Shown piece after piece: positions 1-64,000 of a DNA stretch of 64,000 bases (position 1 is the first letter of the stretch; each line of letters begins with the position of its first letter). A program made the translations under genes and the position numbers. The notes under the pieces were generated by a model. The model did not search any database. It was not told the origin of the DNA and was given only the letters and a program-made list of their open reading frames with translations. This DNA comes from Variovorax davisae. GTDB lineage: Bacteria > Pseudomonadota > Gammaproteobacteria > Burkholderiales > Burkholderiaceae_C. The stretch covers positions 186,001 through 250,000 of the forward strand of contig NZ_JASZYS010000007.1 in NCBI RefSeq assembly GCF_030316845.1, written 5' to 3'.

Positions 1-773
1 CGATGGCCGGGCGCTGCGGCGTCGAGCGCGCCCAGCACGGCATCGAGCCGCGCCAGGTCGGCGACGGGGTCGCCGCCCAGCTTGATCTTGAAATAGCGGT
101 GGCCGTAGCGGCGCACCACCGCGGGCAGGCTGACCGGCAGCCCGGCCGCATCCTTGGTGTCGCCTTCCAGCGCGTCCAGCATGCCGATCGTGTGGCGGGC
201 CTCGAGATGGTCGGCCGGCGCCAGCCGCGCCAGCCATCCGTTCCAGTTCCAGCCGCGCAGGTCGTCGGCCAGCGGCGTGTCGCCGATGCCGACCAGGTTG
301 CGCTGGAACGCGACCTGCACCGGCACTTTCATCGCGCGGCACAGCGCATCGAGCACGGCGCGATCGAGCACCGCCTGGCCGAAGCCCGTGGACAGGGCGG
401 TGAGCCCCGCGGCTTCGCCCTGGCTCGTGAGCGCCTCGTAGTGCCGGGCGAACAGGGCGAAGGCCGGCGCCGGCGCGCCGCGGGTGTAGGCCGCGGCGGC
501 GGCTTCCAGCGCCAGCTGGAGATGGCGCAAGTTGTCGGCCTGGCTCAGTCCGGGCCGCTTGTCGAACCAGCGCGGCACCATCAGCTCGGCGGCCCAGCCC
601 TGGGCCGTGCCTTGCACGCCGCAATCCACGGTGGCGCGCACGAACACCTGCGGGCAGCGGGTGAGCGTGACGGCGCCGAACTTGAAGGGCAGGCGCAAGG
701 TCATCGCGCGCACGCCGAAGTCGATGGCGAGGATGCGCACGGACGGTGCGCTGGGCGAGGCGGAAGCGGTCAC
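1..773 (-). CDS. Enolase-superfamily enzyme (mandelate racemase/muconate lactonizing type), 3' end outside the window
   Basis: About 257 N-terminal codons are visible and the gene runs off the left edge. The translation opens into a capping-domain pattern (ACL: VRATVDCGVQGTAQGW, then MVPRWFDK) and reaches a barrel strand with YFKIKLGGDP, the K-x-K position that supplies an acid/base lysine in this superfamily. The metal ligands lie beyond the edge. The GTG start at 773 sits 9 nt after the ABC ATPase stop, so it is the last visible gene of the minus-strand operon. Members abstract a proton alpha to a carboxylate (racemases, lactonases, sugar-acid dehydratases). The substrate cannot be named here. 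Family call is fairly sure; function is open. Confidence 0.7.
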   Translation of the reverse strand, partial: MTASASPSAPSVRILAIDFGVRAMTLRLPFKFGAVTLTRCPQVFVRATVDCGVQGTAQGWAAELMVPRWFDKRPGLSQADNLRHLQLALEAAAAAYTRGAPAPAFALFARHYEALTSQGEAAGLTALSTGFGQAVLDRAVLDALCRAMKVPVQVAFQRNLVGIGDTPLADDLRGWNWNGWLARLAPADHLEARHTIGMLDALEGDTKDAAGLPVSLPAVVRRYGHRYFKIKLGGDPVADLARLDAVLGALDAAAPGH

Positions 774-781
774 GGCAGCTG

Positions 782-1564
782 TCAGTGAGCGTCGAGCTGG
801 CCCTGCGCGAAGAAATGCGCGCGCAGGGTCCGGGCGTAGGCAGCGAAGCGTTCGGTGCCCATGACGTCGAGCGGCCGGGGCCGCGGGAGGTCGATGTCGT
901 AGATGGCGGCGATCGAGCCTGGCCGCTCGCTCATCACGATCACCCGGTCCGACAGGAAGATCGCCTCGGGGATGCTGTGGGTGATCAGCAGCACCGTCTT
1001 CTTCGAGGCCGACCAGATGCGCTGCAGCTCGAGGTTCATCTTCTCGCGCGTCATGGCGTCGAGCGCGCCGAAGGGCTCGTCCATCAGCAGCACCGAGGGA
1101 TCGTGCAGCAGCGCGCGGCAGATCGAGGCCCGCTGCTGCATGCCGCCCGAGAGCTGCCACGGGTACTTGTTCTCGAAGCCGGCGAGGCCCGCCATCTGCA
1201 TCAGCGCGCGGGCGCGCTCGCGCGCCGCGGCCTTGGGCAGGCGGCGGATCTCGGCCTGCAGCAGGATGTTGTCCTCGATGCTGCGCCAGGCCAGCAGCAC
1301 GGCGCTCTGGAACACGATGCCGACGTCCTTCTGCGGCCCTGTGATGGGCTTGCCGGCCAGGGTCAGCATGCCGGCGCTGATCGGCAGCAGCCCGGCCACC
1401 ATCTTCAGCAGCGTGCTCTTGCCGCAGCCCGAAGGCCCCACCACCGAGACGAACTCGCCTTCGCGGATCGAGAAGTCGAGCGGCTTGAGCGACTCGACCG
1501 GGCCGTCCTTGCTCCGGTAGGTCTTGGCGACGCCGCGCGCTTCGATGAGTGTGTCCAGGGCCAT
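782..1564 (-). CDS. ABC transporter ATP-binding protein, NitT/TauT (SsuB/TauB-like) family
   Basis: This 260-residue single-domain ATPase energises import through the neighbouring permease and binding protein. Walker A is GPSGCGKST (about residue 43), the Q-loop follows in VFQSAVLL, the signature is LSGGMQQR, Walker B is VLLMDEPFGALD, and the switch histidine is in LLITHS. The length fits SsuB/TauB/NrtD ATPases, which lack the C-terminal TOBE domain of sugar importers. It lies 10 nt downstream of the binding protein. Family assignment is firm; the transported compound is unknown. Confidence 0.93.
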   Translation of the reverse strand: MALDTLIEARGVAKTYRSKDGPVESLKPLDFSIREGEFVSVVGPSGCGKSTLLKMVAGLLPISAGMLTLAGKPITGPQKDVGIVFQSAVLLAWRSIEDNILLQAEIRRLPKAAARERARALMQMAGLAGFENKYPWQLSGGMQQRASICRALLHDPSVLLMDEPFGALDAMTREKMNLELQRIWSASKKTVLLITHSIPEAIFLSDRVIVMSERPGSIAAIYDIDLPRPRPLDVMGTERFAAYARTLRAHFFAQGQLDAH

Positions 1565-1574
1565 GGGAAGCAGG

Positions 1575-2579
1575 TCAGTTGGTCGGCAGGTAGTCGAGCG
1601 TGACGTAGTCTTCGGGCTTGCCGCGGGTGGCCGCGTCCATGCCGCCGTACTGCACCAGCAGGTCGAGCGAGTCGTTGACGTTCTTCATCGCCACCCGGAA
1701 CGGCCGCTGGTTGGCCGTGTCCTTGGTGTGATAGAGGGCCACGCTCTGCTTCATGCCGACGATCAGGGTGTCGCGCACGCCGGCCTTGGGGTTGGACTTG
1801 AGCATCGCGTCGACCGCCGCGGCCGGGTCTTTCTCGGCCGCTTCGGCCGCCCGCGTGGAGGCCCGCATGAAGCGCTTCACCAGGTCGGGGTTCTCGGTCA
1901 GCAGGTTCTTGTTGGCGATGATCCCGGAGCTGATCTGGTTGACGCCCGAATCGGCGAAGCGGATCGGCGTCACCGGCTTGCCGGTGGCGTCCTGCAGCTT
2001 GATCGCCTGGTCCATCACGTAGCCCAGCAGCAGGTCGGCCTGGCCGGTGGTCACGGCATTGAGCTTGGTCTGGGCGTCGCCCGAGACGATCTTGATCTGG
2101 TCGGGCTGGATGTTGTTGACCTTGAGGAACAGCGGCCACATCTGCGACATCGAGTCGCCCGGCGTCACCGCCACGGTCTTGCCGACGATGTCCTTCGGCG
2201 CCTTGATGCCCTTCTCGCTGAAGCCCATCACCGACATCGGGCTGACCTGGAACAGCACGCCGGTCGACTTCAGCGGCGCGCCCTTGGCGGCGGCTTTGAT
2301 CATGGTCGTGACGTCGATGTAGCCGAAGGTCGCCGAGCGGGCGGCCACCGCCTGGGCGGTGACGGCCGAGCCGCGGCCCTCCTGGATTTCGAGGTCGATG
2401 CCTTCCTCGGCGTAGTAGCCGCGCTCCCTGCCCAGGAAGAAGGGCGCATGCTCGCTGTAGAGGTACCAGTTGAGCATCAGCGTGACCTTGTCCTGCGGCT
2501 TGTTCTGCGCCTGCGCGGGTGTCACGGCGAGCACCAGGGCGGCTGCGGCGCCGGCGATCAGCGAAGTCATCATCTTCAT
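1575..2579 (-). CDS. ABC transporter substrate-binding protein, NMT1/THI5-like (SsuA-type)
   Basis: The 334-residue periplasmic binding protein begins MKMMTSLIAGAAAALVLAV with a signal peptide cleaved after AQA. The mature part starts with LMLNWYLYSEHAPFFLGRE and then GYYAEEGIDLEI, the typical first strand and helix of NMT1/THI5-like binding proteins. These collect small organic ligands such as sulfonates, pyrimidines or nitriles for NitT/TauT importers. The ATG at 2579 has a GGAG-type site upstream; longer reading of the frame runs back through the permease and is not real. The ligand is not evident. Context suggests a carboxylic or 2-oxo acid used by the enolase-superfamily and ThDP enzymes, which is inference. 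Confidence 0.9.
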   Translation of the reverse strand: MKMMTSLIAGAAAALVLAVTPAQAQNKPQDKVTLMLNWYLYSEHAPFFLGRERGYYAEEGIDLEIQEGRGSAVTAQAVAARSATFGYIDVTTMIKAAAKGAPLKSTGVLFQVSPMSVMGFSEKGIKAPKDIVGKTVAVTPGDSMSQMWPLFLKVNNIQPDQIKIVSGDAQTKLNAVTTGQADLLLGYVMDQAIKLQDATGKPVTPIRFADSGVNQISSGIIANKNLLTENPDLVKRFMRASTRAAEAAEKDPAAAVDAMLKSNPKAGVRDTLIVGMKQSVALYHTKDTANQRPFRVAMKNVNDSLDLLVQYGGMDAATRGKPEDYVTLDYLPTN

Positions 2580-2614
2580 GCTTGTCTCCTGTGGAATGTT
2601 GAAAGCGACGGAAC

Positions 2615-3388
2615 TCACTGCACGTGGCGCTGCGAGGCGTGCCACGGGATCATCAGCCGCTCGACTCCGTCGACGGCGACGAACAGGATCACGCCGATGC
2701 TCGACAGCACCACCAGCGCGGCGAACATCAGCGGCAGGTCGAAGTTGCCGTTGGCCACCTGCAGCACGTAGCCGATGCCCGAGTTGGAGCCGACGAACTC
2801 GCCGACCACGGCACCCACCACCGCCAGCGTGACCGAGACCTTGAGCCCGCTGAAGATCGCGGGCAGGGCCTGCGGCAGGCTGATCTTGAAGAAGGTCTGC
2901 AGCCGGCTCGCGCCCATCGAGCGGGCCAGGTCCAGCATGTCGGGCTCGACCGACTTGAAACCCATCACGGTCGACACCACGACCGGGAAGAAGCCCAGCA
3001 GGAAGGCCGAGATCACCTTCGGGAAGATGCCGAAGCCGAACCACACCACGAACAGCGGTGCGATCGCCACCTTGGGAATGCTCTGCGAGAACACCAGCAG
3101 CGGATAGACATACGACTCCACCAGGCGCGAATAGGCGATCACCATCGCGATCGGAATGCCGATGACGATGGTGAGCGCGAAGCCGCCCAGCGTGGCGAGC
3201 GTGGTCTTCCAGCTCTCGGCCAGCAGGCGCGGCCATTCGGCGCCGAGCATCTTGACCACCTCCAGCGGCGGCGGCACCAGGTAGGCCGGGATGCCGAAGA
3301 CGCGGATCGCGAGATCCCACAGCACTAGCAGCATCAGGATGAGCAGGAAGGGCCGGAGCGCAGGTGCGAGCAGGAGATTGCGGAGCAT
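2615..3388 (-). CDS. ABC transporter permease, NitT/TauT family (BPD_transp_1)
   Basis: The 257-residue inner-membrane permease has about six hydrophobic segments. It carries the EAA-type cytoplasmic loop around DLARSMGASRLQTFFKISLP, with the ...IFSGLK... helix after it, where the ATPase docks. It is the first gene of the minus-strand import operon, followed by the binding protein after 35 nt. I chose ATG 3388. An in-frame TTG at 3436 would abut the palindromic operator at 3440-3459 and leave no room for a promoter. Neither start has a clear Shine-Dalgarno sequence, so the start is tentative while the family is clear. Confidence 0.88.
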   Translation of the reverse strand: MLRNLLLAPALRPFLLILMLLVLWDLAIRVFGIPAYLVPPPLEVVKMLGAEWPRLLAESWKTTLATLGGFALTIVIGIPIAMVIAYSRLVESYVYPLLVFSQSIPKVAIAPLFVVWFGFGIFPKVISAFLLGFFPVVVSTVMGFKSVEPDMLDLARSMGASRLQTFFKISLPQALPAIFSGLKVSVTLAVVGAVVGEFVGSNSGIGYVLQVANGNFDLPLMFAALVVLSSIGVILFVAVDGVERLMIPWHASQRHVQ

Positions 3389-3439
3389 CGACGAAGGAGG
3401 TGGTTTGGCCTGGAATCGAACGGCGGCGCCGCGCAACTC

Positions 3440-3459
3440 AATTCACCAAAAAGTGAATT
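3440..3459. promoter_or_regulatory. Palindromic operator candidate upstream of the ABC operon
   Basis: The sequence shows a perfect inverted repeat, AATTCAC and GTGAATT, separated by 6 nt (CAAAAA). It lies 51-71 nt upstream of the permease ATG and 61 nt past the TetR stop. A similar but less symmetric box (4175-4195) lies in front of the tetR gene, sharing the ACCAA core and flanking AATT ends. That pairing suggests both are sites for the TetR protein encoded between them. Binding is inference. Confidence 0.6.
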
Positions 3460-3520
3460 AGCAATTCTAGGAACGCCCTCGTCGGCTCGTCAACCGGCGA
3501 GCCACTAGGAGATACCCGTA

Positions 3521-4168
3521 TCAGCGCAGCACGTAGCCGAGCACCAGGTCGGTCATGTGCGACAGGCGCTGCGCCATCGCCTTCGGGGCCCTCAGGTCGC
3601 GTCCGAACACGGCCGACAGGGTGTCGTTGTTCGACAGGTAGAAGTAGCACAGCGACGCGATCGAGATGTAGAGCTGCACCGGGTCGACGCCGGCCCGGAA
3701 CAGGTTGTCGCGCCGGCCGCGCTCGAGCACGCCGTCGAGCAGGGCGACCAGCGGGGAATTCATGTCCTGGATCCGTTCGGAGCGCTTGAGGTGCGCGGCC
3801 CGGTGCAGGTTCTCGCTGTTGAGCAGCGTGATGAACTCGGGATGCTCGAGGTAGTAGTGCCAGGTGAACGAGACCAGCCGCCGGACCGCCTCGACCGGCT
3901 CGACCTCGTCCAGGTGCAGCCGCTGCTCGGCCTCGCGGATGTCGGCGTAGGTGCCTTCGAGCACCGCCAGGAAGAGGTCGTCCTTGCTGCCGAAGTAGTA
4001 GTAGATCAAGCGCTTGTTGAGGCCGGCGCGCTCGGCGATGCTGTCCATGCGGGCGCCGGCCAGGCCGCGCTGGGAAAACTCGTCGCGGGCGGCCTCGAGG
4101 ATTGCGAGCTGCGAGCGGTCGGCATCGCGCGAGCGCGGTTCGGCGGCGGCCGGGGTGGGAGCTTTCAT
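3521..4168 (-). CDS. TetR-family transcriptional regulator
   Basis: The 215-residue repressor has a TetR_N helix-turn-helix at about residues 22-68: AILEAARDEFSQRGL, then the recognition region ending NKRLIYYYFGSKDDLFLAVL. The ligand-binding C-terminal part (HPEFITLLNSENLHRAAHL) looks like the YcdC/RutR-type TetR_C domain. It lies between the ABC import operon (same strand, downstream) and the divergent ThDP enzyme. Related AT-rich boxes lie before its own start and before the permease, so it probably represses itself, the transport operon and perhaps the ThDP gene. The inducer is likely the transported substrate, which is inference. Confidence 0.9.
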   Translation of the reverse strand: MKAPTPAAAEPRSRDADRSQLAILEAARDEFSQRGLAGARMDSIAERAGLNKRLIYYYFGSKDDLFLAVLEGTYADIREAEQRLHLDEVEPVEAVRRLVSFTWHYYLEHPEFITLLNSENLHRAAHLKRSERIQDMNSPLVALLDGVLERGRRDNLFRAGVDPVQLYISIASLCYFYLSNNDTLSAVFGRDLRAPKAMAQRLSHMTDLVLGYVLR

Positions 4169-4174
4169 GGGGCG

Positions 4175-4195
4175 AATTTAACCAATTGGGGAATT
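4175..4195. promoter_or_regulatory. AT-rich operator candidate before tetR and the ThDP enzyme gene
   Basis: This 21-bp stretch runs AATT, then TAACCAATTGGGG, then AATT. Its centre is the 8-bp palindrome CCAATTGG (4182-4189). It ends 7 nt before the tetR ATG and lies about 80 nt upstream of the divergent gene at 4275. It shares AATT-n-ACCAA and G-n-GAATT with the box at 3440-3459. The most economical reading is an autoregulatory TetR site that also controls the divergent gene. Confidence 0.5.
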
Positions 4196-4274
4196 AAGGC
4201 AAGCGGGCACGGGGCGAACGGATAATCCGGCACATCCCCGTTGCATCCCATCAGAGAGAAAGAGGCGCCCGTCC

Positions 4275-5999
4275 ATGAGTCCATCCCAACCTGCCGGCCA
4301 CCTGATTGTCGAGTGCCTGGTCGAGCAAGGCGTCGAACTGGCCTTCGGCGTTCCCGGCGAGAGCTTCCTGGCGGTGCTCGACGGCTTTCATGCCTACGGC
4401 GATCGCATCCGCTTCATCGTCAACCGGCAGGAGGGCGGCGCGGCCTTCATGGCCGAGGCGCACGGCAAGCTCTCCAACCGGCCCGGCGTGTGCTTCGTGA
4501 CGCGCGGTCCGGGCGCCACCAATGCCTCGATCGGCGTCCACAACGCCTTCCAGGATTCGACCCCGATGGTGCTCTTCGTCGGCGACGTCGGCAGCGACTT
4601 CCGCGATCGCGAGGCCTTCCAGGAGGTCGACTACGCGAGCTTCTTCGGCCCCAGCACCAAGGGCTTCGCCAAGCGGGTGGAGCGCATCGACGACGCCGAC
4701 CGGATCCCCGAGTACGTGGCGCGCGCCTTCGCCACCGCGATGAACGGCCGCCCCGGCCCGGTGGTGCTGGTGCTGCCGGAGGACATGCTGCGCCGCATGA
4801 CGGCCGCGCGGCCTCTCCAGCGGGTCGAGCCGGTGGCCGCCTGGAGCGACCCGGGTGCGCTGCGCACCCTGCGCGAGCTGCTGCTCAAGGCCGAGCGTCC
4901 GCTGGTGATCGCGGGCGGCGGCGGCTGGACGCCCCAGGCGGCGCAGGCGCTGCAGCGCTTCGCCGAGAACTGGAAGCTGCCGGTGGCGAACGCCTTCCGC
5001 TTCCAGGACACCTTCGACAACCACCATCCGCAGTACGCGGGCGATGTCGGCATCGCGATCAATCCGAAGCTGGCCGAGCGCGTGCGCCAGAGCGACCTGA
5101 TCCTCGCGATCGGCCCGCGCCTGGGCGAGATGACCACCGGCGGCTACACGCTGCTCGAAGCGCCAAAGGCGAAACAGACGCTGGTGCACATCCATGCCAG
5201 CGCGGAAGAGCTCAACCGCGTCTACCAGGCCGACCTGGCGATCAATGCCGGCATGGCCTCGGCCGCGCGCAGCCTCGAGGTGCTGAGCGCGCCGCCGGAG
5301 CTGCCCTGGGAGGCCTGGACCGCGGCCGCCCAGGCCGACTACCTCGCCAACCTCGAACCGCAGCCGCTGGCCGGCCTGCCGTCCGAGGCGCCGCGCGGCG
5401 AGGTCGACATGGTGGCGGTGGTGCAGCTGCTGCAGAAGCACCTGCCGGCGGATGCCGCGATCACCAACGGCGCGGGCAACTTCGCCAGCTGGGTGCATCG
5501 CTACTTCCGCTACCACGGCCTGGCCAAGGGCCACAAGACGCAGCTGGCGCCCACCAGCGGCGCGATGGGCTACGGCGTGCCGGCGGGCATCGCGGCCAGC
5601 ATCGCGACCGGCCGCGTCGCCTTCACGATCGCGGGCGACGGCGACTTCCTCATGAACGGCCAGGAGCTGGCCACGGCGGCGCAGCACGGCGGCAAGAGCA
5701 TCATCGTGCTGCTCAACAACGGCATGTTCGGCACCATCCGCATGCACCAGGAGCGCGAGTACCCGACCAAGGTCAGCGGCACCGCGCTGCGCAACCCCGA
5801 CTTCTGCGCCCTGGCGCGGGCCTATGGCTATGCGGCCGAGCGCGTGACCGCGACGGCGCAGTTCGAGGCGGCGCTGCTGCGCGCGCTGGCGGCCGATACC
5901 GGGACACTGATCGAGATCCCGCTCGACCCCGAGGTGATCACCACCCGTGGCACGCTGAGCACCATCACCCGCTCGGCTCAGGCGCAGGCTGCAGGCTAG
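4275..5999 (+). CDS. Thiamine-diphosphate-dependent enzyme, acetolactate synthase/decarboxylase superfamily
   Basis: The 574-residue protein has the three-domain layout of the POX/AHAS family. In the N-terminal Pyr domain the catalytic glutamate sits in NRQEGGAAFMAEA (about residue 55). A central Rossmann-like domain follows (PLVIAGGG). The C-terminal PP domain carries the ThDP/Mg motif GDGDFLMNGQE ... NNGMFGT. Such enzymes decarboxylate or ligate 2-oxo acids; the exact reaction cannot be told from sequence alone. It diverges from tetR, and an AT-rich operator candidate lies between them. A purine-rich ribosome site (AGAGG) precedes the ATG. The stop codon TAG is followed at once by an inserted MITE-like element. 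Confidence 0.85.
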   Translation: MSPSQPAGHLIVECLVEQGVELAFGVPGESFLAVLDGFHAYGDRIRFIVNRQEGGAAFMAEAHGKLSNRPGVCFVTRGPGATNASIGVHNAFQDSTPMVLFVGDVGSDFRDREAFQEVDYASFFGPSTKGFAKRVERIDDADRIPEYVARAFATAMNGRPGPVVLVLPEDMLRRMTAARPLQRVEPVAAWSDPGALRTLRELLLKAERPLVIAGGGGWTPQAAQALQRFAENWKLPVANAFRFQDTFDNHHPQYAGDVGIAINPKLAERVRQSDLILAIGPRLGEMTTGGYTLLEAPKAKQTLVHIHASAEELNRVYQADLAINAGMASAARSLEVLSAPPELPWEAWTAAAQADYLANLEPQPLAGLPSEAPRGEVDMVAVVQLLQKHLPADAAITNGAGNFASWVHRYFRYHGLAKGHKTQLAPTSGAMGYGVPAGIAASIATGRVAFTIAGDGDFLMNGQELATAAQHGGKSIIVLLNNGMFGTIRMHQEREYPTKVSGTALRNPDFCALARAYGYAAERVTATAQFEAALLRALAADTGTLIEIPLDPEVITTRGTLSTITRSAQAQAAG

Positions 6000-6268
6000 G
6001 GCGTGTTCACCCTATTTCCAGGGATCGCGTTGCACGGCCAAGGGGCTGGATGCAAGGCGCCCGTGCGCAGCAAGGCTTTCGCCTTGCAAGCGCGGGCAAC
6101 GCCGCAGACGGCCCCTTGGCCGGGCAACCCGAAGGGAAGGCATGCCAAGGCGTGCCACTCCGCGTTGCACGCCTTGCACGTGCCAACGCACGTGCGGCGT
6201 CGTGCGCCTTGATTGGCCCGCCTTGGCACGCCTTCGCGACCCTGGAAATTAGGGTGAACACGCCCTAG
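5996..6268. mobile_element. MITE-like element with 28/29-bp terminal inverted repeats and TA flanks
   Basis: The left end (5996-6023) begins CTAGGGCGTGTTCACCCT. The right end (6240-6268) is its reverse complement over 28 bases with one extra A. Taking the element as starting GGGCG, both sides are flanked by TA, the target duplication made by IS630/Tc1-mariner transposases. The 217-bp interior has no credible gene but is full of nested inverted repeats, for example CGGCCAAGGGGC (about 6036) with its complement at about 6110, and GCAAGGC/GCCTTGC at about 6070. This fits a non-autonomous miniature element mobilised in trans. The TAG stop of the ThDP gene would be intact in the empty site. The 332-bp gene-free gap here holds only this element and a terminator. 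Confidence 0.75.
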
Positions 6269-6273
6269 GGGCG

Positions 6274-6302
6274 AAAAAAAAGCCGGCGGCTGCCGGCTTT
6301 TT
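6274..6302. terminator. Bidirectional rho-independent terminator between the ThDP gene and the SWIB gene
   Basis: A 7-bp stem, AGCCGGC/GCCGGCT (6281-6287 and 6292-6298), is flanked by an A-run on the left and a T-run on the right, so it works from either side. It serves the minus-strand SWIB gene, whose stop lies 29 nt away. It presumably served the ThDP gene before the MITE separated the two. Confidence 0.8.
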
Positions 6303-6331
6303 CGAGGCAGGCGCGCGCGGCGCCTGCGGGC

Positions 6332-6739
6332 TCACTTGACGTGCTTGCCGATCAGCGAAGCCAGTTCGAACATCGACACTTGCGGCTTGCCGAAGATTTC
6401 CTTCAGCTTGGCGTCGGCGTTGATGTTGCGCTTGTTGGCCTTGTCCTGAAGGTTGTTCTTCTTGATGTAGTCCCACAGCTTGCTCACCACGGCGGTGCGC
6501 GGCAGAGGCGTCGAGCCGACCACGGCGGCGAGGGCCGCGCTGGGGGTCAGTGCCTTCATGAACGCAGCGTTGGGGGTGCGCTTCTTGGCGGGAGCCGCCT
6601 TCTTCGCAGGAGCAGCCTTCTTTGCAGGAGCAGCCTTCTTGGCGGGTGCTGCCTTCTTCGCCGGTGCAGCCGCCTTCTTGGCCGGAGCGGCCTTCTTCGC
6701 GGGAGCTTTCTTGGCCGGAGCCTTCTTTGCAGTTGCCAT
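6332..6739 (-). CDS. Nucleoid protein with histone H1-like Lys/Ala tail and C-terminal SWIB/MDM2 domain
   Basis: The 135-residue protein has two parts. Residues 1-60 are tandem PAKKA/APAKKA units like the C-terminal tails of eukaryotic H1, giving a very basic DNA-binding arm. Residues about 65-135 (TPSAALAAVVGSTPLPRTAV ... KLWDYIKKNNLQD ... GKPQVSMFELASLIGKHV) are a SWIB domain. The same two-part design is known in chlamydial and burkholderial proteins and is probably involved in DNA compaction. ATG 6739 is chosen because AAGGA lies 8 nt upstream; an earlier in-frame ATG lacks this. The repeated codons make the array prone to length changes between strains. Confidence 0.9.
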   Translation of the reverse strand: MATAKKAPAKKAPAKKAAPAKKAAAPAKKAAPAKKAAPAKKAAPAKKAAPAKKRTPNAAFMKALTPSAALAAVVGSTPLPRTAVVSKLWDYIKKNNLQDKANKRNINADAKLKEIFGKPQVSMFELASLIGKHVK

Positions 6740-6910
6740 GGTTGAATTCCTTTTTTGGTTGGACACTTTCACCAATGAAAAGCAGTGTCTCCATCGGCAT
6801 TGCGGATGCTAAAGGAGAAGAAACGCGTTTCCAAGGGAAAAAGAGACTTTTTCATTGGGAGTTGTTGTTTTTTCAGAGGGAGAAGCGACGCCGTTCTCCT
6901 CGGAGCGGCT

Positions 6911-7831
6911 TCAACTGCGGCGCGAGGGCCATGTCGCGAGCACGACGCCGAGCAGCGCGAGCCCGAAGGCCACCCCCTGCACGGTGCTCAGGCGCTCGCC
7001 GAGCACCAGCACGCCGACCAGCGCGGCGCTCACCGGCAGCATCACCGTGAACACGCCCGCCTGCGAGGCCGGGACGCTCTTCAGGCCGGTCATCCAGAGC
7101 CACACGGTCCAGATGCTGGCGGCCAGTGCATAGACGAACAGCAGGCTCCAGAGGCCCATCGACACCGCGCCGAAGTCGAAGCGCAGCGCGAACCAGATGC
7201 CGAAGGGCGTCGACAGCACGAAGCCCCAGAGGTTGATCAGCGAGGAGATGCGCTTGGGTCCGAGCCGTCCGGTCAGCGACTTGCCGATCACCGCATAGGC
7301 GGCCTCGCAGACCACCGCGCAGAACACCAGCAGGTTGCCCAGCCAGGGCATGGAGGCGCCGGCCGCGGGCCCGCCATGCGCGCCCGCCGGCGCCAGCGCC
7401 AGCAGGCCGATGCCGAACGCGGCGCAGGCGATCGCCAGCGCGACGCGGGTCGTGATGCTCTCGCGCAGGAAGACGCGGCTGCCGATCGCCACCACCGCCG
7501 GGATCGACGCCATGATCACGCCGGCCGACACGGCACTCGTCAGGCTCACGCCGAACAGCATGCAGATCGAGAACAGGAAGTTGCCGAGGAAGGATTCGAG
7601 GAAGACCAGCCCGCGGGTGCGGCCGCTCATCGGTGCCTCGCCGGGCGGCCGCCGAAGCCAGTGCGGCATTGCCAGCGCCGCGATGCCGAAGCGCAGCCAG
7701 GCCAGCAGCAGAACGGGGAAGGCGGCAACCAACGGCTTGGAGAGGGCGACGTAGCTGCCGACCAGCGACATGCTCAGGGCGAGGCAGCCATAGGCCACCA
7801 ACCGGCCGGGGGCGTGGGATGCGGTGTTCAA
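6911..7831 (-). CDS. EamA/DMT-superfamily metabolite transporter
   Basis: The 306-residue membrane protein has about ten hydrophobic helices arranged as two EamA repeats: first half LVAYGCLALSMSLVGSYVAL to LLALAPAGA, second half MPWLGNLLVFCAVVCEAAYA to GVVLATWP. DMT proteins of this type export amino acids or other metabolites. The substrate is not predictable. The start is uncertain: TTG 7831 is the best-placed codon in frame, but only 27 nt then separate it from the divergent gene at 7859. A second TTG at 7801 is possible. No ATG exists before the first membrane segment. Confidence 0.8.
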   Translation of the reverse strand: MNTASHAPGRLVAYGCLALSMSLVGSYVALSKPLVAAFPVLLLAWLRFGIAALAMPHWLRRPPGEAPMSGRTRGLVFLESFLGNFLFSICMLFGVSLTSAVSAGVIMASIPAVVAIGSRVFLRESITTRVALAIACAAFGIGLLALAPAGAHGGPAAGASMPWLGNLLVFCAVVCEAAYAVIGKSLTGRLGPKRISSLINLWGFVLSTPFGIWFALRFDFGAVSMGLWSLLFVYALAASIWTVWLWMTGLKSVPASQAGVFTVMLPVSAALVGVLVLGERLSTVQGVAFGLALLGVVLATWPSRRS

Positions 7832-7858
7832 TCGGGCAATCGTTCCGAGGATGATTCG

Positions 7859-8257
7859 ATGATGCCTGATTCCCTCCCAGCACCCCGCCATGTCTTCGTC
7901 TACGGCACCCTGCGCGCAGGCGGCAGCAACGACATCGCACGCTTCTCGCCCGCGCCGCTGCGCATCGCCGACGGCGCGATCGCCGGCACGCTCTACGACC
8001 TGGGTGCCTATCCGGGCGCGGTGCTGGGCGGCGAGGGCAGGGTGCAGGGCGAGATCTACCGCATCACGCCGGCACTGGAAGCGCAGCTGGATGTGCTCGA
8101 AGAGGTCGGGCCCGACGACGGTGGCGAGTACATCAAGCGCGAAGTGCAGCTGCTGGTGGCCGGAGCGCCGCTGGCCTGCCTGGTCTACGAGATCCAGCCC
8201 GAGCGCATCGCCGGACGGGCGCCGATCGCCAGCGGCGACTGGTTCCGGCGCGGCTGA
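7859..8257 (+). CDS. Gamma-glutamylcyclotransferase-fold (AIG2/GGCT-like) protein
   Basis: The 132-residue protein matches the small GGCT fold. It has the phosphate-loop-like strand VFVYGTLRAGG near the N-terminus and the acidic residue region LDVLEEVGPDDGGEYIKRE, where the family places its catalytic glutamate. Family members cleave gamma-glutamylamines or gamma-glutamyl peptides to 5-oxoproline. Which one this acts on is unknown. Two adjacent ATG codons (7859 and 7862) follow GAGGA at a good distance. It is divergent from the EamA transporter with almost no intergenic space. Confidence 0.75.
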   Translation: MMPDSLPAPRHVFVYGTLRAGGSNDIARFSPAPLRIADGAIAGTLYDLGAYPGAVLGGEGRVQGEIYRITPALEAQLDVLEEVGPDDGGEYIKREVQLLVAGAPLACLVYEIQPERIAGRAPIASGDWFRRG

Positions 8258-8338
8258 ATGCACCTGTGCGCACGAGGCTTTCATGCGCGAAAAACTCGCT
8301 TCGCATTGTGAAAACGTCAGGTGCTGCGCTGCAATATT

Positions 8339-8357
8339 TTTTCTCGATACGAGAAAA
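8339..8357. promoter_or_regulatory. Perfect palindrome in the aceA leader (site 1)
   Basis: TTTTCTCG and CGAGAAAA are perfect 8-bp arms around ATA. The site is about 150 nt upstream of the aceA ATG. Related AT-rich half-sites ending GAGAAAA or GTGAAAA occur nearby (about 8312 and 8371), so it may be part of a multi-site operator. No regulator gene is adjacent. Confidence 0.55.
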
Positions 8358-8412
8358 TTAATTTTGCATTGAGAAAAACAGCCGTAAGTCGTTGATTTTG
8401 TTGGTGCAAAAA

Positions 8413-8432
8413 TATGTCTTCTATAAGACATA
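8413..8432. promoter_or_regulatory. Perfect palindrome in the aceA leader (site 2)
   Basis: TATGTCTT and AAGACATA are perfect 8-bp arms around CTAT, 75-94 nt upstream of the aceA start codon. The symmetry and spacing are typical of sites for dimeric helix-turn-helix regulators such as GntR proteins. The identity of the regulator is not visible. The palindrome contains the ATG of an in-frame upstream extension, which argues against that extension being translated. Confidence 0.6.
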
Positions 8433-8506
8433 AGAGTCCGGCACTGGCTTACAGTAAAGCCCAAGACGCGACAGCGCCCACCTCTCAATCAACCCTCGGA
8501 GTGACC

Positions 8507-9838
<1,332 letters not shown>

Positions 9839-9860
9839 GGCCTGACGGTCGCTGAGTGAC

Positions 9861-9892
9861 AGCCCCGCGTGAGCGATCACGCGGGGCTTTTT
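9861..9892 (+). terminator. Rho-independent terminator of aceA
   Basis: A 12-bp stem AGCCCCGCGTGA/TCACGCGGGGCT with a GCGA loop is followed by TTTTT, 22 nt after the aceA stop. The gap from here to the thrS leader (about 180 bp) holds only a likely thrS promoter, with the -10-like TAGAAT at 10017-10022. Confidence 0.92.
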
Positions 9893-10071
9893 CGTGACGG
9901 CGCAAGCCGATGGCGTGCTCCGCGCAGCGAAACAAGGGAGGGGCCCGAAGGGCGGGAAGCCGATCGAGGTCCCGGGCCTGAAAAACGCCGACGCGGCGCG
10001 CTGACGGCGCTGCGGATAGAATCTGCGGCTCCATCTCAGCACCCAACAAGAGCGAGAAAGGCACCCTGGTT

Positions 10072-10134
10072 ATGACACCGCGAACTACACCGCAAGCAAC
10101 GAGCGGTCTTTTCCCCGAAGGAAAAGGCCGGTAG
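10072..10134 (+). CDS. Threonine-rich leader peptide of thrS (20 aa), too short for standard ORF calls
   Basis: The short frame reads [20 protein letters not shown] and ends in TAG. Four of its first ten residues are threonine (ACA, ACT, ACA, ACG), and a purine-rich site (AGAAAGG) lies upstream. It ends 42 nt before a strong terminator that precedes thrS. This is the classical layout of ribosome-mediated attenuation: when charged tRNA-Thr is scarce the ribosome stalls on the Thr codons, an alternative RNA fold forms and thrS is transcribed. The peptide and codons are seen directly; the mechanism is inference by analogy to thrL and the pheST leader. Confidence 0.75.
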
Positions 10135-10176
10135 GCCGCGCACGCTGGAAATTGCTCCAGCCCATGAACCAGAGCC

Positions 10177-10204
10177 AAGCGCGGTCCCAGGACCGCGCTT
10201 TTTT
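10177..10204 (+). terminator. Attenuator terminator in the thrS leader
   Basis: A perfect 11-bp stem AAGCGCGGTCC/GGACCGCGCTT (10177-10187 and 10190-10200) is followed by a run of T to 10204. It ends 22 nt before the thrS ATG, inside the transcription unit. Two smaller hairpins precede it (10108-10126 and 10144-10161). The segment GCGGTC (10103-10108), just behind the Thr codons, could pair with GACCGC of the terminator's 3' arm and so act as an antiterminator. Confidence 0.8.
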
Positions 10205-10226
10205 GTTTCTCGACGAAGGTTTTTCC

Positions 10227-12134
10227 ATGATCCAGATCACGCTTCCCGACAACTCGCAGCGCGAGTTTCCCGGCCCGGTTTCGGTGGCCGACGTTGCCAA
10301 ATCGATCGGCCCCGGGCTGGCCAAGATGACGGTCGCCGGCAAGGTCGACGGCCGGCTGGTCGATGCCAGCGACATCATCGACCACTCGGCGAAGCTGCAG
10401 ATCATCACGCCCAAGGACGACGAGGGCCTGGAAATCATCCGCCACTCGACGGCCCACCTGGTCGGCCACGCGGTGAAGCAGCTCTATCCGACGGCCAAGA
10501 TGGTGATCGGCCCGGTGATCGACGAAGGCTTCTACTACGACATCTCGTACGAGCGCCCGTTCACGCCCGAGGACATGGAGGCGATCGAGAAGCGGATGCG
10601 CGAACTGATCGCGCAGGACTACGACGTGGTGAAGAAGATGACGCCGCGCGACGAGGTGATCGACGTCTTCAAGTCCCGCGGCGAGGACTACAAGCTGCGC
10701 CTGGTCGAGGACATGCCCGACGAGCAGGCGATGGGCCTCTACTACCACCAGGAATACGTCGACATGTGCCGCGGCCCGCACGTGCCGAACACGCGCTTCC
10801 TGAAGGTCTTCAAGCTCACGAAGCTGGCCGGCGCCTACTGGCGCGGCGACGCCAAGAACGAGCAGTTGCAGCGCATCTACGGCACGGCCTGGGCCGACAA
10901 GAAGCAGCTGGACGACTACATCAAGCGGATCGAGGAGGCCGAGAAGCGCGACCACCGCCGGCTCGGCAAGGAACTCGACCTGTTCCACATCGACGAGGCC
11001 GCGCCGGGCCTGGTCTTCTGGCACCCGAAGGGCTGGTCGATCTGGCAGCAGGTCGAGCAGTACATGCGCCGGATCTACCGCGAGACGGGCTACCAGGAGG
11101 TCAAGGGCCCGCAGATCCTCGACAAGAGCCTGTGGGAGAAGACGGGCCACTGGCAGAACTACCGCGAGAACATGTTCACGACGGAGTCCGAGAAGCGCGA
11201 CTACGCCCTGAAGCCGATGAACTGCCCGGGCCACGTGCTGATCTTCAAGTCGGACCTGCGCAGCTACCGCGACCTGCCGCTGCGCTACGGCGAGTTCGGC
11301 CAGTGCCACCGCAACGAGCCGTCCGGCGGCCTGCACGGCATCATGCGCGTGCGCGGCTTCACGCAGGACGACGGCCACGTGTTCTGCACGGAAGACCAGA
11401 TCCTCGAGGAATGCGTGGCCTACACGGCGCAGTTGCTCAAGGTGTATGCCGATTTCGGCTTCACGGACATCCTCTACAAGGTCGCGACGCGGCCCGACAA
11501 CCGCATCGGCTCCGACGAACTGTGGGACAAGGCCGAGAATGCGCTGATGGAGGCGCTGCGCCGCTCGGGCGTGGAATTCGTCATTTCGCCGGGAGAGGGC
11601 GCGTTCTACGGCCCCAAGATCGAGTACACGCTGCGCGACGCGATCGGCCGCCACTGGCAGTGCGGCACGATGCAGGTCGACTTCAACATGGCCGAGCGCC
11701 TGGGCGCCGAGTACGTCACGGAATCCAGCGGCCGCGCCCACCCGGTGATGCTGCACCGCGCGATCGTCGGCAGCCTGGAGCGCTTCATCGGCATGCTGAT
11801 CGAACACCATGCCGGCGCGCTGCCCGCCTGGCTCGCTCCGGTGCAGGTCGCGGTGCTCAATATCAGCGAAAACCAGGCCGATTACGCTGGGGAAGTTGCC
11901 AAAACGCTGCAGAATCAAGGGCTTAGGGTGGCGCTGGATCTGCACAACGAGAAGATTACGTATAAAATACGGAAGCATTCGTTGCAAAAGCTGCCTTACA
12001 TCCTCGTCGTCGGCGACAAGGAAAAGGAAGCAGGTGCCGTCGCAGTGCGCGCCCGGGGCAATCTTGACCTCGGTGCCATGTCGGTGGAAGCGTTCTCCCA
12101 AAAGATCGCCCACGACATCCAACACAAGCTTTGA
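10227..12134 (+). CDS. thrS: Threonyl-tRNA synthetase
   Basis: ThrRS charges tRNA-Thr in the cytoplasm. The 635-residue protein shows the full architecture: N-terminal TGS domain ([13 protein letters not shown] to about residue 62), editing/SAD domain with [16 protein letters not shown] and the distal [14 protein letters not shown], the class II catalytic core (motif 2 [19 protein letters not shown], motif 3 near [15 protein letters not shown]), and the C-terminal anticodon-binding domain. ATG 10227 has GAAGG upstream and lies just behind the attenuator. It heads the thrS-infC-rpmI-rplT-pheS-pheT-ihfA block, conserved across proteobacteria. Confidence 0.98.
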
Positions 12135-12241
12135 ATTTGAACGAGTTCAAGGGCTGATTTTGTGATCAGGGGGCTTGTGGGCGCGGACTTTGAAGGCAAT
12201 CGCTACATTTTTTGTAGCATATTGTTTGAAGGATTCTGACC

Positions 12242-12856
12242 ATCGCTACTGCATTCCGCGACCGCCGCCACCGCGAGGAACGCCAACACCGCCTGAACCG
12301 GGAAATCATGGCCCCGGAAGTCCGCCTGATCGGGCCCGAGAACGAGCCATTGGGTGTAGTGAGTCTTGCCGAGGCCCTGCGCCTGGCTGGTGAACAAGAC
12401 GTCGACCTGGTCGAAGTCGTCGCGGCAGCCAACCCGCCCGTCTGTCGGCTGATCGAGTACGGCAAGTTCAAGTACCACGAGCAGAAGAAGGCGGCCGAGG
12501 CGAAGTCGAAGCAGAAGGTCATCGAGGTCAAGGAAATCAAGTTCCGGCCCGGTACCGACGATGGTGACTACAACATCAAGATGCGCAACATCCGGCGCTT
12601 TCTTGAGGATGGTGACAAGTGCAAGATCACGCTGCGGTTCCGCGGTCGTGAAATCACCCACCAGGAGCTCGGCCTGGCGCTGTTGCAGCGCATTCGCGAC
12701 GAGCTCGCCGACCTGATCGTCGTCGAGCAGTTCCCGAAGCTCGAAGGCCGGCAGATGATCATGATGATCGCGCCGGGCCGCAAGAAGGCGGGCGGGGCGG
12801 CCAAGCCGGCCGCCGATGCAGCGGCAGCGCCGACGGCGGCGCCCGCGGCAGCCTGA
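12242..12856 (+). CDS. infC: Translation initiation factor IF-3, rare ATC start codon
   Basis: IF-3 keeps ribosomal subunits apart and proofreads start codons. The conserved N-terminus reads [20 protein letters not shown], then [11 protein letters not shown], so translation starts at ATC 12242, with AAGGA 8 nt upstream. The ATG at 12308 (residue 23) would delete conserved sequence. A non-AUG start is the known device by which IF-3 represses its own synthesis. The N-domain, linker helix ([14 protein letters not shown]) and C-domain are all present. Beyond the usual end there is a tail of about 25 Ala/Pro/Lys residues ([21 protein letters not shown]), typical of GC-rich betaproteobacteria. A small GCTACA/TGTAGC hairpin lies at 12202-12218. 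Confidence 0.96.
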
Positions 12857-13007
12857 GTCCGGCGCGAGCCGGCAAGTTGTTGCAAGGATTTCGCTGTGGC
12901 CTTCGCCTTCGGGTGACGGCGGCGGCGGGATGAAGAAGTGTCTCGGGGCCAACAAGCCCGTGGATTTTCCGCGGCGCCTCACGAGCACAAACTAAAGGAG
13001 CATTCAC

Positions 13008-13211
13008 ATGCCCAAAATGAAGACCAAGAGCAGCGCGAAAAAACGTTTCCGCGTTCGTCCCGGTGGCACCGTCAAGCGCGGTCAAGCCTTCAAGCGTCAC
13101 ATCCTGACCAAGAAGACCACCAAGAACAAGCGCCACCTGCGCGGTGCCACGGCAGTTCACGAGACCAACATGGTTTCGATGGCCGCCATGTTGCCCGGTA
13201 GCGGCATTTAA
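13008..13211 (+). CDS. rpmI: 50S ribosomal protein L35
   Basis: The 67-residue basic protein begins [15 protein letters not shown] and continues with the [18 protein letters not shown] core that marks L35. AAAGGAG lies just upstream. It follows infC after 151 bp; that spacer includes the region where, in E. coli, L20 represses rpmI, but I cannot verify such a fold here. It precedes rplT by 24 nt in the same operon. Confidence 0.98.
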
Positions 13212-13235
13212 TCCAGACGAACAAGGAGTACACAC

Positions 13236-13595
13236 ATGCCTCGCGTCAAACGTGGTGTAACGGCTCGCGCCCGCCACAAGAAGGTTCTCGCACTCGCCAA
13301 GGGTTTCCGCGGTCGCCGCGGCAATGTCTTCCGCATCGCCAAGCAGGCGGTGATGAAGGCAGGCCAATATGCCTACCGTGACCGCCGCACCAAGAAGCGC
13401 GTGTTCCGTCAACTGTGGATCGCGCGTATCAACGCCGCCTCGCGTGAACTGGGCCTGACCTACAGCCAGTTCGCCAACGGCATCCGCAAGGCGGGCATCG
13501 AGATCGACCGCAAGATGCTGGCCGATATCGCCGTGCACGACAAGGCCGCTTTTGCCGGCATCGTGGAGCAGGTCAAGGCCAAGCTGGCTGCTTGA
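13236..13595 (+). CDS. rplT: 50S ribosomal protein L20
   Basis: The 119-residue protein has the standard L20 length and sequence: [20 protein letters not shown], then [20 protein letters not shown], and the C-terminal [20 protein letters not shown]20 is an early assembly protein of the 50S subunit and in many bacteria represses its own operon. AAGGAG precedes the start. A terminator-like hairpin lies 49 nt after the stop, ahead of pheS. Confidence 0.98.
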
Positions 13596-13643
13596 TCCTG
13601 CACAGCAGAGCGCCGTCTCCGGATGGCGATCTGCGCCCACGTG

Positions 13644-13679
13644 AAGGGCTGGCGCTTGAAAGGGCTCCAGCCCTTTTTT
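13644..13679 (+). terminator. Terminator with two alternative stems between rplT and pheS
   Basis: The 3' arm AGCCCTT followed by TTTT can pair either with AAAGGGCT at 13659-13666 (tight loop) or with AAGGGCTGG at 13644-13652 (larger loop, pairing with CCAGCCCTT). It probably trims read-through from the ribosomal genes into pheST, leaving partial expression. The two exclusive pairings would allow regulation, but I found no Phe-rich leader in the right place. Confidence 0.7.
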
Positions 13680-13729
13680 CATCCTGCGGCGGCCCTCGCA
13701 TTTCTTTTTTGATCTCGAAGAATTTCTCC

Positions 13730-14806
13730 ATGAACGAGCTGGACTCCCTGGTCGACACCGCCCGCGCCGCCTTCGCCGAAGCGAAGGCCCCGGCCGAACT
13801 CGAGAACGCGAAGGCGCTGTTTCTCGGCAAGGCCGGCCGCATCACCGAGCTGATGAAGGGCATGGCCGCACTCAGCGTCGACGAGAAGAAGTCGCGCGGC
13901 GCAGCCATCAACGTCGCCAAGCAGGCCATCGAGGCCGCGCTGACCGCGCGCCGCCAGCAGCTGGCCGATGACGAGCTCGCGGTGCAGCTGCGGGCCGAGG
14001 CGCTCGACGTCAGCCTGCCCGGCCGCCGCCGCGTGGGCGGCGGGCTGCACCCGGTGAGCCGCACGCTGGAGCGCATCGAGGCGATCTTCTCGAGCATGGG
14101 CTTCGACGTCGCCGACGGCCCCGAGGTCGAGAGCGACTGGCACAGCTTCACCTCGCTCAACAACCCGCCGAACCATCCGGCACGCTCGATGCAGGACACC
14201 TTCTACGTCGACATCGATGGCGAGGACGGCATCCCCTACAACCTGCGTCCGCACACCAGCCCGATGCAGGTGCGCTACGCGAACCAGCACGTCAAGAAGT
14301 ACGCGGCGCAGTTCGAGGCCGCCGCCGCCGACACCACCGGCACGGTCAAGGCGCCCGAGATCCGCGTGATCGCGCCGGGCCGCACCTACCGGGTCGACAG
14401 CGACGCCACCCACTCGCCGATGTTCCACCAGTGCGAAGGCCTGTGGCTGGGCGAGAACGTGAGCTTCAAGGACCTGAAGGTCGTGTTCACCGATTTCTGC
14501 CGCACCTTCTTCGAGAGCGACGACCTGGTGCTGCGCTTCCGTCCGAGCTTCTTTCCCTTCACCGAGCCGAGCGCCGAGATCGACATCCAGTTCCAGAGCG
14601 GCCCGCTGGCCGGCCGCTGGCTGGAGGTCGCGGGTTCGGGCCAGGTGCATCCGAACGTGGTGCGCAACATGGGGCTGGACCCCGAGCGCTACATCGGCTT
14701 CGCCTTCGGCATGGGGCCGGACCGGCTCACCATGCTGCGCTACGGGGTCAACGACCTGCGCCTGTTCTTCGACGGCGACCTGCGCTTCCTGAGCCAATTC
14801 CAGTAA
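13730..14806 (+). CDS. pheS: Phenylalanyl-tRNA synthetase alpha subunit
   Basis: PheS forms the catalytic half of the alpha2beta2 PheRS. The 358-residue protein has the N-terminal coiled-coil arm (residues 1-90, [20 protein letters not shown] on) that contacts tRNA. The class II core follows, including the H-S-F-T-S and [16 protein letters not shown] regions and the motif 3 stretch [20 protein letters not shown] 13730 restores the usual N-terminus (MNELDSLV); the frame is open upstream but crosses the terminator. pheT follows after 20 nt. Confidence 0.97.
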
Positions 14807-14826
14807 ACAACGACGAGTACGACGAG

Positions 14827-17259
14827 ATGCAATTCCCCGAGTCCTGGCTGCGCGAATTCTGCGACCCGCAGCTCAGCAGCGAAGCCCTGGCCGAGACGCT
14901 CACGATGGGCGGTTTCGAGGTCGAGGAGCGGCGGCCGGTGGCGCCGCCGTTCAGCAAGATCGTGGTCGGCGAGATCAAGGAAGCCGTCCAGCACCCGAAC
15001 GCCGATCGCCTGCGCGTGTGCCAGGTCGATGCCGGGCAGGGCGCCTTGCTCAACATCGTCTGCGGCGCGCCGAATGCGCGCGTCGGCATCAAGGTGCCGC
15101 TGGCGCTGGTCGGCGCCGAACTGCCGCCCGGCGAGGACGGCAAGCCCTTCCTGATCAAGCTCGGCAAGCTGCGCGGCGTCGAGAGCCAGGGCATGCTGTG
15201 CTCGGCGCGCGAGCTCCAGCTCAGCGACGACCATGGCGGCCTGCTCGAACTGGCCGCCGATGCGCCGATCGGCGCCGACATTCGCGAGGTGCTGAAGCTC
15301 GACGATGCGCTGCTGACCCTCAAGCTGACGCCGAACCTGGCGCATGGCCTGAGCGTCTACGGCATCGCGCGCGAACTCGCGGCGCTGACCGGTGCGCCGC
15401 TGAAGAAGCCCGCGATCGCGCCGTCGGCGGTCGGCTCCACCGACAAGCTGGCGGTCCGGGTCGAAGCGCCCGAGCTGTGCGGACGCTTCTCCGGGCGCAT
15501 CGTGCGCGGGGTCGACACGAAGGTCGCGACGCCGGCCTGGATGGTCGAGCGGCTGGCGCGCTGCGGCCAGCGCAGCGTGACGCCGCTGGTCGACATCTCG
15601 AACTACGTGATGTTCGAGTACGGCCAGCCGAGCCACATCTTCGACCTCGACAAGATCCATGGCGGGCTCACGGTGCGCTGGGGCCGGCCGGGCGAACAGC
15701 TCAAGCTGCTCAACGGCAACACCGTCACCGTCGACGAGAAGGTCGGCGTGATCGCCGACGAGCGCGAGGTCGAGTCGCTGGCCGGCATCATGGGCGGCGA
15801 CGCCACCGCGGTCTCGGACGACACCCGCAATATCTACATCGAGGCCGCCTTCTGGTGGCCCGAGAGCATCCAGGGCCGCTCGCGCCGCTTCAATTTCTCG
15901 ACCGATGCGGGGCATCGCTTCGAGCGCGGCGTGGACCCGAGCCGCACCGTCGAGATCATCGAGCGCATCACGCAGCTGGTGACCGAGATCTGCGGCGGCG
16001 TGGCCGGCGCGATGGACGACCAGACCCTGCGCCTGCCCGAGGCCCGGCCCGTGACCCTGCGCGTGGCGCGCGCGGCGCGCGTGATCGGCATGCCGCTCAC
16101 GCAGGCCCAGTGCGCCGATGCTTTGCGCCGGCTCGCGCTGCCGGTGGTGGAGGGCGAGGGCACGCTGGTGGTCACGCCGCCGCCGCATCGCTTCGACCTG
16201 CTGATCGAGGAAGACCTGATCGAGGAAGTGGCCCGCCTGGTCGGCTACCAGAACCTGCCGACCACGCCGCCGCTGGCCCCGATCACCGCGCGCGTCCCGC
16301 CGGAGGCCGAACGCAGCCGCTTCTCGCTGCGCCATCGGGTGGCCGCGCTGGGCTACCAGGAGACCATCAACTTCAGCTTCGTCGAAGCGCATTGGGAGCA
16401 GGACCTGGCCGGCAACGCCGACCCGATCAAGCTGCTGAACCCGATCGCCAGCCAGATGAGCGTCATGCGTTCGTCGCTGCTCGGCTCGCTGCTGCAGGTG
16501 CTGAAGTTCAACCTCGACCGCAAGGCGACGCAGGTGCGGGTGTTCGAGCTCGGCCGCGTGTTCCTGCGCGACGCTTCGGTCGTCACCACTGACAGCACCG
16601 TCAAGGGCGTCCACCAGCCGATGCGGCTGGCCGGCCTGGCCTGGGGCGATGCGGCCGAGGGCCGCTGGGAAGGCAAGGCCGGACGGGTCGACTTCTTCGA
16701 CATCAAGGGCGACGTCGAGGCCTTGCTGGCGCCCCGCGTGCCGACCTTCGAGCCGACCGAACACCCGGCGCTGCATCCGGGGCGGGCGGCGCGCGTGCTG
16801 CTCGACGGCCGCGAGATCGGCGTCGTCGGCGAACTGCATCCGCGCTGGCGCCAGAAGTGGGACTTCGCCCAGGCGCCGATCCTGTTCGAGCTGGCGCTCG
16901 ATGCGGTGAGCGCGCGCCCGGTGCCGGTGGCGCAGCCGGTGCCCAAGCAGCAGCCGGTGGAGCGCGACCTTGCGCTGGTGGTGGCCGAGGCGGTCACGCA
17001 CGACGCGCTGATGGGTGCGATCCGGGCCGCCTCGGACGCCAGCCTGCTGCGCGATCTGGCGCTGTTCGACATTTACCGCCCGACGGTCGGCCGCGACGGC
17101 GCGGTGGCGGGCGGCGGCCTGGCGGCGGGCGAGAAGAGCATGGCCGTGCGGCTCGGCTTCAACAGCGACAGCGCGCTGACCGACGAACAGGTCGAAGCGG
17201 CGGTGCGCAAGATCATCGATCAACTCGGCGCCCGGCTCGGCGCCCGACTGCGGGTATGA
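14827..17259 (+). CDS. pheT: Phenylalanyl-tRNA synthetase beta subunit
   Basis: The 810-residue beta subunit has the expected order: N-terminal MQFPESWLREFCD, an EMAP/OB-type tRNA-binding domain (KIVVGEIKEAVQHPNADRLR ... CGAPNARVG), B3/B4 editing domain (LVDISNYVMFEYGQPSHIFD), B5 domain, catalytic-like core (FRHRVAALGYQETINFSFV) and the C-terminal ferredoxin-fold anticodon-binding domain (VPKQQPVERDLALVVAE). Its TGA overlaps the ihfA start as ATGA, so the two are translationally coupled. Confidence 0.97.
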   Translation: MQFPESWLREFCDPQLSSEALAETLTMGGFEVEERRPVAPPFSKIVVGEIKEAVQHPNADRLRVCQVDAGQGALLNIVCGAPNARVGIKVPLALVGAELPPGEDGKPFLIKLGKLRGVESQGMLCSARELQLSDDHGGLLELAADAPIGADIREVLKLDDALLTLKLTPNLAHGLSVYGIARELAALTGAPLKKPAIAPSAVGSTDKLAVRVEAPELCGRFSGRIVRGVDTKVATPAWMVERLARCGQRSVTPLVDISNYVMFEYGQPSHIFDLDKIHGGLTVRWGRPGEQLKLLNGNTVTVDEKVGVIADEREVESLAGIMGGDATAVSDDTRNIYIEAAFWWPESIQGRSRRFNFSTDAGHRFERGVDPSRTVEIIERITQLVTEICGGVAGAMDDQTLRLPEARPVTLRVARAARVIGMPLTQAQCADALRRLALPVVEGEGTLVVTPPPHRFDLLIEEDLIEEVARLVGYQNLPTTPPLAPITARVPPEAERSRFSLRHRVAALGYQETINFSFVEAHWEQDLAGNADPIKLLNPIASQMSVMRSSLLGSLLQVLKFNLDRKATQVRVFELGRVFLRDASVVTTDSTVKGVHQPMRLAGLAWGDAAEGRWEGKAGRVDFFDIKGDVEALLAPRVPTFEPTEHPALHPGRAARVLLDGREIGVVGELHPRWRQKWDFAQAPILFELALDAVSARPVPVAQPVPKQQPVERDLALVVAEAVTHDALMGAIRAASDASLLRDLALFDIYRPTVGRDGAVAGGGLAAGEKSMAVRLGFNSDSALTDEQVEAAVRKIIDQLGARLGARLRV

Positions 17260-17627
17260 ACGCCATGGATTTCACGCTCGAAGCCCTTGAAACGCCGGCG
17301 CTCACCAAGGCGCACCTGGCCGACCTGCTGTTCGAGCAGATCGGCCTGAACAAGCGCGAGTCCAAGGACATGGTGGAAGCCTTCTTCGACCTGATCGCCG
17401 GCAGCCTGATCGAAGGCACCGACGTCAAGATCTCGGGCTTCGGCAATTTCCAGATCCGCGTCAAGGCGCCGCGGCCGGGGCGCAATCCGCGCACCGGCGA
17501 GGCCATACCGATCGGCGAGCGGCGCGTGGCGACCTTCCACGCCAGCGCCAAGCTGAAGGAACAAATCCACGGAAGCATCGACGCCGCGGCGCCGCAAGAG
17601 GTCGAATGGAGCGTGGGCGCCGAATAA
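17256..17627 (+). CDS. ihfA: Integration host factor alpha subunit
   Basis: IHF-alpha pairs with IHF-beta to bend DNA sharply at specific sites, helping sigma-54 promoters, replication and recombination. The 123-residue protein shows the HU/IHF fold: TKAHLADLLFEQIGLNKRES, DLIAGSLIEGTDVKISGFG, and the beta-arm signature GRNPRTGE with the arm proline. The first ATG overlaps the pheT stop; a second ATG lies at 17265. The C-terminal extension after residue 105 (SIDAAAPQEVEWSVGAE) is longer than in E. coli. Position behind pheT is conserved in proteobacteria. Confidence 0.97.
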   Translation: MNAMDFTLEALETPALTKAHLADLLFEQIGLNKRESKDMVEAFFDLIAGSLIEGTDVKISGFGNFQIRVKAPRPGRNPRTGEAIPIGERRVATFHASAKLKEQIHGSIDAAAPQEVEWSVGAE

Positions 17628-17690
17628 CGTTGGTGCTCCGCGCGCCGGTGGAGTAACCTATGAGGTTTCGCTCGCACTGTCTTGATTTCA

Positions 17691-18164
17691 ATGGAGAAAA
17701 CACTCCCGCCGATCCCCGTCAAACGCTACTTCACGATCGGTGAGGTGGGCGAGTTGTGCGGCGTCAAGCCGCACGTGCTGCGCTATTGGGAGCAGGAGTT
17801 CACGCAGCTTCGCCCGATGAAGCGGCGCGGCAACCGGCGCTACTACCAGCACCACGAGGTGCTCATGATCCGCCGCATCCGCGACCTGCTCTACGACCAG
17901 GGCTTCACCATCAGCGGCGCGCGCAACAAGCTGCAGGAACTGGTCCAGACCGAGCGCGACCGGCGCCGCGCCGGCGAGGTTCCGCTCGAGGGCATGGAGG
18001 CGATCGAGATCGACCAGGAGGAGTTCGATGCCGCCGTGCAGGACGGCATCGAGCCGCCGCCCGAGGGCGCCGAAGCGCCCGGGCGGGCCATCGATCTGTC
18101 GCAATTGCTCTACTTGCGGCGCGAACTGAATGAAATTCGTGAGCTGCTCGGTACGAGTCACTGA
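17691..18164 (+). CDS. MerR-family transcriptional regulator
   Basis: The 157-residue protein has an N-terminal MerR winged helix (YFTIGEVGELCGVKPHVLRY, then WEQEF) and the RRYYQHHEVLMIRRIRDLLY helix. The dimerisation coiled coil leads into an acidic middle part and a C-terminal helix. It lacks the cysteine pattern of metal-sensing MerR proteins. This is the orphan MerR gene commonly found right after ihfA and before a tRNA-Pro gene in gamma- and betaproteobacteria; its targets are little known. ATG 17691 is preferred over the TTG at 17682. Confidence 0.9.
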   Translation: MEKTLPPIPVKRYFTIGEVGELCGVKPHVLRYWEQEFTQLRPMKRRGNRRYYQHHEVLMIRRIRDLLYDQGFTISGARNKLQELVQTERDRRRAGEVPLEGMEAIEIDQEEFDAAVQDGIEPPPEGAEAPGRAIDLSQLLYLRRELNEIRELLGTSH

Positions 18165-18175
18165 TTTCGCGCGGC

Positions 18176-18181
18176 TATAAT
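18176..18181 (+). promoter_or_regulatory. -10 box of the tRNA-Pro gene
   Basis: A perfect TATAAT lies 9 nt upstream of the tRNA 5' end, just after the merR stop. The -35 region is weak, falling around 18152-18158 inside the end of merR. Confidence 0.65.
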
Positions 18182-18190
18182 CGAGAGCTT

Positions 18191-18267
18191 CGGTGTGTGG
18201 CGCAGCCTGGTAGCGCACTTGCATGGGGTGCAAGGGGTCGAAGGTTCGAATCCTTTCACACCGACCA
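18191..18267 (+). tRNA. tRNA-Pro (anticodon GGG)
   Basis: A 77-nt cloverleaf can be folded by eye. The acceptor stem CGGTGTG pairs with CACACCG and is followed by encoded ACCA. The anticodon stem CTTGC/GCAAG encloses the loop ATGGGGT, giving anticodon GGG. The T-arm loop contains TTCGAAT. It reads CCC and CCU proline codons. It follows ihfA-merR, as in related genomes. Confidence 0.96.
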
Positions 18268-18281
18268 ATACGATCAAGGGG

Positions 18282-18854
18282 TTAGCTCTCGCAAGGGGCT
18301 GACCCCTTGTGCTTTTGGGCGCTGATCGCACGGCTCAGCCGCAGGTAGGTTCCGCTTGGCGAGTTCCCGAACAAGGGATCCGGGCACGCGGGTGCCGCCC
18401 GGGCCACGACATCCCAGTCCTGTTCATTCAGCAGGAGCCGCGCACGCGGGAGGACTTGTCTTTCCTCGGTGGCAATGTGGTGCCGGTAGTAGGCAAGGTA
18501 GAGCGCCGCCGTCGCTTCCACCGTCGCGCGCAGGACGTAGGCATCGCTGATGACGCCGTTGAGGTGGGCGACCAGTTCTTCTCCGGCCACCGCAATCACG
18601 CGGTGCTCCTGGAGCAGCCGGTTGATCGGCAGCCGCATCTGCGGATCGCGGGCCGCGAGCAAGGTGAAGGCCGCGTCTTCGCGCGGGTGATGAAAGCAAT
18701 CGCCGAACTCTCGCAGGTAGGAGACGATGTCGAGCATCAGGTGGTAGTCCGGATTGCCGCCGTCGTGGAAGCTGGCGACCTGTTCCTCCAGAATGCCCAG
18801 AAGCACGGAGAAGTTGGCATGCTCGGCATGCCATTGCGCGATCTGACTGGTCAT
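18282..18854 (-). CDS. Hemerythrin-domain protein
   Basis: The 190-residue cytoplasmic protein has the hemerythrin HHE four-helix pattern of iron ligands. Histidines occur in WHAEHANF (near residue 9), FHHPRED, LLQEHRVI and the C-terminal YRHHIATEERQVLP, with the E/D ligands spaced as expected. Such di-iron proteins bind O2 or NO and often act in oxygen or nitrosative-stress responses. GGAGA precedes ATG 18854. An FNR-like box (18918-18931) lies 64 nt upstream, pointing to induction at low oxygen. The end of the coding region overlaps the tRNA terminator hairpin. Confidence 0.88.
   Translation of the reverse strand: MTSQIAQWHAEHANFSVLLGILEEQVASFHDGGNPDYHLMLDIVSYLREFGDCFHHPREDAAFTLLAARDPQMRLPINRLLQEHRVIAVAGEELVAHLNGVISDAYVLRATVEATAALYLAYYRHHIATEERQVLPRARLLLNEQDWDVVARAAPACPDPLFGNSPSGTYLRLSRAISAQKHKGSAPCES
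18292..18316 (+). terminator. Terminator downstream of tRNA-Pro
   Basis: CAAGGGG/CCCCTTG form a 7-bp stem with a 4-nt loop (18292-18309), followed by TGCTTTT. Another copy of CAAGGGG at 18275-18281 could compete for the 3' arm. The hairpin overlaps the last codons of the convergent hemerythrin gene. Confidence 0.65.
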
Positions 18855-18917
18855 GATTTGTCTCCAGGGCCTGCCCAGACCCTGATGCCAGGCTACGCCG
18901 ATCGGCGGCCGGGTTCT

Positions 18918-18931
18918 TCGATCTGGATCAA
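18918..18931 (-). promoter_or_regulatory. FNR/ANR-like box before the hemerythrin gene
   Basis: On the minus strand the site reads TTGAT-CCAG-ATCGA, one mismatch from the FNR consensus TTGAT-n4-ATCAA. It is centred about 70 nt upstream of the start codon, which suits activation with a short 5' leader. The remaining gene-free DNA up to 19093 shows nothing recognisable. Confidence 0.65.
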
Positions 18932-19093
18932 GGCAGTTGCAAAGTCCCGAGCGGCGCATCGAGGCAGATCAAGAGGCGGCGGGGCGGTGCCCGGATGCCT
19001 CGCGCACGCTATCGCCGGTATCGCGCGAAGGAAGACCGGTGACGGTCGACTGGAACCGCTTCACACCGCTGGCCGGCCGATCCGGCCAAGGTG

Positions 19094-19600
19094 CTAGGCT
19101 TTCTCGATCTGGCGGGCCAACCCGGCCGGGGATTCGGACTTCGCCTTCGAATCGGCCAACGCGCGCACCAGCAGGACCGGCACGCTGGCGTAGCGCAGGA
19201 TGTTCTCGGCGCTGCTGCCCATCACCACCCGGCCGACCCCGCGCCGCCCATGGGTGCCGAGCACGATCAGGTCGGCGGGCCAGGCGGCGGCTTCGGCCGT
19301 GACCTGTTCGTGCACCGATCCCGAAAAGGTGTCGCGCAAGGCGACATCGGCTTCGACGCCCGCGGCCTGCGCCGTGGCCTTGCATCCTTCGAGGAGGGTC
19401 CGGCCCTGGACGCGCAGGGTGTCGAGCCAGTCGCCGGCGAAGCCCGCATAGGCATCCATGGCCAGGGCGAACGACAGTTCATCGATCACGTGGAGCAGCC
19501 GCAACTGCCCTTGCGTGAGCTTGGCGATGCGGATGGCCTCGTCCAGCCCGCGCGCCGACGTCGGACTGCCATCCACGGGAACCAGAATTCGTTGGTACAT
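19094..19600 (-). CDS. Universal stress protein (UspA family), copy 1
   Basis: The 168-residue protein is a single Usp domain: YQRILVPVDGSPTSARGLDE at the N-terminus and the ATP-binding signature VLGTHGRRGVGRVVMGSSAE near residue 135, so it belongs to the ATP-binding class. A 15-residue tail follows the last strand (VPVLLVRA). AGGGG precedes ATG 19600. It diverges from a second usp gene across 133 bp holding one FNR-like box, so both are probably induced together under oxygen limitation. Specific function is unknown. Confidence 0.9.
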   Translation of the reverse strand: MYQRILVPVDGSPTSARGLDEAIRIAKLTQGQLRLLHVIDELSFALAMDAYAGFAGDWLDTLRVQGRTLLEGCKATAQAAGVEADVALRDTFSGSVHEQVTAEAAAWPADLIVLGTHGRRGVGRVVMGSSAENILRYASVPVLLVRALADSKAKSESPAGLARQIEKA

Positions 19601-19661
19601 GTCAGCCCCTTCCGAATGCAGTGGTGAGGGCTTCAGTATCCCGACGCCGCAGCACCGAGCC

Positions 19662-19675
19662 TTGATCTGGCGCAA
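19662..19675. promoter_or_regulatory. FNR/ANR-like box in the divergent usp-usp promoter
   Basis: TTGAT-CTGG-CGCAA matches the FNR left half exactly and the right half at 3 of 5 positions. It lies 62 nt from the start of one usp gene and 58 nt from the other, nearly central. That geometry equals that of the box before the hemerythrin gene. Confidence 0.55.
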
Positions 19676-19733
19676 ACAAGCCTGCGCCCGGGCGACGACC
19701 ATTGGCGAATCCAGACTTCCCCCGGAGGGTGCC

Positions 19734-20156
19734 ATGAAAGTTCTTCTTGCCGTCGACGGCAGCGACTACACGAAGCGAATGATTTCCTACCTCGGAGCGC
19801 ACAAGGATTCATGGGTGGCCGGGCATGCGTTCACGGTGCTGCACATCGTCCTTCCGGTGCCGCACCGGGCGGCGGCGTTCGCCGGGCCGGAGATCGTGCG
19901 CGCCTACTACGACGACGATGCCCGTGTGGTTCTCGATTCCGTCCGGGCGCAACTGGCCGAACAGGGGATCGAGGCGGAGCTCGTCCACAAGGTGGGCCAT
20001 CCGGCGGACGAGATCGCGGCCCATGCCGAATCGGGCCGTTTCGATCTCCTGGTCATGGGATCGCACGGGGTGGGGGCACTGAAGAATCTGGTGCTGGGCT
20101 CCGTCGCCACCAAGGTGCTGGCGAAGTGCACGGTGCCGGTGCTGCTGGTGCGCTGA
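19734..20156 (+). CDS. Universal stress protein (UspA family), copy 2
   Basis: The 140-residue single-domain Usp begins MKVLLAVDGSDYTKRMISYL and carries the ATP-binding stretch MGSHGVGALKNLVLGSVATK, ending VPVLLVR. CGGAGGG precedes the ATG. It differs clearly from the divergent copy (the two are not recent duplicates), with a longer insert after the first strand (AFTVLHIVLPVPHRAAAF). Shared promoter region and FNR-like box suggest joint regulation. Confidence 0.92.
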   Translation: MKVLLAVDGSDYTKRMISYLGAHKDSWVAGHAFTVLHIVLPVPHRAAAFAGPEIVRAYYDDDARVVLDSVRAQLAEQGIEAELVHKVGHPADEIAAHAESGRFDLLVMGSHGVGALKNLVLGSVATKVLAKCTVPVLLVR

Positions 20157-20282
20157 CATGGAAGGGTTCATGTTCATCGCCGCGGGCAGCCGGGCGCAGG
20201 CCGTTCCGGGGGTTTGACACTGGCGGGGCTGAAGGGCGACAGTCGGGGCCACCCCCAGCGACCCATCATCTTCGGAGCGAGC

Positions 20283-21572
20283 ATGAGCGCAGACCCGGCT
20301 GAATGGACCCAGAACGCCCAGGTGGGCGCCATGGCCTACCTGCTTCATTCCCTGCTGCAGGAAGCCGAGCGGCGCAACCGCGGCTTCATCGACAAGGTCA
20401 TCGAGGGCGCCGTCGACGACCACAAGGGCATCCCCGCGGGCACGCCCAACAAGCCCTTCGTGGATGCCGTCTTCGCCGAGACCCTGCAGATCCTGCGGCG
20501 ATCGCAGGCCGGGCTCGAACTCCCCGAGCTGCCGCCGGCGCCGCGGCCGCGCGAGCTCGGCGCGCAGGCGCCGGTCAGCGACGACTGGCTTCAGTGGATC
20601 GCCGAAAACCGCCTGCGCGAATGCACGCCCGACTCGATGCTCTCGACGATGACGGCGGCCGGCATCGACGCGGCGCAAGCGAAGGCGGCCATCGCCCGGA
20701 TGGAGAGCGACCCGGCCTTTCGCGCCGCCCGCCGGATGCAGAAGGTCGAGCGCAAGCTCGAAACGGTGGTGGCCAACCTGCAGAAGCTGTGGGCATCGGC
20801 GCCGCGCTATGGCGTGGTCGAGAAGCGCAAGTCACCGTCGCGCGACGAGTTCGTCGAGCGCTACGTGCGGGGTTGCCGTCCGGTGGTCCTGACCGACGTC
20901 ACCAAGGACTGGGGCGCCATGAAGCGCTGGTCGCCCGAAGACCTCAAGCGCCGCTTCGGCCATCTGGACGTCGAGATCCAGGACGGCCGCAACGCCGATC
21001 CGAACTACGAGGAGAACAAGCTGGAACATCGCCGGATCGTGCAGCTGGGGCCCTTCGTCGACCGGGTGCTCGCGGGCGGGCCGACCAACGACTACTACCT
21101 GACGGCCAACAACGAGGCCTTGCGCAGTCCCGGGTTCGCGCCGCTCTTGGACGACATCGGCCGGCTGCCGCCCGCCTGCGACCGCTCGCAGCTCGGCCAC
21201 CGCTCGTCGTTCTGGTTCGGGCCGGCCGGCACCACCACGCCCCTGCATCACGACACCCTCATGCTGTTCCACACGCAGGTGGTCGGCCGCAAGCGCTGGC
21301 GCCTGGTCTCGCCCCTGGAGACGCCGAAGCTCTACAACTACAACGGCGTCTTCAGCCCGGTCGACGTCGAGAACCCGGACCTCGCCCGCTATCCGCTCTT
21401 CGGCGAGGTCCAGGTTCTGGACGTCGTCGTGGAGCCCGGCGAGACGATGTTCCTGCCGCTCGCCTGGTGGCACCAGGTGCTGTCGATGGACATCAGCCTG
21501 TCGTTCTCCTACTCCAACCTCGACCTGCCGAACGACTTCAGCTACCAGAACCCGGACATCCGGAACTGGTAA
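20283..21572 (+). CDS. JmjC/cupin-8 Fe(II)/2-oxoglutarate hydroxylase-like protein
   Basis: The 429-residue protein has an uncharacterised helical N-terminal part (about residues 1-175) joined to a cupin_8/JmjC domain (VVLTDVTKDWGAMKRWSPED on). The Fe(II) triad is visible as HHD at residues 322-324 and the distal His397 in LAWWHQV. Lys/Arg residues in VVGRKRWRLVSP are placed to bind 2-oxoglutarate. Relatives hydroxylate side chains of proteins or peptides. The substrate is unknown. GGAG precedes ATG 20283. It lies on the same strand as the encapsulin operon but is separated from it by a 117-bp gap with its own operator, so functional linkage is uncertain. Confidence 0.82.
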   Translation: MSADPAEWTQNAQVGAMAYLLHSLLQEAERRNRGFIDKVIEGAVDDHKGIPAGTPNKPFVDAVFAETLQILRRSQAGLELPELPPAPRPRELGAQAPVSDDWLQWIAENRLRECTPDSMLSTMTAAGIDAAQAKAAIARMESDPAFRAARRMQKVERKLETVVANLQKLWASAPRYGVVEKRKSPSRDEFVERYVRGCRPVVLTDVTKDWGAMKRWSPEDLKRRFGHLDVEIQDGRNADPNYEENKLEHRRIVQLGPFVDRVLAGGPTNDYYLTANNEALRSPGFAPLLDDIGRLPPACDRSQLGHRSSFWFGPAGTTTPLHHDTLMLFHTQVVGRKRWRLVSPLETPKLYNYNGVFSPVDVENPDLARYPLFGEVQVLDVVVEPGETMFLPLAWWHQVLSMDISLSFSYSNLDLPNDFSYQNPDIRNW

Positions 21573-21640
21573 CAAGGGCGAAGCGGGAAGCGGCCAACCG
21601 ATGCCGCCGCGCCACGCACGGCCTTGGTTTTGAATTCTAT

Positions 21641-21670
21641 TTACTGACCAAAACTAGTATCAGTCAGTAA
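21641..21670. promoter_or_regulatory. Symmetric 30-bp operator at the head of the encapsulin operon
   Basis: TTACTGAC (21641-21648) and GTCAGTAA (21663-21670) are perfect 8-bp arms, and the exact centre is another palindrome, ACTAGT (21653-21658). The local sequence is AT-rich and could hold a promoter: TTGAAT at 21630 and TAGTAT at 21655, a rather long 19-nt spacer. A repressor site overlapping the -10 region is the simplest reading. The bound protein is not encoded next to it. Confidence 0.6.
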
Positions 21671-21689
21671 TCTTCGGTAAAGTCTATTT

Positions 21690-21944
21690 ATGCACCTCCT
21701 GCGACAACCAGGGAGGGACTACCAGGGCGGCACGCCGTTCTCTCGTTCGCCTGTCGTGCATGAATCTGCCTGCGCGGCGCCTCGCGGACTGCGGGATCGG
21801 TCCAGTGCCGCCGTGGCTGCTCCCAATGCCTTTTGCACCGATCCGGGCGACCTCGTCGCGCGGGCGTATGCGCTTCTCGAACAGGAGGCGCAAGCCTGGC
21901 AGCAACGACAGCGGGCCGACCTGTTGCCGGGGGGTGAATGTTGA
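21690..21944 (+). CDS. Possible small hypothetical protein overlapping the cyclase start
   Basis: An 84-residue frame begins MHLLRQPGRDYQGG and ends with a helical stretch DLVARAYALLEQEAQAWQQR. Its TGA overlaps the cyclase ATG by 7 nt, which would couple translation. The ribosome site is weak (GGTAAAG) and I recognise no family. It may be a real short coupling protein or just the leader of the cyclase mRNA. Confidence 0.4.
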   Translation: MHLLRQPGRDYQGGTPFSRSPVVHESACAAPRGLRDRSSAAVAAPNAFCTDPGDLVARAYALLEQEAQAWQQRQRADLLPGGEC

Positions 21945-24900
21945 TTTGCCCCTCGTGCGCTTTCGCCAATTCGGAGATTGCGCGCTTTTGCGGCGGCTGC
22001 GGGGTGCTGCTGGACTTCGCCGTCCAGCGCGCCGATGGCGAGCGGCGGCAGATCACGGTGCTCACTTGCGACGTCGTCGGGTCGACCGCGCTGTCGCAGA
22101 CGCTCGACCCCGAAGACCTGCATGAAATGCTGGGCGACTTCCAGCGGGTCTGCCAGGAGACGGCCGAACGGTACGACGGCTATATCTCCCAGTTCCTGGG
22201 CGATGGCGTCCAGATCTATTTCGGCTTCCCGCGGGCGCACGAGGACGATGCCCGGCGGGCCGTCAGCTGCGGCCTCGAAATCCTCCAGGGCACCGAACAG
22301 CTGAACCAGGCCTCGGCGCGGCCGTCGGGCGCCAGGCTGCGGATCCGGGTCGGCGCCGACACCGGGCGGGTCGTGGTCAGCCCGGTCGGAACCGGCGCCC
22401 GGCGCGAGAACATCGCGATGGGCGATGCGCCCAACATCGCATCGCGGGTGCAGGCGCTCGCGGAGCCCGACACCCTGTGGGTCACCGAAGCCACCTGGCG
22501 CATCGCCCACGAGCATTTCCAGGGCGAGCCGCGGGGCGAGTTCGAGCTCAAGGGCGTGGCTTCGGCGGTCCGCCTCTGGCGCGTCACTCGCGCCGGCGGC
22601 GTCGTCCCGGGGCTGGAGCGGGTCGACCTGCTGACCCTCTACGTCGGCCGCGGGCACGAGCATGCGCTGCTGGCGGCGCACTGGACGGCGGCCAGATCCG
22701 GTGCGGCGCGCTTCGTCACCGTGCGCGGCGAGCCGGGCATCGGAAAATCGCGGCTGGTCGCCGAGTTCAGGGGCCAGGTGGCGAGCGCGGACACCACGGT
22801 GCTCGCCGTGCGCTGCACCCAGTTCGCGAAGAACAGCGCGTTCCTGCCGGTCATCGAGCTGCTCGAACGCGTGCTGGGCCTGGCGGGCGCCACCGAGCCG
22901 GAGGAACGGCTCAGCCGCATCGACCAGCAACTGGCGGCGCTGGGCATCAGGGCCGCCGATGCGGCTCCGCTGCTGGCGGCGCTGCTGTCGATCCCGGTGG
23001 CCGAGCGCTATCCGGCCCTGGAGCTGTCGCCCACGCGCCGCCGCGTCCGAACGATCGAGACGCTGGTCGCCGTCATCGAGGCCATCGCATCGCGCCACCC
23101 GACCATCCTGGTGGCGGAGGATCTGCATTGGGCCGATCCGTCAACGCTCGAAGTGCTCGAACTGCTGGTGTCGCGCGCGCGCCGGCTGCCGCTGCTCGGC
23201 CTGTTCACGGCCCGGCCCGAGTTCGAGGCGGCATGGCCGGACGACGAGGCCACGCCCCTGGTCGATGTCTCGCGCCTCGACCATGCCGAGGTCGAGGCGG
23301 TCGTTCGCCATGTCGCCCACGGCAAGCCGGTGCCGGGCGACGTGATCCGCGAGATCACCCAGCGCTGCGACGGCGTGCCGCTGTTCATCGAGGAGGTGGC
23401 GCGGGCGGTGATCGAGGCCGGCGTGCTGCAGGAGAACGAGTATTCGTGGGCGCTCACGGGCGCGCTGCCCTCGGACCTGATCCCGGCCAGCGTCGACGCC
23501 TCGCTGATGGCGCGCATCGACCGGCTCGGCGAAGCGCGCGGCACCGCGCAGCTCGCGGCCACGATCGGGCGCGAGTTCACCTATGCCCAGCTGCGCGCGG
23601 TCAGCGAGCGCAGCGACAAGGACCTGGCGGACGATCTCCAGCGCATCCTGTCCGCCGGCCTGGCCTGGCAGGTGTCCACCGCCGCGCCCACCACCTTCGT
23701 CTTCAAGCACGCGCTGGTCCAGATGGCCGCCTACGAGTCGCTGCTGCGCTCGACGCGCCAGCGCTTCCACGAACGGATCGCGCGGGTGCTGCTGTCCGAT
23801 TTCGGCGGCGAGGTGGCGCTGCGGCCGGAGATCGTCGCGCGCCACTTGTCGGGTGCCGGCCATCACGCGGAAAGCAGCGACCACTGGTTCGCCGCCGGGC
23901 AGCGGGCCCTGACCCGCATGGCCGTTCCCGAGGCCCACGGACATTTCACGCGGGCCCTCGAAGGCCTGGCCAAGTTGCCGACCTCGGACGAGGTGCTGAC
24001 CAAGGAGCTGGAGCTCCAGATCGCGATCGCACCGACGCTGATGACGCTCTACGGCTGGGCCTCGCCCACGGTGGCGCTGGCGTGCGAGCGGGCCCGCAGC
24101 CTGAGCCATCTGCTGGAGCGGCCCGACCGGCTCTATGAGCCGATCTGGGGGCTGTGGACGAATCTCTTCGTCGGCGGCCAGCTCGACCGGGCGCTCGACA
24201 CGGCGAACGAGGCGCTGTCGATGGCGCTGGCCAGCGGCGTCCCGATGCTGGAGGTGACCGGCCGCCATGCGGTCGCCTACACGCACTACTACCGCGGCGA
24301 ATGGGCCGAGTGCATCGCGCATGCGCAGGCCGGCATCGCGCTCTACGCGCTGGAGCAGGAGCGCACGCTCACCAACACCTTCCAGATCAGCTCCACCGTC
24401 AACATGGTTGCCGGGCTGGCCAGCAGCCTGTGGATGATGGGCCACCAGGACCAGGGGCTGGCGGAACTCGACCACATGATCGCGATGGCGCGCGACCTGG
24501 ACCACCCGTCGGCATTGAGCAATGCGCTCGGCGTCGCCTGCTACATGCTGACTTTCCACCACGACCCGCAGCGCATGCTCGGCCATGCCTCGGAGGTCAA
24601 GAGCTTCGCCCGCGCGGAAGGGTGGGAGCTCTGGTATGCCGTCGGCGTCATGAGCAGCGGCTGGGCCCGCCTGCGGCTGGGCGACCGCAGCGACGGCCTG
24701 AGGGAACTGTTCGAGGGCGTGGCGCTGTTCCGGGCCACGCGCTCCGACCTGATGGGGCCGACGGTGGCCGTGATCCACGCCGAAGGCCTGCGCGCGGCCG
24801 GCCGCGACGAGGAGGCGCTCGAGATGCTCGCCGCCACGGCCGAGACGGCCCGGCGTGGCCACGTCGGCGTGCTGCTGCCGGACGTCTTCCGGCTGATGGG

Positions 24901-25156
24901 CGAGATCCACCTGCAGGCCGGCGCGCTGGCGCAGGCGGAGGCGGCCTTCGAGCAGGCCCTGGCGACGGCGCGGGCCCAGCAGGCCCTGTCGCTCGAACTG
25001 CGCGCCGCGATGTCGCGCCAGGCGCTGCTCGCGCGCACCGGCCGCGCGGCCGAGGGCATGGCGCTCGTCCGGCGCTGCTACGAGCGATTCAGCGACAGCT
25101 TCGATCAACCCGAGTTGCGCGCCGCCCGCGCGCTGCTCGAAGGCGGTGGGCGCTAG
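21938..25156 (+). CDS. Zinc-ribbon / class III nucleotidyl cyclase / AAA-type ATPase / TPR signalling protein
   Basis: The 1072-residue protein starts with a zinc ribbon (Cys4, Cys7, Cys18, Cys21). A class III cyclase domain follows, with metal aspartates Asp45 (TCDVVGST) and Asp89 (LGDGVQ) and the transition-state pair Asn166/Arg170 (NIASR), so it looks catalytically complete. A STAND-like ATPase domain has Walker A GEPGIGKSR near residue 266 and Walker B LVAEDLHWAD near 390. The C-terminal half (about 620-1060) is TPR-like helical repeats. Such proteins couple an unknown signal, sensed by the TPR array, to cAMP or cGMP production. A GGGGGGTG site precedes the ATG. The next gene starts 1 nt after the stop, making it the first large gene of the encapsulin operon. 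Confidence 0.88.
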   Translation: MLICPSCAFANSEIARFCGGCGVLLDFAVQRADGERRQITVLTCDVVGSTALSQTLDPEDLHEMLGDFQRVCQETAERYDGYISQFLGDGVQIYFGFPRAHEDDARRAVSCGLEILQGTEQLNQASARPSGARLRIRVGADTGRVVVSPVGTGARRENIAMGDAPNIASRVQALAEPDTLWVTEATWRIAHEHFQGEPRGEFELKGVASAVRLWRVTRAGGVVPGLERVDLLTLYVGRGHEHALLAAHWTAARSGAARFVTVRGEPGIGKSRLVAEFRGQVASADTTVLAVRCTQFAKNSAFLPVIELLERVLGLAGATEPEERLSRIDQQLAALGIRAADAAPLLAALLSIPVAERYPALELSPTRRRVRTIETLVAVIEAIASRHPTILVAEDLHWADPSTLEVLELLVSRARRLPLLGLFTARPEFEAAWPDDEATPLVDVSRLDHAEVEAVVRHVAHGKPVPGDVIREITQRCDGVPLFIEEVARAVIEAGVLQENEYSWALTGALPSDLIPASVDASLMARIDRLGEARGTAQLAATIGREFTYAQLRAVSERSDKDLADDLQRILSAGLAWQVSTAAPTTFVFKHALVQMAAYESLLRSTRQRFHERIARVLLSDFGGEVALRPEIVARHLSGAGHHAESSDHWFAAGQRALTRMAVPEAHGHFTRALEGLAKLPTSDEVLTKELELQIAIAPTLMTLYGWASPTVALACERARSLSHLLERPDRLYEPIWGLWTNLFVGGQLDRALDTANEALSMALASGVPMLEVTGRHAVAYTHYYRGEWAECIAHAQAGIALYALEQERTLTNTFQISSTVNMVAGLASSLWMMGHQDQGLAELDHMIAMARDLDHPSALSNALGVACYMLTFHHDPQRMLGHASEVKSFARAEGWELWYAVGVMSSGWARLRLGDRSDGLRELFEGVALFRATRSDLMGPTVAVIHAEGLRAAGRDEEALEMLAATAETARRGHVGVLLPDVFRLMGEIHLQAGALAQAEAAFEQALATARAQQALSLELRAAMSRQALLARTGRAAEGMALVRRCYERFSDSFDQPELRAARALLEGGGR

Positions 25157-25157
25157 G

Positions 25158-26060
25158 ATGAAGCCGGCCTCGGCCCCGGTGGCGTTCGACGCCTTGCGCC
25201 CGGAGGTGGAGGCCGGCACGCCGCTCGATGTCTGGTGGCAGGTCTCGCCCGCCCATCCGAGCCATCGGCTGGTCGTCGAGCGGCGCGTGAACGGGGTGCA
25301 GCGGCCCTCGGTGCGCGCCTGGCCCGATGGCCGCCATGCCGACGCCGGCGCCCAGTGCTTCCGGGCCCAGCTGCCGCCCTGCGCAGCCGGGGAGCGGGTG
25401 GACTACGCGCCGATCCTCTATCGGGCCGGACAGCTGGTGGCCGAACTCCCGGTCCGCAGCGTGCGCGGCGTGCCGGCCGCTGCCCCTGGCGGTGACGCGC
25501 TGCCAGCGCCGGTGCAGGCGCCGGGCACCGTTCCCCGCTACGACTGGGGCACGGACTTCCTAGGCGCCTTCACCGTCCAGCTGGCGAAGCCGCCGGAGTC
25601 CTTCGGTCCGGCGCCCGATGGGCTGCACATCACCTTCTACATCGCCTCGGGCGAGATCCACGGGCCGAAGATCAACGCCCGGATCCGCGGCGAGGGCGGC
25701 GACTGGATGCTGGTGCGCCGCGACGGCGTGGGCGTCGCCGACGTGCGCATCACCTACGAGACCGACGACGGCGCGCTGCTGCTGTCGCGCTACTACGGCA
25801 TCTTCGACCTCGGGCCGGACGGCTACGAGCGCGCGCTGCGCAACGACTACGACCCGCTGCCGCCGCTGGTGCTGGCGCCGCAGTTCGTCACCTCGCACCC
25901 CGACTGGCTGTGGCTGAACCGGCTGCAGTGCATCGCGGTCGGCCGGGTGACGATGGCCGATCTGCTGGTCCGGTTCGATCTTTACGCGATTCGGGTCGGG
26001 CAGCCGCTGCCGTCCTCGGGGCTGCCGCGCGCACCCGAAGGCGCCGGCGGCGCCTGCTGA
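25158..26060 (+). CDS. DUF3237-domain protein with an extra N-terminal domain
   Basis: The 300-residue protein has two parts. The C-terminal DUF3237 barrel (from about residue 133) shows FYIASGEIHGPKINARIRGE, then GGDWMLVRRDGVGVADVR and SHPDWLWLNRLQCIAVGR. The first 110 residues are a separate beta-rich region (PLDVWWQVSPAHPSHRLVVE) that I do not recognise, joined by a Pro/Ala linker. DUF3237 proteins form small barrels of unknown, possibly ligand-binding or isomerase-like function. The start lies 1 nt after the cyclase stop and the encapsulin gene follows after 40 nt, so it is an integral operon member. It might handle a product of the downstream fusion enzyme, which is speculation. Confidence 0.8.
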   Translation: MKPASAPVAFDALRPEVEAGTPLDVWWQVSPAHPSHRLVVERRVNGVQRPSVRAWPDGRHADAGAQCFRAQLPPCAAGERVDYAPILYRAGQLVAELPVRSVRGVPAAAPGGDALPAPVQAPGTVPRYDWGTDFLGAFTVQLAKPPESFGPAPDGLHITFYIASGEIHGPKINARIRGEGGDWMLVRRDGVGVADVRITYETDDGALLLSRYYGIFDLGPDGYERALRNDYDPLPPLVLAPQFVTSHPDWLWLNRLQCIAVGRVTMADLLVRFDLYAIRVGQPLPSSGLPRAPEGAGGAC

Positions 26061-26100
26061 GTGGAACGGGTTCTCGAGGGCAAACACACAAGGAGTTGAG

Positions 26101-27021
26101 ATGGCGGACAACAACCAGCAGGTTCCATGGACCGACGAGCAATGGGCGCGCGTGCGCAAGGTGATCCAGGAGGAGGCGGCACGGGCCCGGGTCGCGGCGG
26201 GTTTCCTGCCGCTGGTGGGGCCGTTGCCGGGGAACACCGACTATGTCACGGCCGACACCATCAGCTACGGCGAGGCCGGTGCTGCCAAGCTGCAGATCGA
26301 GGACAAGACCACGGTCCAGCTGCCGACGCTGCAGGTCCGCGTGTTCCTGCGCGGTGCGCAGATGGCGGACCCGGACATGGACAGCGCGCTGCAGCTGTTC
26401 CGGCGCGCGGCCAACATCCTGGCGCGGCTCGAGGACACCATCGTGTTCGGCGGCCTGGCCGGCGCGGGCAAGCTGCCGCCGAAGGCTTCGCCGGTAGCCC
26501 AGGTGCTCGGCGGCCAGGAGACCGACGGGCTGCTGCAGGCCCGTCCGCCGACAGAGGCCTATCTTGTCGGCCCGAAGACCGAGGAGAACCGGCTGGTGAC
26601 CGCCGTGTCGGCCTGCATCGGCGAGCTCGAGGGGGATGGCCATTTCGGGCCCTTCGCGGTCGCCTTCGGCCACGACTTCTTCACCGAGGTCCAGACGCCC
26701 GATCCAGGGTCGCTGGTGCTGCCGCAGGACCGGATCATTCCGTTTCTCGGCGGCGGACCGCTGGTGCGCACGTCGACGCTGCCGCCGGAGACCGGGGTGG
26801 TGGTGGCGCTGGGCGCGGAGCCGGTCGAGCTGGTGGTCGCCACCGACGTGTCGCTCAACTTCCTGCAGGTCACGGACGAGCCGCAGTTCGTCTTCCGGGT
26901 CTACGAGAAGATCCTGCTGCGCATCAAGGAGGCCAAGGCGGTCAAGGTGATCCGCGTCAAGGGCAGCAAGGATTTCGGACCCGGCAAGGTCGGTGAGACG
27001 GGGGCCGGTTCGGGCACATAG
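26101..27021 (+). CDS. Encapsulin shell protein (Linocin_M18/HK97-fold family)
   Basis: The 306-residue protein matches the encapsulin family along its length. It has an N-terminal amphipathic helix (WTDEQWARVRKVIQEEAARA), the E-loop region followed by VQLPTLQVRVFLRG, the spine helix RRAANILARLEDTIVFGG, and the P/A-domain end RIIPFLGGGPLVRTSTLP, then VVVALGAEPVELVVATDVSL and FVFRVYEKILLRIKE. Encapsulins self-assemble into icosahedral protein shells that enclose cargo enzymes. It has no cyclic-nucleotide-binding insert, so it is not family 2B by architecture; it is nearer family 1 in length. The last 20 residues are a Gly/Lys tail. AAGGAG precedes the ATG. The gene for the likely client enzyme starts 5 nt after the stop. 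Confidence 0.85.
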   Translation: MADNNQQVPWTDEQWARVRKVIQEEAARARVAAGFLPLVGPLPGNTDYVTADTISYGEAGAAKLQIEDKTTVQLPTLQVRVFLRGAQMADPDMDSALQLFRRAANILARLEDTIVFGGLAGAGKLPPKASPVAQVLGGQETDGLLQARPPTEAYLVGPKTEENRLVTAVSACIGELEGDGHFGPFAVAFGHDFFTEVQTPDPGSLVLPQDRIIPFLGGGPLVRTSTLPPETGVVVALGAEPVELVVATDVSLNFLQVTDEPQFVFRVYEKILLRIKEAKAVKVIRVKGSKDFGPGKVGETGAGSGT

Positions 27022-27026
27022 CGCAG

Positions 27027-29990
27027 ATGAAACCGCAAAGGGTCGTCATCCTCGGCGGTGGCGTGGCGGGCATGAGCGCCGCCCATGAGCTGATCGAGCG
27101 CGGCTTCGAGGTGGTCGTGCTCGAGCGCCGCGACATCGCGGGCGGCAAGGCGCGCAGCATCCCGGTGAGCGACAACGAGGACGGCGGCGCCGGCCACGAA
27201 CTGGCCGACCGCGGCGTCGCCGCCATCGAACACCAGCTGCCGGGCGAGCATGGCTTTCGCTTCTTCCCGGGCTTCTACAAGCACGTGGTCGACACCATGC
27301 GCCGCATCCCGTCCTTCGACGGCCGGCCGGTGGCGGACCATCTGGTGGCGACGACGCGGGTCGGCTTCACGCAGTACGACCAGCCGGCCTTCGAGGTGCC
27401 GGCGAACTTTCCGCAGACGCCCGGCGATGCCGGCACCGTGCTGCGCGACATCCTGCTCGCCTTCGGTCCCGTGACGGGTCTCACGCCCGACGACCTGGCC
27501 TTCTTCGGCTCCCGGATCTGGCAGATCCTGACCTCGTGCGAGCAGCGCCGGCTCGACGAGTACGAGAGCATCAGCTGGTGGGATTTCATCGGCGCCGACG
27601 GGCGCTCGGCGGCCTACCAGAAATTCCTCGGCGACGGCATCACGCGCTCGCTGGTGGCGGCCAAGGCGCGGCGGGCCAGCGCCCGCACCATCGGCGACAT
27701 CTTCGCGCAGCTGATGCTGACCATCGTCAACCCGACCGGCGGCTCGACCGACCGGGTGCTGGACGGCCCGACCAACCTGATCTGGATCGATCCCTGGCTG
27801 AGCTGGCTGCAGGCGCGCGGCGTGCAGTACCACTTCAATGCCGAGGTCGAGCAGATCCTGTGCGCCGGCGGCAAGGTGAGCGGCATCGTGGTGACGGAGC
27901 AGGGTGTGCGCACCGTCGTGCAAGGCGATCACTACATCGCCGCCGTGCCGCTCGAGCGCATGGCGGTGCTGGTGAACGACGACCTGCTGGCCGCCGACCC
28001 GTCGCTGGCCAACCTGCGCACGCTGGCGCCCAACGTCGAATGGATGAACGGCGTGCAGTACTACCTGTACCGCGACGTGCCCGAGGTGCACGGCCACGTG
28101 ATCCACATCGACTCCGAGTGGGCCTTGACCAGCATTTCGCAGTTTCCGTTCTGGCGCAGCGTGGTGCCGACCATGCTGGCCTGCGGCGACGTCAAGGACA
28201 TCATCTCGGTCGATGTCTCCGACTGGACCGCGCCCGGCCCGGACGGACGGCCGGCGATGCAGTGCTCGCGCGACGAGGTGGCCCGCGAGACCTGGCGGCA
28301 GCTCAAGCGCTCGCTCAACGCCACGCGGGAGATCCTGCGCGACGAGGACCTGCATTCCTGGTTTCTCGATTCCGACACCGCCCCCGATCCCACCCGTCCC
28401 GGCTTCCTCGCCAACGCCGAGCCGCTGCTGGTGAACCTGGTCAACACCTGGGCGCTGCGGCCCGAGGCGGCGACCGCCTTGCCGAACCTGTTCCTGGCGT
28501 CCGACTACGTGCGAACGCACACCGACCTGGCGACGATGGAAGGGGCCAACGAGGCGGCGCGGCGGGCGGTCAACGCACTGCTCGACGCCGCGGCGTTCGC
28601 CGGCCCGCGCTGCGAGGTCTGGCCGCTGCAGGAAGTCGAAGTGCTGACGCCCTGGCGCCTGCACGACGCGGCGCGCCACCGGGCCGGCCAGCCGTGGGAT
28701 GCCTCGCTGACCCAGGTGGCGCTGCAGGCCCTGCGCGCGGCGTCGCCGCTGCTCGACCAGGTGCGCCCGCTGATGGCGGCGATCAGCCCCTACGTGACGC
28801 CGGTGGCCGATGCGCTCGATGCGATGGACCAGGCGATCGACGGTGCCGGCACCGGGCTCGGTTCCGATCCCGCGGTGCGCCATGGTTCGGCCTACGTGCC
28901 GACGCCGCTCGACAACGTGCTGCGGGTCACCGACCGCGTGCCCGGCATCGGCGGCGTCACCGGGCCGGGCGGCTTCGTCGAGCGCATGGCGTGGTACCGC
29001 GGCATGGTCACCCAGACGCTGGAGTCCGGCGTGCCCGACTGGGAGCCGCAGACCCACCTGTATGCGCTGGTGAAGGACTTCATGTCGCGTTCGGGCAAGG
29101 GCTTGCGGCCGGCCCTGTGCCTGGCGACGACGCGCGCCCTGGGCGGTCAGGCCGAGCACGCGCTGCCCGCCGCGGCCGGCATCGAGATGCTGCACAACGC
29201 CTTCCTGGTCCACGACGACATCGAGGACGGCAGCGAGTTCCGGCGCGGCGTGCCCACCATGCACCGGCGCGCCGGCATCCCGCTGGCCGTGAACACCGGC
29301 GACGCGATGAATGCGCTGGCCATGCGGCTGGTGCGCCGCAGCGGGGAATTCCTCGGGCCGGCCGGCGCGCTGCGCATCCTCGACGAGATCGACCACATGC
29401 TGATGGAGACGCTCGAAGGCCAGGCGATGGAACTGGGCTGGGTGCGCGACAACGACCTCTCGGTCGGCACCGACGACTACCTGCGGCTGGCCTTGAAGAA
29501 GACGGCCTGGTACAGCTTCATCCATCCATTGCGCATCGGCGCGCTGGTGGCCGACCCCGAGGATCCGAACCTCGGCCGCTTCGACCGCTTCGGCTACCTG
29601 CTGGGCCTGGCCTTCCAGATCACGGACGACGTGCTCAACCTGAGCGGCGACGAAGCGCGCTACGGCAAGGAGATCGATGGCGACCTGTGGGAGGGCAAGC
29701 GCACCCTGGTGCTGACCCATGCGCTGGCCCACGCCGGCCGGGCCGAGCGCGACTGGATGAGCAACTTCCTGTCGCGTCCGCGCGAGCGCCGGCTGCCGCG
29801 CGAGGTGTTCCGCATGCACGACATCGTGGCGGGCACCGGGAGCATCGAATGGGCGCGGCAATCGGCGCTCGCGCTGGCGGAGGCGGCGGCCAAGGAGTTC
29901 GACCTGTCGGCCTTCGCCGGCGTGCCTCCCGGTCCGGACCTGGACTGGCTGCGGGCCAGCGTGGGCTACCTGGTGCAGCGGGATTCCTAA
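27027..29990 (+). CDS. Fusion of FAD-dependent oxidoreductase (phytoene desaturase/HpnE-like) and prenyl diphosphate synthase
   Basis: The 987-residue protein joins two enzymes. Residues 1 to about 520 are an amine-oxidase/phytoene-desaturase-type flavoprotein: dinucleotide motif VVILGGGVAGMSAAHEL (Gly10, Gly12, Gly15), then ERRDIAGGKARS, HGFRFFPGFYKHV, and the C-terminal FAD strand NLFLASDYVRT ... ATMEGANEA. Residues about 520-675 are a Pro/Ala-rich linker. The rest is a trans-prenyl synthase: GKGLRP near 690, first aspartate motif DDIED (730-734), second motif DDVLN (867-871, Asn in the last position as in some GGPP synthases), and KEIDGDLWEGKRTL. It could make a C20 or similar prenyl diphosphate and oxidise a derived isoprenoid. 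Directly downstream of the encapsulin gene (5 nt), it is the obvious cargo candidate. Confidence 0.88.
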   Translation: MKPQRVVILGGGVAGMSAAHELIERGFEVVVLERRDIAGGKARSIPVSDNEDGGAGHELADRGVAAIEHQLPGEHGFRFFPGFYKHVVDTMRRIPSFDGRPVADHLVATTRVGFTQYDQPAFEVPANFPQTPGDAGTVLRDILLAFGPVTGLTPDDLAFFGSRIWQILTSCEQRRLDEYESISWWDFIGADGRSAAYQKFLGDGITRSLVAAKARRASARTIGDIFAQLMLTIVNPTGGSTDRVLDGPTNLIWIDPWLSWLQARGVQYHFNAEVEQILCAGGKVSGIVVTEQGVRTVVQGDHYIAAVPLERMAVLVNDDLLAADPSLANLRTLAPNVEWMNGVQYYLYRDVPEVHGHVIHIDSEWALTSISQFPFWRSVVPTMLACGDVKDIISVDVSDWTAPGPDGRPAMQCSRDEVARETWRQLKRSLNATREILRDEDLHSWFLDSDTAPDPTRPGFLANAEPLLVNLVNTWALRPEAATALPNLFLASDYVRTHTDLATMEGANEAARRAVNALLDAAAFAGPRCEVWPLQEVEVLTPWRLHDAARHRAGQPWDASLTQVALQALRAASPLLDQVRPLMAAISPYVTPVADALDAMDQAIDGAGTGLGSDPAVRHGSAYVPTPLDNVLRVTDRVPGIGGVTGPGGFVERMAWYRGMVTQTLESGVPDWEPQTHLYALVKDFMSRSGKGLRPALCLATTRALGGQAEHALPAAAGIEMLHNAFLVHDDIEDGSEFRRGVPTMHRRAGIPLAVNTGDAMNALAMRLVRRSGEFLGPAGALRILDEIDHMLMETLEGQAMELGWVRDNDLSVGTDDYLRLALKKTAWYSFIHPLRIGALVADPEDPNLGRFDRFGYLLGLAFQITDDVLNLSGDEARYGKEIDGDLWEGKRTLVLTHALAHAGRAERDWMSNFLSRPRERRLPREVFRMHDIVAGTGSIEWARQSALALAEAAAKEFDLSAFAGVPPGPDLDWLRASVGYLVQRDS

Positions 29991-30099
29991 GGCGTCGGCG
30001 CGGCGCTCATTCCCGGCTCATTCTTGGCGCCTAGAGTGCGTGCAAGCCCTCCGTGGCGCCGCGTCGGCGTGCACGGGGCAGGGCCTGAAGGAGATTTGC

Positions 30100-30438
30100 A
30101 TGCATGCTTTGATCAAGGGTCTCGCCGTGGGCGTCTTCGGCGCCATGGCCTCGCTCGGTGCGCTCAGCGCCAACGCCCAATCGGATGGATCGGACTACCA
30201 CCCGCTGCAGATGAACTCGGCCGCCAGGCCGGAGGTCGACGCCGACGCGATCGCGGCGTCGCATGCATCGGGCACCGAGGCCATCGGCCAGTCGACCGCC
30301 GCGCCGATGGTGAATTCGCAGGGCGTGTCGCGCGAAGCGGTCTACCGTGAGGCCGTGGCCGCCTCGCACAACACCGGCACCGAGGCGATCGGCCAGTCGA
30401 CCGGCATGGCCGGCATCACCGGCGGCGTCCCGCACTGA
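30100..30438 (+). CDS. Small exported protein with a two-fold internal repeat
   Basis: The 112-residue protein has a signal peptide (MHALIKGLAVGVFGAMASLG ... SANAQS) and then two copies of a unit: IAASHASGTEAIGQST and VAASHNTGTEAIGQST, about 45 residues apart. It resembles the DUF4148-type periplasmic proteins that are abundant in Comamonadaceae and Burkholderiaceae, but I am not certain of the family. GAAGGAG precedes ATG 30100. It lies 109 nt after the fusion gene and probably has its own promoter. Function unknown. Confidence 0.75.
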   Translation: MHALIKGLAVGVFGAMASLGALSANAQSDGSDYHPLQMNSAARPEVDADAIAASHASGTEAIGQSTAAPMVNSQGVSREAVYREAVAASHNTGTEAIGQSTGMAGITGGVPH

Positions 30439-30447
30439 GCGCCAGGC

Positions 30448-30729
30448 TCAGACTTCGGCGAGCGCGTCGACGGCGCCGAAGTCGGCCGGTGCAAGCAGCA
30501 CCGCAGCCCCGGGCCGGGCGGCGTAGCGGGCCAGTGCCTTGGCCTCGATGAGGCCGAAGTTCGCCTGGCAGGCGGAGATCAGGCCGGGTTCGTCCGGATG
30601 GGCGCCGAAGCACTCGCGAAGGGCGCGTTCCGAGATGTGGGCGATGATGCGAGGTCCGTCAAAACCATCAGGGTAGATCGCGAACCTGACGGTGCCCACG
30701 TCGGGGCAATGGATCGCTTCGCAGTTCAT
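30448..30729 (-). CDS. DUF1488-like small protein
   Basis: The 93-residue protein begins MNCEAIHCPDVGTVRFAIYP and contains the pattern V-x-F-x-I-x-x-D-G ... IIAHISERALRECFGA and a C-terminal IEAKALARYAARPG, which resembles the DUF1488 family of short soluble proteins. AGGAG lies well placed before ATG 30729. It is convergent with the exported repeat protein (10 nt between stops). Function is not known. Confidence 0.65.
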   Translation of the reverse strand: MNCEAIHCPDVGTVRFAIYPDGFDGPRIIAHISERALRECFGAHPDEPGLISACQANFGLIEAKALARYAARPGAAVLLAPADFGAVDALAEV

Positions 30730-30834
30730 CGGGGGCTCCTTGTCGTTTGCTGCGTATTGGACGCCAGCGCAGCGAAAGGAAGTCCCGGCGAACATCGCCT
30801 TGCGACGACGGAGGACGCCTACAACGGCAACAGC

Positions 30835-31383
30835 TCAGCGCAAGGTGCCGTTCAGGTAGGGCTCGGGATCCACCGCCACGCCCTGCTTGCGGATCTCGAA
30901 GTGCAGCTTCACGCGGTCGGCGTCGCTGTTGCCGATCTCGGCGATCTTCTGGCCCTGGCGCACCACGTCCTTCTCCTTGACCAGGATGGTCTTGGCGTTG
31001 GCGTAGGCGGTCAGGAAGGTGTCGTTGTGCTGGACGATGACCATGTTGCCGTAGCCCCGCAGTTCGCCACCCACGTACACCACCCGGCCGTCGGCCGCGG
31101 CGAGCACCGGGTCGCCCAGGTTGCCCGCGATATCGATGCCCTTGTTGCGGCTGCCGTCGAAGCCGGACAGGGTGCGCCCCGGCGCCGGGCGGATGAAGAT
31201 CGCCTGCGGCTTCGGCGCCGGCGGCGTCGCCGCGGGGGGCACCGCCTGGCCCGAGGGCGGCAAGGGGTAGAAGGGCGGGCTGGTGCTCTGCGGCGGGGTC
31301 GTCGTACAGGCCGTCAAGGCGGCGATCGCGACGGCGCCCGCCGCGAGGGCGGCGGCGCGGGAGAGTGGATTCTGGATGTGCAT
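30835..31383 (-). CDS. NlpD-like lipoprotein with a degenerate LytM/M23 domain
   Basis: The 182-residue protein is a lipoprotein: N-terminal hydrophobic stretch ending in lipobox LTAC, then a Pro-rich spacer (about residues 28-60). Its C-terminal LytM domain reads SRNKGIDIAGNLGDPVLAAA, GYGNMVIVQHNDTFLTAYAN and VKLHFEIRKQGVAVDPEPYL. The zinc ligands of active M23 peptidases are missing where H-x-x-x-D should be (NKGID) and in the TAYAN position, so it should be an amidase activator like NlpD/EnvC, not an endopeptidase. LysM domains found in E. coli NlpD are absent. ATG 31383 is the first start that gives a proper lipoprotein signal. Confidence 0.85.
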   Translation of the reverse strand: MHIQNPLSRAAALAAGAVAIAALTACTTTPPQSTSPPFYPLPPSGQAVPPAATPPAPKPQAIFIRPAPGRTLSGFDGSRNKGIDIAGNLGDPVLAAADGRVVYVGGELRGYGNMVIVQHNDTFLTAYANAKTILVKEKDVVRQGQKIAEIGNSDADRVKLHFEIRKQGVAVDPEPYLNGTLR

Positions 31384-31442
31384 GGCTTGGATGGAACGTG
31401 ATCGCAGCGAAGGGTTCCCCGGCGCGTGACCGGACCGCGGTT

Positions 31443-33227
31443 TTAGCATGCGGCGGCCGGAGCAGGTGCGACCATGCGTTGCAGCAGCGGCTGGCGCGCC
31501 AGCACCGCCTCGCGCGGGCCGGCGTCGACCACCTGGCCGGCCTCCATGAGCACCACCGTGTCGAAGCGCTCCAGCAGGCTCAGGCGGTGGATCGACGCGA
31601 CCAGGCAGGCGTCGGGAAATGCGGCCGCGATGCGTTCGAGCACCCGGGCCTCGGTGGCTGCGTCGAGCGCACTGGTCGGCTCGTCGAGCAGCAGCAGGGA
31701 ACTGCCCCGGGCCGCCAGCACGCCGCGCGCGAGGCACAGGCGCTGGCGCTGGCCGCCTGACAGGTTGAAGCCGCGCTCCGACAGCGGCGTGTCGAGGTCG
31801 CCGTGCGTGGCCTGCAGCACCTCGTCGAAGGTGCTGGCATGCATCGCCGCGTGCAGGTCGTCGTCGCTCGCCGGCTGGCCGAAGCCGAGGTTCTCGCGCA
31901 CGCTGGCCTCGAACACCTCGGTCTCCTGCGGGATCAGCGTCGCCAGGGTGCGCAGCCGCGGCCATGGCTGCGGCTGGCCGTCGATCGCCAGCCTGCCCTG
32001 CTGCGGCGCATAGAGGCCGGCCAGCACGCGCAGCAGCGTGCTCTTGCCGCCGCCGCTCGGGCCGACCAGCGCGATGCGCTGGCCGCGGCCGAGGGCCAGC
32101 GAGACGTCGTGCAGCCCGCTGCGCGCCGGCTCTGCCATGGCCGCCGGCGTGCCGCGCGGGTCGTAGCGCCAGACCAGGTGCTCGATCGCGATCGTGCGCC
32201 AGGCGGCATCGCGGTCAATGGCCTCCTCGGCCAGGTCCGGCACCCGCGCGGGCGCCTGCCAGATCGGCGCGGCGCTGGTGTAGTCGGTGTGCATGCGGGC
32301 GAAGGACTGGAAGTTGGCGGCCATCGAGGAGACCACGCCCGCGGCCTGCTGGGCGTACTGGTAGATCATGAACACCCCGCCCAGCAGCACCGCCTGGCCC
32401 GGCGCCCGCGACTGCCAGACGTAGACCACCACCAGGCCCCAGGTCAGCGCCAGGCCGAGGATGTCGACCGCGAACCACTTGCCTTCGTTGAGCACCACGG
32501 TGCGCTTGAGCGGCACCGAGATCGCGGCCATGCGCCGCCCCAGCAGCAGGCGCGATGCGGCCGACAGGCGCAAACCGATCACGGTCGAGGCGTTGCCGAG
32601 GAAGTCGAGCAGGGCGGCCACGTAGCGGCGGTCGGCGTCGTTCTCGGCCCGGGCCAGCCGCATCAGCGCCCGGTCGAAACGCAGCACCAGGATGGCGATC
32701 ACCACGTAGCCGGTGATGGCGATCGCGCCGCTGGCGCGCGACAGCAGGGTCAGCGCCACCAGCGGCCCGATGAAGTTGACGATGTTGGTGAGATAGACGA
32801 ACTGGTTCTGCGCGAAGTCCGACAGCGCCTTGCTGGCCTGGTGCACGCGGTGCTGCATCTCGCCCGAATGGTGGCCGTCCTGCCAGGCCAGCGGGGCGGC
32901 GGCGATCCGGGCGTAGAGCATGTCGGCCAGCCGTTCGCGCACCTGCAGGCCGACGTTGCGCTCGAGGATCCGGCCCGGCCCGTGCACCAGCCACGAGGCG
33001 ACGTAGACCGCCGTCAGCGCCCCGATCCAGCGGCCGGAGCCGGCGAAGTCGCCGGTCTGCAGCGCGTTGATGGCCTGGGCCGCCAGCCAGGGCATGGTGA
33101 GCCGCAGCAGCTGCGAGCCGGTTAGCAGTGCGGTCGCGGCCAGCAGTTGCGGCCGGGCGCCTTCGGCGTAGCGCCAGAGCGCACCGTAGAGGGCGCGAAT
33201 GGCGTTGCCTGGGGCGTTGTCGCTCAT
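31443..33227 (-). CDS. ABC exporter, fused permease and ATPase (ABCB/Atm1-like)
   Basis: The 594-residue half-transporter has a six-helix transmembrane domain (residues about 25-320) followed by an ATPase. The ATPase shows Walker A GPSGGGKSTLLRVLAG, Q-loop LIPQETEVF, signature NLSGGQRQRL, Walker B SLLLLDEPTSALD and the switch histidine in SIHRLSLL. It would work as a homodimer at the inner membrane. The substrate is unknown. It precedes nlpD-like on the same strand by 59 nt and follows creA by 16 nt. Confidence 0.92.
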   Translation of the reverse strand: MSDNAPGNAIRALYGALWRYAEGARPQLLAATALLTGSQLLRLTMPWLAAQAINALQTGDFAGSGRWIGALTAVYVASWLVHGPGRILERNVGLQVRERLADMLYARIAAAPLAWQDGHHSGEMQHRVHQASKALSDFAQNQFVYLTNIVNFIGPLVALTLLSRASGAIAITGYVVIAILVLRFDRALMRLARAENDADRRYVAALLDFLGNASTVIGLRLSAASRLLLGRRMAAISVPLKRTVVLNEGKWFAVDILGLALTWGLVVVYVWQSRAPGQAVLLGGVFMIYQYAQQAAGVVSSMAANFQSFARMHTDYTSAAPIWQAPARVPDLAEEAIDRDAAWRTIAIEHLVWRYDPRGTPAAMAEPARSGLHDVSLALGRGQRIALVGPSGGGKSTLLRVLAGLYAPQQGRLAIDGQPQPWPRLRTLATLIPQETEVFEASVRENLGFGQPASDDDLHAAMHASTFDEVLQATHGDLDTPLSERGFNLSGGQRQRLCLARGVLAARGSSLLLLDEPTSALDAATEARVLERIAAAFPDACLVASIHRLSLLERFDTVVLMEAGQVVDAGPREAVLARQPLLQRMVAPAPAAAC

Positions 33228-33243
33228 CCGCCGGCGCCTCGCG

Positions 33244-33729
33244 CTACTTCATCGGGATCGGCGTGGCCCGATCGATCGCCACCGCGGTGACGCTGTTCTT
33301 CGGCGAGCCGTCGACCAGCAGGTCGGAATAGGTCAGGTAGACCAGCGTGTTGCGCTTGGGGTCGACCAGCCGCACCACGCGCAGCCGCTTGAAGAGGAGC
33401 GACAGCCGCTCGCTGTAGACCTCCTCGCGCTTGGGCAGCGGCTGCGTGACGCTCACCGGCCCCACCTGGCGGCAGGCGATCGAGGCCTCGGACTTGTCCT
33501 CGGCCAGGCCCAGCGCGCCGGAGACGCCGCCGGTCTTGGCGCGCGAGACGTAGCAGGTCACGCCGCTGACCTTCGGGTCGTCGTAGGCCTCGACCACGAT
33601 CTTGTGATCGGGGCCGATGAGCTTGAAGGCGGTGTCGACCTCGCCCACAGGCTCGGCCGGGGCGCGCGCGGCCGCCGTCATCGCCAGGCCGAGCAGCAGC
33701 GCCGGCGTCCAACTGCGGCGCGCCGTCAT
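33244..33729 (-). CDS. creA: CreA family protein
   Basis: The 161-residue protein has a signal peptide ([20 protein letters not shown]) and the CreA pattern [54 protein letters not shown] and [20 protein letters not shown]. CreA proteins are periplasmic and conserved but of unknown role. The ATG overlaps the NUDIX gene stop (ATGA), so the genes are coupled. Confidence 0.92.
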
Positions 33730-34277
33730 TCGATGGTCACCGTGTGGACGCGATCGAAGCTGCCCCGGCGACGGTCGTCGAAGTAGCGCTGCAGCGCCTC
33801 GCGCACGGTGCGAAAGGCGATCTCCTCCCACGGGATCTCTTCTTCGGTGAAGAGCCGGGCCTCGATGGTCTCGTGGCCCGGATCGAAGCGATCGCTCAGC
33901 AGCCGCGCCCGATAGAACAGGTGGACCTGGCCGACCCGCACCACGCTCATCACGGCGAACAGGCCCTCCATCTCGTACTCGGCGCCGGCCTCTTCGTCGG
34001 TCTCGCGCGCCGCTCCCTGTTCGGTGGTCTCGCCGAGTTCCATGAAGCCGGCCGGCAGGGTCCACTTGCCCCAGCGCGGCTCGATGTTGCGCTTGCACAG
34101 CAGCACCCGCTGGCCCAGGACCGGGATCGTGCCGACCACGTTGAGCGGGTTCTCGTAGTGGACCGTGTTGCAGGCCGGGCAGACCGCGCGCTCCTTGGTG
34201 TCGCCGTCGTCCGGCAGGCGGTAGACCACGGCGGTGCCGCAGTTCTTGCAGTGCTTGATGGGGACGCGCAGGATCAT
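33726..34277 (-). CDS. NUDIX hydrolase with N-terminal zinc ribbon
   Basis: The 183-residue protein has a zinc ribbon (CKNCG and CPACN, residues 10-37) and then a NUDIX domain whose box [17 protein letters not shown], continuing DEEAG, fits GX5EX7REUXEEXGU. Upstream WGKWTLPAG is typical of ADP-ribose/NADH-type NUDIX enzymes. The reaction is hydrolysis of a nucleoside diphosphate linked to another moiety; the exact substrate is not set. It lies 8 nt after the fumarylpyruvate hydrolase-like gene. Confidence 0.9.
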
Positions 34278-34285
34278 GGGCGTGA

Positions 34286-34987
34286 CTAGACGATCTGGAC
34301 CGTCAGCGACGGCAGGCCGGTGATCTCGCCGACCAGCGTGTCGCCGGCGACCACCGCCGCCACGCCCTCGGGCGTGCCCGTGAAGATCAGGTCGCCGGGC
34401 TGCAGTTCCCAGGCCGCCGACAGGTGTTCGATGGTCTCGGCCAGGTTCCAGATCAGCTTGCCGACGTTGCTGCGCTGGCGGTCGGTGCCGCCGACCTGCA
34501 CCGAGATCCCGGCGTGCTCGATGTCCCCGGCCTGGGCCGCCGGCACGATCGGGCCGATCGGCGCGCTCTGCTCGAAGCTCTTGCCGATGTCCCAGGGCCG
34601 GCCCTGCTTCTTCATGTCGTTCTGCAGGTCGCGGCGCGTCATGTCCAGGCCGACGGCATAGCCGTAGATGTGCTTCATCGCGTCGGCGGCGGCGATGTTC
34701 CGGCCGCCGGTGCCGATGGCCGCGACCAGTTCGATCTCGTGGTGCAGGTTCTTGGTCAGCGTGGGGTAGTCCATGCGGCCGGTCGCGCCGGCGTCGACCA
34801 CCACCACGGCATCGGCCGGCTTCATGAAGAAGAAGGGCGGCTCGCGTCCGGTGAAACCCATTTCCTTGGCGTGCTCTTCGTAGTTGCGGCCGACGCAGTA
34901 GATGCGGTGGACCGGAAAACGCGCGGCCTGGCCGACCACCGGGATCGACACGACCGGATGGGGGGTGAAAACAAACTCGGCAGTCAT
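34286..34987 (-). CDS. Fumarylacetoacetate hydrolase-family protein (fumarylpyruvate hydrolase-like)
   Basis: The 233-residue protein shows the FAH fold: [28 protein letters not shown], the metal-binding glutamates in [31 protein letters not shown], and [18 protein letters not shown] followed by [15 protein letters not shown]. Members of this length cleave fumarylpyruvate to fumarate and pyruvate in the gentisate route, or act on related acylpyruvates. The divergent neighbour encodes the matching cis-trans isomerase, which supports that role. No gentisate dioxygenase gene is nearby. Confidence 0.88.
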
Positions 34988-35088
34988 GGGAAAGGCGTCC
35001 TTTTTCAGCGAAACGGGAAGTGTGCCAGAGGGCGCCGCCGCTTGTCCGCGACGTGGCCGGGGGCAGGCGGCACGGCTATGCTTGCCGG

Positions 35089-35730
35089 ATGATGAAGCTG
35101 CACAACTATTTCCGCTCCTCCGCGTCCTTCCGCGTGCGCATCGCGCTGAACCTGAAGGGCCTCGACTACGAGTACATCCCGGTGCACATCGCGCGCGGCG
35201 AGCACAAGACCGGCCCTTTCGCGGCGATCTCGCCCGACATGCTGGTGCCGCTGCTCGAGGACGACGGCGAGCGCTTCACGCAGTCGATGGCGATCATCGA
35301 ATACCTGGACGAGATCCAGCCCGAGCCGCCGCTGCTGCCGCACGATCCGGTCGGCCGGGCCCGCGTGCGGGCGCTGTCGGAGTCGATCGCCTGCGAGATC
35401 CATCCGCTCAACAACCTGCGCGTGCTCAAGTACCTGGTGCGCGAGCTCAAGCTCGACGACGACGCCAAGAACGGCTGGTACCGCCACTGGGTGCGCGAAG
35501 GCATGCTGGCCTTCGAGCGCCAGCTGGCCCAGCATCCGGCGAGCACCTATTGCTTCGGCAACACCCCCACCATGGCCGACTGCTGCCTGGTGCCGCAGGT
35601 CTTCAATGGCCAGCGCTTCGACTGCGACTTCAGCGGCCTGCCGCGCACCATGGCGGCCTTCGAGGCCTGCATGCAGCTCGACGCCTTCCAGCGGGCCCAG
35701 CCTTCGCGCTGTCCCGACGCCGAAGCGTGA
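35089..35730 (+). CDS. maiA: Maleylacetoacetate/maleylpyruvate isomerase (zeta-class GST)
   Basis: The 213-residue protein has the zeta GST N-terminus LHNYFRSSASFRVRIALNLK, containing the glutathione-activating S-S-x-S motif. The cis-Pro/SQS-type glutathione site (MLVPLLEDD ... FTQSMAIIEYLDE) and the helical C-terminal domain (CEIHPLNNLRVLKYL) follow. It isomerises maleylacetoacetate or maleylpyruvate to the fumaryl form with glutathione. Two ATG codons in tandem (35089, 35092) are both possible. Divergent from the FAH-family hydrolase; pgeF follows 2 nt after its stop. Confidence 0.9.
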   Translation: MMKLHNYFRSSASFRVRIALNLKGLDYEYIPVHIARGEHKTGPFAAISPDMLVPLLEDDGERFTQSMAIIEYLDEIQPEPPLLPHDPVGRARVRALSESIACEIHPLNNLRVLKYLVRELKLDDDAKNGWYRHWVREGMLAFERQLAQHPASTYCFGNTPTMADCCLVPQVFNGQRFDCDFSGLPRTMAAFEACMQLDAFQRAQPSRCPDAEA

Positions 35731-35732
35731 GC

Positions 35733-36482
35733 ATGCCGGACTGGCTGGTGCCCGACTGGCCGCTGCCCGCCGGCGTGCGGGCGCTCTGCACCACGCGCGA
35801 TGGCGGCGTCTCGGCGGGAGCCTGCCGGAGCCTCAACCTGGGCGGCCATGTGGGCGACGATCCGGCCAGCGTGCGGACCAACCGGGCCCGGCTCGAAGCG
35901 GCGCTGGGCGCGCACCCGGTGTTCCTGCAACAGGTGCACGGCACCGAGATCGTGGAACTCGACAGCCGCACGGCCGACGGCGCCGCCGCCGACGCCTGCA
36001 GCACCGCCGAACGCGGTGTCGCCTGCACGATCATGGTCGCCGACTGCCTGCCGGTGCTCTTCACCGATGCGGCAGGCCGCCGCGTGGCGGCCGCGCATGC
36101 GGGCTGGCGCGGGCTGGCCGCGGGCGTGCTCGAACGCACGGTCGCCGCCTTCGGGGGCGAGGGCGGCGCGCCGGCGCTGATGGCCTGGCTCGGGCCCTGC
36201 ATCGGCCCGGACGCCTTCGAGGTTGGCGATGAAGTGCGCGCGGCCTTCGTCGCCGCCTCACCCGCGGCCAGCCGTTGCTTTCGCCCCGCGGGCAGCCCCG
36301 GCAAATGGATGGCCGATCTGGCCGGCCTGGCGCGCCAGCGGCTGCAGGCGGCCGGCGTCACGCGGCTTCATGGCAACGATGGCAGCGAAGCCTGGTGCAC
36401 GGTGCACAACCCGTTACGTTTTTTCTCGCACCGGCGCGACCGCGCCAGCGGCCGCTTCGCGGCCTGCATCTGGCGCCCCTGA
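35733..36482 (+). CDS. pgeF: Polyphenol oxidase/purine nucleoside phosphorylase family protein (PgeF/YfiH)
   Basis: The 249-residue protein matches the Cu-oxidase_4/YfiH family. Key segments are FLQQVHGTEIVELDS, the Cys in MVADCLPVLFTD, the His in VAAAHAGWRGLAAGVLERT, and GPCIGPDAFEVGDEV, which together supply the H-C-H metal site. Bacterial members act as purine nucleoside phosphorylases/adenosine deaminases and in E. coli correct peptidoglycan with a wrong L-Ser. The ATG lies 2 nt after maiA; an in-frame GTG at 35727 is an alternative. Its 3' end overlaps a convergent small gene by 69 nt. Confidence 0.88.
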   Translation: MPDWLVPDWPLPAGVRALCTTRDGGVSAGACRSLNLGGHVGDDPASVRTNRARLEAALGAHPVFLQQVHGTEIVELDSRTADGAAADACSTAERGVACTIMVADCLPVLFTDAAGRRVAAAHAGWRGLAAGVLERTVAAFGGEGGAPALMAWLGPCIGPDAFEVGDEVRAAFVAASPAASRCFRPAGSPGKWMADLAGLARQRLQAAGVTRLHGNDGSEAWCTVHNPLRFFSHRRDRASGRFAACIWRP

Positions 36483-36722
36483 ATCGCCCCGGGCGGCCTG
36501 CGCGTGCGCTCGTACGGCCGCCTCGCGCTCGGCGGCCTCGCGGGCCTTGAGCGCCCTTCGCCGGGCCGGCGTGGCCATCAGGTAAACCACCAGTGCCACC
36601 GGCAAAAGGCCGTAGAGTACAAAGGTAACGATCGCGCCGAGCACGGTGCCGGTGGTGTTGGTGGCTTCCGCCACGGCCATCATCAGGGCCACATAAAGCC
36701 AGGCGATCACGACGAGGTGCAT
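36414..36722 (-). CDS. Small membrane protein of unknown function
   Basis: The 102-residue frame has two hydrophobic helices (LVVIAWLYVALMMAVAEA and TVLGAIVTFVLYGLLPVALV) followed by a basic, Ala/Arg-rich cytoplasmic tail. It runs into the end of pgeF on the other strand, overlapping 69 nt, and the overlapped tail is probably of little importance. No strong ribosome site is seen. The membrane part is well formed and not a shadow of another gene, so I keep it. Confidence 0.65.
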   Translation of the reverse strand: MHLVVIAWLYVALMMAVAEATNTTGTVLGAIVTFVLYGLLPVALVVYLMATPARRRALKAREAAEREAAVRAHAQAARGDSGAPDAGREAAAGAVAPVREKT

Positions 36723-36825
36723 AGATGATGTTTTCAGGCAGGTATGGCGGGCCGCGCTGGTGGGGCCCTGGCGAATACAGCATACTCAAAACCCGAATGC
36801 ACGAGGCGAGGCAGCAGGAGACATC

Positions 36826-38556
36826 ATGAAACACGCACAAGCCCCCGGGGCCGAGACTTTCGCGCCCTTCCAGCAGGCGCTCACGCAGGGATGGGAGAAA
36901 GCCCTCGAATCCTTCCAGTCGCTCGGCGCCCAGGGAACGGCCTCGGCCGGCGCCCCCTGGAGCCAGATGCCCCAGTTGTCGTTCTCGGGCGAGAAGCTGC
37001 GCCAGCTGCAGGAGCAATACGTCACCGAAGCCAGCGCGCTCTGGCACAACGGCTTCGCGGCCCAGGCCGGCGTCGACAAGCGCTTTGCGGGCTCCGCCTG
37101 GGGCAGCAATCCGGTCTCGTCCTTCTCGGCTGCGATCTACCTGCTGAACGCCCGCACCCTGATGGGCATGGCGGAAGCGGTCGAAGCCGACGCCAAGACC
37201 CGCTCGCGGCTGCGCTTCGCGGTCGAGCAATGGATGGCGGCTTCGGCGCCCAGCAACTACCTGGCCTTCAACGCCGAGGCCCAGAAGAAGGCGCTCGAGA
37301 CCCAGGGCGAGAGCATCGCCAAGGGCATCCAGAACCTGATTCACGACCTGCAGCAGGGCCACGTCAGCATGACCGACGAAAGCGCCTTCGAGGTCGGCCG
37401 CAACGTCGGCACCACCGAAGGCGCCGTGGTGTTCGAAAACGACCTGTTCCAGCTGCTCGAATACAAGCCGCTGACCGCGAAGGTCTACGAGCGGCCGCTG
37501 CTGCTGGTGCCGCCGTGCATCAACAAGTTCTACATCCTCGACCTGCAGCCGGAGAATTCGCTGATCCGCTATGCGGTCGAGCAGGGGCACCGCGTCTTCG
37601 TCGTGAGCTGGCGCAACCCCGATGCGTCGATGGCGCAGTACACCTGGGACCAGTACATCGAGGATGCCGCCATCAAGGCGATCCACGTCACGCAGGAGAT
37701 CACCGGCCAGGACAAGCAGGGCGGCCAGATCGACACCCTCGGCTTCTGCGTCGGCGGCACCATCCTGAGCACCGCGCTGGCCGTGCTGGCGGCGCGCGGC
37801 GAGCAGCCGGCAGCCTCGGTCACCCTGCTGACCACCTTGCTCAACTTCACCGACACCGGGGTGCTCGACATCTTCATCGACGAGAACTTCGTCCAGTTCC
37901 GCGAGATGCAGATGGGGCAGGGCGGGCTGCTGCAGGGCGGCGAGCTGGCCTCCACCTTCAGCTTCCTGCGGCCCAACGACCTGGTCTGGAACTACGTGGT
38001 GGGCAACTACCTGAAGGGCGAGACGCCGCCGCCCTTCGACCTGCTCTACTGGAACAGCGACGCCACCAACCTGCCGGGCCCGATGTACTGCTGGTACCTG
38101 CGCAACACCTACCACGAGAACAAGCTCGCGGTGCCGGGCGCGCTGACGGTGGCCGGCGAGCCGGTCGACCTCGGGGCCATCGAGGCGCCGGTCTACATCT
38201 ACGGCTCGCGCGAGGACCACATCGTGCCGATCGGCGGCGCCTATGCCTCGACGCAGGTGCTGAGCGGCAAGAAGCGCTTCGTGATGGGCGCCTCGGGCCA
38301 CATCGCCGGCGTGATCAATCCGCCGGCGAAGAAAAAGCGCAGCCACTGGATCCGCGCCGACGGCAAGCTGCCGGCCACCCAGGCCGAATGGCTGGCCGGC
38401 GCGACCGAGCATCCCGGCAGCTGGTGGACCGACTGGTCCGACTGGCTGAAGACCCACGCGGGCAAGCAGATCGCTGCCCCCAAGGCTTATGGCAAAGGCA
38501 GCGCCTACAAGGCGAGTGAGCCGGCGCCGGGCCGCTATGTCAAGGCCAAGGCCTGA
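36826..38556 (+). CDS. phaC: Class I poly(3-hydroxyalkanoate) synthase
   Basis: PhaC polymerises (R)-3-hydroxybutyryl-CoA into PHB at the granule surface. The 576-residue enzyme has the PhaC N-terminal domain (FQQALTQGWEKALESFQSLG) and an alpha/beta-hydrolase core with the lipase-like box GFCVGG (Cys308 catalytic). The rest of the triad lies in YGSREDHIVP (Asp) and GASGHIAGVINPP (His). The conserved W-N-x-D stretch is seen as LLYWNSDATNLPGPMY. AGGAG precedes ATG 36826. phaA follows after 49 nt as in the Cupriavidus phaCAB operon, but phaB is 8 kb away. Confidence 0.96.
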   Translation: MKHAQAPGAETFAPFQQALTQGWEKALESFQSLGAQGTASAGAPWSQMPQLSFSGEKLRQLQEQYVTEASALWHNGFAAQAGVDKRFAGSAWGSNPVSSFSAAIYLLNARTLMGMAEAVEADAKTRSRLRFAVEQWMAASAPSNYLAFNAEAQKKALETQGESIAKGIQNLIHDLQQGHVSMTDESAFEVGRNVGTTEGAVVFENDLFQLLEYKPLTAKVYERPLLLVPPCINKFYILDLQPENSLIRYAVEQGHRVFVVSWRNPDASMAQYTWDQYIEDAAIKAIHVTQEITGQDKQGGQIDTLGFCVGGTILSTALAVLAARGEQPAASVTLLTTLLNFTDTGVLDIFIDENFVQFREMQMGQGGLLQGGELASTFSFLRPNDLVWNYVVGNYLKGETPPPFDLLYWNSDATNLPGPMYCWYLRNTYHENKLAVPGALTVAGEPVDLGAIEAPVYIYGSREDHIVPIGGAYASTQVLSGKKRFVMGASGHIAGVINPPAKKKRSHWIRADGKLPATQAEWLAGATEHPGSWWTDWSDWLKTHAGKQIAAPKAYGKGSAYKASEPAPGRYVKAKA

Positions 38557-38605
38557 CCACTCACGTTTTTTCTGTCACATCAATCCACGCACCGGAGAGC
38601 ACATC

Positions 38606-39784
38606 ATGGAAGACATCGTCATCGTTTCAGCCGCACGTACCGCCGTGGGCAAGTTCGGCGGATCGCTGGGCAGCATCCCGGCCACCGAACTCGGTGCCAT
38701 CGTGATCAAGGAGTTGCTGGCGCGCGCGAACGTCGGCAACGACCAGATCGGCGAAGTCATCATGGGCCAGGTGCTGACCGCGGGCAGCGGCCAGAATCCG
38801 GCGCGCCAGGCGCTGCTGAAGAGCGGCATCGCCAAGGAGACGCCGGCGCTGACCATCAACGCGGTCTGCGGCTCGGGCCTCAAGGCCGTGATGCTGGCGG
38901 CGCAGGCCGTGGCCACGGGCGACAGCGAAATCGTGATCGCTGGCGGCCAGGAGAGCATGAGCATGGCGCCGCACGTGCTGCCGAACTCGCGCAACGGCCA
39001 GCGCATGGGCGACTGGAAGCTGGTCGACTCGATGATCATCGACGGCCTGTGGGACGTCTACAACCAGTACCACATGGGCATCACGGCCGAGAACGTGGCC
39101 AAGAAGTACGACATCAGCCGGGCCGCGCAGGACGAACTCGCGCTCGGCAGCCAGACCAAGGCCGCGGCCGCGCAGGACGCCGGCAAGTTCAAGGACGAGA
39201 TCGTTGCCGTCAACATCCCGCAGAAGAAGGGCGACCCGGTCGTCTTCGACAAGGACGAGTTCATCAACCGCAAGAGCACCGCCGAAGTGCTGGCCGCCCT
39301 GCGCCCCGCCTTCGACAAGGCCGGCGGCGTGACCGCCGGCAATGCCTCGGGCCTGAACGACGGCGCCGCCGCCGTGATGGTCATGACCGCCAAGAAGGCG
39401 GCCGCGCTGGGCCTGAAGCCGCTCGGGCGGATCGCCAGCTACGCCAGCACCGGGCTCGACCCGGCCTTCATGGGCATGGGCCCCGTGCCGGCGTCGCAGA
39501 AGGCGCTGCAGCGCGCCGGCTGGAAGCCGCAGGACCTCGACGTGCTCGAGATCAACGAGGCCTTCGCGGCCCAGGCCTGCGCGGTGAACCGCGAGATGGG
39601 CTGGGACGTCAACAAGGTCAACGTGAACGGCGGCGCGATCGCCATCGGCCACCCGATCGGCGCGTCGGGCTGCCGCATCCTGGTCACGCTGCTGCACGAG
39701 ATGCAGCGGCAGAACGCCAAGAAGGGCATCGCCTCGCTGTGCATCGGCGGCGGCATGGGCGTGGCGCTCACCATCGAGCGCTGA
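38606..39784 (+). CDS. phaA: Acetyl-CoA acetyltransferase (beta-ketothiolase)
   Basis: PhaA condenses two acetyl-CoA to acetoacetyl-CoA, the first step to PHB. The 392-residue thiolase has the acylated Cys in NAVCGSGLKAV (about residue 89), the His in GGAIAIGHPIGASG and the second Cys in ASLCIGGGMGVAL. CCGGAGAG precedes ATG 38606. It is in an operon with phaC, and the next gene begins 4 nt downstream. Confidence 0.96.
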   Translation: MEDIVIVSAARTAVGKFGGSLGSIPATELGAIVIKELLARANVGNDQIGEVIMGQVLTAGSGQNPARQALLKSGIAKETPALTINAVCGSGLKAVMLAAQAVATGDSEIVIAGGQESMSMAPHVLPNSRNGQRMGDWKLVDSMIIDGLWDVYNQYHMGITAENVAKKYDISRAAQDELALGSQTKAAAAQDAGKFKDEIVAVNIPQKKGDPVVFDKDEFINRKSTAEVLAALRPAFDKAGGVTAGNASGLNDGAAAVMVMTAKKAAALGLKPLGRIASYASTGLDPAFMGMGPVPASQKALQRAGWKPQDLDVLEINEAFAAQACAVNREMGWDVNKVNVNGGAIAIGHPIGASGCRILVTLLHEMQRQNAKKGIASLCIGGGMGVALTIER

Positions 39785-39788
39785 TCTC

Positions 39789-40466
39789 TTGAGCGACGCA
39801 CAGCTCTTTCGCCAGATCCGCGACGAACTGTTCGTCGCCGCGGTGGGCGACGTGCTGGACACCATGGGGTACCAGCACCAGTTCCTGCCGGCCGGCATCG
39901 CGCCGCTCGAGAAATCGATGCGCATCGTCGGCCGTGCCATGCCGGTGCTCGAGGCCGACGTCATCAACGACGGCACGCGCTCGGCCGGTCCTCTGTCGGG
40001 CAAGCCTTTCGGCCTGATGCTGGAGGCGCTCGACGACCTCCAGCCCGGCGAGATCTACATCGCCACCGGTGCCTCGCTGCGCTATGCGCTGTGGGGCGGC
40101 CTGATGTCGACCCGGGCCCGCCACCTGAAGGCGGCGGGCGCGATCCTCGACGGCTACGTGCGCGACGCCGGAGAAATCGAGCGGCTCGGCTTCGATGTCT
40201 TCTGCCGCGGTACCTATGCGCAGGACCAGGGCGTGCGCGGCCAGGTCATCGACTACCGCTGCACGATCGAGATCGAGGGCGTGCGCATCGCGCCCGGCGA
40301 CCTGCTGTTCGGCGACCGCGAGGGCGTGCTGGTGATCCCGCGCGCGGTCGAGGGCGAGGCGGTGGCCAAGGCCCTGGACAAGGTGCGCACCGAGAACAAG
40401 GTGGCCGACGCGATCCGCGGCGGCATGAGCGCCTGCGAGGCGCTGGCGACCTTCGGCGTGATGTGA
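39789..40466 (+). CDS. RraA-like protein (4-hydroxy-4-methyl-2-oxoglutarate aldolase family)
   Basis: The 225-residue protein has the RraA/HMG aldolase fold. Conserved parts are AAVGDVLDTMGY, GGLMSTRARHLKAAGAILDG with the G-x-x-R-D motif (YVRDAGEIERLGF) that binds metal-bound pyruvate, and DLLFGDREGVLVIP. Such enzymes cleave 4-hydroxy-2-oxo acids or decarboxylate oxaloacetate; true RraA regulators of RNase E are shorter. The best start is TTG 39789, only 4 nt after phaA, suggesting coupling; the first ATG is too far inside. The substrate is unclear. The Bug-type binding protein gene downstream may belong with it. Confidence 0.8.
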   Translation: MSDAQLFRQIRDELFVAAVGDVLDTMGYQHQFLPAGIAPLEKSMRIVGRAMPVLEADVINDGTRSAGPLSGKPFGLMLEALDDLQPGEIYIATGASLRYALWGGLMSTRARHLKAAGAILDGYVRDAGEIERLGFDVFCRGTYAQDQGVRGQVIDYRCTIEIEGVRIAPGDLLFGDREGVLVIPRAVEGEAVAKALDKVRTENKVADAIRGGMSACEALATFGVM

Positions 40467-40599
40467 GTGAGTCGCCCGGCAGGGTGCGATCTGCGCATTC
40501 CTGCACGGGGTTCTCGAAAACCGAAGCCCGCCTTCCGAATTCGCCGATTGCGCGTTTGCCGCGCAGCGCCGACCATGCCCGCTCTACTCGGGAGACAAC

Positions 40600-41592
40600 A
40601 TGGATTCGAAGCTGAAGGCGCTGATCGGCGTCACCCTGGGCGCTGCCCTGGCCACCCTCCAGGCACCGGCCGCCGCCCAGGCGGCCTGGCCCGACAAGCC
40701 CGTCACGCTGGTGGTGCCGTATTCGGCCGGCGGCCCCACCGACGTGGTCGCGCGCATGCTCGCGCTCCCGATGGGCAAGTCGCTGGGCCAGACGGTCATC
40801 GTCGAGAACACGGTCGGCGCCGGGGGCACCATTGCACCCGCGCGGGTGGCGCGGGCAGCACCGAACGGCTACACCATCCTGATCCACCACATGGGCATGG
40901 CGACCGCGCCGGCGCTCTACAAGAAGCTGCCGTACGACCCGCTGAAGGACTTCGAGTACGTCGGGCAGGTGCTCGACGTGCCGATGACGCTGCTGTCGCG
41001 CAAGGACTTTCCGGCCAACAACTTCCAGGAGCTGCTGGCCTACGTCAAGACCCACAAGGACAAGGTGTCGCTGGCCAATGCCGGCGTCGGTGCGGTGTCG
41101 CAGCTCTGCGGCCTGCTGTTCACGAGCCAGATCGGGGTCGCGCTGACCACCGTGCCCTACAAGGGCGCCGGTCCGGCGCTCAACGACCTGATGGGCGGCC
41201 AGGTCGACCTGCTGTGCGACCAGACCACGCAGACCGCGCCGGTGATCAAGGAGGGCAACCGGGTCAAGGTGTTCGGCGTGACCACGCCGCAGCGCCTGTC
41301 GAGCCTGCCGAACATCCCGACGCTCGACGAGCAGGGCCTGAAGGGCTTCGACGTGCGGGTCTGGCACGGCGTCTATGCGCCGAAGGGCACGCCGCCGGCG
41401 GTGGTCGACAAGATCAACGCCGCGTTGCGCGTGGCGCTGCAGGACCCGGTGGTCAAGCAGCGCCTGGCCGACCTGAGCTCGGAGATCGTGCCGATGGACA
41501 AGGTCACGCCCGAGGCGCTGCGCACGCACCTGACGGCCGAGGTCGCCAAGTGGGGCAAGGTGATCCGGGCCGCGGGCATCCAGGGGGAGTGA
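40600..41592 (+). CDS. Bug-family tripartite tricarboxylate transporter substrate-binding protein
   Basis: The 330-residue periplasmic protein has a signal peptide (to about residue 28, PAAAQA) and the Bug hallmarks: WPDKPVTLVVPYSAGGPTDV, GQTVIVENTVGAGGTIAP, VPYKGAGPALNDLMGGQVDL and WHGVYAPKGTPPAVVDKINA. Bug proteins bind carboxylates, amino acids or vitamins; in Comamonadaceae they outnumber the TctAB membrane partners, and none is nearby. GGGAGAC precedes ATG 40600. A 133-bp gap separates it from the RraA-like gene. Its stop abuts that of the convergent EEP gene. Confidence 0.93.
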   Translation: MDSKLKALIGVTLGAALATLQAPAAAQAAWPDKPVTLVVPYSAGGPTDVVARMLALPMGKSLGQTVIVENTVGAGGTIAPARVARAAPNGYTILIHHMGMATAPALYKKLPYDPLKDFEYVGQVLDVPMTLLSRKDFPANNFQELLAYVKTHKDKVSLANAGVGAVSQLCGLLFTSQIGVALTTVPYKGAGPALNDLMGGQVDLLCDQTTQTAPVIKEGNRVKVFGVTTPQRLSSLPNIPTLDEQGLKGFDVRVWHGVYAPKGTPPAVVDKINAALRVALQDPVVKQRLADLSSEIVPMDKVTPEALRTHLTAEVAKWGKVIRAAGIQGE

Positions 41593-42468
41593 TCAGTCCC
41601 CGAGTTCGATCATGACCGGTTGATGGTCCGAGGCCTGCGTCTGCAGGTCGACCTCGACCTTTCGCACCCGCGGCGCCAGCGAATCGCTCACGAAGACGAA
41701 GTCGCAGGCGACCGGGTCGGGGCCGTAGGTGCGGTCGAACAGGCGGAAGGTGGCGTCGTGCGGCCGCTCGGGGTGGGCCAGCGGCCAGGCGTCCTGCAGC
41801 CGCCTCGCGGGCGTGCCCCCGGCCGGCAGCGCCGGGTCGACGAAGGCCTGCACGATCTCGTCGTAGGCCGGGTCGCTCGCCGCCATGTTGAAGTCGCCGC
41901 ACAGGATCGCCTGCGGCGTGTGCGCCTTGGCCTGGAAGGGCGAGACTTCGCGCGGGTCGATCGGCGGGGCCGCGGCCTGCTCGCAAGCCTCCAGATGCAG
42001 GGCGCGCAAAGCGCGGGCCTGGGCCAGGCGCTGGCTCGGCGAGTAGTACTCCAGGTGGGTGGTCATCACGCGCAGCGATCCCAATTCGGGGCTGGCCAGC
42101 GTGACCACGGTGCACATGCGCGGCATGCTGCTCACGCTCGGATCGGCCGGCCAGGGCAGGGGGTGATGCTGGACCCGCGACACCGGCAGCCGGGTGGCGA
42201 TCAGGTTGCCGAAGCGCATCGGCCGGCCGTCGGCATCGAACTCGTCGACGGCGGCGCCGAAGAACAGCCGGAAGCCTGGCAGCAGTGCCTGCAGTTCGGC
42301 CGGCTGGTCGCCGGGCTGGCCCGGCATGCCGTCGAAGCCGCAGGCGATCTCCTGCAGGCACAGTACGTCGAAGTCGGCCATGGCGCGGGCGCCGTCGACG
42401 ATGCGCCGCGGGCTCACGACGCCGTCGAGGCCGCGGCACCATTGGGTGTTCCAGGTGACGAGTTTCAT
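41593..42468 (-). CDS. Endonuclease/exonuclease/phosphatase (EEP) family hydrolase
   Basis: The 291-residue protein has the EEP fold: LVTWNTQWCRGLDG at the N-terminus, LCLQEIACG (metal-binding Glu), VMTTHLEYYSPSQRLAQARA, ILCGDFNMAASDPAYDEI (D-x-N) and ASDHQPVMIELGD at the end (Asp-His pair). These act on phosphodiesters or phosphomonoesters. Its ATG overlaps the stop of the upstream permease (ATGA), so it is the last gene of a ugp-like operon. That is where glycerophosphodiesterase ugpQ usually sits. A role as a functional substitute for UgpQ is inference. Confidence 0.88.
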   Translation of the reverse strand: MKLVTWNTQWCRGLDGVVSPRRIVDGARAMADFDVLCLQEIACGFDGMPGQPGDQPAELQALLPGFRLFFGAAVDEFDADGRPMRFGNLIATRLPVSRVQHHPLPWPADPSVSSMPRMCTVVTLASPELGSLRVMTTHLEYYSPSQRLAQARALRALHLEACEQAAAPPIDPREVSPFQAKAHTPQAILCGDFNMAASDPAYDEIVQAFVDPALPAGGTPARRLQDAWPLAHPERPHDATFRLFDRTYGPDPVACDFVFVSDSLAPRVRKVEVDLQTQASDHQPVMIELGD

Positions 42469-43298
42469 TTGATGCCGGCCCTCATGAAGCTCTGCACGAA
42501 CTGCCGCTGGAAAAGCAGGAAGGCGATCAGCAGCGGCGCCGAGGTCATCAAGGTGGCGGCCGTGATGACCGACCAGTCGACGCCCTGGTCGACCGAGGAA
42601 AACACCTGCAGGCCGACGGTCAGCGGCCGCGCGTTGACGCTGTTGGTAATGATGAGCGGCCAGAGGAAATTATTCCAGTGGAAGCTCACCGACACCAGCG
42701 CGAAGGCCGTGTAGACCGGCCGGGCGAGCGGCACGTAGATGCGCCACAGCGTCTGCAGCGCGCTGGCGCCCTCGACCCGCGCGGCCTCGTCGAGCTCCTT
42801 CGGGATGCCCATGAAGGTCTGGCGCAACAGGAAGATCGCGAAGGCCGAGGCGAAGTAGGGCAGGCCGATGGCCAGCAGCGTGTCGACCAGGCCGAGCCGG
42901 GCCATGGTCTTGTAGTTCTCGACCAGCAGGATGTCCGGCATGATCATCAGCTGCACCAGCACCAGGGCGAAGGCGATGCCGCGGCCCTTGAACCGGTAGC
43001 GCGCGAAGGCGTAGGCCGCGAGCGTGCCCAGCACCAGCTGCACCGCCAGCACCATCGCCACCAGCAGCGTGGTGTTGAGGAAGTAGCGCGCGAACGGCGC
43101 GGCCTCCCAGGCACGGCGGAAGTTGTCCAGCGTGAGCGGCGCCGCGAGCGCGAAGCGGGTCGAGAATTCGGCCGGGTGGAAGGCGGTCCAGACCGCATAG
43201 GCCAGCGGCAGGATCCACAGCAGCGCGAGCAGCCAGGCGGCCAGGGTGTCGAGCAGTGTCGGCTCGTTGTAGGCCAGGCGTTGGGTCGGCGCGCTCAC
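42465..43298 (-). CDS. ugpE: ABC transporter permease, UgpE-like
   Basis: The 277-residue inner-membrane permease has about six helices and the EAA loop PKELDEAARVEGASALQTLW. The start is GTG 43298, which overlaps the stop of the preceding permease (GTGA). It matches the second permease of carbohydrate-uptake (CUT1) importers and sits in the order expected for ugpE. Substrate identity (glycerol-3-phosphate or glycerophosphodiesters) is inferred from the binding protein and the EEP partner. Confidence 0.85.
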   Translation of the reverse strand: MSAPTQRLAYNEPTLLDTLAAWLLALLWILPLAYAVWTAFHPAEFSTRFALAAPLTLDNFRRAWEAAPFARYFLNTTLLVAMVLAVQLVLGTLAAYAFARYRFKGRGIAFALVLVQLMIMPDILLVENYKTMARLGLVDTLLAIGLPYFASAFAIFLLRQTFMGIPKELDEAARVEGASALQTLWRIYVPLARPVYTAFALVSVSFHWNNFLWPLIITNSVNARPLTVGLQVFSSVDQGVDWSVITAATLMTSAPLLIAFLLFQRQFVQSFMRAGIK

Positions 43299-44194
43299 TT
43301 GTAGTGCACCTTGCGGTCGAGCACGAAGAACTGGAACAGCGCGATGCCCGCCAGCACCACCACCAGCACCACCGTGATCGCCGAGGCGTAGGCCGTGTCC
43401 CAGAAGCTGAAGCCGACCTCGTACAGGTGGTAGAGCAGCAGGATCGAGGCGTTGTCGGGCCCGCCGCGGGTCAGCACGAACAGGTGGTCGACCATCCGGA
43501 AGGCGTTGATGAAGGCATTGACCAGCACGAACACCGTGGTCGGCATCAGGAGCGGCCACTGCACCCGGCGGAAGAAGTACCAGCGCGAGGCGCCTTCGAT
43601 CGCCGCCGCCTCGCGCAGGCTCGGATTGAGGGTCTGCAACGCGGCCAGGTAGAAGATCATGAAGAAGCCCGCTTCCTTCCAGATCGCCACCAGCGTCACG
43701 GCGCCGAGCGCCGTCGACGGGCTGCCGAGCCAGTTGTGCGAGGGCAGGCCGAGCGCACCCGTGATCTGCTCCAGCAGGCCGTACTGCGGCGTGTAGAAGA
43801 ACAGCCAGATGTTGGCGACCGCGATCATCGGCAGCACGGTCGGCGTGAAGTAGGCCATGCGCAGGAAGGCGCGGCCTGCGATGCGCTCGTTGACCCACAG
43901 CGCCATCACCAGCGCCAGCGCGATCGACAGCGGAATGGTCGCGCCCGCGAACCACAGGTTGTTGCGCACCGCCTTCCAGAACACCGGGTCGCCGACCATG
44001 ACCTGGTAGTTCTCGAGTCCGACCCAGACGCCGGGTCGGCTGCCCTTGGGCGTCGAGTAGAAGCTGTCGACCAGCGTCGAGATGGCCGGCCAGTGCGTGA
44101 ACGCGACCAGCAGCACCAGCGCCGGCAACAGCAGCAGCCAGGCGTGCACCGCCTCGCGGGCGGCGCTGCTGCCGGCGGTGGTGCCGTGCCTCAC
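43295..44194 (-). CDS. ugpA: ABC transporter permease, UgpA-like
   Basis: The 299-residue permease has six helices beginning AWLLLLPALVLLVAFTHWPA and the EAA loop SLREAAAIEGASRWYFFRRV. The GTG start at 44194 overlaps the binding protein stop (GTGA), and its own stop overlaps ugpE, so all four genes are translationally coupled. The sequence W-P-A-x-x-T-L-V-D-S-F after the first helix is usual for UgpA. Confidence 0.86.
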   Translation of the reverse strand: MRHGTTAGSSAAREAVHAWLLLLPALVLLVAFTHWPAISTLVDSFYSTPKGSRPGVWVGLENYQVMVGDPVFWKAVRNNLWFAGATIPLSIALALVMALWVNERIAGRAFLRMAYFTPTVLPMIAVANIWLFFYTPQYGLLEQITGALGLPSHNWLGSPSTALGAVTLVAIWKEAGFFMIFYLAALQTLNPSLREAAAIEGASRWYFFRRVQWPLLMPTTVFVLVNAFINAFRMVDHLFVLTRGGPDNASILLLYHLYEVGFSFWDTAYASAITVVLVVVLAGIALFQFFVLDRKVHYK

Positions 44195-45486
44195 TTGGAC
44201 GCGCGCAGGATCCGGTCGGCCTCGCGCTGCGCGTCCTGCATGGCCTGCGCCGGCGTCTTGCTGCCGGTCAGCGCGGCCTGCAGCCCGTCGTTGAGCGCCT
44301 TGGTCACGCGCTGGTTGTCATGGGTGGAGAACTCGGCCACCGACACCGGCAACTGGTCGCGCGCCACCAGCGCGGCGGGGAAGTCGCGGCCGTACTTGCG
44401 CAGCGTGTCGGTCTCGTAGGCAGCCGGCGACACCGCGACGTAGCCCGTGTCCATGCTCCATTGCGCGGCGCGCTCGGGCTGGGTGATCCACTTGACGAAC
44501 TTGAAGGCGGCATCCTGCTGCGCCGGCGTCGACTTCTTGAAGATGTAGAAGTTGCCGCCGCCGGTGGGCGAGCCGCGGCGCTTGTTGCCCGGGATCATGC
44601 CGACGCCGAAGTCGAACTTGGCGTTGGCCTTGATGTTGGTCAGGTTGCCGGTGGTGGTGTAGATGATCGCCGCCTTCTTCTCGAAGAAGTCCTTGGGCGT
44701 GGTGCCCCACTCGACGACGCCGGGCGGGTGGATGCCGGCCTTGCCGAGGTCGACCCAGTACTGCAGGGCCTCGATCACCTTGGGATCGTCGAACTTCACG
44801 GCGGTGCCGGCCTCGCTGGCGAGGATCGCGTCGTTCGGCGTCGTCAGGGTCTGGAACAGCCAGTAGGGGAAGCCGCTCGACGGGATCTGCACCCCCCATT
44901 GCGTGACCTTTCCGCTGGCGTCCTTTCTTGTCAGCTTGGTGGCGGCCGCCTTGAGCTCCGCCCAGTTCGTCGGCGGCTTCTCGGGATCGAGGCCGGCTTC
45001 CTTGAACAGCTCCTTGTTCCAGTACATGACCACGGTCGAACGCTGGAACGGAATGCCCCAGGTCTTGCCGCCGGTCTGGCTGTTCATCATGAAGGCCTTG
45101 TAGAAGCCGCCCAGCCAGGCCTTGTCCTCGGCCGTCTTCACGAAGTCGTCGAAGGGCACGATCGCCTCCTCGTCGATCAGGGTGAACATGTCGGTCGACA
45201 GCAGCACCGAGGTGACCGGCGGCGTGCCCGACTTGTGCGCGGTCAGGGCCTTGACGATGGTTTCCTGGTAGGTGCCGGCGTAGATCGGCGAGACCTTGAC
45301 GCCCGGGTTCTCCTTCATGAAGCCGGCCGCGAAGCCGTCGATGGTCTTGGCGATCGGGCCGCCGACGGCCACCGGGTAGTAGAACTGGAGTTCCACCGGT
45401 GCCTGGGCGTGGACCCCGGCGGTGAACAGGCCGCTGGCGGCCAGCAGGGGCAGGGCCAGGCCCCGGACGAAAGTCTTGCGTTTCAT
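44191..45486 (-). CDS. ugpB: ABC transporter substrate-binding protein, UgpB-like
   Basis: The 431-residue periplasmic protein has a signal peptide (MKRKTFVRGLALPLLAASGL ... VHAQA). The mature part follows UgpB: VELQFYYPVAVGGPIAKTID, FMKENPGVKVSPIYAGTYQE, TIVKALTAHKSGTPP, then MYWNKELFKEAGLDPEKPPT. UgpB binds sn-glycerol-3-phosphate and glycerophosphodiesters. ATG 45486 is chosen over an upstream ATG because it starts the signal peptide. Gene order here is C-B-A-E rather than the enteric B-A-E-C. Confidence 0.86.
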   Translation of the reverse strand: MKRKTFVRGLALPLLAASGLFTAGVHAQAPVELQFYYPVAVGGPIAKTIDGFAAGFMKENPGVKVSPIYAGTYQETIVKALTAHKSGTPPVTSVLLSTDMFTLIDEEAIVPFDDFVKTAEDKAWLGGFYKAFMMNSQTGGKTWGIPFQRSTVVMYWNKELFKEAGLDPEKPPTNWAELKAAATKLTRKDASGKVTQWGVQIPSSGFPYWLFQTLTTPNDAILASEAGTAVKFDDPKVIEALQYWVDLGKAGIHPPGVVEWGTTPKDFFEKKAAIIYTTTGNLTNIKANAKFDFGVGMIPGNKRRGSPTGGGNFYIFKKSTPAQQDAAFKFVKWITQPERAAQWSMDTGYVAVSPAAYETDTLRKYGRDFPAALVARDQLPVSVAEFSTHDNQRVTKALNDGLQAALTGSKTPAQAMQDAQREADRILRASK

Positions 45487-45512
45487 GGTCGTCTTCTTCC
45501 TCGGGAGTGAAA

Positions 45513-46529
45513 TCAATCGATGCGGTGGCCGGCGGCATCGAAGCCGTGGCTGTCTCCGGGTGCCCAGTGCAGCCCGACCCGGTCGCCCGGCGCGGCGTCG
45601 CAGCCGCCGGCCGTGCGCACCAGCAGCACCTGGCTGCCGACCGCGCAGCGCAGCACCAGGTCGGCGCCCAGGTATTCGAGGCCCTGCACCATGGCGGGGA
45701 TGCCGCGCGGCGCGAGCGCGATGGCTTCGGGCCGAACACCCAGCAGGGCGGCGTCATGGCCGGTGGCGACCGCGCTGCCGGCGATGCAGCCGCCTTCCAG
45801 CGCCACCAGGTTCATGGCCGGGGTGCCGATGAAGCGGGCCGCGAAGGTGGTGGCGGGGCGGGCGTAGAGCGTGCGCGGCAGGCCGGCCTGCTCGATGCGG
45901 CCGCGGTTCAGCAACACCACCTGGTCGGCCATGCTCATCGCCTCGGTCTGGTCGTGCGTGACATAGACCACCGTCAGGCCCAGCTGGCGCTGCAGGTCGC
46001 GCAGTTCGCGGCGCATGTCCTGGCGCAGTTGCGCGTCCAGGTTGGACAGCGGTTCATCCATGAGACAGACCTTGGCCTGCGCCACCAGCGCCCGGCCCAG
46101 CGCCACCCGCTGCTGCTGGCCGCCCGAGAGCTGCGAGGGCTTGCGATCGAGCAGGGCCTCGAGGCCGAGCAGGGCGGCGACCTCGCGCAGCCGGCGTGCG
46201 CTTTCGGCCGCCGGTGTCTTGCGCACCGACAAGCCGAAGGCGATGTTCTCGGCCACGCTCAGGTGCGGGAAGAGGGCGTAGTTCTGGAACACCATCGCGA
46301 TCCCGCGCTGGGCCGGCGGCAGGGCGGTGACGTCGCGGCCATCGATGACCACCCGGCCTTCGGTGGCGGTCTCCAGCCCGGCCAGGATCCGCAGCGTGGT
46401 CGACTTGCCGCAGCCCGAGGGGCCGAGCAGCACGCAGAAGGAGCCGGCCTGGATCTGCAGGTTGACAGACTGCAAGGCGGTGGCGTCGCCCCAGGACTTG
46501 GCGATGTCGATCAGCTCGATGGAGGACAT
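45513..46529 (-). CDS. ugpC: ABC transporter ATP-binding protein, UgpC/MalK-like
   Basis: The 338-residue CUT1 ATPase has Walker A GPSGCGKSTTLRILAG, signature LSGGQQQRVALGRAL, Walker B CLMDEPLSNLDAQLR, the switch His in YVTHDQTEAMSMAD and a C-terminal TOBE/MalK-type regulatory domain (LLGVRPEAIALA). ATG 46529 starts the usual SSIELIDIAKSWG. It is the first gene of the operon, 133 bp from the divergent phaB gene; the shared intergenic region must hold both promoters. Confidence 0.88.
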   Translation of the reverse strand: MSSIELIDIAKSWGDATALQSVNLQIQAGSFCVLLGPSGCGKSTTLRILAGLETATEGRVVIDGRDVTALPPAQRGIAMVFQNYALFPHLSVAENIAFGLSVRKTPAAESARRLREVAALLGLEALLDRKPSQLSGGQQQRVALGRALVAQAKVCLMDEPLSNLDAQLRQDMRRELRDLQRQLGLTVVYVTHDQTEAMSMADQVVLLNRGRIEQAGLPRTLYARPATTFAARFIGTPAMNLVALEGGCIAGSAVATGHDAALLGVRPEAIALAPRGIPAMVQGLEYLGADLVLRCAVGSQVLLVRTAGGCDAAPGDRVGLHWAPGDSHGFDAAGHRID

Positions 46530-46661
46530 CGACTCAGTATATGGACGGCTTGTGACACCCGGTTGCATTGAGGGGTCAGTGTTTTCCTCATCGGGCGTGC
46601 GCCGAAAACTTCGATAAAGTGATCAGCGCCTGTTCAGGCTCGCAAATACCAAGGAAACTTC

Positions 46662-47399
46662 ATGAGCAAAAAAGTCGCATACGTCACCGGGGGCATGGGG
46701 GGCATCGGAACGGCCATTTGCCAGCGCCTGGCCAAGGACGGGTTCACCGTCATCGCCGGTTGCGGCCCCACCCGCGACCACGCCAAGTGGCTGGCGGAGC
46801 AGAAGGCCGAGGGCTACGAGTTCCATGCCTCGGTCGGCAATGTCGGGGACTGGCAGTCCACCGTCGAGGCCTTCACCAAGGCCAAGGCCGAGCACGGCAG
46901 CATCGACGTCCTGGTCAACAACGCGGGCATCACGCGCGACCGGATGTTCCTCAAGATGACGCCGGAAGACTGGAGCTCGGTGATCGAGACCAACCTCAAC
47001 AGCATGTTCAACGTCACCAAGCAGGTGGTGGGGGACATGGTCGAGAAGGGCTGGGGCCGGATCATCAACATCAGCTCGGTCAACGGCGCCAAGGGCCAGG
47101 CCGGCCAGACCAACTACTCGGCCGCCAAGGCCGGCATGCACGGCTTCACGATGGCGCTGGCACAGGAGCTCGCCGCCAAGGGCGTGACCGTCAACACGGT
47201 CAGCCCGGGCTACATCGGCACCGACATGGTGAAGGCGATCCGCCAGGAAGTGCTCGACAAGATCGTCGGCACCATCCCGGTCAAGCGCCTGGGCGAGCCG
47301 AGCGAGATCGCCTCGATCATCGCCTGGCTGGCGACCGACGAGGGCGGTTATTCCACCGGGGCCGACTTCTCGGTCAATGGTGGGCTCCACATGCACTGA
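46662..47399 (+). CDS. phaB: Acetoacetyl-CoA reductase
   Basis: PhaB reduces acetoacetyl-CoA to (R)-3-hydroxybutyryl-CoA with NADPH, the second PHB step. The 245-residue SDR has the cofactor motif [15 protein letters not shown] in the middle, catalytic Ser in NISSVNG and YSAAK, and PhaB-typical ends ([12 protein letters not shown] near the N-terminus, SVNGGLHMH at the C-terminus). AAGGAAAC precedes the ATG. A terminator follows 27 nt after the stop, so it is transcribed alone, separate from phaCA. Confidence 0.96.
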
Positions 47400-47426
47400 G
47401 GCGCCACCCTGGAACAAGCCACGAAG

Positions 47427-47449
47427 AAACCCGCCACGGCGGGTTTTTT
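47427..47449 (+). terminator. Rho-independent terminator after phaB
   Basis: AACCCGCC/GGCGGGTT form an 8-bp stem with a 2-nt loop, followed by TTTTTT. It separates phaB from dctA. Confidence 0.9.
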
Positions 47450-47493
47450 CATTTGCGCCTCCGCTCACAACACATCACACCAGGAGATCCCGC

Positions 47494-48843
47494 ATGACCC
47501 CCACCGCAATGCCGGCCGCTCCGGCGGCGAAGCTGCCCTTGTACCGGTCGCTCTACGTCCAGGTGATCACGGCCGTGGTCATCGGCGTGCTGCTCGGGCA
47601 CTTCTATCCCTCGGTCGGCGAGACCATGAAGCCGCTCGGCGACGGCTTCATCAAGCTGATCAAGATGATGATCGCGCCGATCATCTTCTGCACCGTGGTG
47701 GTCGGCATCGCGGGCATGGAGGACATGAAGAAGGTCGGCAAGACCGGCGGGCTGGCGCTGCTCTATTTCGAGATCGTCAGCAGCATCGCGCTGGTGGTCG
47801 GGCTGGTGCTGGTCAACGTGTTCAGGCCCGGCGCCGGCATGAACATCGACCCGGCCTCGCTCGACACGCGGGCGCTGGCCGCCTATACGGGGCCGGGCAA
47901 GATGGAGGGCACGGTCGACTTCCTGCTGCACGTCATCCCCAGCACGCTGGTCGATGCCTTCGCCAAGGGCGAGATCCTTCAGGTGCTGCTGATCGCGGTG
48001 CTGTTCGGCTTCGCGCTGCACCGGTTCGGCGGCCGCGGCACGCTGATCTTCGACATCATCGAGAAGGGCTCGCACGTGCTGTTCGTGATCGTCAACTACA
48101 TCATGAAGCTGGCGCCGATCGGCGCCTTCGGCGCGATGGCCTTCACGATCGGCAAGTACGGCATCGGCTCGCTGTTCTCGCTCGGCAAGCTGATGGGCAC
48201 CTTCTACCTGACCTGCCTGCTGTTCATCTTCGTGGTGCTCGGCACGATCGCTCGGCTGCATGGGTTCAGCATCTGGAAGTTCATCAAGTACATCAAGGAA
48301 GAACTGCTGATCGTGCTGGGCACCTCGTCGTCCGAATCCGTGCTGCCGCGGATGATGGAGAAGATGGAGAACCTCGGCGCCAAGAAGACCGTCGTCGGCC
48401 TGGTGATCCCGACCGGCTATTCGTTCAACCTCGACGGCACCTCGATCTATCTGACGATGGCGGCCGTTTTCATCGCCCAGGCCACCAACACGCCGATGAC
48501 CCTGATGCAGCAGGTCACGCTGCTCGGCGTGCTGCTGCTGACGTCGAAGGGCGCGGCCGGCGTGACGGGCAGCGGCTTCATCGTGCTGGCGGCGACCCTG
48601 TCGGCGGTGGGCCACGTGCCGGTGGCCGGCCTGGCGCTGATCCTCGGCATCGACCGCTTCATGTCCGAGGCCCGGGCGCTCACGAACCTGATCGGCAACG
48701 GCGTCGCCACCCTGGTGGTCGCCAAGTGGACCGACGAGCTCGACATGGAGCGGCTCAAGGCCGGGCTCGACAACGAGACCTGGGTCGAAGCCCAGGAGCC
48801 CGAGGAGCTGATCAACGCCCGTACGGAAAAGATGGCCACCTGA
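47494..48843 (+). CDS. dctA: C4-dicarboxylate transporter DctA
   Basis: The 449-residue DAACS symporter takes up succinate, fumarate and malate with cations. Family features are [20 protein letters not shown], the serine-rich re-entrant loop [37 protein letters not shown], and [20 protein letters not shown] near the end. CAGGAG precedes ATG 47494; the frame is open upstream but crosses the phaB terminator. No DctBD pair is in the window. Confidence 0.96.
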
Positions 48844-48880
48844 GTCCGGCGGCGGCCTCGTTCTTGCAGAATGCAAGACG

Positions 48881-50566
48881 ATGCCCCACAGCGTTTCACT
48901 GATCAACACCATCGCCGCCGGCCTCGGCCTGGCGCTGGTGCTCGGCTTCCTGGCGACGCGGCTGCGGCTGCCGGCGCTGGTCGGCTACCTGCTGGCGGGC
49001 GTGATCATCGGGCCGTTCACGCCGGGCTTCGTCGCCGATGCCGGCATCGCCGCCCAGTTGGCCGAGATCGGCGTGATGCTGCTGATGTTCGGCGTCGGCC
49101 TGCATTTCTCGCTCGACGACCTGCTGGCGGTGCGCAAGGTCGCGCTGCCCGGCGCACTGGTCCAGATGGCGGTGGCGACGCTGTTCGGCGTCGCCCTGGC
49201 CAGCTGGTGGGGCTGGAGCCCGGGTGGCGCACTGGTGTTCGGGCTGGCGCTCTCGGTGGCCAGCACGGTGGTGCTGCTGCGCGCCCTCGAAAGCCTGGGC
49301 ATCCTGGAGACCTTCACCGGCCGGATCGCGGTCGGCTGGCTGGTGGTGGAAGACCTGGCGATGGTGCTGGTGCTGGTGCTGCTGCCGCCGCTCGCGCAGG
49401 CGCTGGGCGGCGCCGCTTCAACCGGCCCGCCGATCTGGCAGACGCTGGGCCTGACGCTGCTGCAGGTCGGCGGTTTCGTGCTGCTGATGCTGGTGGTCGG
49501 CCGGCGGGTGTTCCCGTGGATCCTGTGGCAGGTGGCGCGCACCAACTCGCGCGAGCTGTTCACGCTCTGCGTGGTGGCGGCCGCGGTCAGCATCGCCTTC
49601 GCCTCGGCGGCCCTGTTCGGCGTCTCGTTTGCGCTGGGCGCCTTCTTCGCCGGCGTGGTGATGCGGGAGTCCGAGTTCAGCCACCGCGCTGCACAGGAGT
49701 CGCTGCCGCTGCGCGATGCCTTCGCGGTGCTGTTCTTCGTTTCGGTCGGCATGCTGTTCGACCCGGCGGTGCTGATCGAGCGGCCGCTGCAGGTGCTGGC
49801 GGTGGTGCTGGTGATCGTGGTCGGCAAGTCGGTCGCGGCCTGTGCGCTGGTGCTGCTGCTGCGCTACCCGCTCGGCACCGCGCTCACGGTCAGCGCCAGC
49901 CTGGCGCAGATCGGCGAGTTCTCGTTCATCCTCGCGGCGCTCGGCGGATCGCTCGGGCTGCTGCCGCCCGAGGGTCAGAGCCTGCTGCTGGCCGGGGCGC
50001 TGATCTCGATCGCCAGCAATCCGCTCTGGTTCAGCCTGATCGGGCCGGTGCAGCAATGGCTGCACGCCCATTCGTCCTTCGCCCGCGGGCTGGCGTCGCG
50101 CGACGATCCGCTGGCCGAGCTGCCGATGCACACCGAGGCCAGGTACCTCTCGCGCCAGGTGGTGCTGGTCGGCTACGGCCGGGTCGGTCGGCGCATCGCG
50201 GCGGCGTTGGCGGCCAACGACATTCCCTTCGTGGTGGCGGAGCAGAACCGCGCCATCGTCGAGCAGCTGCGCGGCGAAGGGATGGCCGCCGTGTGGGGCG
50301 ACGCGGCCGATCCGGCGGTGCTGATCCAGGCCCACATCGCACGCGCCCGGGTGCTGGTGATCGCCACCGCGGACGCCATCAACGTACGCCAGATGATCGA
50401 GGCCGCGCGCACCCTGAATCCGTCGATCGAGACCGTGATCCGCAGCCATAACGAGGACGAGGCGCGCCTGCTGACGCAGCAGGACGCGGTCACGGTCTGC
50501 CTGGGCGAACAGGAGCTGGCGCAGGCCATGGCCCGCACCGTGCTGCTGCGTGCAGCGGGCGCCTGA
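48881..50566 (+). CDS. CPA2-family cation:proton antiporter with TrkA-N domain (KefB/YbaL-like)
   Basis: The 561-residue membrane protein has about twelve helices of the Na/H exchanger fold (LINTIAAGLGLALVLGFLAT through SFILAALGGSLGLLPP), including the core S-V-G-M-x-F-D-P stretch in FFVSVGMLFDPAVL. A cytoplasmic RCK/TrkA-N Rossmann domain follows (QVVLVGYGRVGRRIAAALAA, VWGDAADPAVL). It should exchange K+ or Na+ for protons, gated by a nucleotide. It follows dctA by 37 nt. Confidence 0.92.
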   Translation: MPHSVSLINTIAAGLGLALVLGFLATRLRLPALVGYLLAGVIIGPFTPGFVADAGIAAQLAEIGVMLLMFGVGLHFSLDDLLAVRKVALPGALVQMAVATLFGVALASWWGWSPGGALVFGLALSVASTVVLLRALESLGILETFTGRIAVGWLVVEDLAMVLVLVLLPPLAQALGGAASTGPPIWQTLGLTLLQVGGFVLLMLVVGRRVFPWILWQVARTNSRELFTLCVVAAAVSIAFASAALFGVSFALGAFFAGVVMRESEFSHRAAQESLPLRDAFAVLFFVSVGMLFDPAVLIERPLQVLAVVLVIVVGKSVAACALVLLLRYPLGTALTVSASLAQIGEFSFILAALGGSLGLLPPEGQSLLLAGALISIASNPLWFSLIGPVQQWLHAHSSFARGLASRDDPLAELPMHTEARYLSRQVVLVGYGRVGRRIAAALAANDIPFVVAEQNRAIVEQLRGEGMAAVWGDAADPAVLIQAHIARARVLVIATADAINVRQMIEAARTLNPSIETVIRSHNEDEARLLTQQDAVTVCLGEQELAQAMARTVLLRAAGA

Positions 50567-50582
50567 CCGGGCCGCGCCGCCT

Positions 50583-50987
50583 TCAGAGATCCTCGATCAC
50601 CAGCATCCGGTAGCGCTGGGCGATCGAAAAGGTCACCGTGCGCACATGCTCCATCAGGCGGTTCGCGGCGGCCTCGTCGCGGGTCTTGACCAGCAGCGCC
50701 GTGTGCCCCTCGCGCGCCAGCTTGGTGTAGGCGCGGACCGTGGCGGCGTCGGTGCCGGCCGAAGGCAGCGGGCTGTCGGCCTCGCGCACGGTGGGCGTGA
50801 TCTGCGCCAGCACCACATGGGGCGGAATCAGGTAGATCTCGTCGCCGCTGAAGCCGTTGTCGAGCAGCCGGTGGCCCACGACGCTCGCGTCTGCCGCATC
50901 CGGAAACATCACGAAGGTATGGCCGGTCGGATAAAAGGCGCCGCCCACGGACGCGGTCATGTGGGGGTCCAGGGTGAAGTGCTTCAT
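50583..50987 (-). CDS. Hypothetical protein
   Basis: The 134-residue soluble protein begins MKHFTLDPHMTASVGGAFYP and includes ADASVVGHRLLDNGFSGDEI, then IYLIPPHVVL. The alternation of strands and helices (FVMFPDAADASVVGHRLL; TALLVKTRDEAAANRLMEHV) suggests a small ferredoxin-like or stress-protein fold, such as proteins with a general-stress 17M-like domain, but I do not recognise a family for certain. A strong GGAGGAG precedes the ATG. It is convergent with the antiporter gene. Confidence 0.75.
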   Translation of the reverse strand: MKHFTLDPHMTASVGGAFYPTGHTFVMFPDAADASVVGHRLLDNGFSGDEIYLIPPHVVLAQITPTVREADSPLPSAGTDAATVRAYTKLAREGHTALLVKTRDEAAANRLMEHVRTVTFSIAQRYRMLVIEDL

Positions 50988-51125
50988 GTCTCCTCCTCGC
51001 GGGTTGGACGCTTCAGCTTAGGCCGCCTGCGGGGGGATGGGTGTAGGCGAAGCCCCTGGCTCAAGTTGCAATCCGCATACAAATACGCATTTGGCGCACA
51101 GAGTGCTTGCGTTTTTAATTACTAG

Positions 51126-51161
51126 TAGTCACATTTGCAACGATTCGTGAAATTGTGACTA
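51126..51161. promoter_or_regulatory. Inverted repeat TAGTCACA/TGTGACTA in an AT-rich intergenic region
   Basis: Two perfect 8-bp arms lie 20 nt apart (51126-51133 and 51154-51161), in the most AT-rich stretch around (50988-51221). They precede the small gene at 51222 by about 60 nt. The half-sites TGTGA/TCACA are those of CRP but in the reverse arrangement. The repeat may be an operator or fold as a hairpin in the 5' leader. The rest of this 234-bp gap shows nothing I can name. Confidence 0.5.
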
Positions 51162-51221
51162 GGCGTTGTCGACGGCCCTGAATAGGATCGATTCGTCCGA
51201 TCCGAAAGCCCTCCTAACTCC

Positions 51222-51440
51222 ATGTCCCAATTGCGGAATATCGCGCTGACCGTGCAAGAACTCGAAGAGGGCGAGTTCTATTGGGTATTGCTGGAAGCTA
51301 CCGACTACGTGATGGATGAAGCTCTTCCCTATCTGCCGATCGAGGCGGCGATGGACCCGCATTCGACCTATGCCAATGCCCTGGTGGCCGGCATCGCGGC
51401 GGTCCGGAAGATGTTCGGCAAGGAGGGGCCGCGCTCCTGA
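51222..51440 (+). CDS. Hypothetical small protein
   Basis: The 72-residue acidic protein begins MSQLRNIALTVQELEEGEFY and contains WVLLEATDYVMDEALPYLPI and NALVAGIAAVRKMFGKEG. It has the look of a conserved short protein of Comamonadaceae, but I know no function. No clear ribosome site is visible before the ATG. The opposite-strand frame over it is a shadow. A long AT-rich leader with an inverted repeat precedes it. Confidence 0.6.
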   Translation: MSQLRNIALTVQELEEGEFYWVLLEATDYVMDEALPYLPIEAAMDPHSTYANALVAGIAAVRKMFGKEGPRS

Positions 51441-51469
51441 GCGAAGCGGCCCCCAAATCTGGAACGACC

Positions 51470-52042
51470 ATGCAGAAACTTGGCGCGGCGATGGCCGCCG
51501 GCGGCGTGGGCCTGGCGGTCGTGGCGTGGTTCTACCGGCCCTCGACCTCGGCCGAGTGGGCGGCCTGGGTGCAGACCGCGGGCGTGCTGCTGGCGATCGC
51601 CTGGGCGGCGCGGCTGCAGGTCCAGGGCGCCCGGCAGGGCTTTCGCCAGGCCGCGCAGGTGGCGGTCATGTTCGCCAACAACATGCACTGGGTGTTCCGC
51701 GAGCTCAACGATGCCTGCGTGAAGCGCAGCTGGGCCGACTACGCGGTGCACCGGCGCGTCCTCGAGGAGATCCTGGCCCAGGGGCGGGAGGTCACGCTGC
51801 AACTGCTGGACGGGCGCTCGCTGGCCATGGTGACCAGCCTGCGCAGCATCGCCGTCGAGGCGCTGGAGATCACCGAGCCCCATACCGCCACCGGCAACTG
51901 GCCGCCGCTGCAGCTCTATTTCGACCGCCGGCTGCCGAGCATCGCGGCCTGGCTGACGGCCACCGGTCATCCGCCGGAAAGCAGCGGGCCGACGGACTAC
52001 GCCGGGTTGCGGACCTCGTTCGGGCCCATCGGCGGCTTGTGA
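51470..52042 (+). CDS. Hypothetical membrane-anchored protein
   Basis: The 190-residue protein has two short hydrophobic segments at the N-terminus (MAAGGVGLAVVAWFY and WAAWVQTAGVLLAIAWAA) and then a soluble helical part (QVAVMFANNMHWVFRELNDA ... RRVLEEILAQGREVTLQLLD). It lies 29 nt after the preceding small gene and is convergent with xylB, the stops 1 nt apart. I recognise no family. Confidence 0.65.
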   Translation: MQKLGAAMAAGGVGLAVVAWFYRPSTSAEWAAWVQTAGVLLAIAWAARLQVQGARQGFRQAAQVAVMFANNMHWVFRELNDACVKRSWADYAVHRRVLEEILAQGREVTLQLLDGRSLAMVTSLRSIAVEALEITEPHTATGNWPPLQLYFDRRLPSIAAWLTATGHPPESSGPTDYAGLRTSFGPIGGL

Positions 52043-52043
52043 G

Positions 52044-53510
52044 CTAGCCAGCGCGGTCGCGAAACGACGGGCGCAGCGCCGCATAGAGCGCCCGGAAGCG
52101 TTCCAGCCGGACAGCGAGCGCGTCCTTTGGCCCACGGGCCGGTTCGAAACGCTGGCGCGTCTCGGGCCGCCGGCAGACCTCGGCCTCGGCGCCGCCATCG
52201 GCCAGCCATGCGAGCCGCGCAGCGCCCACGGCAGCCCCGGCTTCGCTGCCCTCGCACAGCGCCAGCGGAAGGTCGAGCACGTCGGCCAGCAGCTGGGCCC
52301 ACCAGGCGCTGCGCGCACCGCCGCCGACCAGCACCAGCTCGCCGGCGGCCCGGGCGAGGGTGTCCAGTCCGTCGCGCAGTCCGAAGCTCACGCCCTCGAC
52401 CACCGCATAGGCGATCTGCGCCGGCCCGTGCGCATGCGTCAGCCCGAACAGCACGCCCTGGGCCCCGGGGTCGTTGTGCGGCGAACGCTCGCCCGACAGG
52501 TAGGGCAGGAACAGGGGCGCGCCGTGGCGGTCATCGGCGTCGAGGCTGGCGGCGGCGGCCAGCAGCGCGGGGGCGTTGCCGAGCCCGAAGCAGCGCGCCG
52601 CCCAATCCACCGCGCTGGTGGCCGACAGCATCACCGACATCTGGTGCCAGCGGCCGGGCAGCGCATGGCAGAACGCGTGCACGGCGCGGGCCGGGTCGGG
52701 CGCGAAGCGCTCGCCGCTGACGAAGATCACGCCCGAGGTGCCGAGGGAGACGAAGCCCTGGCCGGCGCCGACCAGGCCCATGCCGACGGCGCTGGCCGCG
52801 TTGTCGCCGGCGCCGCCGGCGATCGGGATGCCGGCCGGCAGGCCCCAGCGCGCCGCCGGTGCGGCCGCGAGATGGCCTGCCACGGCGCTGCCCTCGACCA
52901 GTTCGGGCATCTGCTGGCGGGTCAGCCCGCAGGTGGCCAGCAGGCCGTCCGACCAGTCGCGCGCGCCGACGTCGAGCCACAGCGTGCCCGAGGCGTCCGA
53001 CATGTCGCTCGCCCGCGCGCCGCTCAGCATGAAGCGCAGCCAGTCCTTCGGCAGCAGCACGCAGGCGGTGCGCGCGAACAGCGCCGGCTCGTGGGCCCGC
53101 ATCCAGAGCAGCTTGGGCGCGGTGAAGCCCGGCATCGCGAGGTTGCCGGCGATGGCGGCCAGGCGCGGGACCCGGGCGGCCAGCTCCGCGCACTGGGCGG
53201 CGCTGCGGCCATCGTTCCAGAGGATGGCCGGGCGCAGCACCTGGCCGTCGGCATCGAGCGCGACCGCGCCGTGCATCTGGCCGGACAGGCCGATGGCGCG
53301 CACCGCGGCCAGCGCGCCGTCATGGGTCTGGCGCAGCGAAGCCATTGCCGCCTCGAGCGCCGCCCACCACTGCGCGGGGTCCTGCTCGGACCAGGTCGGC
53401 GCCGGCCGGCTGACCGTCAGCGGGGCGCGCGCCAGGGCGACGATCCGGTGTTCGCGGTCCAGCAGCAGCGCCTTCAGCTCCGTGGTCCCGAGATCCAATC
53501 CGAGATACAT
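52044..53510 (-). CDS. xylB: Xylulokinase
   Basis: Xylulokinase phosphorylates D-xylulose, here formed from D-arabitol or by the polyol dehydrogenases of this operon; in the pseudomonad mannitol operon it is called MtlY. The 488-residue FGGY kinase begins MYLGLDLGTTELKALLLD and has GLSGQMHGAVALD, the catalytic Asp in GGAGDNAASAVGMG, FLPYLSGERSPHNDP and the C-terminal ATP site LVGGGARSAWWAQLLADVL. It is the last gene of the mannitol operon, separated from the AraC gene by a repeat-like spacer. Confidence 0.94.
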   Translation of the reverse strand: MYLGLDLGTTELKALLLDREHRIVALARAPLTVSRPAPTWSEQDPAQWWAALEAAMASLRQTHDGALAAVRAIGLSGQMHGAVALDADGQVLRPAILWNDGRSAAQCAELAARVPRLAAIAGNLAMPGFTAPKLLWMRAHEPALFARTACVLLPKDWLRFMLSGARASDMSDASGTLWLDVGARDWSDGLLATCGLTRQQMPELVEGSAVAGHLAAAPAARWGLPAGIPIAGGAGDNAASAVGMGLVGAGQGFVSLGTSGVIFVSGERFAPDPARAVHAFCHALPGRWHQMSVMLSATSAVDWAARCFGLGNAPALLAAAASLDADDRHGAPLFLPYLSGERSPHNDPGAQGVLFGLTHAHGPAQIAYAVVEGVSFGLRDGLDTLARAAGELVLVGGGARSAWWAQLLADVLDLPLALCEGSEAGAAVGAARLAWLADGGAEAEVCRRPETRQRFEPARGPKDALAVRLERFRALYAALRPSFRDRAG

Positions 53511-53529
53511 GGAATGCTGCTCACAGGCC

Positions 53530-53603
53530 GGCGCCGGGCCGCCCCAAGGCGGCCTGCGGCCCCCTCGGGGGGCAGCGACACACGAAGTGAGGAGCGTGGG
53601 GGA
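53530..53603. repeat. REP-like intergenic repeat with two GC-rich hairpins
   Basis: The spacer contains GGGCCGCC-CCAA-GGCGGCC and then GGCCCCC-TC-GGGGGGC hairpins, followed by CACGAAGTGAGGAGCGTGGG. From memory, near-identical segments occur in many intergenic regions of Comamonadaceae genomes, but the copy number cannot be checked here; no second copy is in this window. It may stabilise or end the upstream mRNA. Confidence 0.5.
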
Positions 53604-54545
53604 TCATGACGCCAGGCTGCCGAAGCGGCTGTCGCTCTGGCGGCGGAACTCGGTCGGCGTCATGCCCTTGATCTCGAGGAAGCGGCGGTTGAAGTTGGCG
53701 ACGTTGTTGAAGCCGACCTGGTAGCAGATGTCGGTCACGTAGTGGTCGGTCTGCATCAGCAGGTGGCAGGCGCTGTTGATGCGCACCCGATTGACGAAAT
53801 CGGTGAAGCTGTTGCCGGTCGAGCGCTTGAAGAAGCGGCTGAAGCGGCTCTCGCTCATGCCGAGCTCGCCCGCGATGTCCGCCATCGCCACCGGCTCCGC
53901 CAGGTTCGAGGTGATGCGGTTGACGATGGCGTTGACCTGGTCGACCTCGGTGTCGCCTTCGACGCCCTGCATCTGCACGTTGGACAGCAGCCGGTAGTCG
54001 CTGCAGCGCGCCAGTTCGCACAGGTAGTCCAGGAACAGCGCCAGCCGGTGCAGGCCGCGGGCGGCCTTGATCGCGTCCCAGTGCGCCAGCGCGCGCGCCT
54101 CGAAGCCGAAGAACTCGATGCCGTGGCGGGCCCGCCCGAGCAGCTGCAGCGCTTCGCGCAGCTCGGGGATCTCGGCCGCCGCGCGCTCGATCGGATCGTG
54201 GCGGAACTGGATCACCCGGTCGCGCCCGGTGGCGCCGCCCTCGGGGATGTCCAGCGAGATCCAGTTGTGCGGCAGGCGCGGCCCGCACAGCACCAGGTGG
54301 CCGGGGTGGAAGGGCCCGATCCAGTCGCCGACGAAGGCCCGGCCCGAGGTCTCGGTGATCAGGTGCAGCTCGTACTCTTCGTGGAAGTGCCAGCGCACCA
54401 GCGGGCTCGGGAAGCCATGGGCCAGGCAGCGCACCAGGCCGGCGTCTTCGGGCGCCTCGTAGCCCAGCGAGGGCGAACGCGTGATGTCGCGCTCGAGTTC
54501 GGGCTTGCGATCGCGGGGCAGATGGCGTTGGCGCGGCGATGTCAT
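53604..54545 (-). CDS. mtlR: AraC-family regulator of the mannitol/sorbitol operon
   Basis: The 313-residue protein has an N-terminal cupin sugar-sensing domain (RWHFHEEYELHLITETSGRA, PGHLVLCGPRLPHNWISL) and C-terminal double helix-turn-helix (VAMADIAGELGMSESRFSRF, then GFNNVANFNRRFLEIKGMTP). It is placed inside the polyol operon between the SDR gene and xylB. MtlR of Pseudomonas fluorescens has the same build and activates the mtl operon with mannitol, sorbitol or arabitol. Two 21-bp-spaced half-sites upstream of mtlE are its likely target. Confidence 0.88.
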   Translation of the reverse strand: MTSPRQRHLPRDRKPELERDITRSPSLGYEAPEDAGLVRCLAHGFPSPLVRWHFHEEYELHLITETSGRAFVGDWIGPFHPGHLVLCGPRLPHNWISLDIPEGGATGRDRVIQFRHDPIERAAAEIPELREALQLLGRARHGIEFFGFEARALAHWDAIKAARGLHRLALFLDYLCELARCSDYRLLSNVQMQGVEGDTEVDQVNAIVNRITSNLAEPVAMADIAGELGMSESRFSRFFKRSTGNSFTDFVNRVRINSACHLLMQTDHYVTDICYQVGFNNVANFNRRFLEIKGMTPTEFRRQSDSRFGSLAS

Positions 54546-54569
54546 GGCGTGGTCCTTTCCCCTGAACCT

Positions 54570-55358
54570 TCAGCTCATGACGTTACCACCGTCGACATTG
54601 AGCGTCTGCGCCGTGATGTAGCGCGCCTCGTCGCTGGCCAGGAACACCGCGACGCCGGCGATGTCGGCCGGCGTTCCCATCCGCCCGAGCGGCACCTCGC
54701 GCCCGACCTGCTGCTTCTTCTCGCCCGGCCGCAGGCCCTGGTGCTGCGCGAAGAGGGCGTCGACCTGGTTCCACATCGGCGTGTCGACCACGCCCGGCGC
54801 GATGGCGTTGACCCGGATGCCGTGCGGCGCCATCGCCAGCGCGGCGCTCTGCGTGTAGCTGATGACGGCCGCCTTGGTCGCGCAGTAGTGCGCCACCAGC
54901 GCCTCGCCGCGGCGGCCGGCCTGCGAGGCCATGTTGATGACCGAGCCGCCGGCGACGCCGGCATCCAGCATGTGCTGCAGCACCCGCTGCATCACGAAGA
55001 ACATGCCCTTGACGTTGACCGCGAACAGGCGGTCGAAGGAGGCCGCGTCGCTCTCGAGCAGCGGCGCCATGTCGAACAGCGCCGCGTTGTTGACCAGGGT
55101 GTGGATGTCGCCGTGCGCCGCCCGCGCGGCGTAGAGCATGCCGCCCACCGAGGCGCTGTCGCTGACATCCGCCGGCACGTAGGCGGCCGCGTCGGGATGC
55201 CTGCGCCGCAACTGCGCCACGCCTTCCGGCGCGATGTCGGCGCGGTCGGCGAGCGTGCAGCGCGCGCCTTCGGCGAGGCAGGCCTCGGCGATCGCAAGGC
55301 CGATCCCGCCGCCGGCACCGGTGATCAGCACATGGCGCTGCGCCAGCCGGCCGGTCAT
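54570..55358 (-). CDS. SDR-family polyol (sorbitol/L-iditol 2-) dehydrogenase
   Basis: The 262-residue SDR has TGAGGGIGLAIAEA, NNAALFDMAPLLESDA and catalytic Ser/Tyr/Lys in MASQAGRRGEALVAHYCATK. The C-terminus GRMGTPADIAGVAVFLASDE, then LNVDGGNVMS resembles galactitol/sorbitol dehydrogenases (PolS/SmoS) that oxidise D-sorbitol to fructose with NAD. The ATG overlaps the mannitol dehydrogenase stop (ATGA). Regulated with the operon. Confidence 0.88.
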   Translation of the reverse strand: MTGRLAQRHVLITGAGGGIGLAIAEACLAEGARCTLADRADIAPEGVAQLRRRHPDAAAYVPADVSDSASVGGMLYAARAAHGDIHTLVNNAALFDMAPLLESDAASFDRLFAVNVKGMFFVMQRVLQHMLDAGVAGGSVINMASQAGRRGEALVAHYCATKAAVISYTQSAALAMAPHGIRVNAIAPGVVDTPMWNQVDALFAQHQGLRPGEKKQQVGREVPLGRMGTPADIAGVAVFLASDEARYITAQTLNVDGGNVMS

Positions 55359-56773
55359 GGGCGCGCTCCGGCGATGAAGCGCTGCACCCGCTGGCTGGCG
55401 TCGCGCAGCGCGTCGAGCAGCCGGGCGTCGCCGGCGGCGTCGCCCCACAGGCCGCGCTCGGCGCCCAGCGCCGCCACCGGATCGGCGGCCGCGCAGATCG
55501 CATGGGCGAGCGCCTCGTCCATGCCCTGGTCCTGGTAGGCGTAGGGCAGCGTGCCCTGGTGCCAGCGCTGCAGGAAGGCAAGGAAGAGGGCTGGCAGCAG
55601 CGCGACGCTGGCGATGCTTTCGCCGCGCGACAGCCGCTCGCGCACGGTCGGCGCGATGAAGCCCGGGATCTTCGAGAAGCCGTCCATCGCCACCCGCTGG
55701 TTGGTGTCGCGGATCGCCGGATTGCCGAAGCGCTCGAGCACCACGTCGCGGTAGGCCGGCAGGTCGACCGGACTCGGCTGCCCCGGGCGGTCGAGGCAGG
55801 GGATCACGTCGTCGGTGACGTAGTCGAAAGCCATGCGCCGGATCGTCGCGTCCCGCGTGCCTTCATGGATGTAGTCGAGCCCGGCCAGGGTGCCGGCCCA
55901 GGCGATGCAGCTGTGGCTGGCGTTGAGGATCCGGATCTTCGCCTCCTCATAGGGCGAAACCGAATCGACCAGCTGCACGCCGACCTTGTCCCACTCGGGC
56001 CGGCCGTGGATGAAGCGGTCCTCGATCACCCACTGGATGAAGCTCTCGCCGGTGACCGGCGCGGCGTCGTCCCAGCCGGTGGCGGCGCGCACCCGCTGGC
56101 GCAGCTCGGGCGGCGGGCGCGGCGTGATGCGGTCGACCATCGCGTTCGGGGTGCTGGTGTGGGCGTGAACCCAGGCCAGCAGCTCGGTCTCGCCGGCGGC
56201 CTCGATGAACGCGCCCAAGCCGCGCTGGAAGCGCTCGCCGTTGTGGCGCAGGTTGTCGCAGTTCAGCAGCGTCACCGGCCCGCCGTCGACCGCCCGGCGC
56301 GCGCGCAGGATGGCGCAGACCGCGCCGTAGATGGTGCTGCCGGCGAGCCCCTGGCGCGCCCGGGCCAGGTCGTTCGCGAGATCGGGCGCCGCGACGTCGA
56401 GCCGATCCTGCGGGTCGAGGTAGTAGCCGGCCTCGGTCACGGTGAACGAGACGATGCGGGTGCGGGCATCGGCGCCGCGCGCGATCACCGCCGCCAGGCC
56501 CGGGTCGTAGGGCAGCACCTCGCGGATCGCCTCGATGCGCTGGTAGCGGCAGGCGCCGGCCGGCGACACCGTCTCCAGCGTGTAGCGCCCGCCCTGAGCG
56601 CGCAGGGCGGATTCGACCTCGGCCATGTCGGGCCGCAGGTTGGCGCCGCTGATCGACCAGCGCGCGTCGCCGGCATCGATCAGCGCCTGCAGGTACGCCG
56701 CCTGGTGGGCCCGGTGGAAGGAGCCGAGCCCGAGGTGGAGCACCACGAATTCGGAAGGGGCAGGGGAGTTCAT
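55355..56773 (-). CDS. mtlD: Mannitol 2-dehydrogenase
   Basis: This long-chain polyol dehydrogenase oxidises D-mannitol to D-fructose with NAD+. The 472-residue protein has the N-terminal Rossmann region VVLHLGLGSFHRAHQAAYLQ, the middle TLLNCDNLRHNGERFQRGLG, and the C-terminal catalytic domain with the active-site Lys in VDRITPRPPPE-type and KIRILNASHSCIAWAGTLAG stretches. It lies 13 nt after the ATPase gene. Length matches the PSLDR family (about 480-490). Confidence 0.92.
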   Translation of the reverse strand: MNSPAPSEFVVLHLGLGSFHRAHQAAYLQALIDAGDARWSISGANLRPDMAEVESALRAQGGRYTLETVSPAGACRYQRIEAIREVLPYDPGLAAVIARGADARTRIVSFTVTEAGYYLDPQDRLDVAAPDLANDLARARQGLAGSTIYGAVCAILRARRAVDGGPVTLLNCDNLRHNGERFQRGLGAFIEAAGETELLAWVHAHTSTPNAMVDRITPRPPPELRQRVRAATGWDDAAPVTGESFIQWVIEDRFIHGRPEWDKVGVQLVDSVSPYEEAKIRILNASHSCIAWAGTLAGLDYIHEGTRDATIRRMAFDYVTDDVIPCLDRPGQPSPVDLPAYRDVVLERFGNPAIRDTNQRVAMDGFSKIPGFIAPTVRERLSRGESIASVALLPALFLAFLQRWHQGTLPYAYQDQGMDEALAHAICAAADPVAALGAERGLWGDAAGDARLLDALRDASQRVQRFIAGARP

Positions 56774-56786
56774 GGCGCGAGCGAGT

Positions 56787-57818
<1,032 letters not shown>

Positions 57819-57841
57819 GTGCATGTCCTCTCTGGAGTTCG

Positions 57842-58663
57842 TTACTTGACTGCGCCGAAGGTGAGGCCCTGCACCAGTTGCTTCTGGCTGAACCATCCGA
57901 ACACCACGATCGGCGCGATCGCCATCACCGAGGCGGCCGACAGCTTGGCCCAGAAGAGGCCTTCGGGGCTCGAGTAGGAAGCGATCATGGTCGCCAGCGT
58001 GCCGGCCTTCGCGGAGCTGAGGTTGAGCGCCCAGAAGGCCTCGTTCCAGCTCAGGATCAGGCACAGCAGGCCGGTGGAGGCCAGCCCGCCGATCGACAGC
58101 GGCAGCACCACGTGGCGGAACTCGGTCCACAGGTTGGCGCCGTCCATGCGCGCGGCTTCGAGGATCTCGGGCGGGATGTCCTTGTAGCTCGTGTAGAGCA
58201 TCCACACCATGATCGGCAGGTTCGACAGCGTGAAGACGATGGTCAGCGCGGTGCGCGTGTCGAGCAGGCCGGCGGTCTGCGCGATCACGTAGATCGGCAC
58301 CAGCGCGCCGACCGCCGGCATCATCTTGGTGGAGAGCATCCACATCAGGATGTCGCGCGTGCGCCTGGTGCGGAAGAAGGCCATCGAGTAGGCGGCCGGC
58401 GCGGCGATCGCGAGGCCGATGATGGTCGAGCCGATGCTCGTGATCAGCGAGTTCTTCGCGAACAGCAGATAGTCGCTGCGGCGCTGCACCTCGGTGAAGT
58501 TGTCCAGCGTGGGCTCGAACAGGAAGAGCGGCGGCACGTGGATCGCCTGCAGCTCGGTCTTGAACGAGGTCAGCACCAGCCAGCCGAGCGGAAAGAACAG
58601 CAGCAGGGTGACGATCCACGCACCGACGGCGCGCAGGAGGAGGGAGAGGCGGCTTTCGTCCAT
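57842..58663 (-). CDS. mtlG: Polyol ABC transporter permease 2
   Basis: The 273-residue permease has six helices starting WIVTLLLFFPLGWLVLTSFK and the EAA loop PPEILEAARMDGANLWTEFR. It matches MtlG/SmoG of polyol importers. It lies 13 nt after mtlF and 23 nt before mtlK. Confidence 0.9.
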   Translation of the reverse strand: MDESRLSLLLRAVGAWIVTLLLFFPLGWLVLTSFKTELQAIHVPPLFLFEPTLDNFTEVQRRSDYLLFAKNSLITSIGSTIIGLAIAAPAAYSMAFFRTRRTRDILMWMLSTKMMPAVGALVPIYVIAQTAGLLDTRTALTIVFTLSNLPIMVWMLYTSYKDIPPEILEAARMDGANLWTEFRHVVLPLSIGGLASTGLLCLILSWNEAFWALNLSSAKAGTLATMIASYSSPEGLFWAKLSAASVMAIAPIVVFGWFSQKQLVQGLTFGAVK

Positions 58664-58676
58664 GGCGTGCGTCCCT

Positions 58677-59630
58677 TCAGTCGAGGTTCTTGCCGATGAT
58701 GCGGATCAGGAAGGCCGCCACGATGTTGGCCAGCACCACCGCGAACAGCGCGCCCGCCGATGCCACGCCGACGTCGAAGTTCATCAGCGACTGCTTGAAG
58801 ATCATGTAGGTGAGGTTCGTGCTCTCGTTGCCGGGGCCGCCGGCGGTCGTGATCGCGATCTCGGCGAACACGGAGAGCAGGAAGATCATCTCGATCATGA
58901 TCACCACAGCCATCGGCCGGCCCAGATGCGGCAGCGTAAGGTAGCCGAAGCGCTGGACGGCCGTGGCGCCGTCCATGCGCGCGGCTTCCATCTGCTCGCG
59001 GTCGAGCGATTGCAGCGAGGTGATGAAGATCAGGCAGGCGAAGGGCAGCCACTGCCACGCGACCATGATGATCACGGAGAACAGCGGCAGGTCGGTGAGC
59101 CAGTCCACCGGCTCCGCGCCGAAGGCGCGCCAGAGGTCGGCCAGCACGCCGTAGATCGGGTTCATCATCATGTGCTTCCACAGCAGCGCGTTCACCGTGG
59201 GCATCACGAAGAAGGGCGAGATCAGCAGCACCCGCACGATGCCGCGCCCCGGGAACGGCTCGTTCACCAGCAATGCGAGTGCGACGCCCAGCACCACCGT
59301 GATGACGATCACGCTGCCGATCAGCACCAGCGTGTTCCACACGGCGGGCCAGAAGTCCGGGTCGGTGACGAAGTAGTGGAAGTTCTCGATCCCGTTGAAC
59401 GTGCGCTCGCCGGGCTGCATGAGGTTGTAGTTGACGAACGAGAAGTAGATCGACATCAACAGCGGCGCCAGCATCCAGAGGACCAGCACCGCCACCGCCG
59501 GCGCCATCAGCGCGCGGGGAAGCAGGCGGCCCGCGGCGGGGTCCTTTCGACCCGACCGGGCGCCGCCGCGCAGCCAGCCTTGCGGGTCCGCTGGCGGTGT
59601 CTCCGGGACGGGAGTGGGGAGATGCGACAC
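58677..59630 (-). CDS. mtlF: Polyol ABC transporter permease 1
   Basis: The 317-residue permease has a 30-residue Pro/Arg-rich cytoplasmic N-terminus, six helices (VAVLVLWMLAPLLMSIYFSF on) and the EAA loop SLDREQMEAARMDGATAVQR. It matches MtlF/SmoF. It follows mtlE by 21 nt on the same mRNA. Confidence 0.9.
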   Translation of the reverse strand: MSHLPTPVPETPPADPQGWLRGGARSGRKDPAAGRLLPRALMAPAVAVLVLWMLAPLLMSIYFSFVNYNLMQPGERTFNGIENFHYFVTDPDFWPAVWNTLVLIGSVIVITVVLGVALALLVNEPFPGRGIVRVLLISPFFVMPTVNALLWKHMMMNPIYGVLADLWRAFGAEPVDWLTDLPLFSVIIMVAWQWLPFACLIFITSLQSLDREQMEAARMDGATAVQRFGYLTLPHLGRPMAVVIMIEMIFLLSVFAEIAITTAGGPGNESTNLTYMIFKQSLMNFDVGVASAGALFAVVLANIVAAFLIRIIGKNLD

Positions 59631-59651
59631 GGCGAAATGTCCGGCGTGGGG

Positions 59652-60959
59652 CTACTTGTAGTACCCGGCCTTCTTCATCTCGCGCTCGGCGGTGGTCTGC
59701 GAGGTCTTCAAGGCCTGGTCGACCGTCACCTTGCCCGCGAGCGCCGCGCTCATCTGCTGGCCCACGGCCACGCCGATGGCCTGGAACTCCGGGATGGCCG
59801 CGTACTGCACGCCGACGTAGGGCGACTTGGGCAGCGTGCTGTCGTTCGGGTTGGCGGTGTCGATCGCCTTCTTCTCGGCCTCGGCGAAGCGCGCGGCCTT
59901 CATGAACTCCGGCGTGGCATAGGTCGACTTGCGCGTGCCGGTCGGCACCGACCCCCAGCCTTCTTCCTTCGCGACCAGCTTGATGTAGTCCTTCGAGGTC
60001 GCCCACTTGATGAAGGTCTGCGCCGCGTCGACCTTCTGCGAGCCGGCCGGAATGGCCAGCGCCCAGGCCCAGAGCCAGTTCGCGCCCTTCGGCGTCACCG
60101 CCACCGGCGCCTGTGCGAAAGCGACCTTGTCGGCGACCTTCGACTGCTTCGGGTCACTCACGAACGAGGCCGCGATGGTGGCATCGACCCACATGCCGCA
60201 CTTGCCCTCGTTGAACAGCGCCAGGTTCTCGTTGAAGCTGTTGGCCGAGGCGCCGGGCGGGCCGTAGGCCTTCATCAGGTCGACGTAGAAGCTGATCGCG
60301 TCATGCCAGGGCTTGGAGTCGATCTGCGGCTTCCAGCTGGTGTCGAACCACTGGCCGCCGTTGGTGTTGACCATGGTCGTCAGCAGCGCCATGTTGTCGC
60401 CCCAGCCCGGCTTGCCGCGCAGGCAGATGCCGTAGACGCCCCCCTTCGGATCGTGGATCTTGCCCGCCAGCTCCTTCACCTGGACCCAGGTCGGCTGCTC
60501 GGGCATCTTGAAGCCGACCTTGTCCGCCAGGTCCTTGCGGTACATCAGCATCGAGCTTTCGCCATAGAAGGGCGCGGCGTAGAGCTTGCCGTCGGCCGAC
60601 AGGCCGTTGCGCATCGCCGGCAGCAGGTCGTCGACGTCGTACGCGGCGTCGGTCGCGATCGGGTTGAGCCAGCCCTTTTTGGCCCAGATCGGCGTCTCGT
60701 ACATGCCGATGGTCATGACGTCGAACTGGCCGCCCTTGGTGGCGATGTCGGTCGTCACGCGCTGGCGCAAGGTGCCTTCTTCCAAGGTGACCCACTTGAG
60801 CTTGATGTCGGGGTTTGCCTGCTCGAAGAACTTGCCGAGCTTCTGCATCTCGATCATGTGGCCGTTGTTCACGGTCGCGATCACGAGTTCGGTGGCGGCA
60901 TGGGTCCATCCCGCAGCGGCCATTGCGAGCGCCAGGCCCGCCTTCAGAAAACGCTTCAT
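59652..60959 (-). CDS. mtlE: Polyol ABC transporter substrate-binding protein
   Basis: The 435-residue periplasmic binding protein has a signal peptide (MKRFLKAGLALAMAAAGWTH, cleavage after HA). The mature start TELVIATVNNGHMIEMQKLG, then KFFEQANPDIKLKWVTLEEG is characteristic of SmoE/MtlE. It captures mannitol, sorbitol or arabitol. AAGGAGAC precedes ATG 60959. As first gene of mtlEFGKD-SDR-mtlR-xylB, it lies behind the region with AraC-type half-sites. High expression is expected for such a gene. Confidence 0.92.
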   Translation of the reverse strand: MKRFLKAGLALAMAAAGWTHAATELVIATVNNGHMIEMQKLGKFFEQANPDIKLKWVTLEEGTLRQRVTTDIATKGGQFDVMTIGMYETPIWAKKGWLNPIATDAAYDVDDLLPAMRNGLSADGKLYAAPFYGESSMLMYRKDLADKVGFKMPEQPTWVQVKELAGKIHDPKGGVYGICLRGKPGWGDNMALLTTMVNTNGGQWFDTSWKPQIDSKPWHDAISFYVDLMKAYGPPGASANSFNENLALFNEGKCGMWVDATIAASFVSDPKQSKVADKVAFAQAPVAVTPKGANWLWAWALAIPAGSQKVDAAQTFIKWATSKDYIKLVAKEEGWGSVPTGTRKSTYATPEFMKAARFAEAEKKAIDTANPNDSTLPKSPYVGVQYAAIPEFQAIGVAVGQQMSAALAGKVTVDQALKTSQTTAEREMKKAGYYK

Positions 60960-61028
60960 GAATGTCTCCTTGTGATCGACGACGCGGGTCGCCGTGCGCC
61001 GATTGTGGAGACGCGAATTTCCGGGTTT

Positions 61029-61060
61029 GGTACTTGCCTTGCCGCTATCGATACTTGGAT
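61029..61060. promoter_or_regulatory. AraC-type tandem half-sites upstream of mtlE
   Basis: Two direct copies of TACTTG (61031-61036 and 61052-61057), within the longer similar stretches GGTACTTGCC and GATACTTGGA, are exactly 21 bp apart. Two helical turns is the spacing of AraC-family activator half-sites. They lie 70-100 nt upstream of the mtlE start codon. MtlR encoded in the operon is the likely binder. Confidence 0.6.
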
Positions 61061-61124
61061 GCACCGATCACCTCGGTGTCATCCCTAATCCCGCAACCAG
61101 GGATGTGCAGAGCCCTCGGCGGGC

Positions 61125-62324
61125 TCAGGCGGTCTGCAGCGTGGGTTCGCGGTCGCCCAGCCGGCTGCTCCAGGCCGCCAGGGCCAGGCCGCCGAGCGTG
61201 ATGGCCGCGCCGGCCCAGGGCAGTCCGGCCAGCGGGGCGCCCGCGGCCAGCATGCCGCTGCCGATCCAGGCGCCGGCCGCGTTGCCGAGGTTGAACGCGC
61301 CCTGGTTCAGGGTCGAGGCCAGGTTCGGCGCCGCGCTCGCATGCTGCACGATGAGTGTCTGCAGCAAGGGCACCAGTGCGAACGAGAGCGTGGTCCACAG
61401 CAGCATCAGCAGCACCGTCGGTGCCTTCAGCGGCAGCGCGAAATGCAGCAGCCCCAGCACCATCGCATTGAGCCCCAGCACCAGCAGCATCGACGGCACC
61501 AGCCGCCGGTCGCCGAGGCGGCCGCCGACGGTGCTGCCGATGGTCAGCCCGACGCCCAGCAGCAGCAGGATCGGCGCCACCGCCGCGTTCGAGAAGCCGC
61601 TGACCTGCGTCAGCAGCGGCGCGATGAAGGTGAAGACGCAGAACAGGCTGGCCGAGGTCAGCGCGCTGGTGGCCAGGGCGAGCAGCACGCGGCGGTCGGC
61701 CAGCACGCTGAACTCGCGCAGGATGTTGCCCCGCTGCATCTCGATCTGGCGCGGCAGCAGGGCGACCAGCGCGGCGACGGCGCCGAGCGCGATCACCACG
61801 ATCGCGGCGAAGGTCATCCGCCAGCCGAAGTGCTCGCCGATGATCCGGCCCATCGGCACGCCGAGCACGTTGGCCAGCGTGAGGCCGGTGAACATCAGCG
61901 CGATCGCCTGCGACCGGCGGTGGGGCGGCACCAGCCCCGCGGCAACCACCGAGCCGATGCCGAAGAAGGTGCCATGGGCCAGGGCGGTGATGACGCGGGC
62001 GGCCATCAGCAGCCCGTAGTCCGGTGCCAGCGCGCACAGCAGGTTGCCCAGCACGAAGAGGCAGGCCAGCGCCACCAGCGTGGCCTTGCGCGGCAGCCGC
62101 GCCGTCGCCACCGCGAACACCGGGGCGCCCACCACCACGCCCATCGCGTAGCCGGTCACCAGCAGGCCGGCCTGAGACAGCGTGACGCCGAGGTCCAGGG
62201 CCATGTCGGGCAGCAGGCCCATCACCACGAACTCGCTGGTGCCGATGGCGAAGGCCGCGGCGGCGAGGGCGAGCAGGGCCACGGGCATGCGCGACGCGGC
62301 GCGCTGCGAGGAAGAAGCAGTCAT
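61125..62324 (-). CDS. MFS transporter, DHA1 family (AraJ/YdhP-like)
   Basis: The 399-residue protein has twelve hydrophobic segments. The start ALLALAAAAFAIGTSEFVVM, then GLLPDMALDLGVTLSQAGLL is typical of the AraJ/YdhP drug:H+ antiporter group (Cmr-type motif A near RLPRKATLVALACLF). It likely exports sugars or toxic compounds; the substrate is unknown. GGGTTAACCC lies 13 nt upstream of the ATG, in the 15-bp gap to the next MFS gene. Confidence 0.9.
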   Translation of the reverse strand: MTASSSQRAASRMPVALLALAAAAFAIGTSEFVVMGLLPDMALDLGVTLSQAGLLVTGYAMGVVVGAPVFAVATARLPRKATLVALACLFVLGNLLCALAPDYGLLMAARVITALAHGTFFGIGSVVAAGLVPPHRRSQAIALMFTGLTLANVLGVPMGRIIGEHFGWRMTFAAIVVIALGAVAALVALLPRQIEMQRGNILREFSVLADRRVLLALATSALTSASLFCVFTFIAPLLTQVSGFSNAAVAPILLLLGVGLTIGSTVGGRLGDRRLVPSMLLVLGLNAMVLGLLHFALPLKAPTVLLMLLWTTLSFALVPLLQTLIVQHASAAPNLASTLNQGAFNLGNAAGAWIGSGMLAAGAPLAGLPWAGAAITLGGLALAAWSSRLGDREPTLQTA

Positions 62325-62336
62325 CAGGGGAATCTA

Positions 62337-62346
62337 GGGTTAACCC
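62337..62346. promoter_or_regulatory. GGGTTAACCC palindrome before the first MFS gene
   Basis: A perfect 10-bp palindrome overlaps the stop codon of the upstream MFS gene and lies 13 nt before the start of the next. An identical core occurs near the 5' end of the upstream MFS gene (63619-63628). Confidence 0.45.
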
Positions 62347-63647
62347 GTATTATCCGGAAGCGCTGCGGCGCGTGGCGGTGAAAGGGCATTGCGCCTGAAC
62401 TCGGTGCCGTAATACAACAGGCCGGCCAGCCCGAAGCCGGCGCCCAGCGTGCACAGGGCGCCCCATCCGTGGAAGGTATAGAGCGCCGCCGCCAGCGCCG
62501 AAGCCACCGCGGCGCAGAGGAAGATCGAGGTCAGGAACAGCCCGTTGAGCCGGCCGCGCAGTTCCGGCGCCAGCATGTAGAGGCTGCGCAGGCTCAGCAC
62601 GTTGCACAGCTGGACCGCGCCGTCGAGCAGCACCGCGGCCGCCACCAGCGCCGCCAGCGAATGAAAGCGGAAGCCGACCGCGGCGACGCCGAACGAGAGC
62701 AGCGCGACGCCGATGGCCGCGCCGGTGGCCGGCTGCGTGCGCCCCCGGTCGGCCAGCCGGCCGGCCCAGGGGGCGACCAGGGCCCCGGCGGCGCCGGCCA
62801 GCGCAAACAACGCGATCCCGCCCTGGCCGAGGCCGAACTCATGCGCCAGCGCCAGCGGCACAGCGGTCCAGAAAGCCTGGAACCCCGAGAAGAGAAGGCC
62901 CTGGTAGAGCGCGCGCCGGCGCAGCAGGGGTGTTCGCCGGACGATGCCCGGCAGCGACGCGAGGGTGCGCGCGTAGCCGATCGAGCCATGGGGCTGGCGC
63001 CGGGGCAGGGCCCGCCAGAGCACCCCCGCCAGCACGGCCATCAGCAGCGCCGAGACCGCGAACACCGCCCGCCAGCCGAAGGCCGAGGCCACCAGGCTGG
63101 AGAACGGGCGGGCCAGCATGATCCCGGCCAGCAGCCCGGCCATGATGTTGCCGACCACCTTGCCCCGCGTCGCGTCGGCCACCAGGTGCGAGGCCAGCGG
63201 CACCAGCACCTGGGCCGCGACGGCGCAGGTGCCGACAAGGAAGGAGGCCGCCAGGAAGGTGGCGGCCGAGTTCGACAGCGCGATCCCGACCAGGCCGGCG
63301 ACCGCGCCAGCCATCGCGGCCAGGATCAGCCGGCGGTTTTCCACCACGTCGGCCAGCGGCACCAGCAACAGCAGCCCGGCGCCGTAGCCGAGCTGGGTCA
63401 GCGTCATGATCAGCCCGGCCAGGCCAGCGTGCATCTGCAGCGTGGCCGCGATCGGGCCGATCAGCGGCTGGGCGAAGTAGATGTTGGCGACGCACAGCCC
63501 GCAGGCCACCGCGAACAGCAGCGTGAGGCCGGGCGAGAGTGCGGCAGGCACGGCGGGAGCCGGCCGCCCGGCGGGGCCGGGCGCTGGGGAAGATGGCACG
63601 GGGGAGGAGGAAAGTGAAGGGTTAACCCTGGTCCCGCACCTTAGCAT
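62340..63647 (-). CDS. MFS transporter
   Basis: The 435-residue protein (from ATG 63647) has a Pro/Ser-rich N-terminus and twelve helices from about residue 38 (LTLLFAVACGLCVANIYFAQ). Motif A-like PLADVVENRRLILAAM and GRLADRGRTQPATGAAIG mark the two halves. It belongs to the group of MFS proteins annotated as YnfM/inner-membrane transport proteins. The start is uncertain: GTG 63599 would leave the palindrome AGGGTTAACCCT upstream as an operator, while ATG 63647 places it inside the first codons. The second MFS gene follows after 15 bp. Confidence 0.85.
   Translation of the reverse strand: MLRCGTRVNPSLSSSPVPSSPAPGPAGRPAPAVPAALSPGLTLLFAVACGLCVANIYFAQPLIGPIAATLQMHAGLAGLIMTLTQLGYGAGLLLLVPLADVVENRRLILAAMAGAVAGLVGIALSNSAATFLAASFLVGTCAVAAQVLVPLASHLVADATRGKVVGNIMAGLLAGIMLARPFSSLVASAFGWRAVFAVSALLMAVLAGVLWRALPRRQPHGSIGYARTLASLPGIVRRTPLLRRRALYQGLLFSGFQAFWTAVPLALAHEFGLGQGGIALFALAGAAGALVAPWAGRLADRGRTQPATGAAIGVALLSFGVAAVGFRFHSLAALVAAAVLLDGAVQLCNVLSLRSLYMLAPELRGRLNGLFLTSIFLCAAVASALAAALYTFHGWGALCTLGAGFGLAGLLYYGTEFRRNALSPPRAAALPDNTG
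63618..63629. promoter_or_regulatory. AGGGTTAACCCT palindrome at the 5' end of the second MFS gene
   Basis: A perfect 12-bp palindrome sharing the GGGTTAACCC core with 62337-62346. Its position fits an operator if translation starts at GTG 63599. The two copies next to two MFS genes suggest a common regulator, not encoded in the visible sequence. Confidence 0.45.
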
Positions 63648-63763
63648 TTCCGGCGCAGGCCTGCAGCGGGCCCTTCGGGCGCGCGGCATAGAGCGAATGG
63701 CGCATGGATTCCGCCCCCGCGGCGGACCAGACTGCTCGCCGGGCATCTCCAGAAAGGACGCAG

Positions 63764-64000
63764 CATGGCGAAGAACATCGTTTTTTGTGCCGATGGCACC
63801 TGGAAGGGCCTGGGCCACGGCCAGGGCGACGGCGACGAGCTGCAGGCCGACGCCACCAACGTGCTGCGGCTGTTCGCGGCCCTCGCCGGCACGGTCACGC
63901 CCGACTCGCTGCGCAAGCAGGACGAGCAGGAAAAGATCGCGCTCGGCCCCGATGGCGGCGCCACCCAGGTGGCCAAGTACCTGCACGGCGTGGGCGATTC
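63764..64000 (+). CDS. DUF2235-domain protein, N-terminal part (cut by the window edge)
   Basis: The first 79 residues are visible: MAKNIVFCADGTWKGLGHGQ, then DELQADATNVLRLFAALAG. The strand IVFCADGTWxG opens DUF2235 proteins, an alpha/beta-hydrolase-like family that includes type VI secretion phospholipase effectors (Tle1) as well as housekeeping proteins. The nucleophile motif is beyond the edge. AAGGA precedes ATG 63764. Whether it is an effector cannot be judged without the downstream genes. Confidence 0.8.

Follow-up and report, generated by a model that had tools for sequence, protein, structure and literature searches.

The window analysed here is a stretch of 64,000 nt from Variovorax davisae (assembly GCF_030316845.1, contig NZ_JASZYS010000007.1, positions 186,001-250,000, forward strand). 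On its plus strand lies a four-gene operon encoding, in this order, a cyclase/AAA/TPR protein, a DUF3237 protein, an encapsulin shell protein, and a fusion of an FAD oxidoreductase with a prenyl diphosphate synthase. ORF calling recovered the reading frames and tight spacing described in an earlier sequence-only reading, with intergenic gaps of 1, 40, and 5 nt (the 1-nt gap assumes the ATG start of the DUF3237 gene), and profile matches agreed with the families proposed there. The features, in window coordinates, are these:

18191..18267, plus strand: tRNA-Pro(ggg) gene (ARAGORN), left edge of the variable region holding the operon
21641..21670, no strand: imperfect palindrome of 30 nt (15+15; arms 80% complementary), upstream of the first gene
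21938..25156, plus strand: class III nucleotidyl cyclase/AAA_16 ATPase/TPR protein, 1072 aa (ORF, Pfam, alignment)
25158..26060, plus strand: DUF3237 protein, ATG start; alternative GTG start at 25146
26101..27021, plus strand: family 1-type encapsulin shell of 306 aa without a nucleotide-binding insert (Pfam, encap_f1, EncA alignment)
27027..29990, plus strand: fusion protein, 987 aa (ORF calling, Pfam)
27027..28740, plus strand: FAD-oxidoreductase portion (fusion residues 1-571), from the isoprenoid-desaturase/HpnE superfamily (profile matches)
28741..29054, plus strand: fusion linker, about residues 572-676, where stand-alone relatives have a C-terminal extension
29055..29990, plus strand: polyprenyl diphosphate synthase half, first Asp-rich motif DDIED intact (ORF, Pfam, motif)

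Homology between the window and Variovorax sp. J22R187 breaks off at 18268 and returns at the operon, and another Variovorax has an exact 46-nt copy of the 3' end of the tRNA-Pro gene close to the right flank; this gene is probably an integration site. The sequence-only reading had placed the start of its region at 21641, the first base of the palindrome. The right arm of this palindrome is almost identical at two other loci (L017 and L018), the left arm being less well kept, and the palindrome is a possible operator of the operon.

The first gene product matched PF00211 (1.6e-19), AAA_16 (1.1e-21), and, weakly, TPR models in Pfam. Its alignment to 2w01 and 3r5g shows the catalytic positions of a class III nucleotidyl cyclase retained. 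The second product matched DUF3237 (4.6e-22), and this half resembles the solved UPF0311 proteins 4pux, 3c5o, and 3g7g; its N-terminal part of about 140 aa had no Pfam match.

The shell protein belongs to Linocin_M18 (PF04454; 1.1e-22; 81 bits, cutoff 24.3), and the closest solved shell is EncA of M. xanthus, to which residues 7-288 align (E = 7e-13); both results agree with the family 1 type implied earlier. Against the NCBI model encap_f1, the window shell scored 92 bits, below the cutoff of 100, which was reached by two of the seven scanned shells of the group, both Ruegeria type (100.3 and 101.4). Its only Pfam matches were Linocin_M18 and a weak one, below cutoff, to Phage_capsid_4; the nucleotide-binding domain PF00027 was absent, in keeping with the earlier observation that this shell lacks an insert of the family 2B type. 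Predicted structures were poor for both the shell (mean pLDDT, 42.6) and the fusion (48.1), probably because the alignments held only 8 sequences each. When this poor shell model was run in Foldseek, 48 of the 50 matches listed were titled encapsulin and 2 engineered nanocage, with TM-scores of ≤0.40. With regard to the HK97 fold put forward for the 306-aa protein, the sequence does point to an encapsulin fold, but the structure model is too poor to serve as proof. The protein, of a virus-derived kind, is predicted to assemble into a cage. A shell tree including four distant encapsulins had long branches and one row probably translated in the wrong frame, and it was set aside as unusable.

A single 987-aa ORF carries both an Amino_oxidase match (5.5e-21) and a polyprenyl_synt match (1.9e-61) in Pfam, which bears out the described fusion of a desaturase-like FAD enzyme to a prenyl synthase. 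The FAD half is 51% identical to a stand-alone Ruegeria enzyme. The curated models that score best on it are those of isoprenoid enzymes (HpnE and carotene desaturases), all far below their cutoffs; for HpnE (TIGR03467), it reached 87 bits against a cutoff of 283, and a genuine HpnE (327 bits) is encoded elsewhere in the same genome. For the synthase half, the top curated match was f2_encap_cargo4, at 199 bits against a cutoff of 450. Assignment to a specific family 2 cargo type was rejected, as GGPP synthase or IdsA models gave equal or better E values in all four other shell-locus synthases scanned, by a small margin in some. No targeting tail was present on the prenyl synthase at loci with a readable synthase end, and no N-terminal extension was present among the synthases read. 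The outgroups in the synthase tree were too distant for testing a single origin.

A related shell is encoded in 12 genomes, the window included, from Variovorax, Ruegeria and its relatives, and uncultured proteobacteria. Near the shell gene we found a prenyl synthase in all 12, the FAD enzyme in 11, DUF3237 in 10, and a cyclase of this type in 10, with two of the 12 contigs stopping inside the shell gene and the FAD gene not seen at shell locus L013; the four families thus co-occur in other genomes, as had been anticipated. Gene orders vary among these loci, and the two enzymes are either fused or separate. Because V. ginsengisoli and Variovorax sp. J22R187 have near-identical operons (84-98% per protein) and the same gene set recurs, in varying order, in both Alpha- and Betaproteobacteria, the linkage of shell and enzymes is beyond chance. 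The shell was found in 1/299 genomes sampled at the family level, 4/101 of the genus Variovorax, 6/399 of the order (the window, L004, L005, and L006 in the group; L007 and L008 not), 2/398 of the phylum (the window and the distant L027), and 2/345 of the family of one Ruegeria genome. One contig scan with a single peptide pattern returned 7 loci, and divergent members were surely missed by it.

Within the 101 Variovorax genomes, the FAD enzyme occurs in six, including all four shell carriers. Relatives of this enzyme also occur without a shell; one of them, from Streptomyces, is likewise next to a prenyl synthase, whereas for those of haloarchaea none of the annotated adjacent genes encodes one. 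In the FAD enzyme tree, the 11 shell-linked rows form one clade (support 96/95), separate from the 7 shell-less rows. All eight stand-alone FAD enzymes of shell loci carry a C-terminal extension of 104-138 residues, with the end motifs RVIITQKG, RVEIIPN, MVEIVPN, and GVRIVPH, and extension plus end motif was found in none of the four shell-less relatives measured. An extension closed by a short motif is the arrangement seen in encapsulin targeting peptides and suggests that the enzyme is packed into the shell; the motif V-x-I-[VIT] was defined post hoc, after inspection of the tails, which come from only two FAD clades. The window fusion has no terminal tail and no copy of the V.I[VIT] motif, its linker included, so its own loading is unexplained. 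A family 2 cargo motif (GPTGLGT) was considered for the linker, where the window has GAGTGLGSD, but J22R187 has SGAGLGDD there, and the candidate was dropped as not conserved.

The sequence-only reading had also drawn a link between cyclic nucleotides and an isoprenoid compartment. What stands of it is the cyclase in the same operon, a protein that is likely a sensor or regulator. We regard the link itself as weak because no receptor domain (PF00027) was matched in Pfam in any of the four operon proteins, the cyclase tree is compatible with the operon cyclases forming either one clade or several, and each genome holds 4-6 cyclases of such type; in addition, locus L012 has no close cyclase homolog.

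We infer a family 1-type encapsulin nanocompartment devoted to isoprenoid chemistry with the FAD enzyme as its main cargo, a reading to which we give an even chance. The shell protein would form the cage, and its main cargo would be a flavin oxidoreductase belonging to the isoprenoid-desaturase superfamily, which as a stand-alone enzyme would dock through its flexible C-terminal extension ending in V-x-I-[VIT]; in the Variovorax clade of the window, where this enzyme is fused to the synthase, loading would follow a route not yet seen. The two enzymes probably produce and modify isoprenoid chains: the synthase would supply a prenyl diphosphate chain, and the flavin enzyme would oxidize or desaturate it directly or after a further step, with the shell confining a lipophilic or reactive intermediate or a peroxide by-product. 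The DUF3237 protein may bind the product or pass it on, and the cyclase/ATPase/TPR protein may act as a sensor or regulator. More tentatively, and leaning slightly against it, we consider the locus as part of a distinct family 1 lineage turned isoprenoid-modifying compartment, with a non-GSL docking peptide, a fusion replacing docking in one clade, and a tie to a cyclase/STAND-type signaling protein. In the Ruegeria operon all parts are separate genes, so the idea is directly testable there.

The genes might instead form one functional unit whose enzymes stay outside the shell, the shell serving as a scaffold or holding a different cargo such as the DUF3237 protein, the gene for which is present at all 10 loci whose sequence spans that side. 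The window fusion without a recognizable targeting tail and the tailless synthases fit such an arrangement, which we nevertheless consider unlikely, given that the C-terminal extension of stand-alone FAD enzymes is confined to shell loci in the measured set and that the shell-linked FAD enzymes form one clade. Just as doubtful is a real compartment unrelated to isoprenoids, in which the flavin enzyme would act on another substrate and the synthase would only feed a lipid anchor or quinone. The presence of the synthase at 12/12 shell loci, where one clade has it fused with the FAD enzyme, and the isoprenoid enzymes behind the best curated models of the FAD half argue against this view, whereas the distance of that half from the HpnE and carotene desaturase cutoffs, together with the haloarchaeal relatives, would suit it. 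Finally, the location in a tRNA-Pro-linked variable region and the subthreshold Phage_capsid_4 match could mean that the shell is a phage capsid remnant or genomic-island passenger whose linkage says little about function. This we hold to be very improbable: the shell protein had zero matches to PHROG families, a pattern search of viral contigs gave 43 matches with no relative among them, and the gene set is common to two proteobacterial classes in several gene orders.

Set against known systems, the isoprenoid compartment that we favor is close to family 1 encapsulins (Linocin_M18/encap_f1, EncA), with which it shares the shell family, a length of about 300 residues, and an operon with an enzyme whose stand-alone relatives carry a C-terminal extension. 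Known family 1 targeting signals share a GSL core, whereas the end motifs of the operon-type FAD enzymes lack it. TVGSL is the targeting motif named for one family 1 cargo in PMC8346489, and the cargo types given in section 7 of that paper are of peroxidase, ferritin-like, and hemerythrin types. The operon proteins match none of these in Pfam, consistent with the earlier proposal of a putative cargo class outside the types listed there; as that list is open, membership in family 1 stays compatible. Judged by titles and abstract openings, none of the open-access encapsulin papers searched describes such an operon, which is most likely a family 1 operon of a new type with a new type of cargo; Fig. 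S1 of PMC8346489 reportedly contains 90 family 1 operons without assignment, and the Ruegeria type may already be among them. If the reading holds, the family 1 toolkit would be enlarged by a flavin enzyme and perhaps also by a docking peptide of a new sort.

Of the individual proteins, the FAD half has HpnE and carotene desaturases as its best curated matches and yet remains far from them in score. The operon cyclase aligns with the TOMM kinase/cyclase protein (TIGR03903) over residues 32-1026 at 487 bits but misses the N-terminal part (alignment starts at model position 281) and falls below the cutoff of 706. Isoprenoid-related cargo, a polyprenyl transferase, has been reported for family 2 shells (PMC8346489). 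Family 2B encapsulins differ from the present operon, whose shell is from another family and has no nucleotide-binding domain, whose synthases, as read at these loci, have no N-terminal extension, and whose synthase resembles the family 2 cargo model in no specific way. They are alike in having a prenyl synthase adjoining the shell gene and in the idea of an isoprenoid compartment (PMC8346489), and, if our reading is true, two encapsulin lineages, family 1 and family 2, would have been drawn to the same chemistry.

The encapsulin operon in the window belongs to a type of family 1 encapsulin operon that is real and conserved. The four open reading frames and intergenic gaps described in the sequence-only reading were reproduced by our ORF and sequence check, and Pfam assigned PF00211 and AAA_16 (with TPR weakly matched) to the cyclase, DUF3237 to the second protein, Linocin_M18 to the shell, and Amino_oxidase and polyprenyl_synt to the fusion. 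That reading had also named co-occurrence of the four families in other genomes as a check; they do recur, in several gene orders and with the enzymes fused or separate. Counting the window, 12 genomes carry a related shell, the closest named relatives at this locus being Variovorax ginsengisoli and Variovorax sp. J22R187.

Gene orders at the related-shell loci
Clade A (window; V. ginsengisoli, L017; J22R187, L018): cyclase, DUF3237, shell, fusion
Ruegeria type (THAF33, AD91A, 6PALISEP08, one uncultured isolate and G1193; loci L009, L010, L019, L020, L038): cyclase, shell, DUF3237, FAD enzyme, synthase, all separate genes
Clade B (Variovorax G765, L028; MAG RBC049, L012, with L021 the same place): DUF3237, shell, small protein, FAD enzyme, synthase, 662-696 aa protein; L028 additionally has a convergent cyclase
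L013 (MAG contig ending within the shell gene): synthase plus convergent cyclase; an FAD gene was not seen
L014 (MAG contig ending within the shell gene): FAD enzyme and synthase

The synthase is present at all 12 loci, the FAD enzyme at 11, DUF3237 at 10 (the L013 and L014 sequences stop short of that side), and a cyclase homolog at 10 (all except L012 and L014). Among 101 Variovorax genomes, the shell occurs in four and the FAD enzyme in six, including all four with the shell. Genomes carry one to three DUF3237 genes (five counted) and four to six cyclase homologs (four counted); with five cyclases in the 7.18-Mb host genome of the window, the expected frequency of finding one within 10 kb of any particular gene is ~1.4%, and the recurrent cyclase neighborhood in separate arrangements is therefore unlikely to be due to chance. 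None of four more distant encapsulin loci (L011, L015, L016, and L027; 3 to 19 kb each) shows any of the partners, L015 being a weak control because tblastn at E 0.001 missed even its shell. The distant encapsulin of L011, on a Nitrosospira plasmid (7995-8918, plus strand), is flanked by genes annotated as having an SpvB/TcaC N-terminal domain and a neuraminidase-like domain.

Solved family 1 shells are homologous to the window shell across residues 7-288. Its encap_f1 score is 92 versus the NCBI cutoff of 100; of seven shells scored, two exceed the cutoff (100.3 and 101.4) and two divergent members reach ~60. Beyond encap_f1, no NCBIfam model matched the scanned shells at E 0.001, and the window shell matched no PHROG family. 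Pfam agreed with the earlier observation that the nucleotide-binding insert is missing, and no analysis made here supported nucleotide binding by the shell.

In a tree of 18 FAD enzymes, all 11 shell-linked sequences form one clade (support 96/95), outside which fall those of Nocardia, Streptomyces, two haloarchaea, and three Variovorax, with no shell nearby. The three Variovorax enzymes, of the same family, are as follows.

L048, 7758-10583, minus strand
L049, 8496-11465, minus strand
L050, 7709-10549, minus strand

They carry an additional C-terminal part of ~350 residues, which had no Pfam match in the one enzyme scanned and which, by eye, may resemble carotenoid hydratase-like WYTEWWYF proteins. 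All eight stand-alone FAD enzymes at shell loci extend 104-138 residues past the core and end in RVIITQKG (five of Ruegeria type), RVEIIPN (L028), MVEIVPN (L012), or GVRIVPH (L014); four shell-less relatives measured end 4-24 residues past the core, none with the motif. When the final 40 residues of five of these eight tails (L020, L028, L012, L014, and L009) were shuffled, the chance of finding V.I[VIT] within the eight terminal positions was 0.0008 to 0.010 per tail. Since the pattern was picked after the tails were inspected and the tails come from two FAD clades, this putative docking signal is a strong lead rather than proof. In clade A, the linker joining the FAD half to the synthase occupies the position of this extension; the motif is absent from the window fusion and from the C termini of the other operon proteins there. 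Either fusion has substituted for docking in clade A, with the synthase half or some internal segment mediating loading, or the enzyme is unloaded. The FAD oxidoreductase is the likely cargo of the putative compartment, with the prenyl synthase as its partner.

The window synthase has an intact DDIED motif and resembles short-chain synthases, including geranylgeranyl synthases. For the FAD half, the highest-scoring models are HpnE and carotene desaturases, but its scores fall far below their cutoffs. We ruled it out as the hopanoid enzyme because a true HpnE is encoded separately in the genome, beside an SQS/PSY pair. In Streptomyces globisporus, a prenyl synthase adjoins a shell-less FAD relative (43%), and the pairing therefore also occurs without a shell.

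The window cyclase conserves the catalytic positions. In a tree of 10 operon cyclases and 8 of the 16 paralogs found, the operon cyclases form three separate, well-supported groups (clade A; Ruegeria; L028 with L013), and the data neither favor nor exclude joining these into one clade (p-AU 0.444); the sole cyclase gene of L012 is of a different cyclase/TPR type. All three shell-less Variovorax FAD loci have a large neighbor matching the ATPase part of the operon cyclase (at L048, the only one scanned, a kinase/AAA/GAF/cyclase protein), and hence the signaling protein may go with the FAD pathway and not with the shell.

Further genes accompany some of these loci.

L028, 4290-6278, minus strand: post-synthase protein
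L012, 4157-6247, minus strand: post-synthase protein
L013, 9015-10412, minus strand: post-synthase protein
L014, 3421-4212, plus strand: post-synthase protein
L012, 9307-9804, minus strand: small protein rich in Ala and Lys, helical in appearance, encoded between the shell and the FAD enzyme
Window, 30040-30438, plus strand: small protein 3' of the fusion

The post-synthase family, whose genes directly follow the synthase, does not occur in the window. It has an N-terminal part in common with L014; the L028 and L013 members weakly match acetoacetate decarboxylase (PF06314, under cutoff), and a short minus-strand stretch 3' of the L038 synthase weakly matches the family (E 6e-5). The small clade B protein, possibly a scaffold or minor cargo, and the matching L028 gap are alike in position more than in sequence. 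The small window protein has a secretory-looking start and two similar ASH.TGTEAIGQST segments, and had no Pfam match above cutoff; homology to J22R187 breaks around it.

The genomic setting fits an integration hotspot and a horizontal origin of the operon on a putative element.

Window, 18191-18267: tRNA-Pro, adjoining a variable region
Window, 18282-18959, minus strand: hemerythrin-domain protein (PF01814), 3 kb upstream of the operon
L089 (another Variovorax), 12140-12185: exact 46-nt copy of the tRNA-Pro 3' end, ~0.9 kb from the shared right flank

The J22R187 operon sits at the equivalent chromosomal position, with tRNA-Pro on one side and the right flank known from the window on the other; the DNA separating tRNA from operon differs from that of the window. 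The L089 copy resembles an attachment-site repeat; a search of four further 15-kb Variovorax stretches turned up neither copy nor tRNA. Hemerythrins are known family 1 cargo; the gene here is probably not connected to the operon, because its stretch is missing from L017 and L018.

PMC8346489 mentions 90 family 1 operons that fit none of the known cargo types and may already include this operon type, which makes priority uncertain. As far as our searches of one open-access library show, it is previously undescribed.
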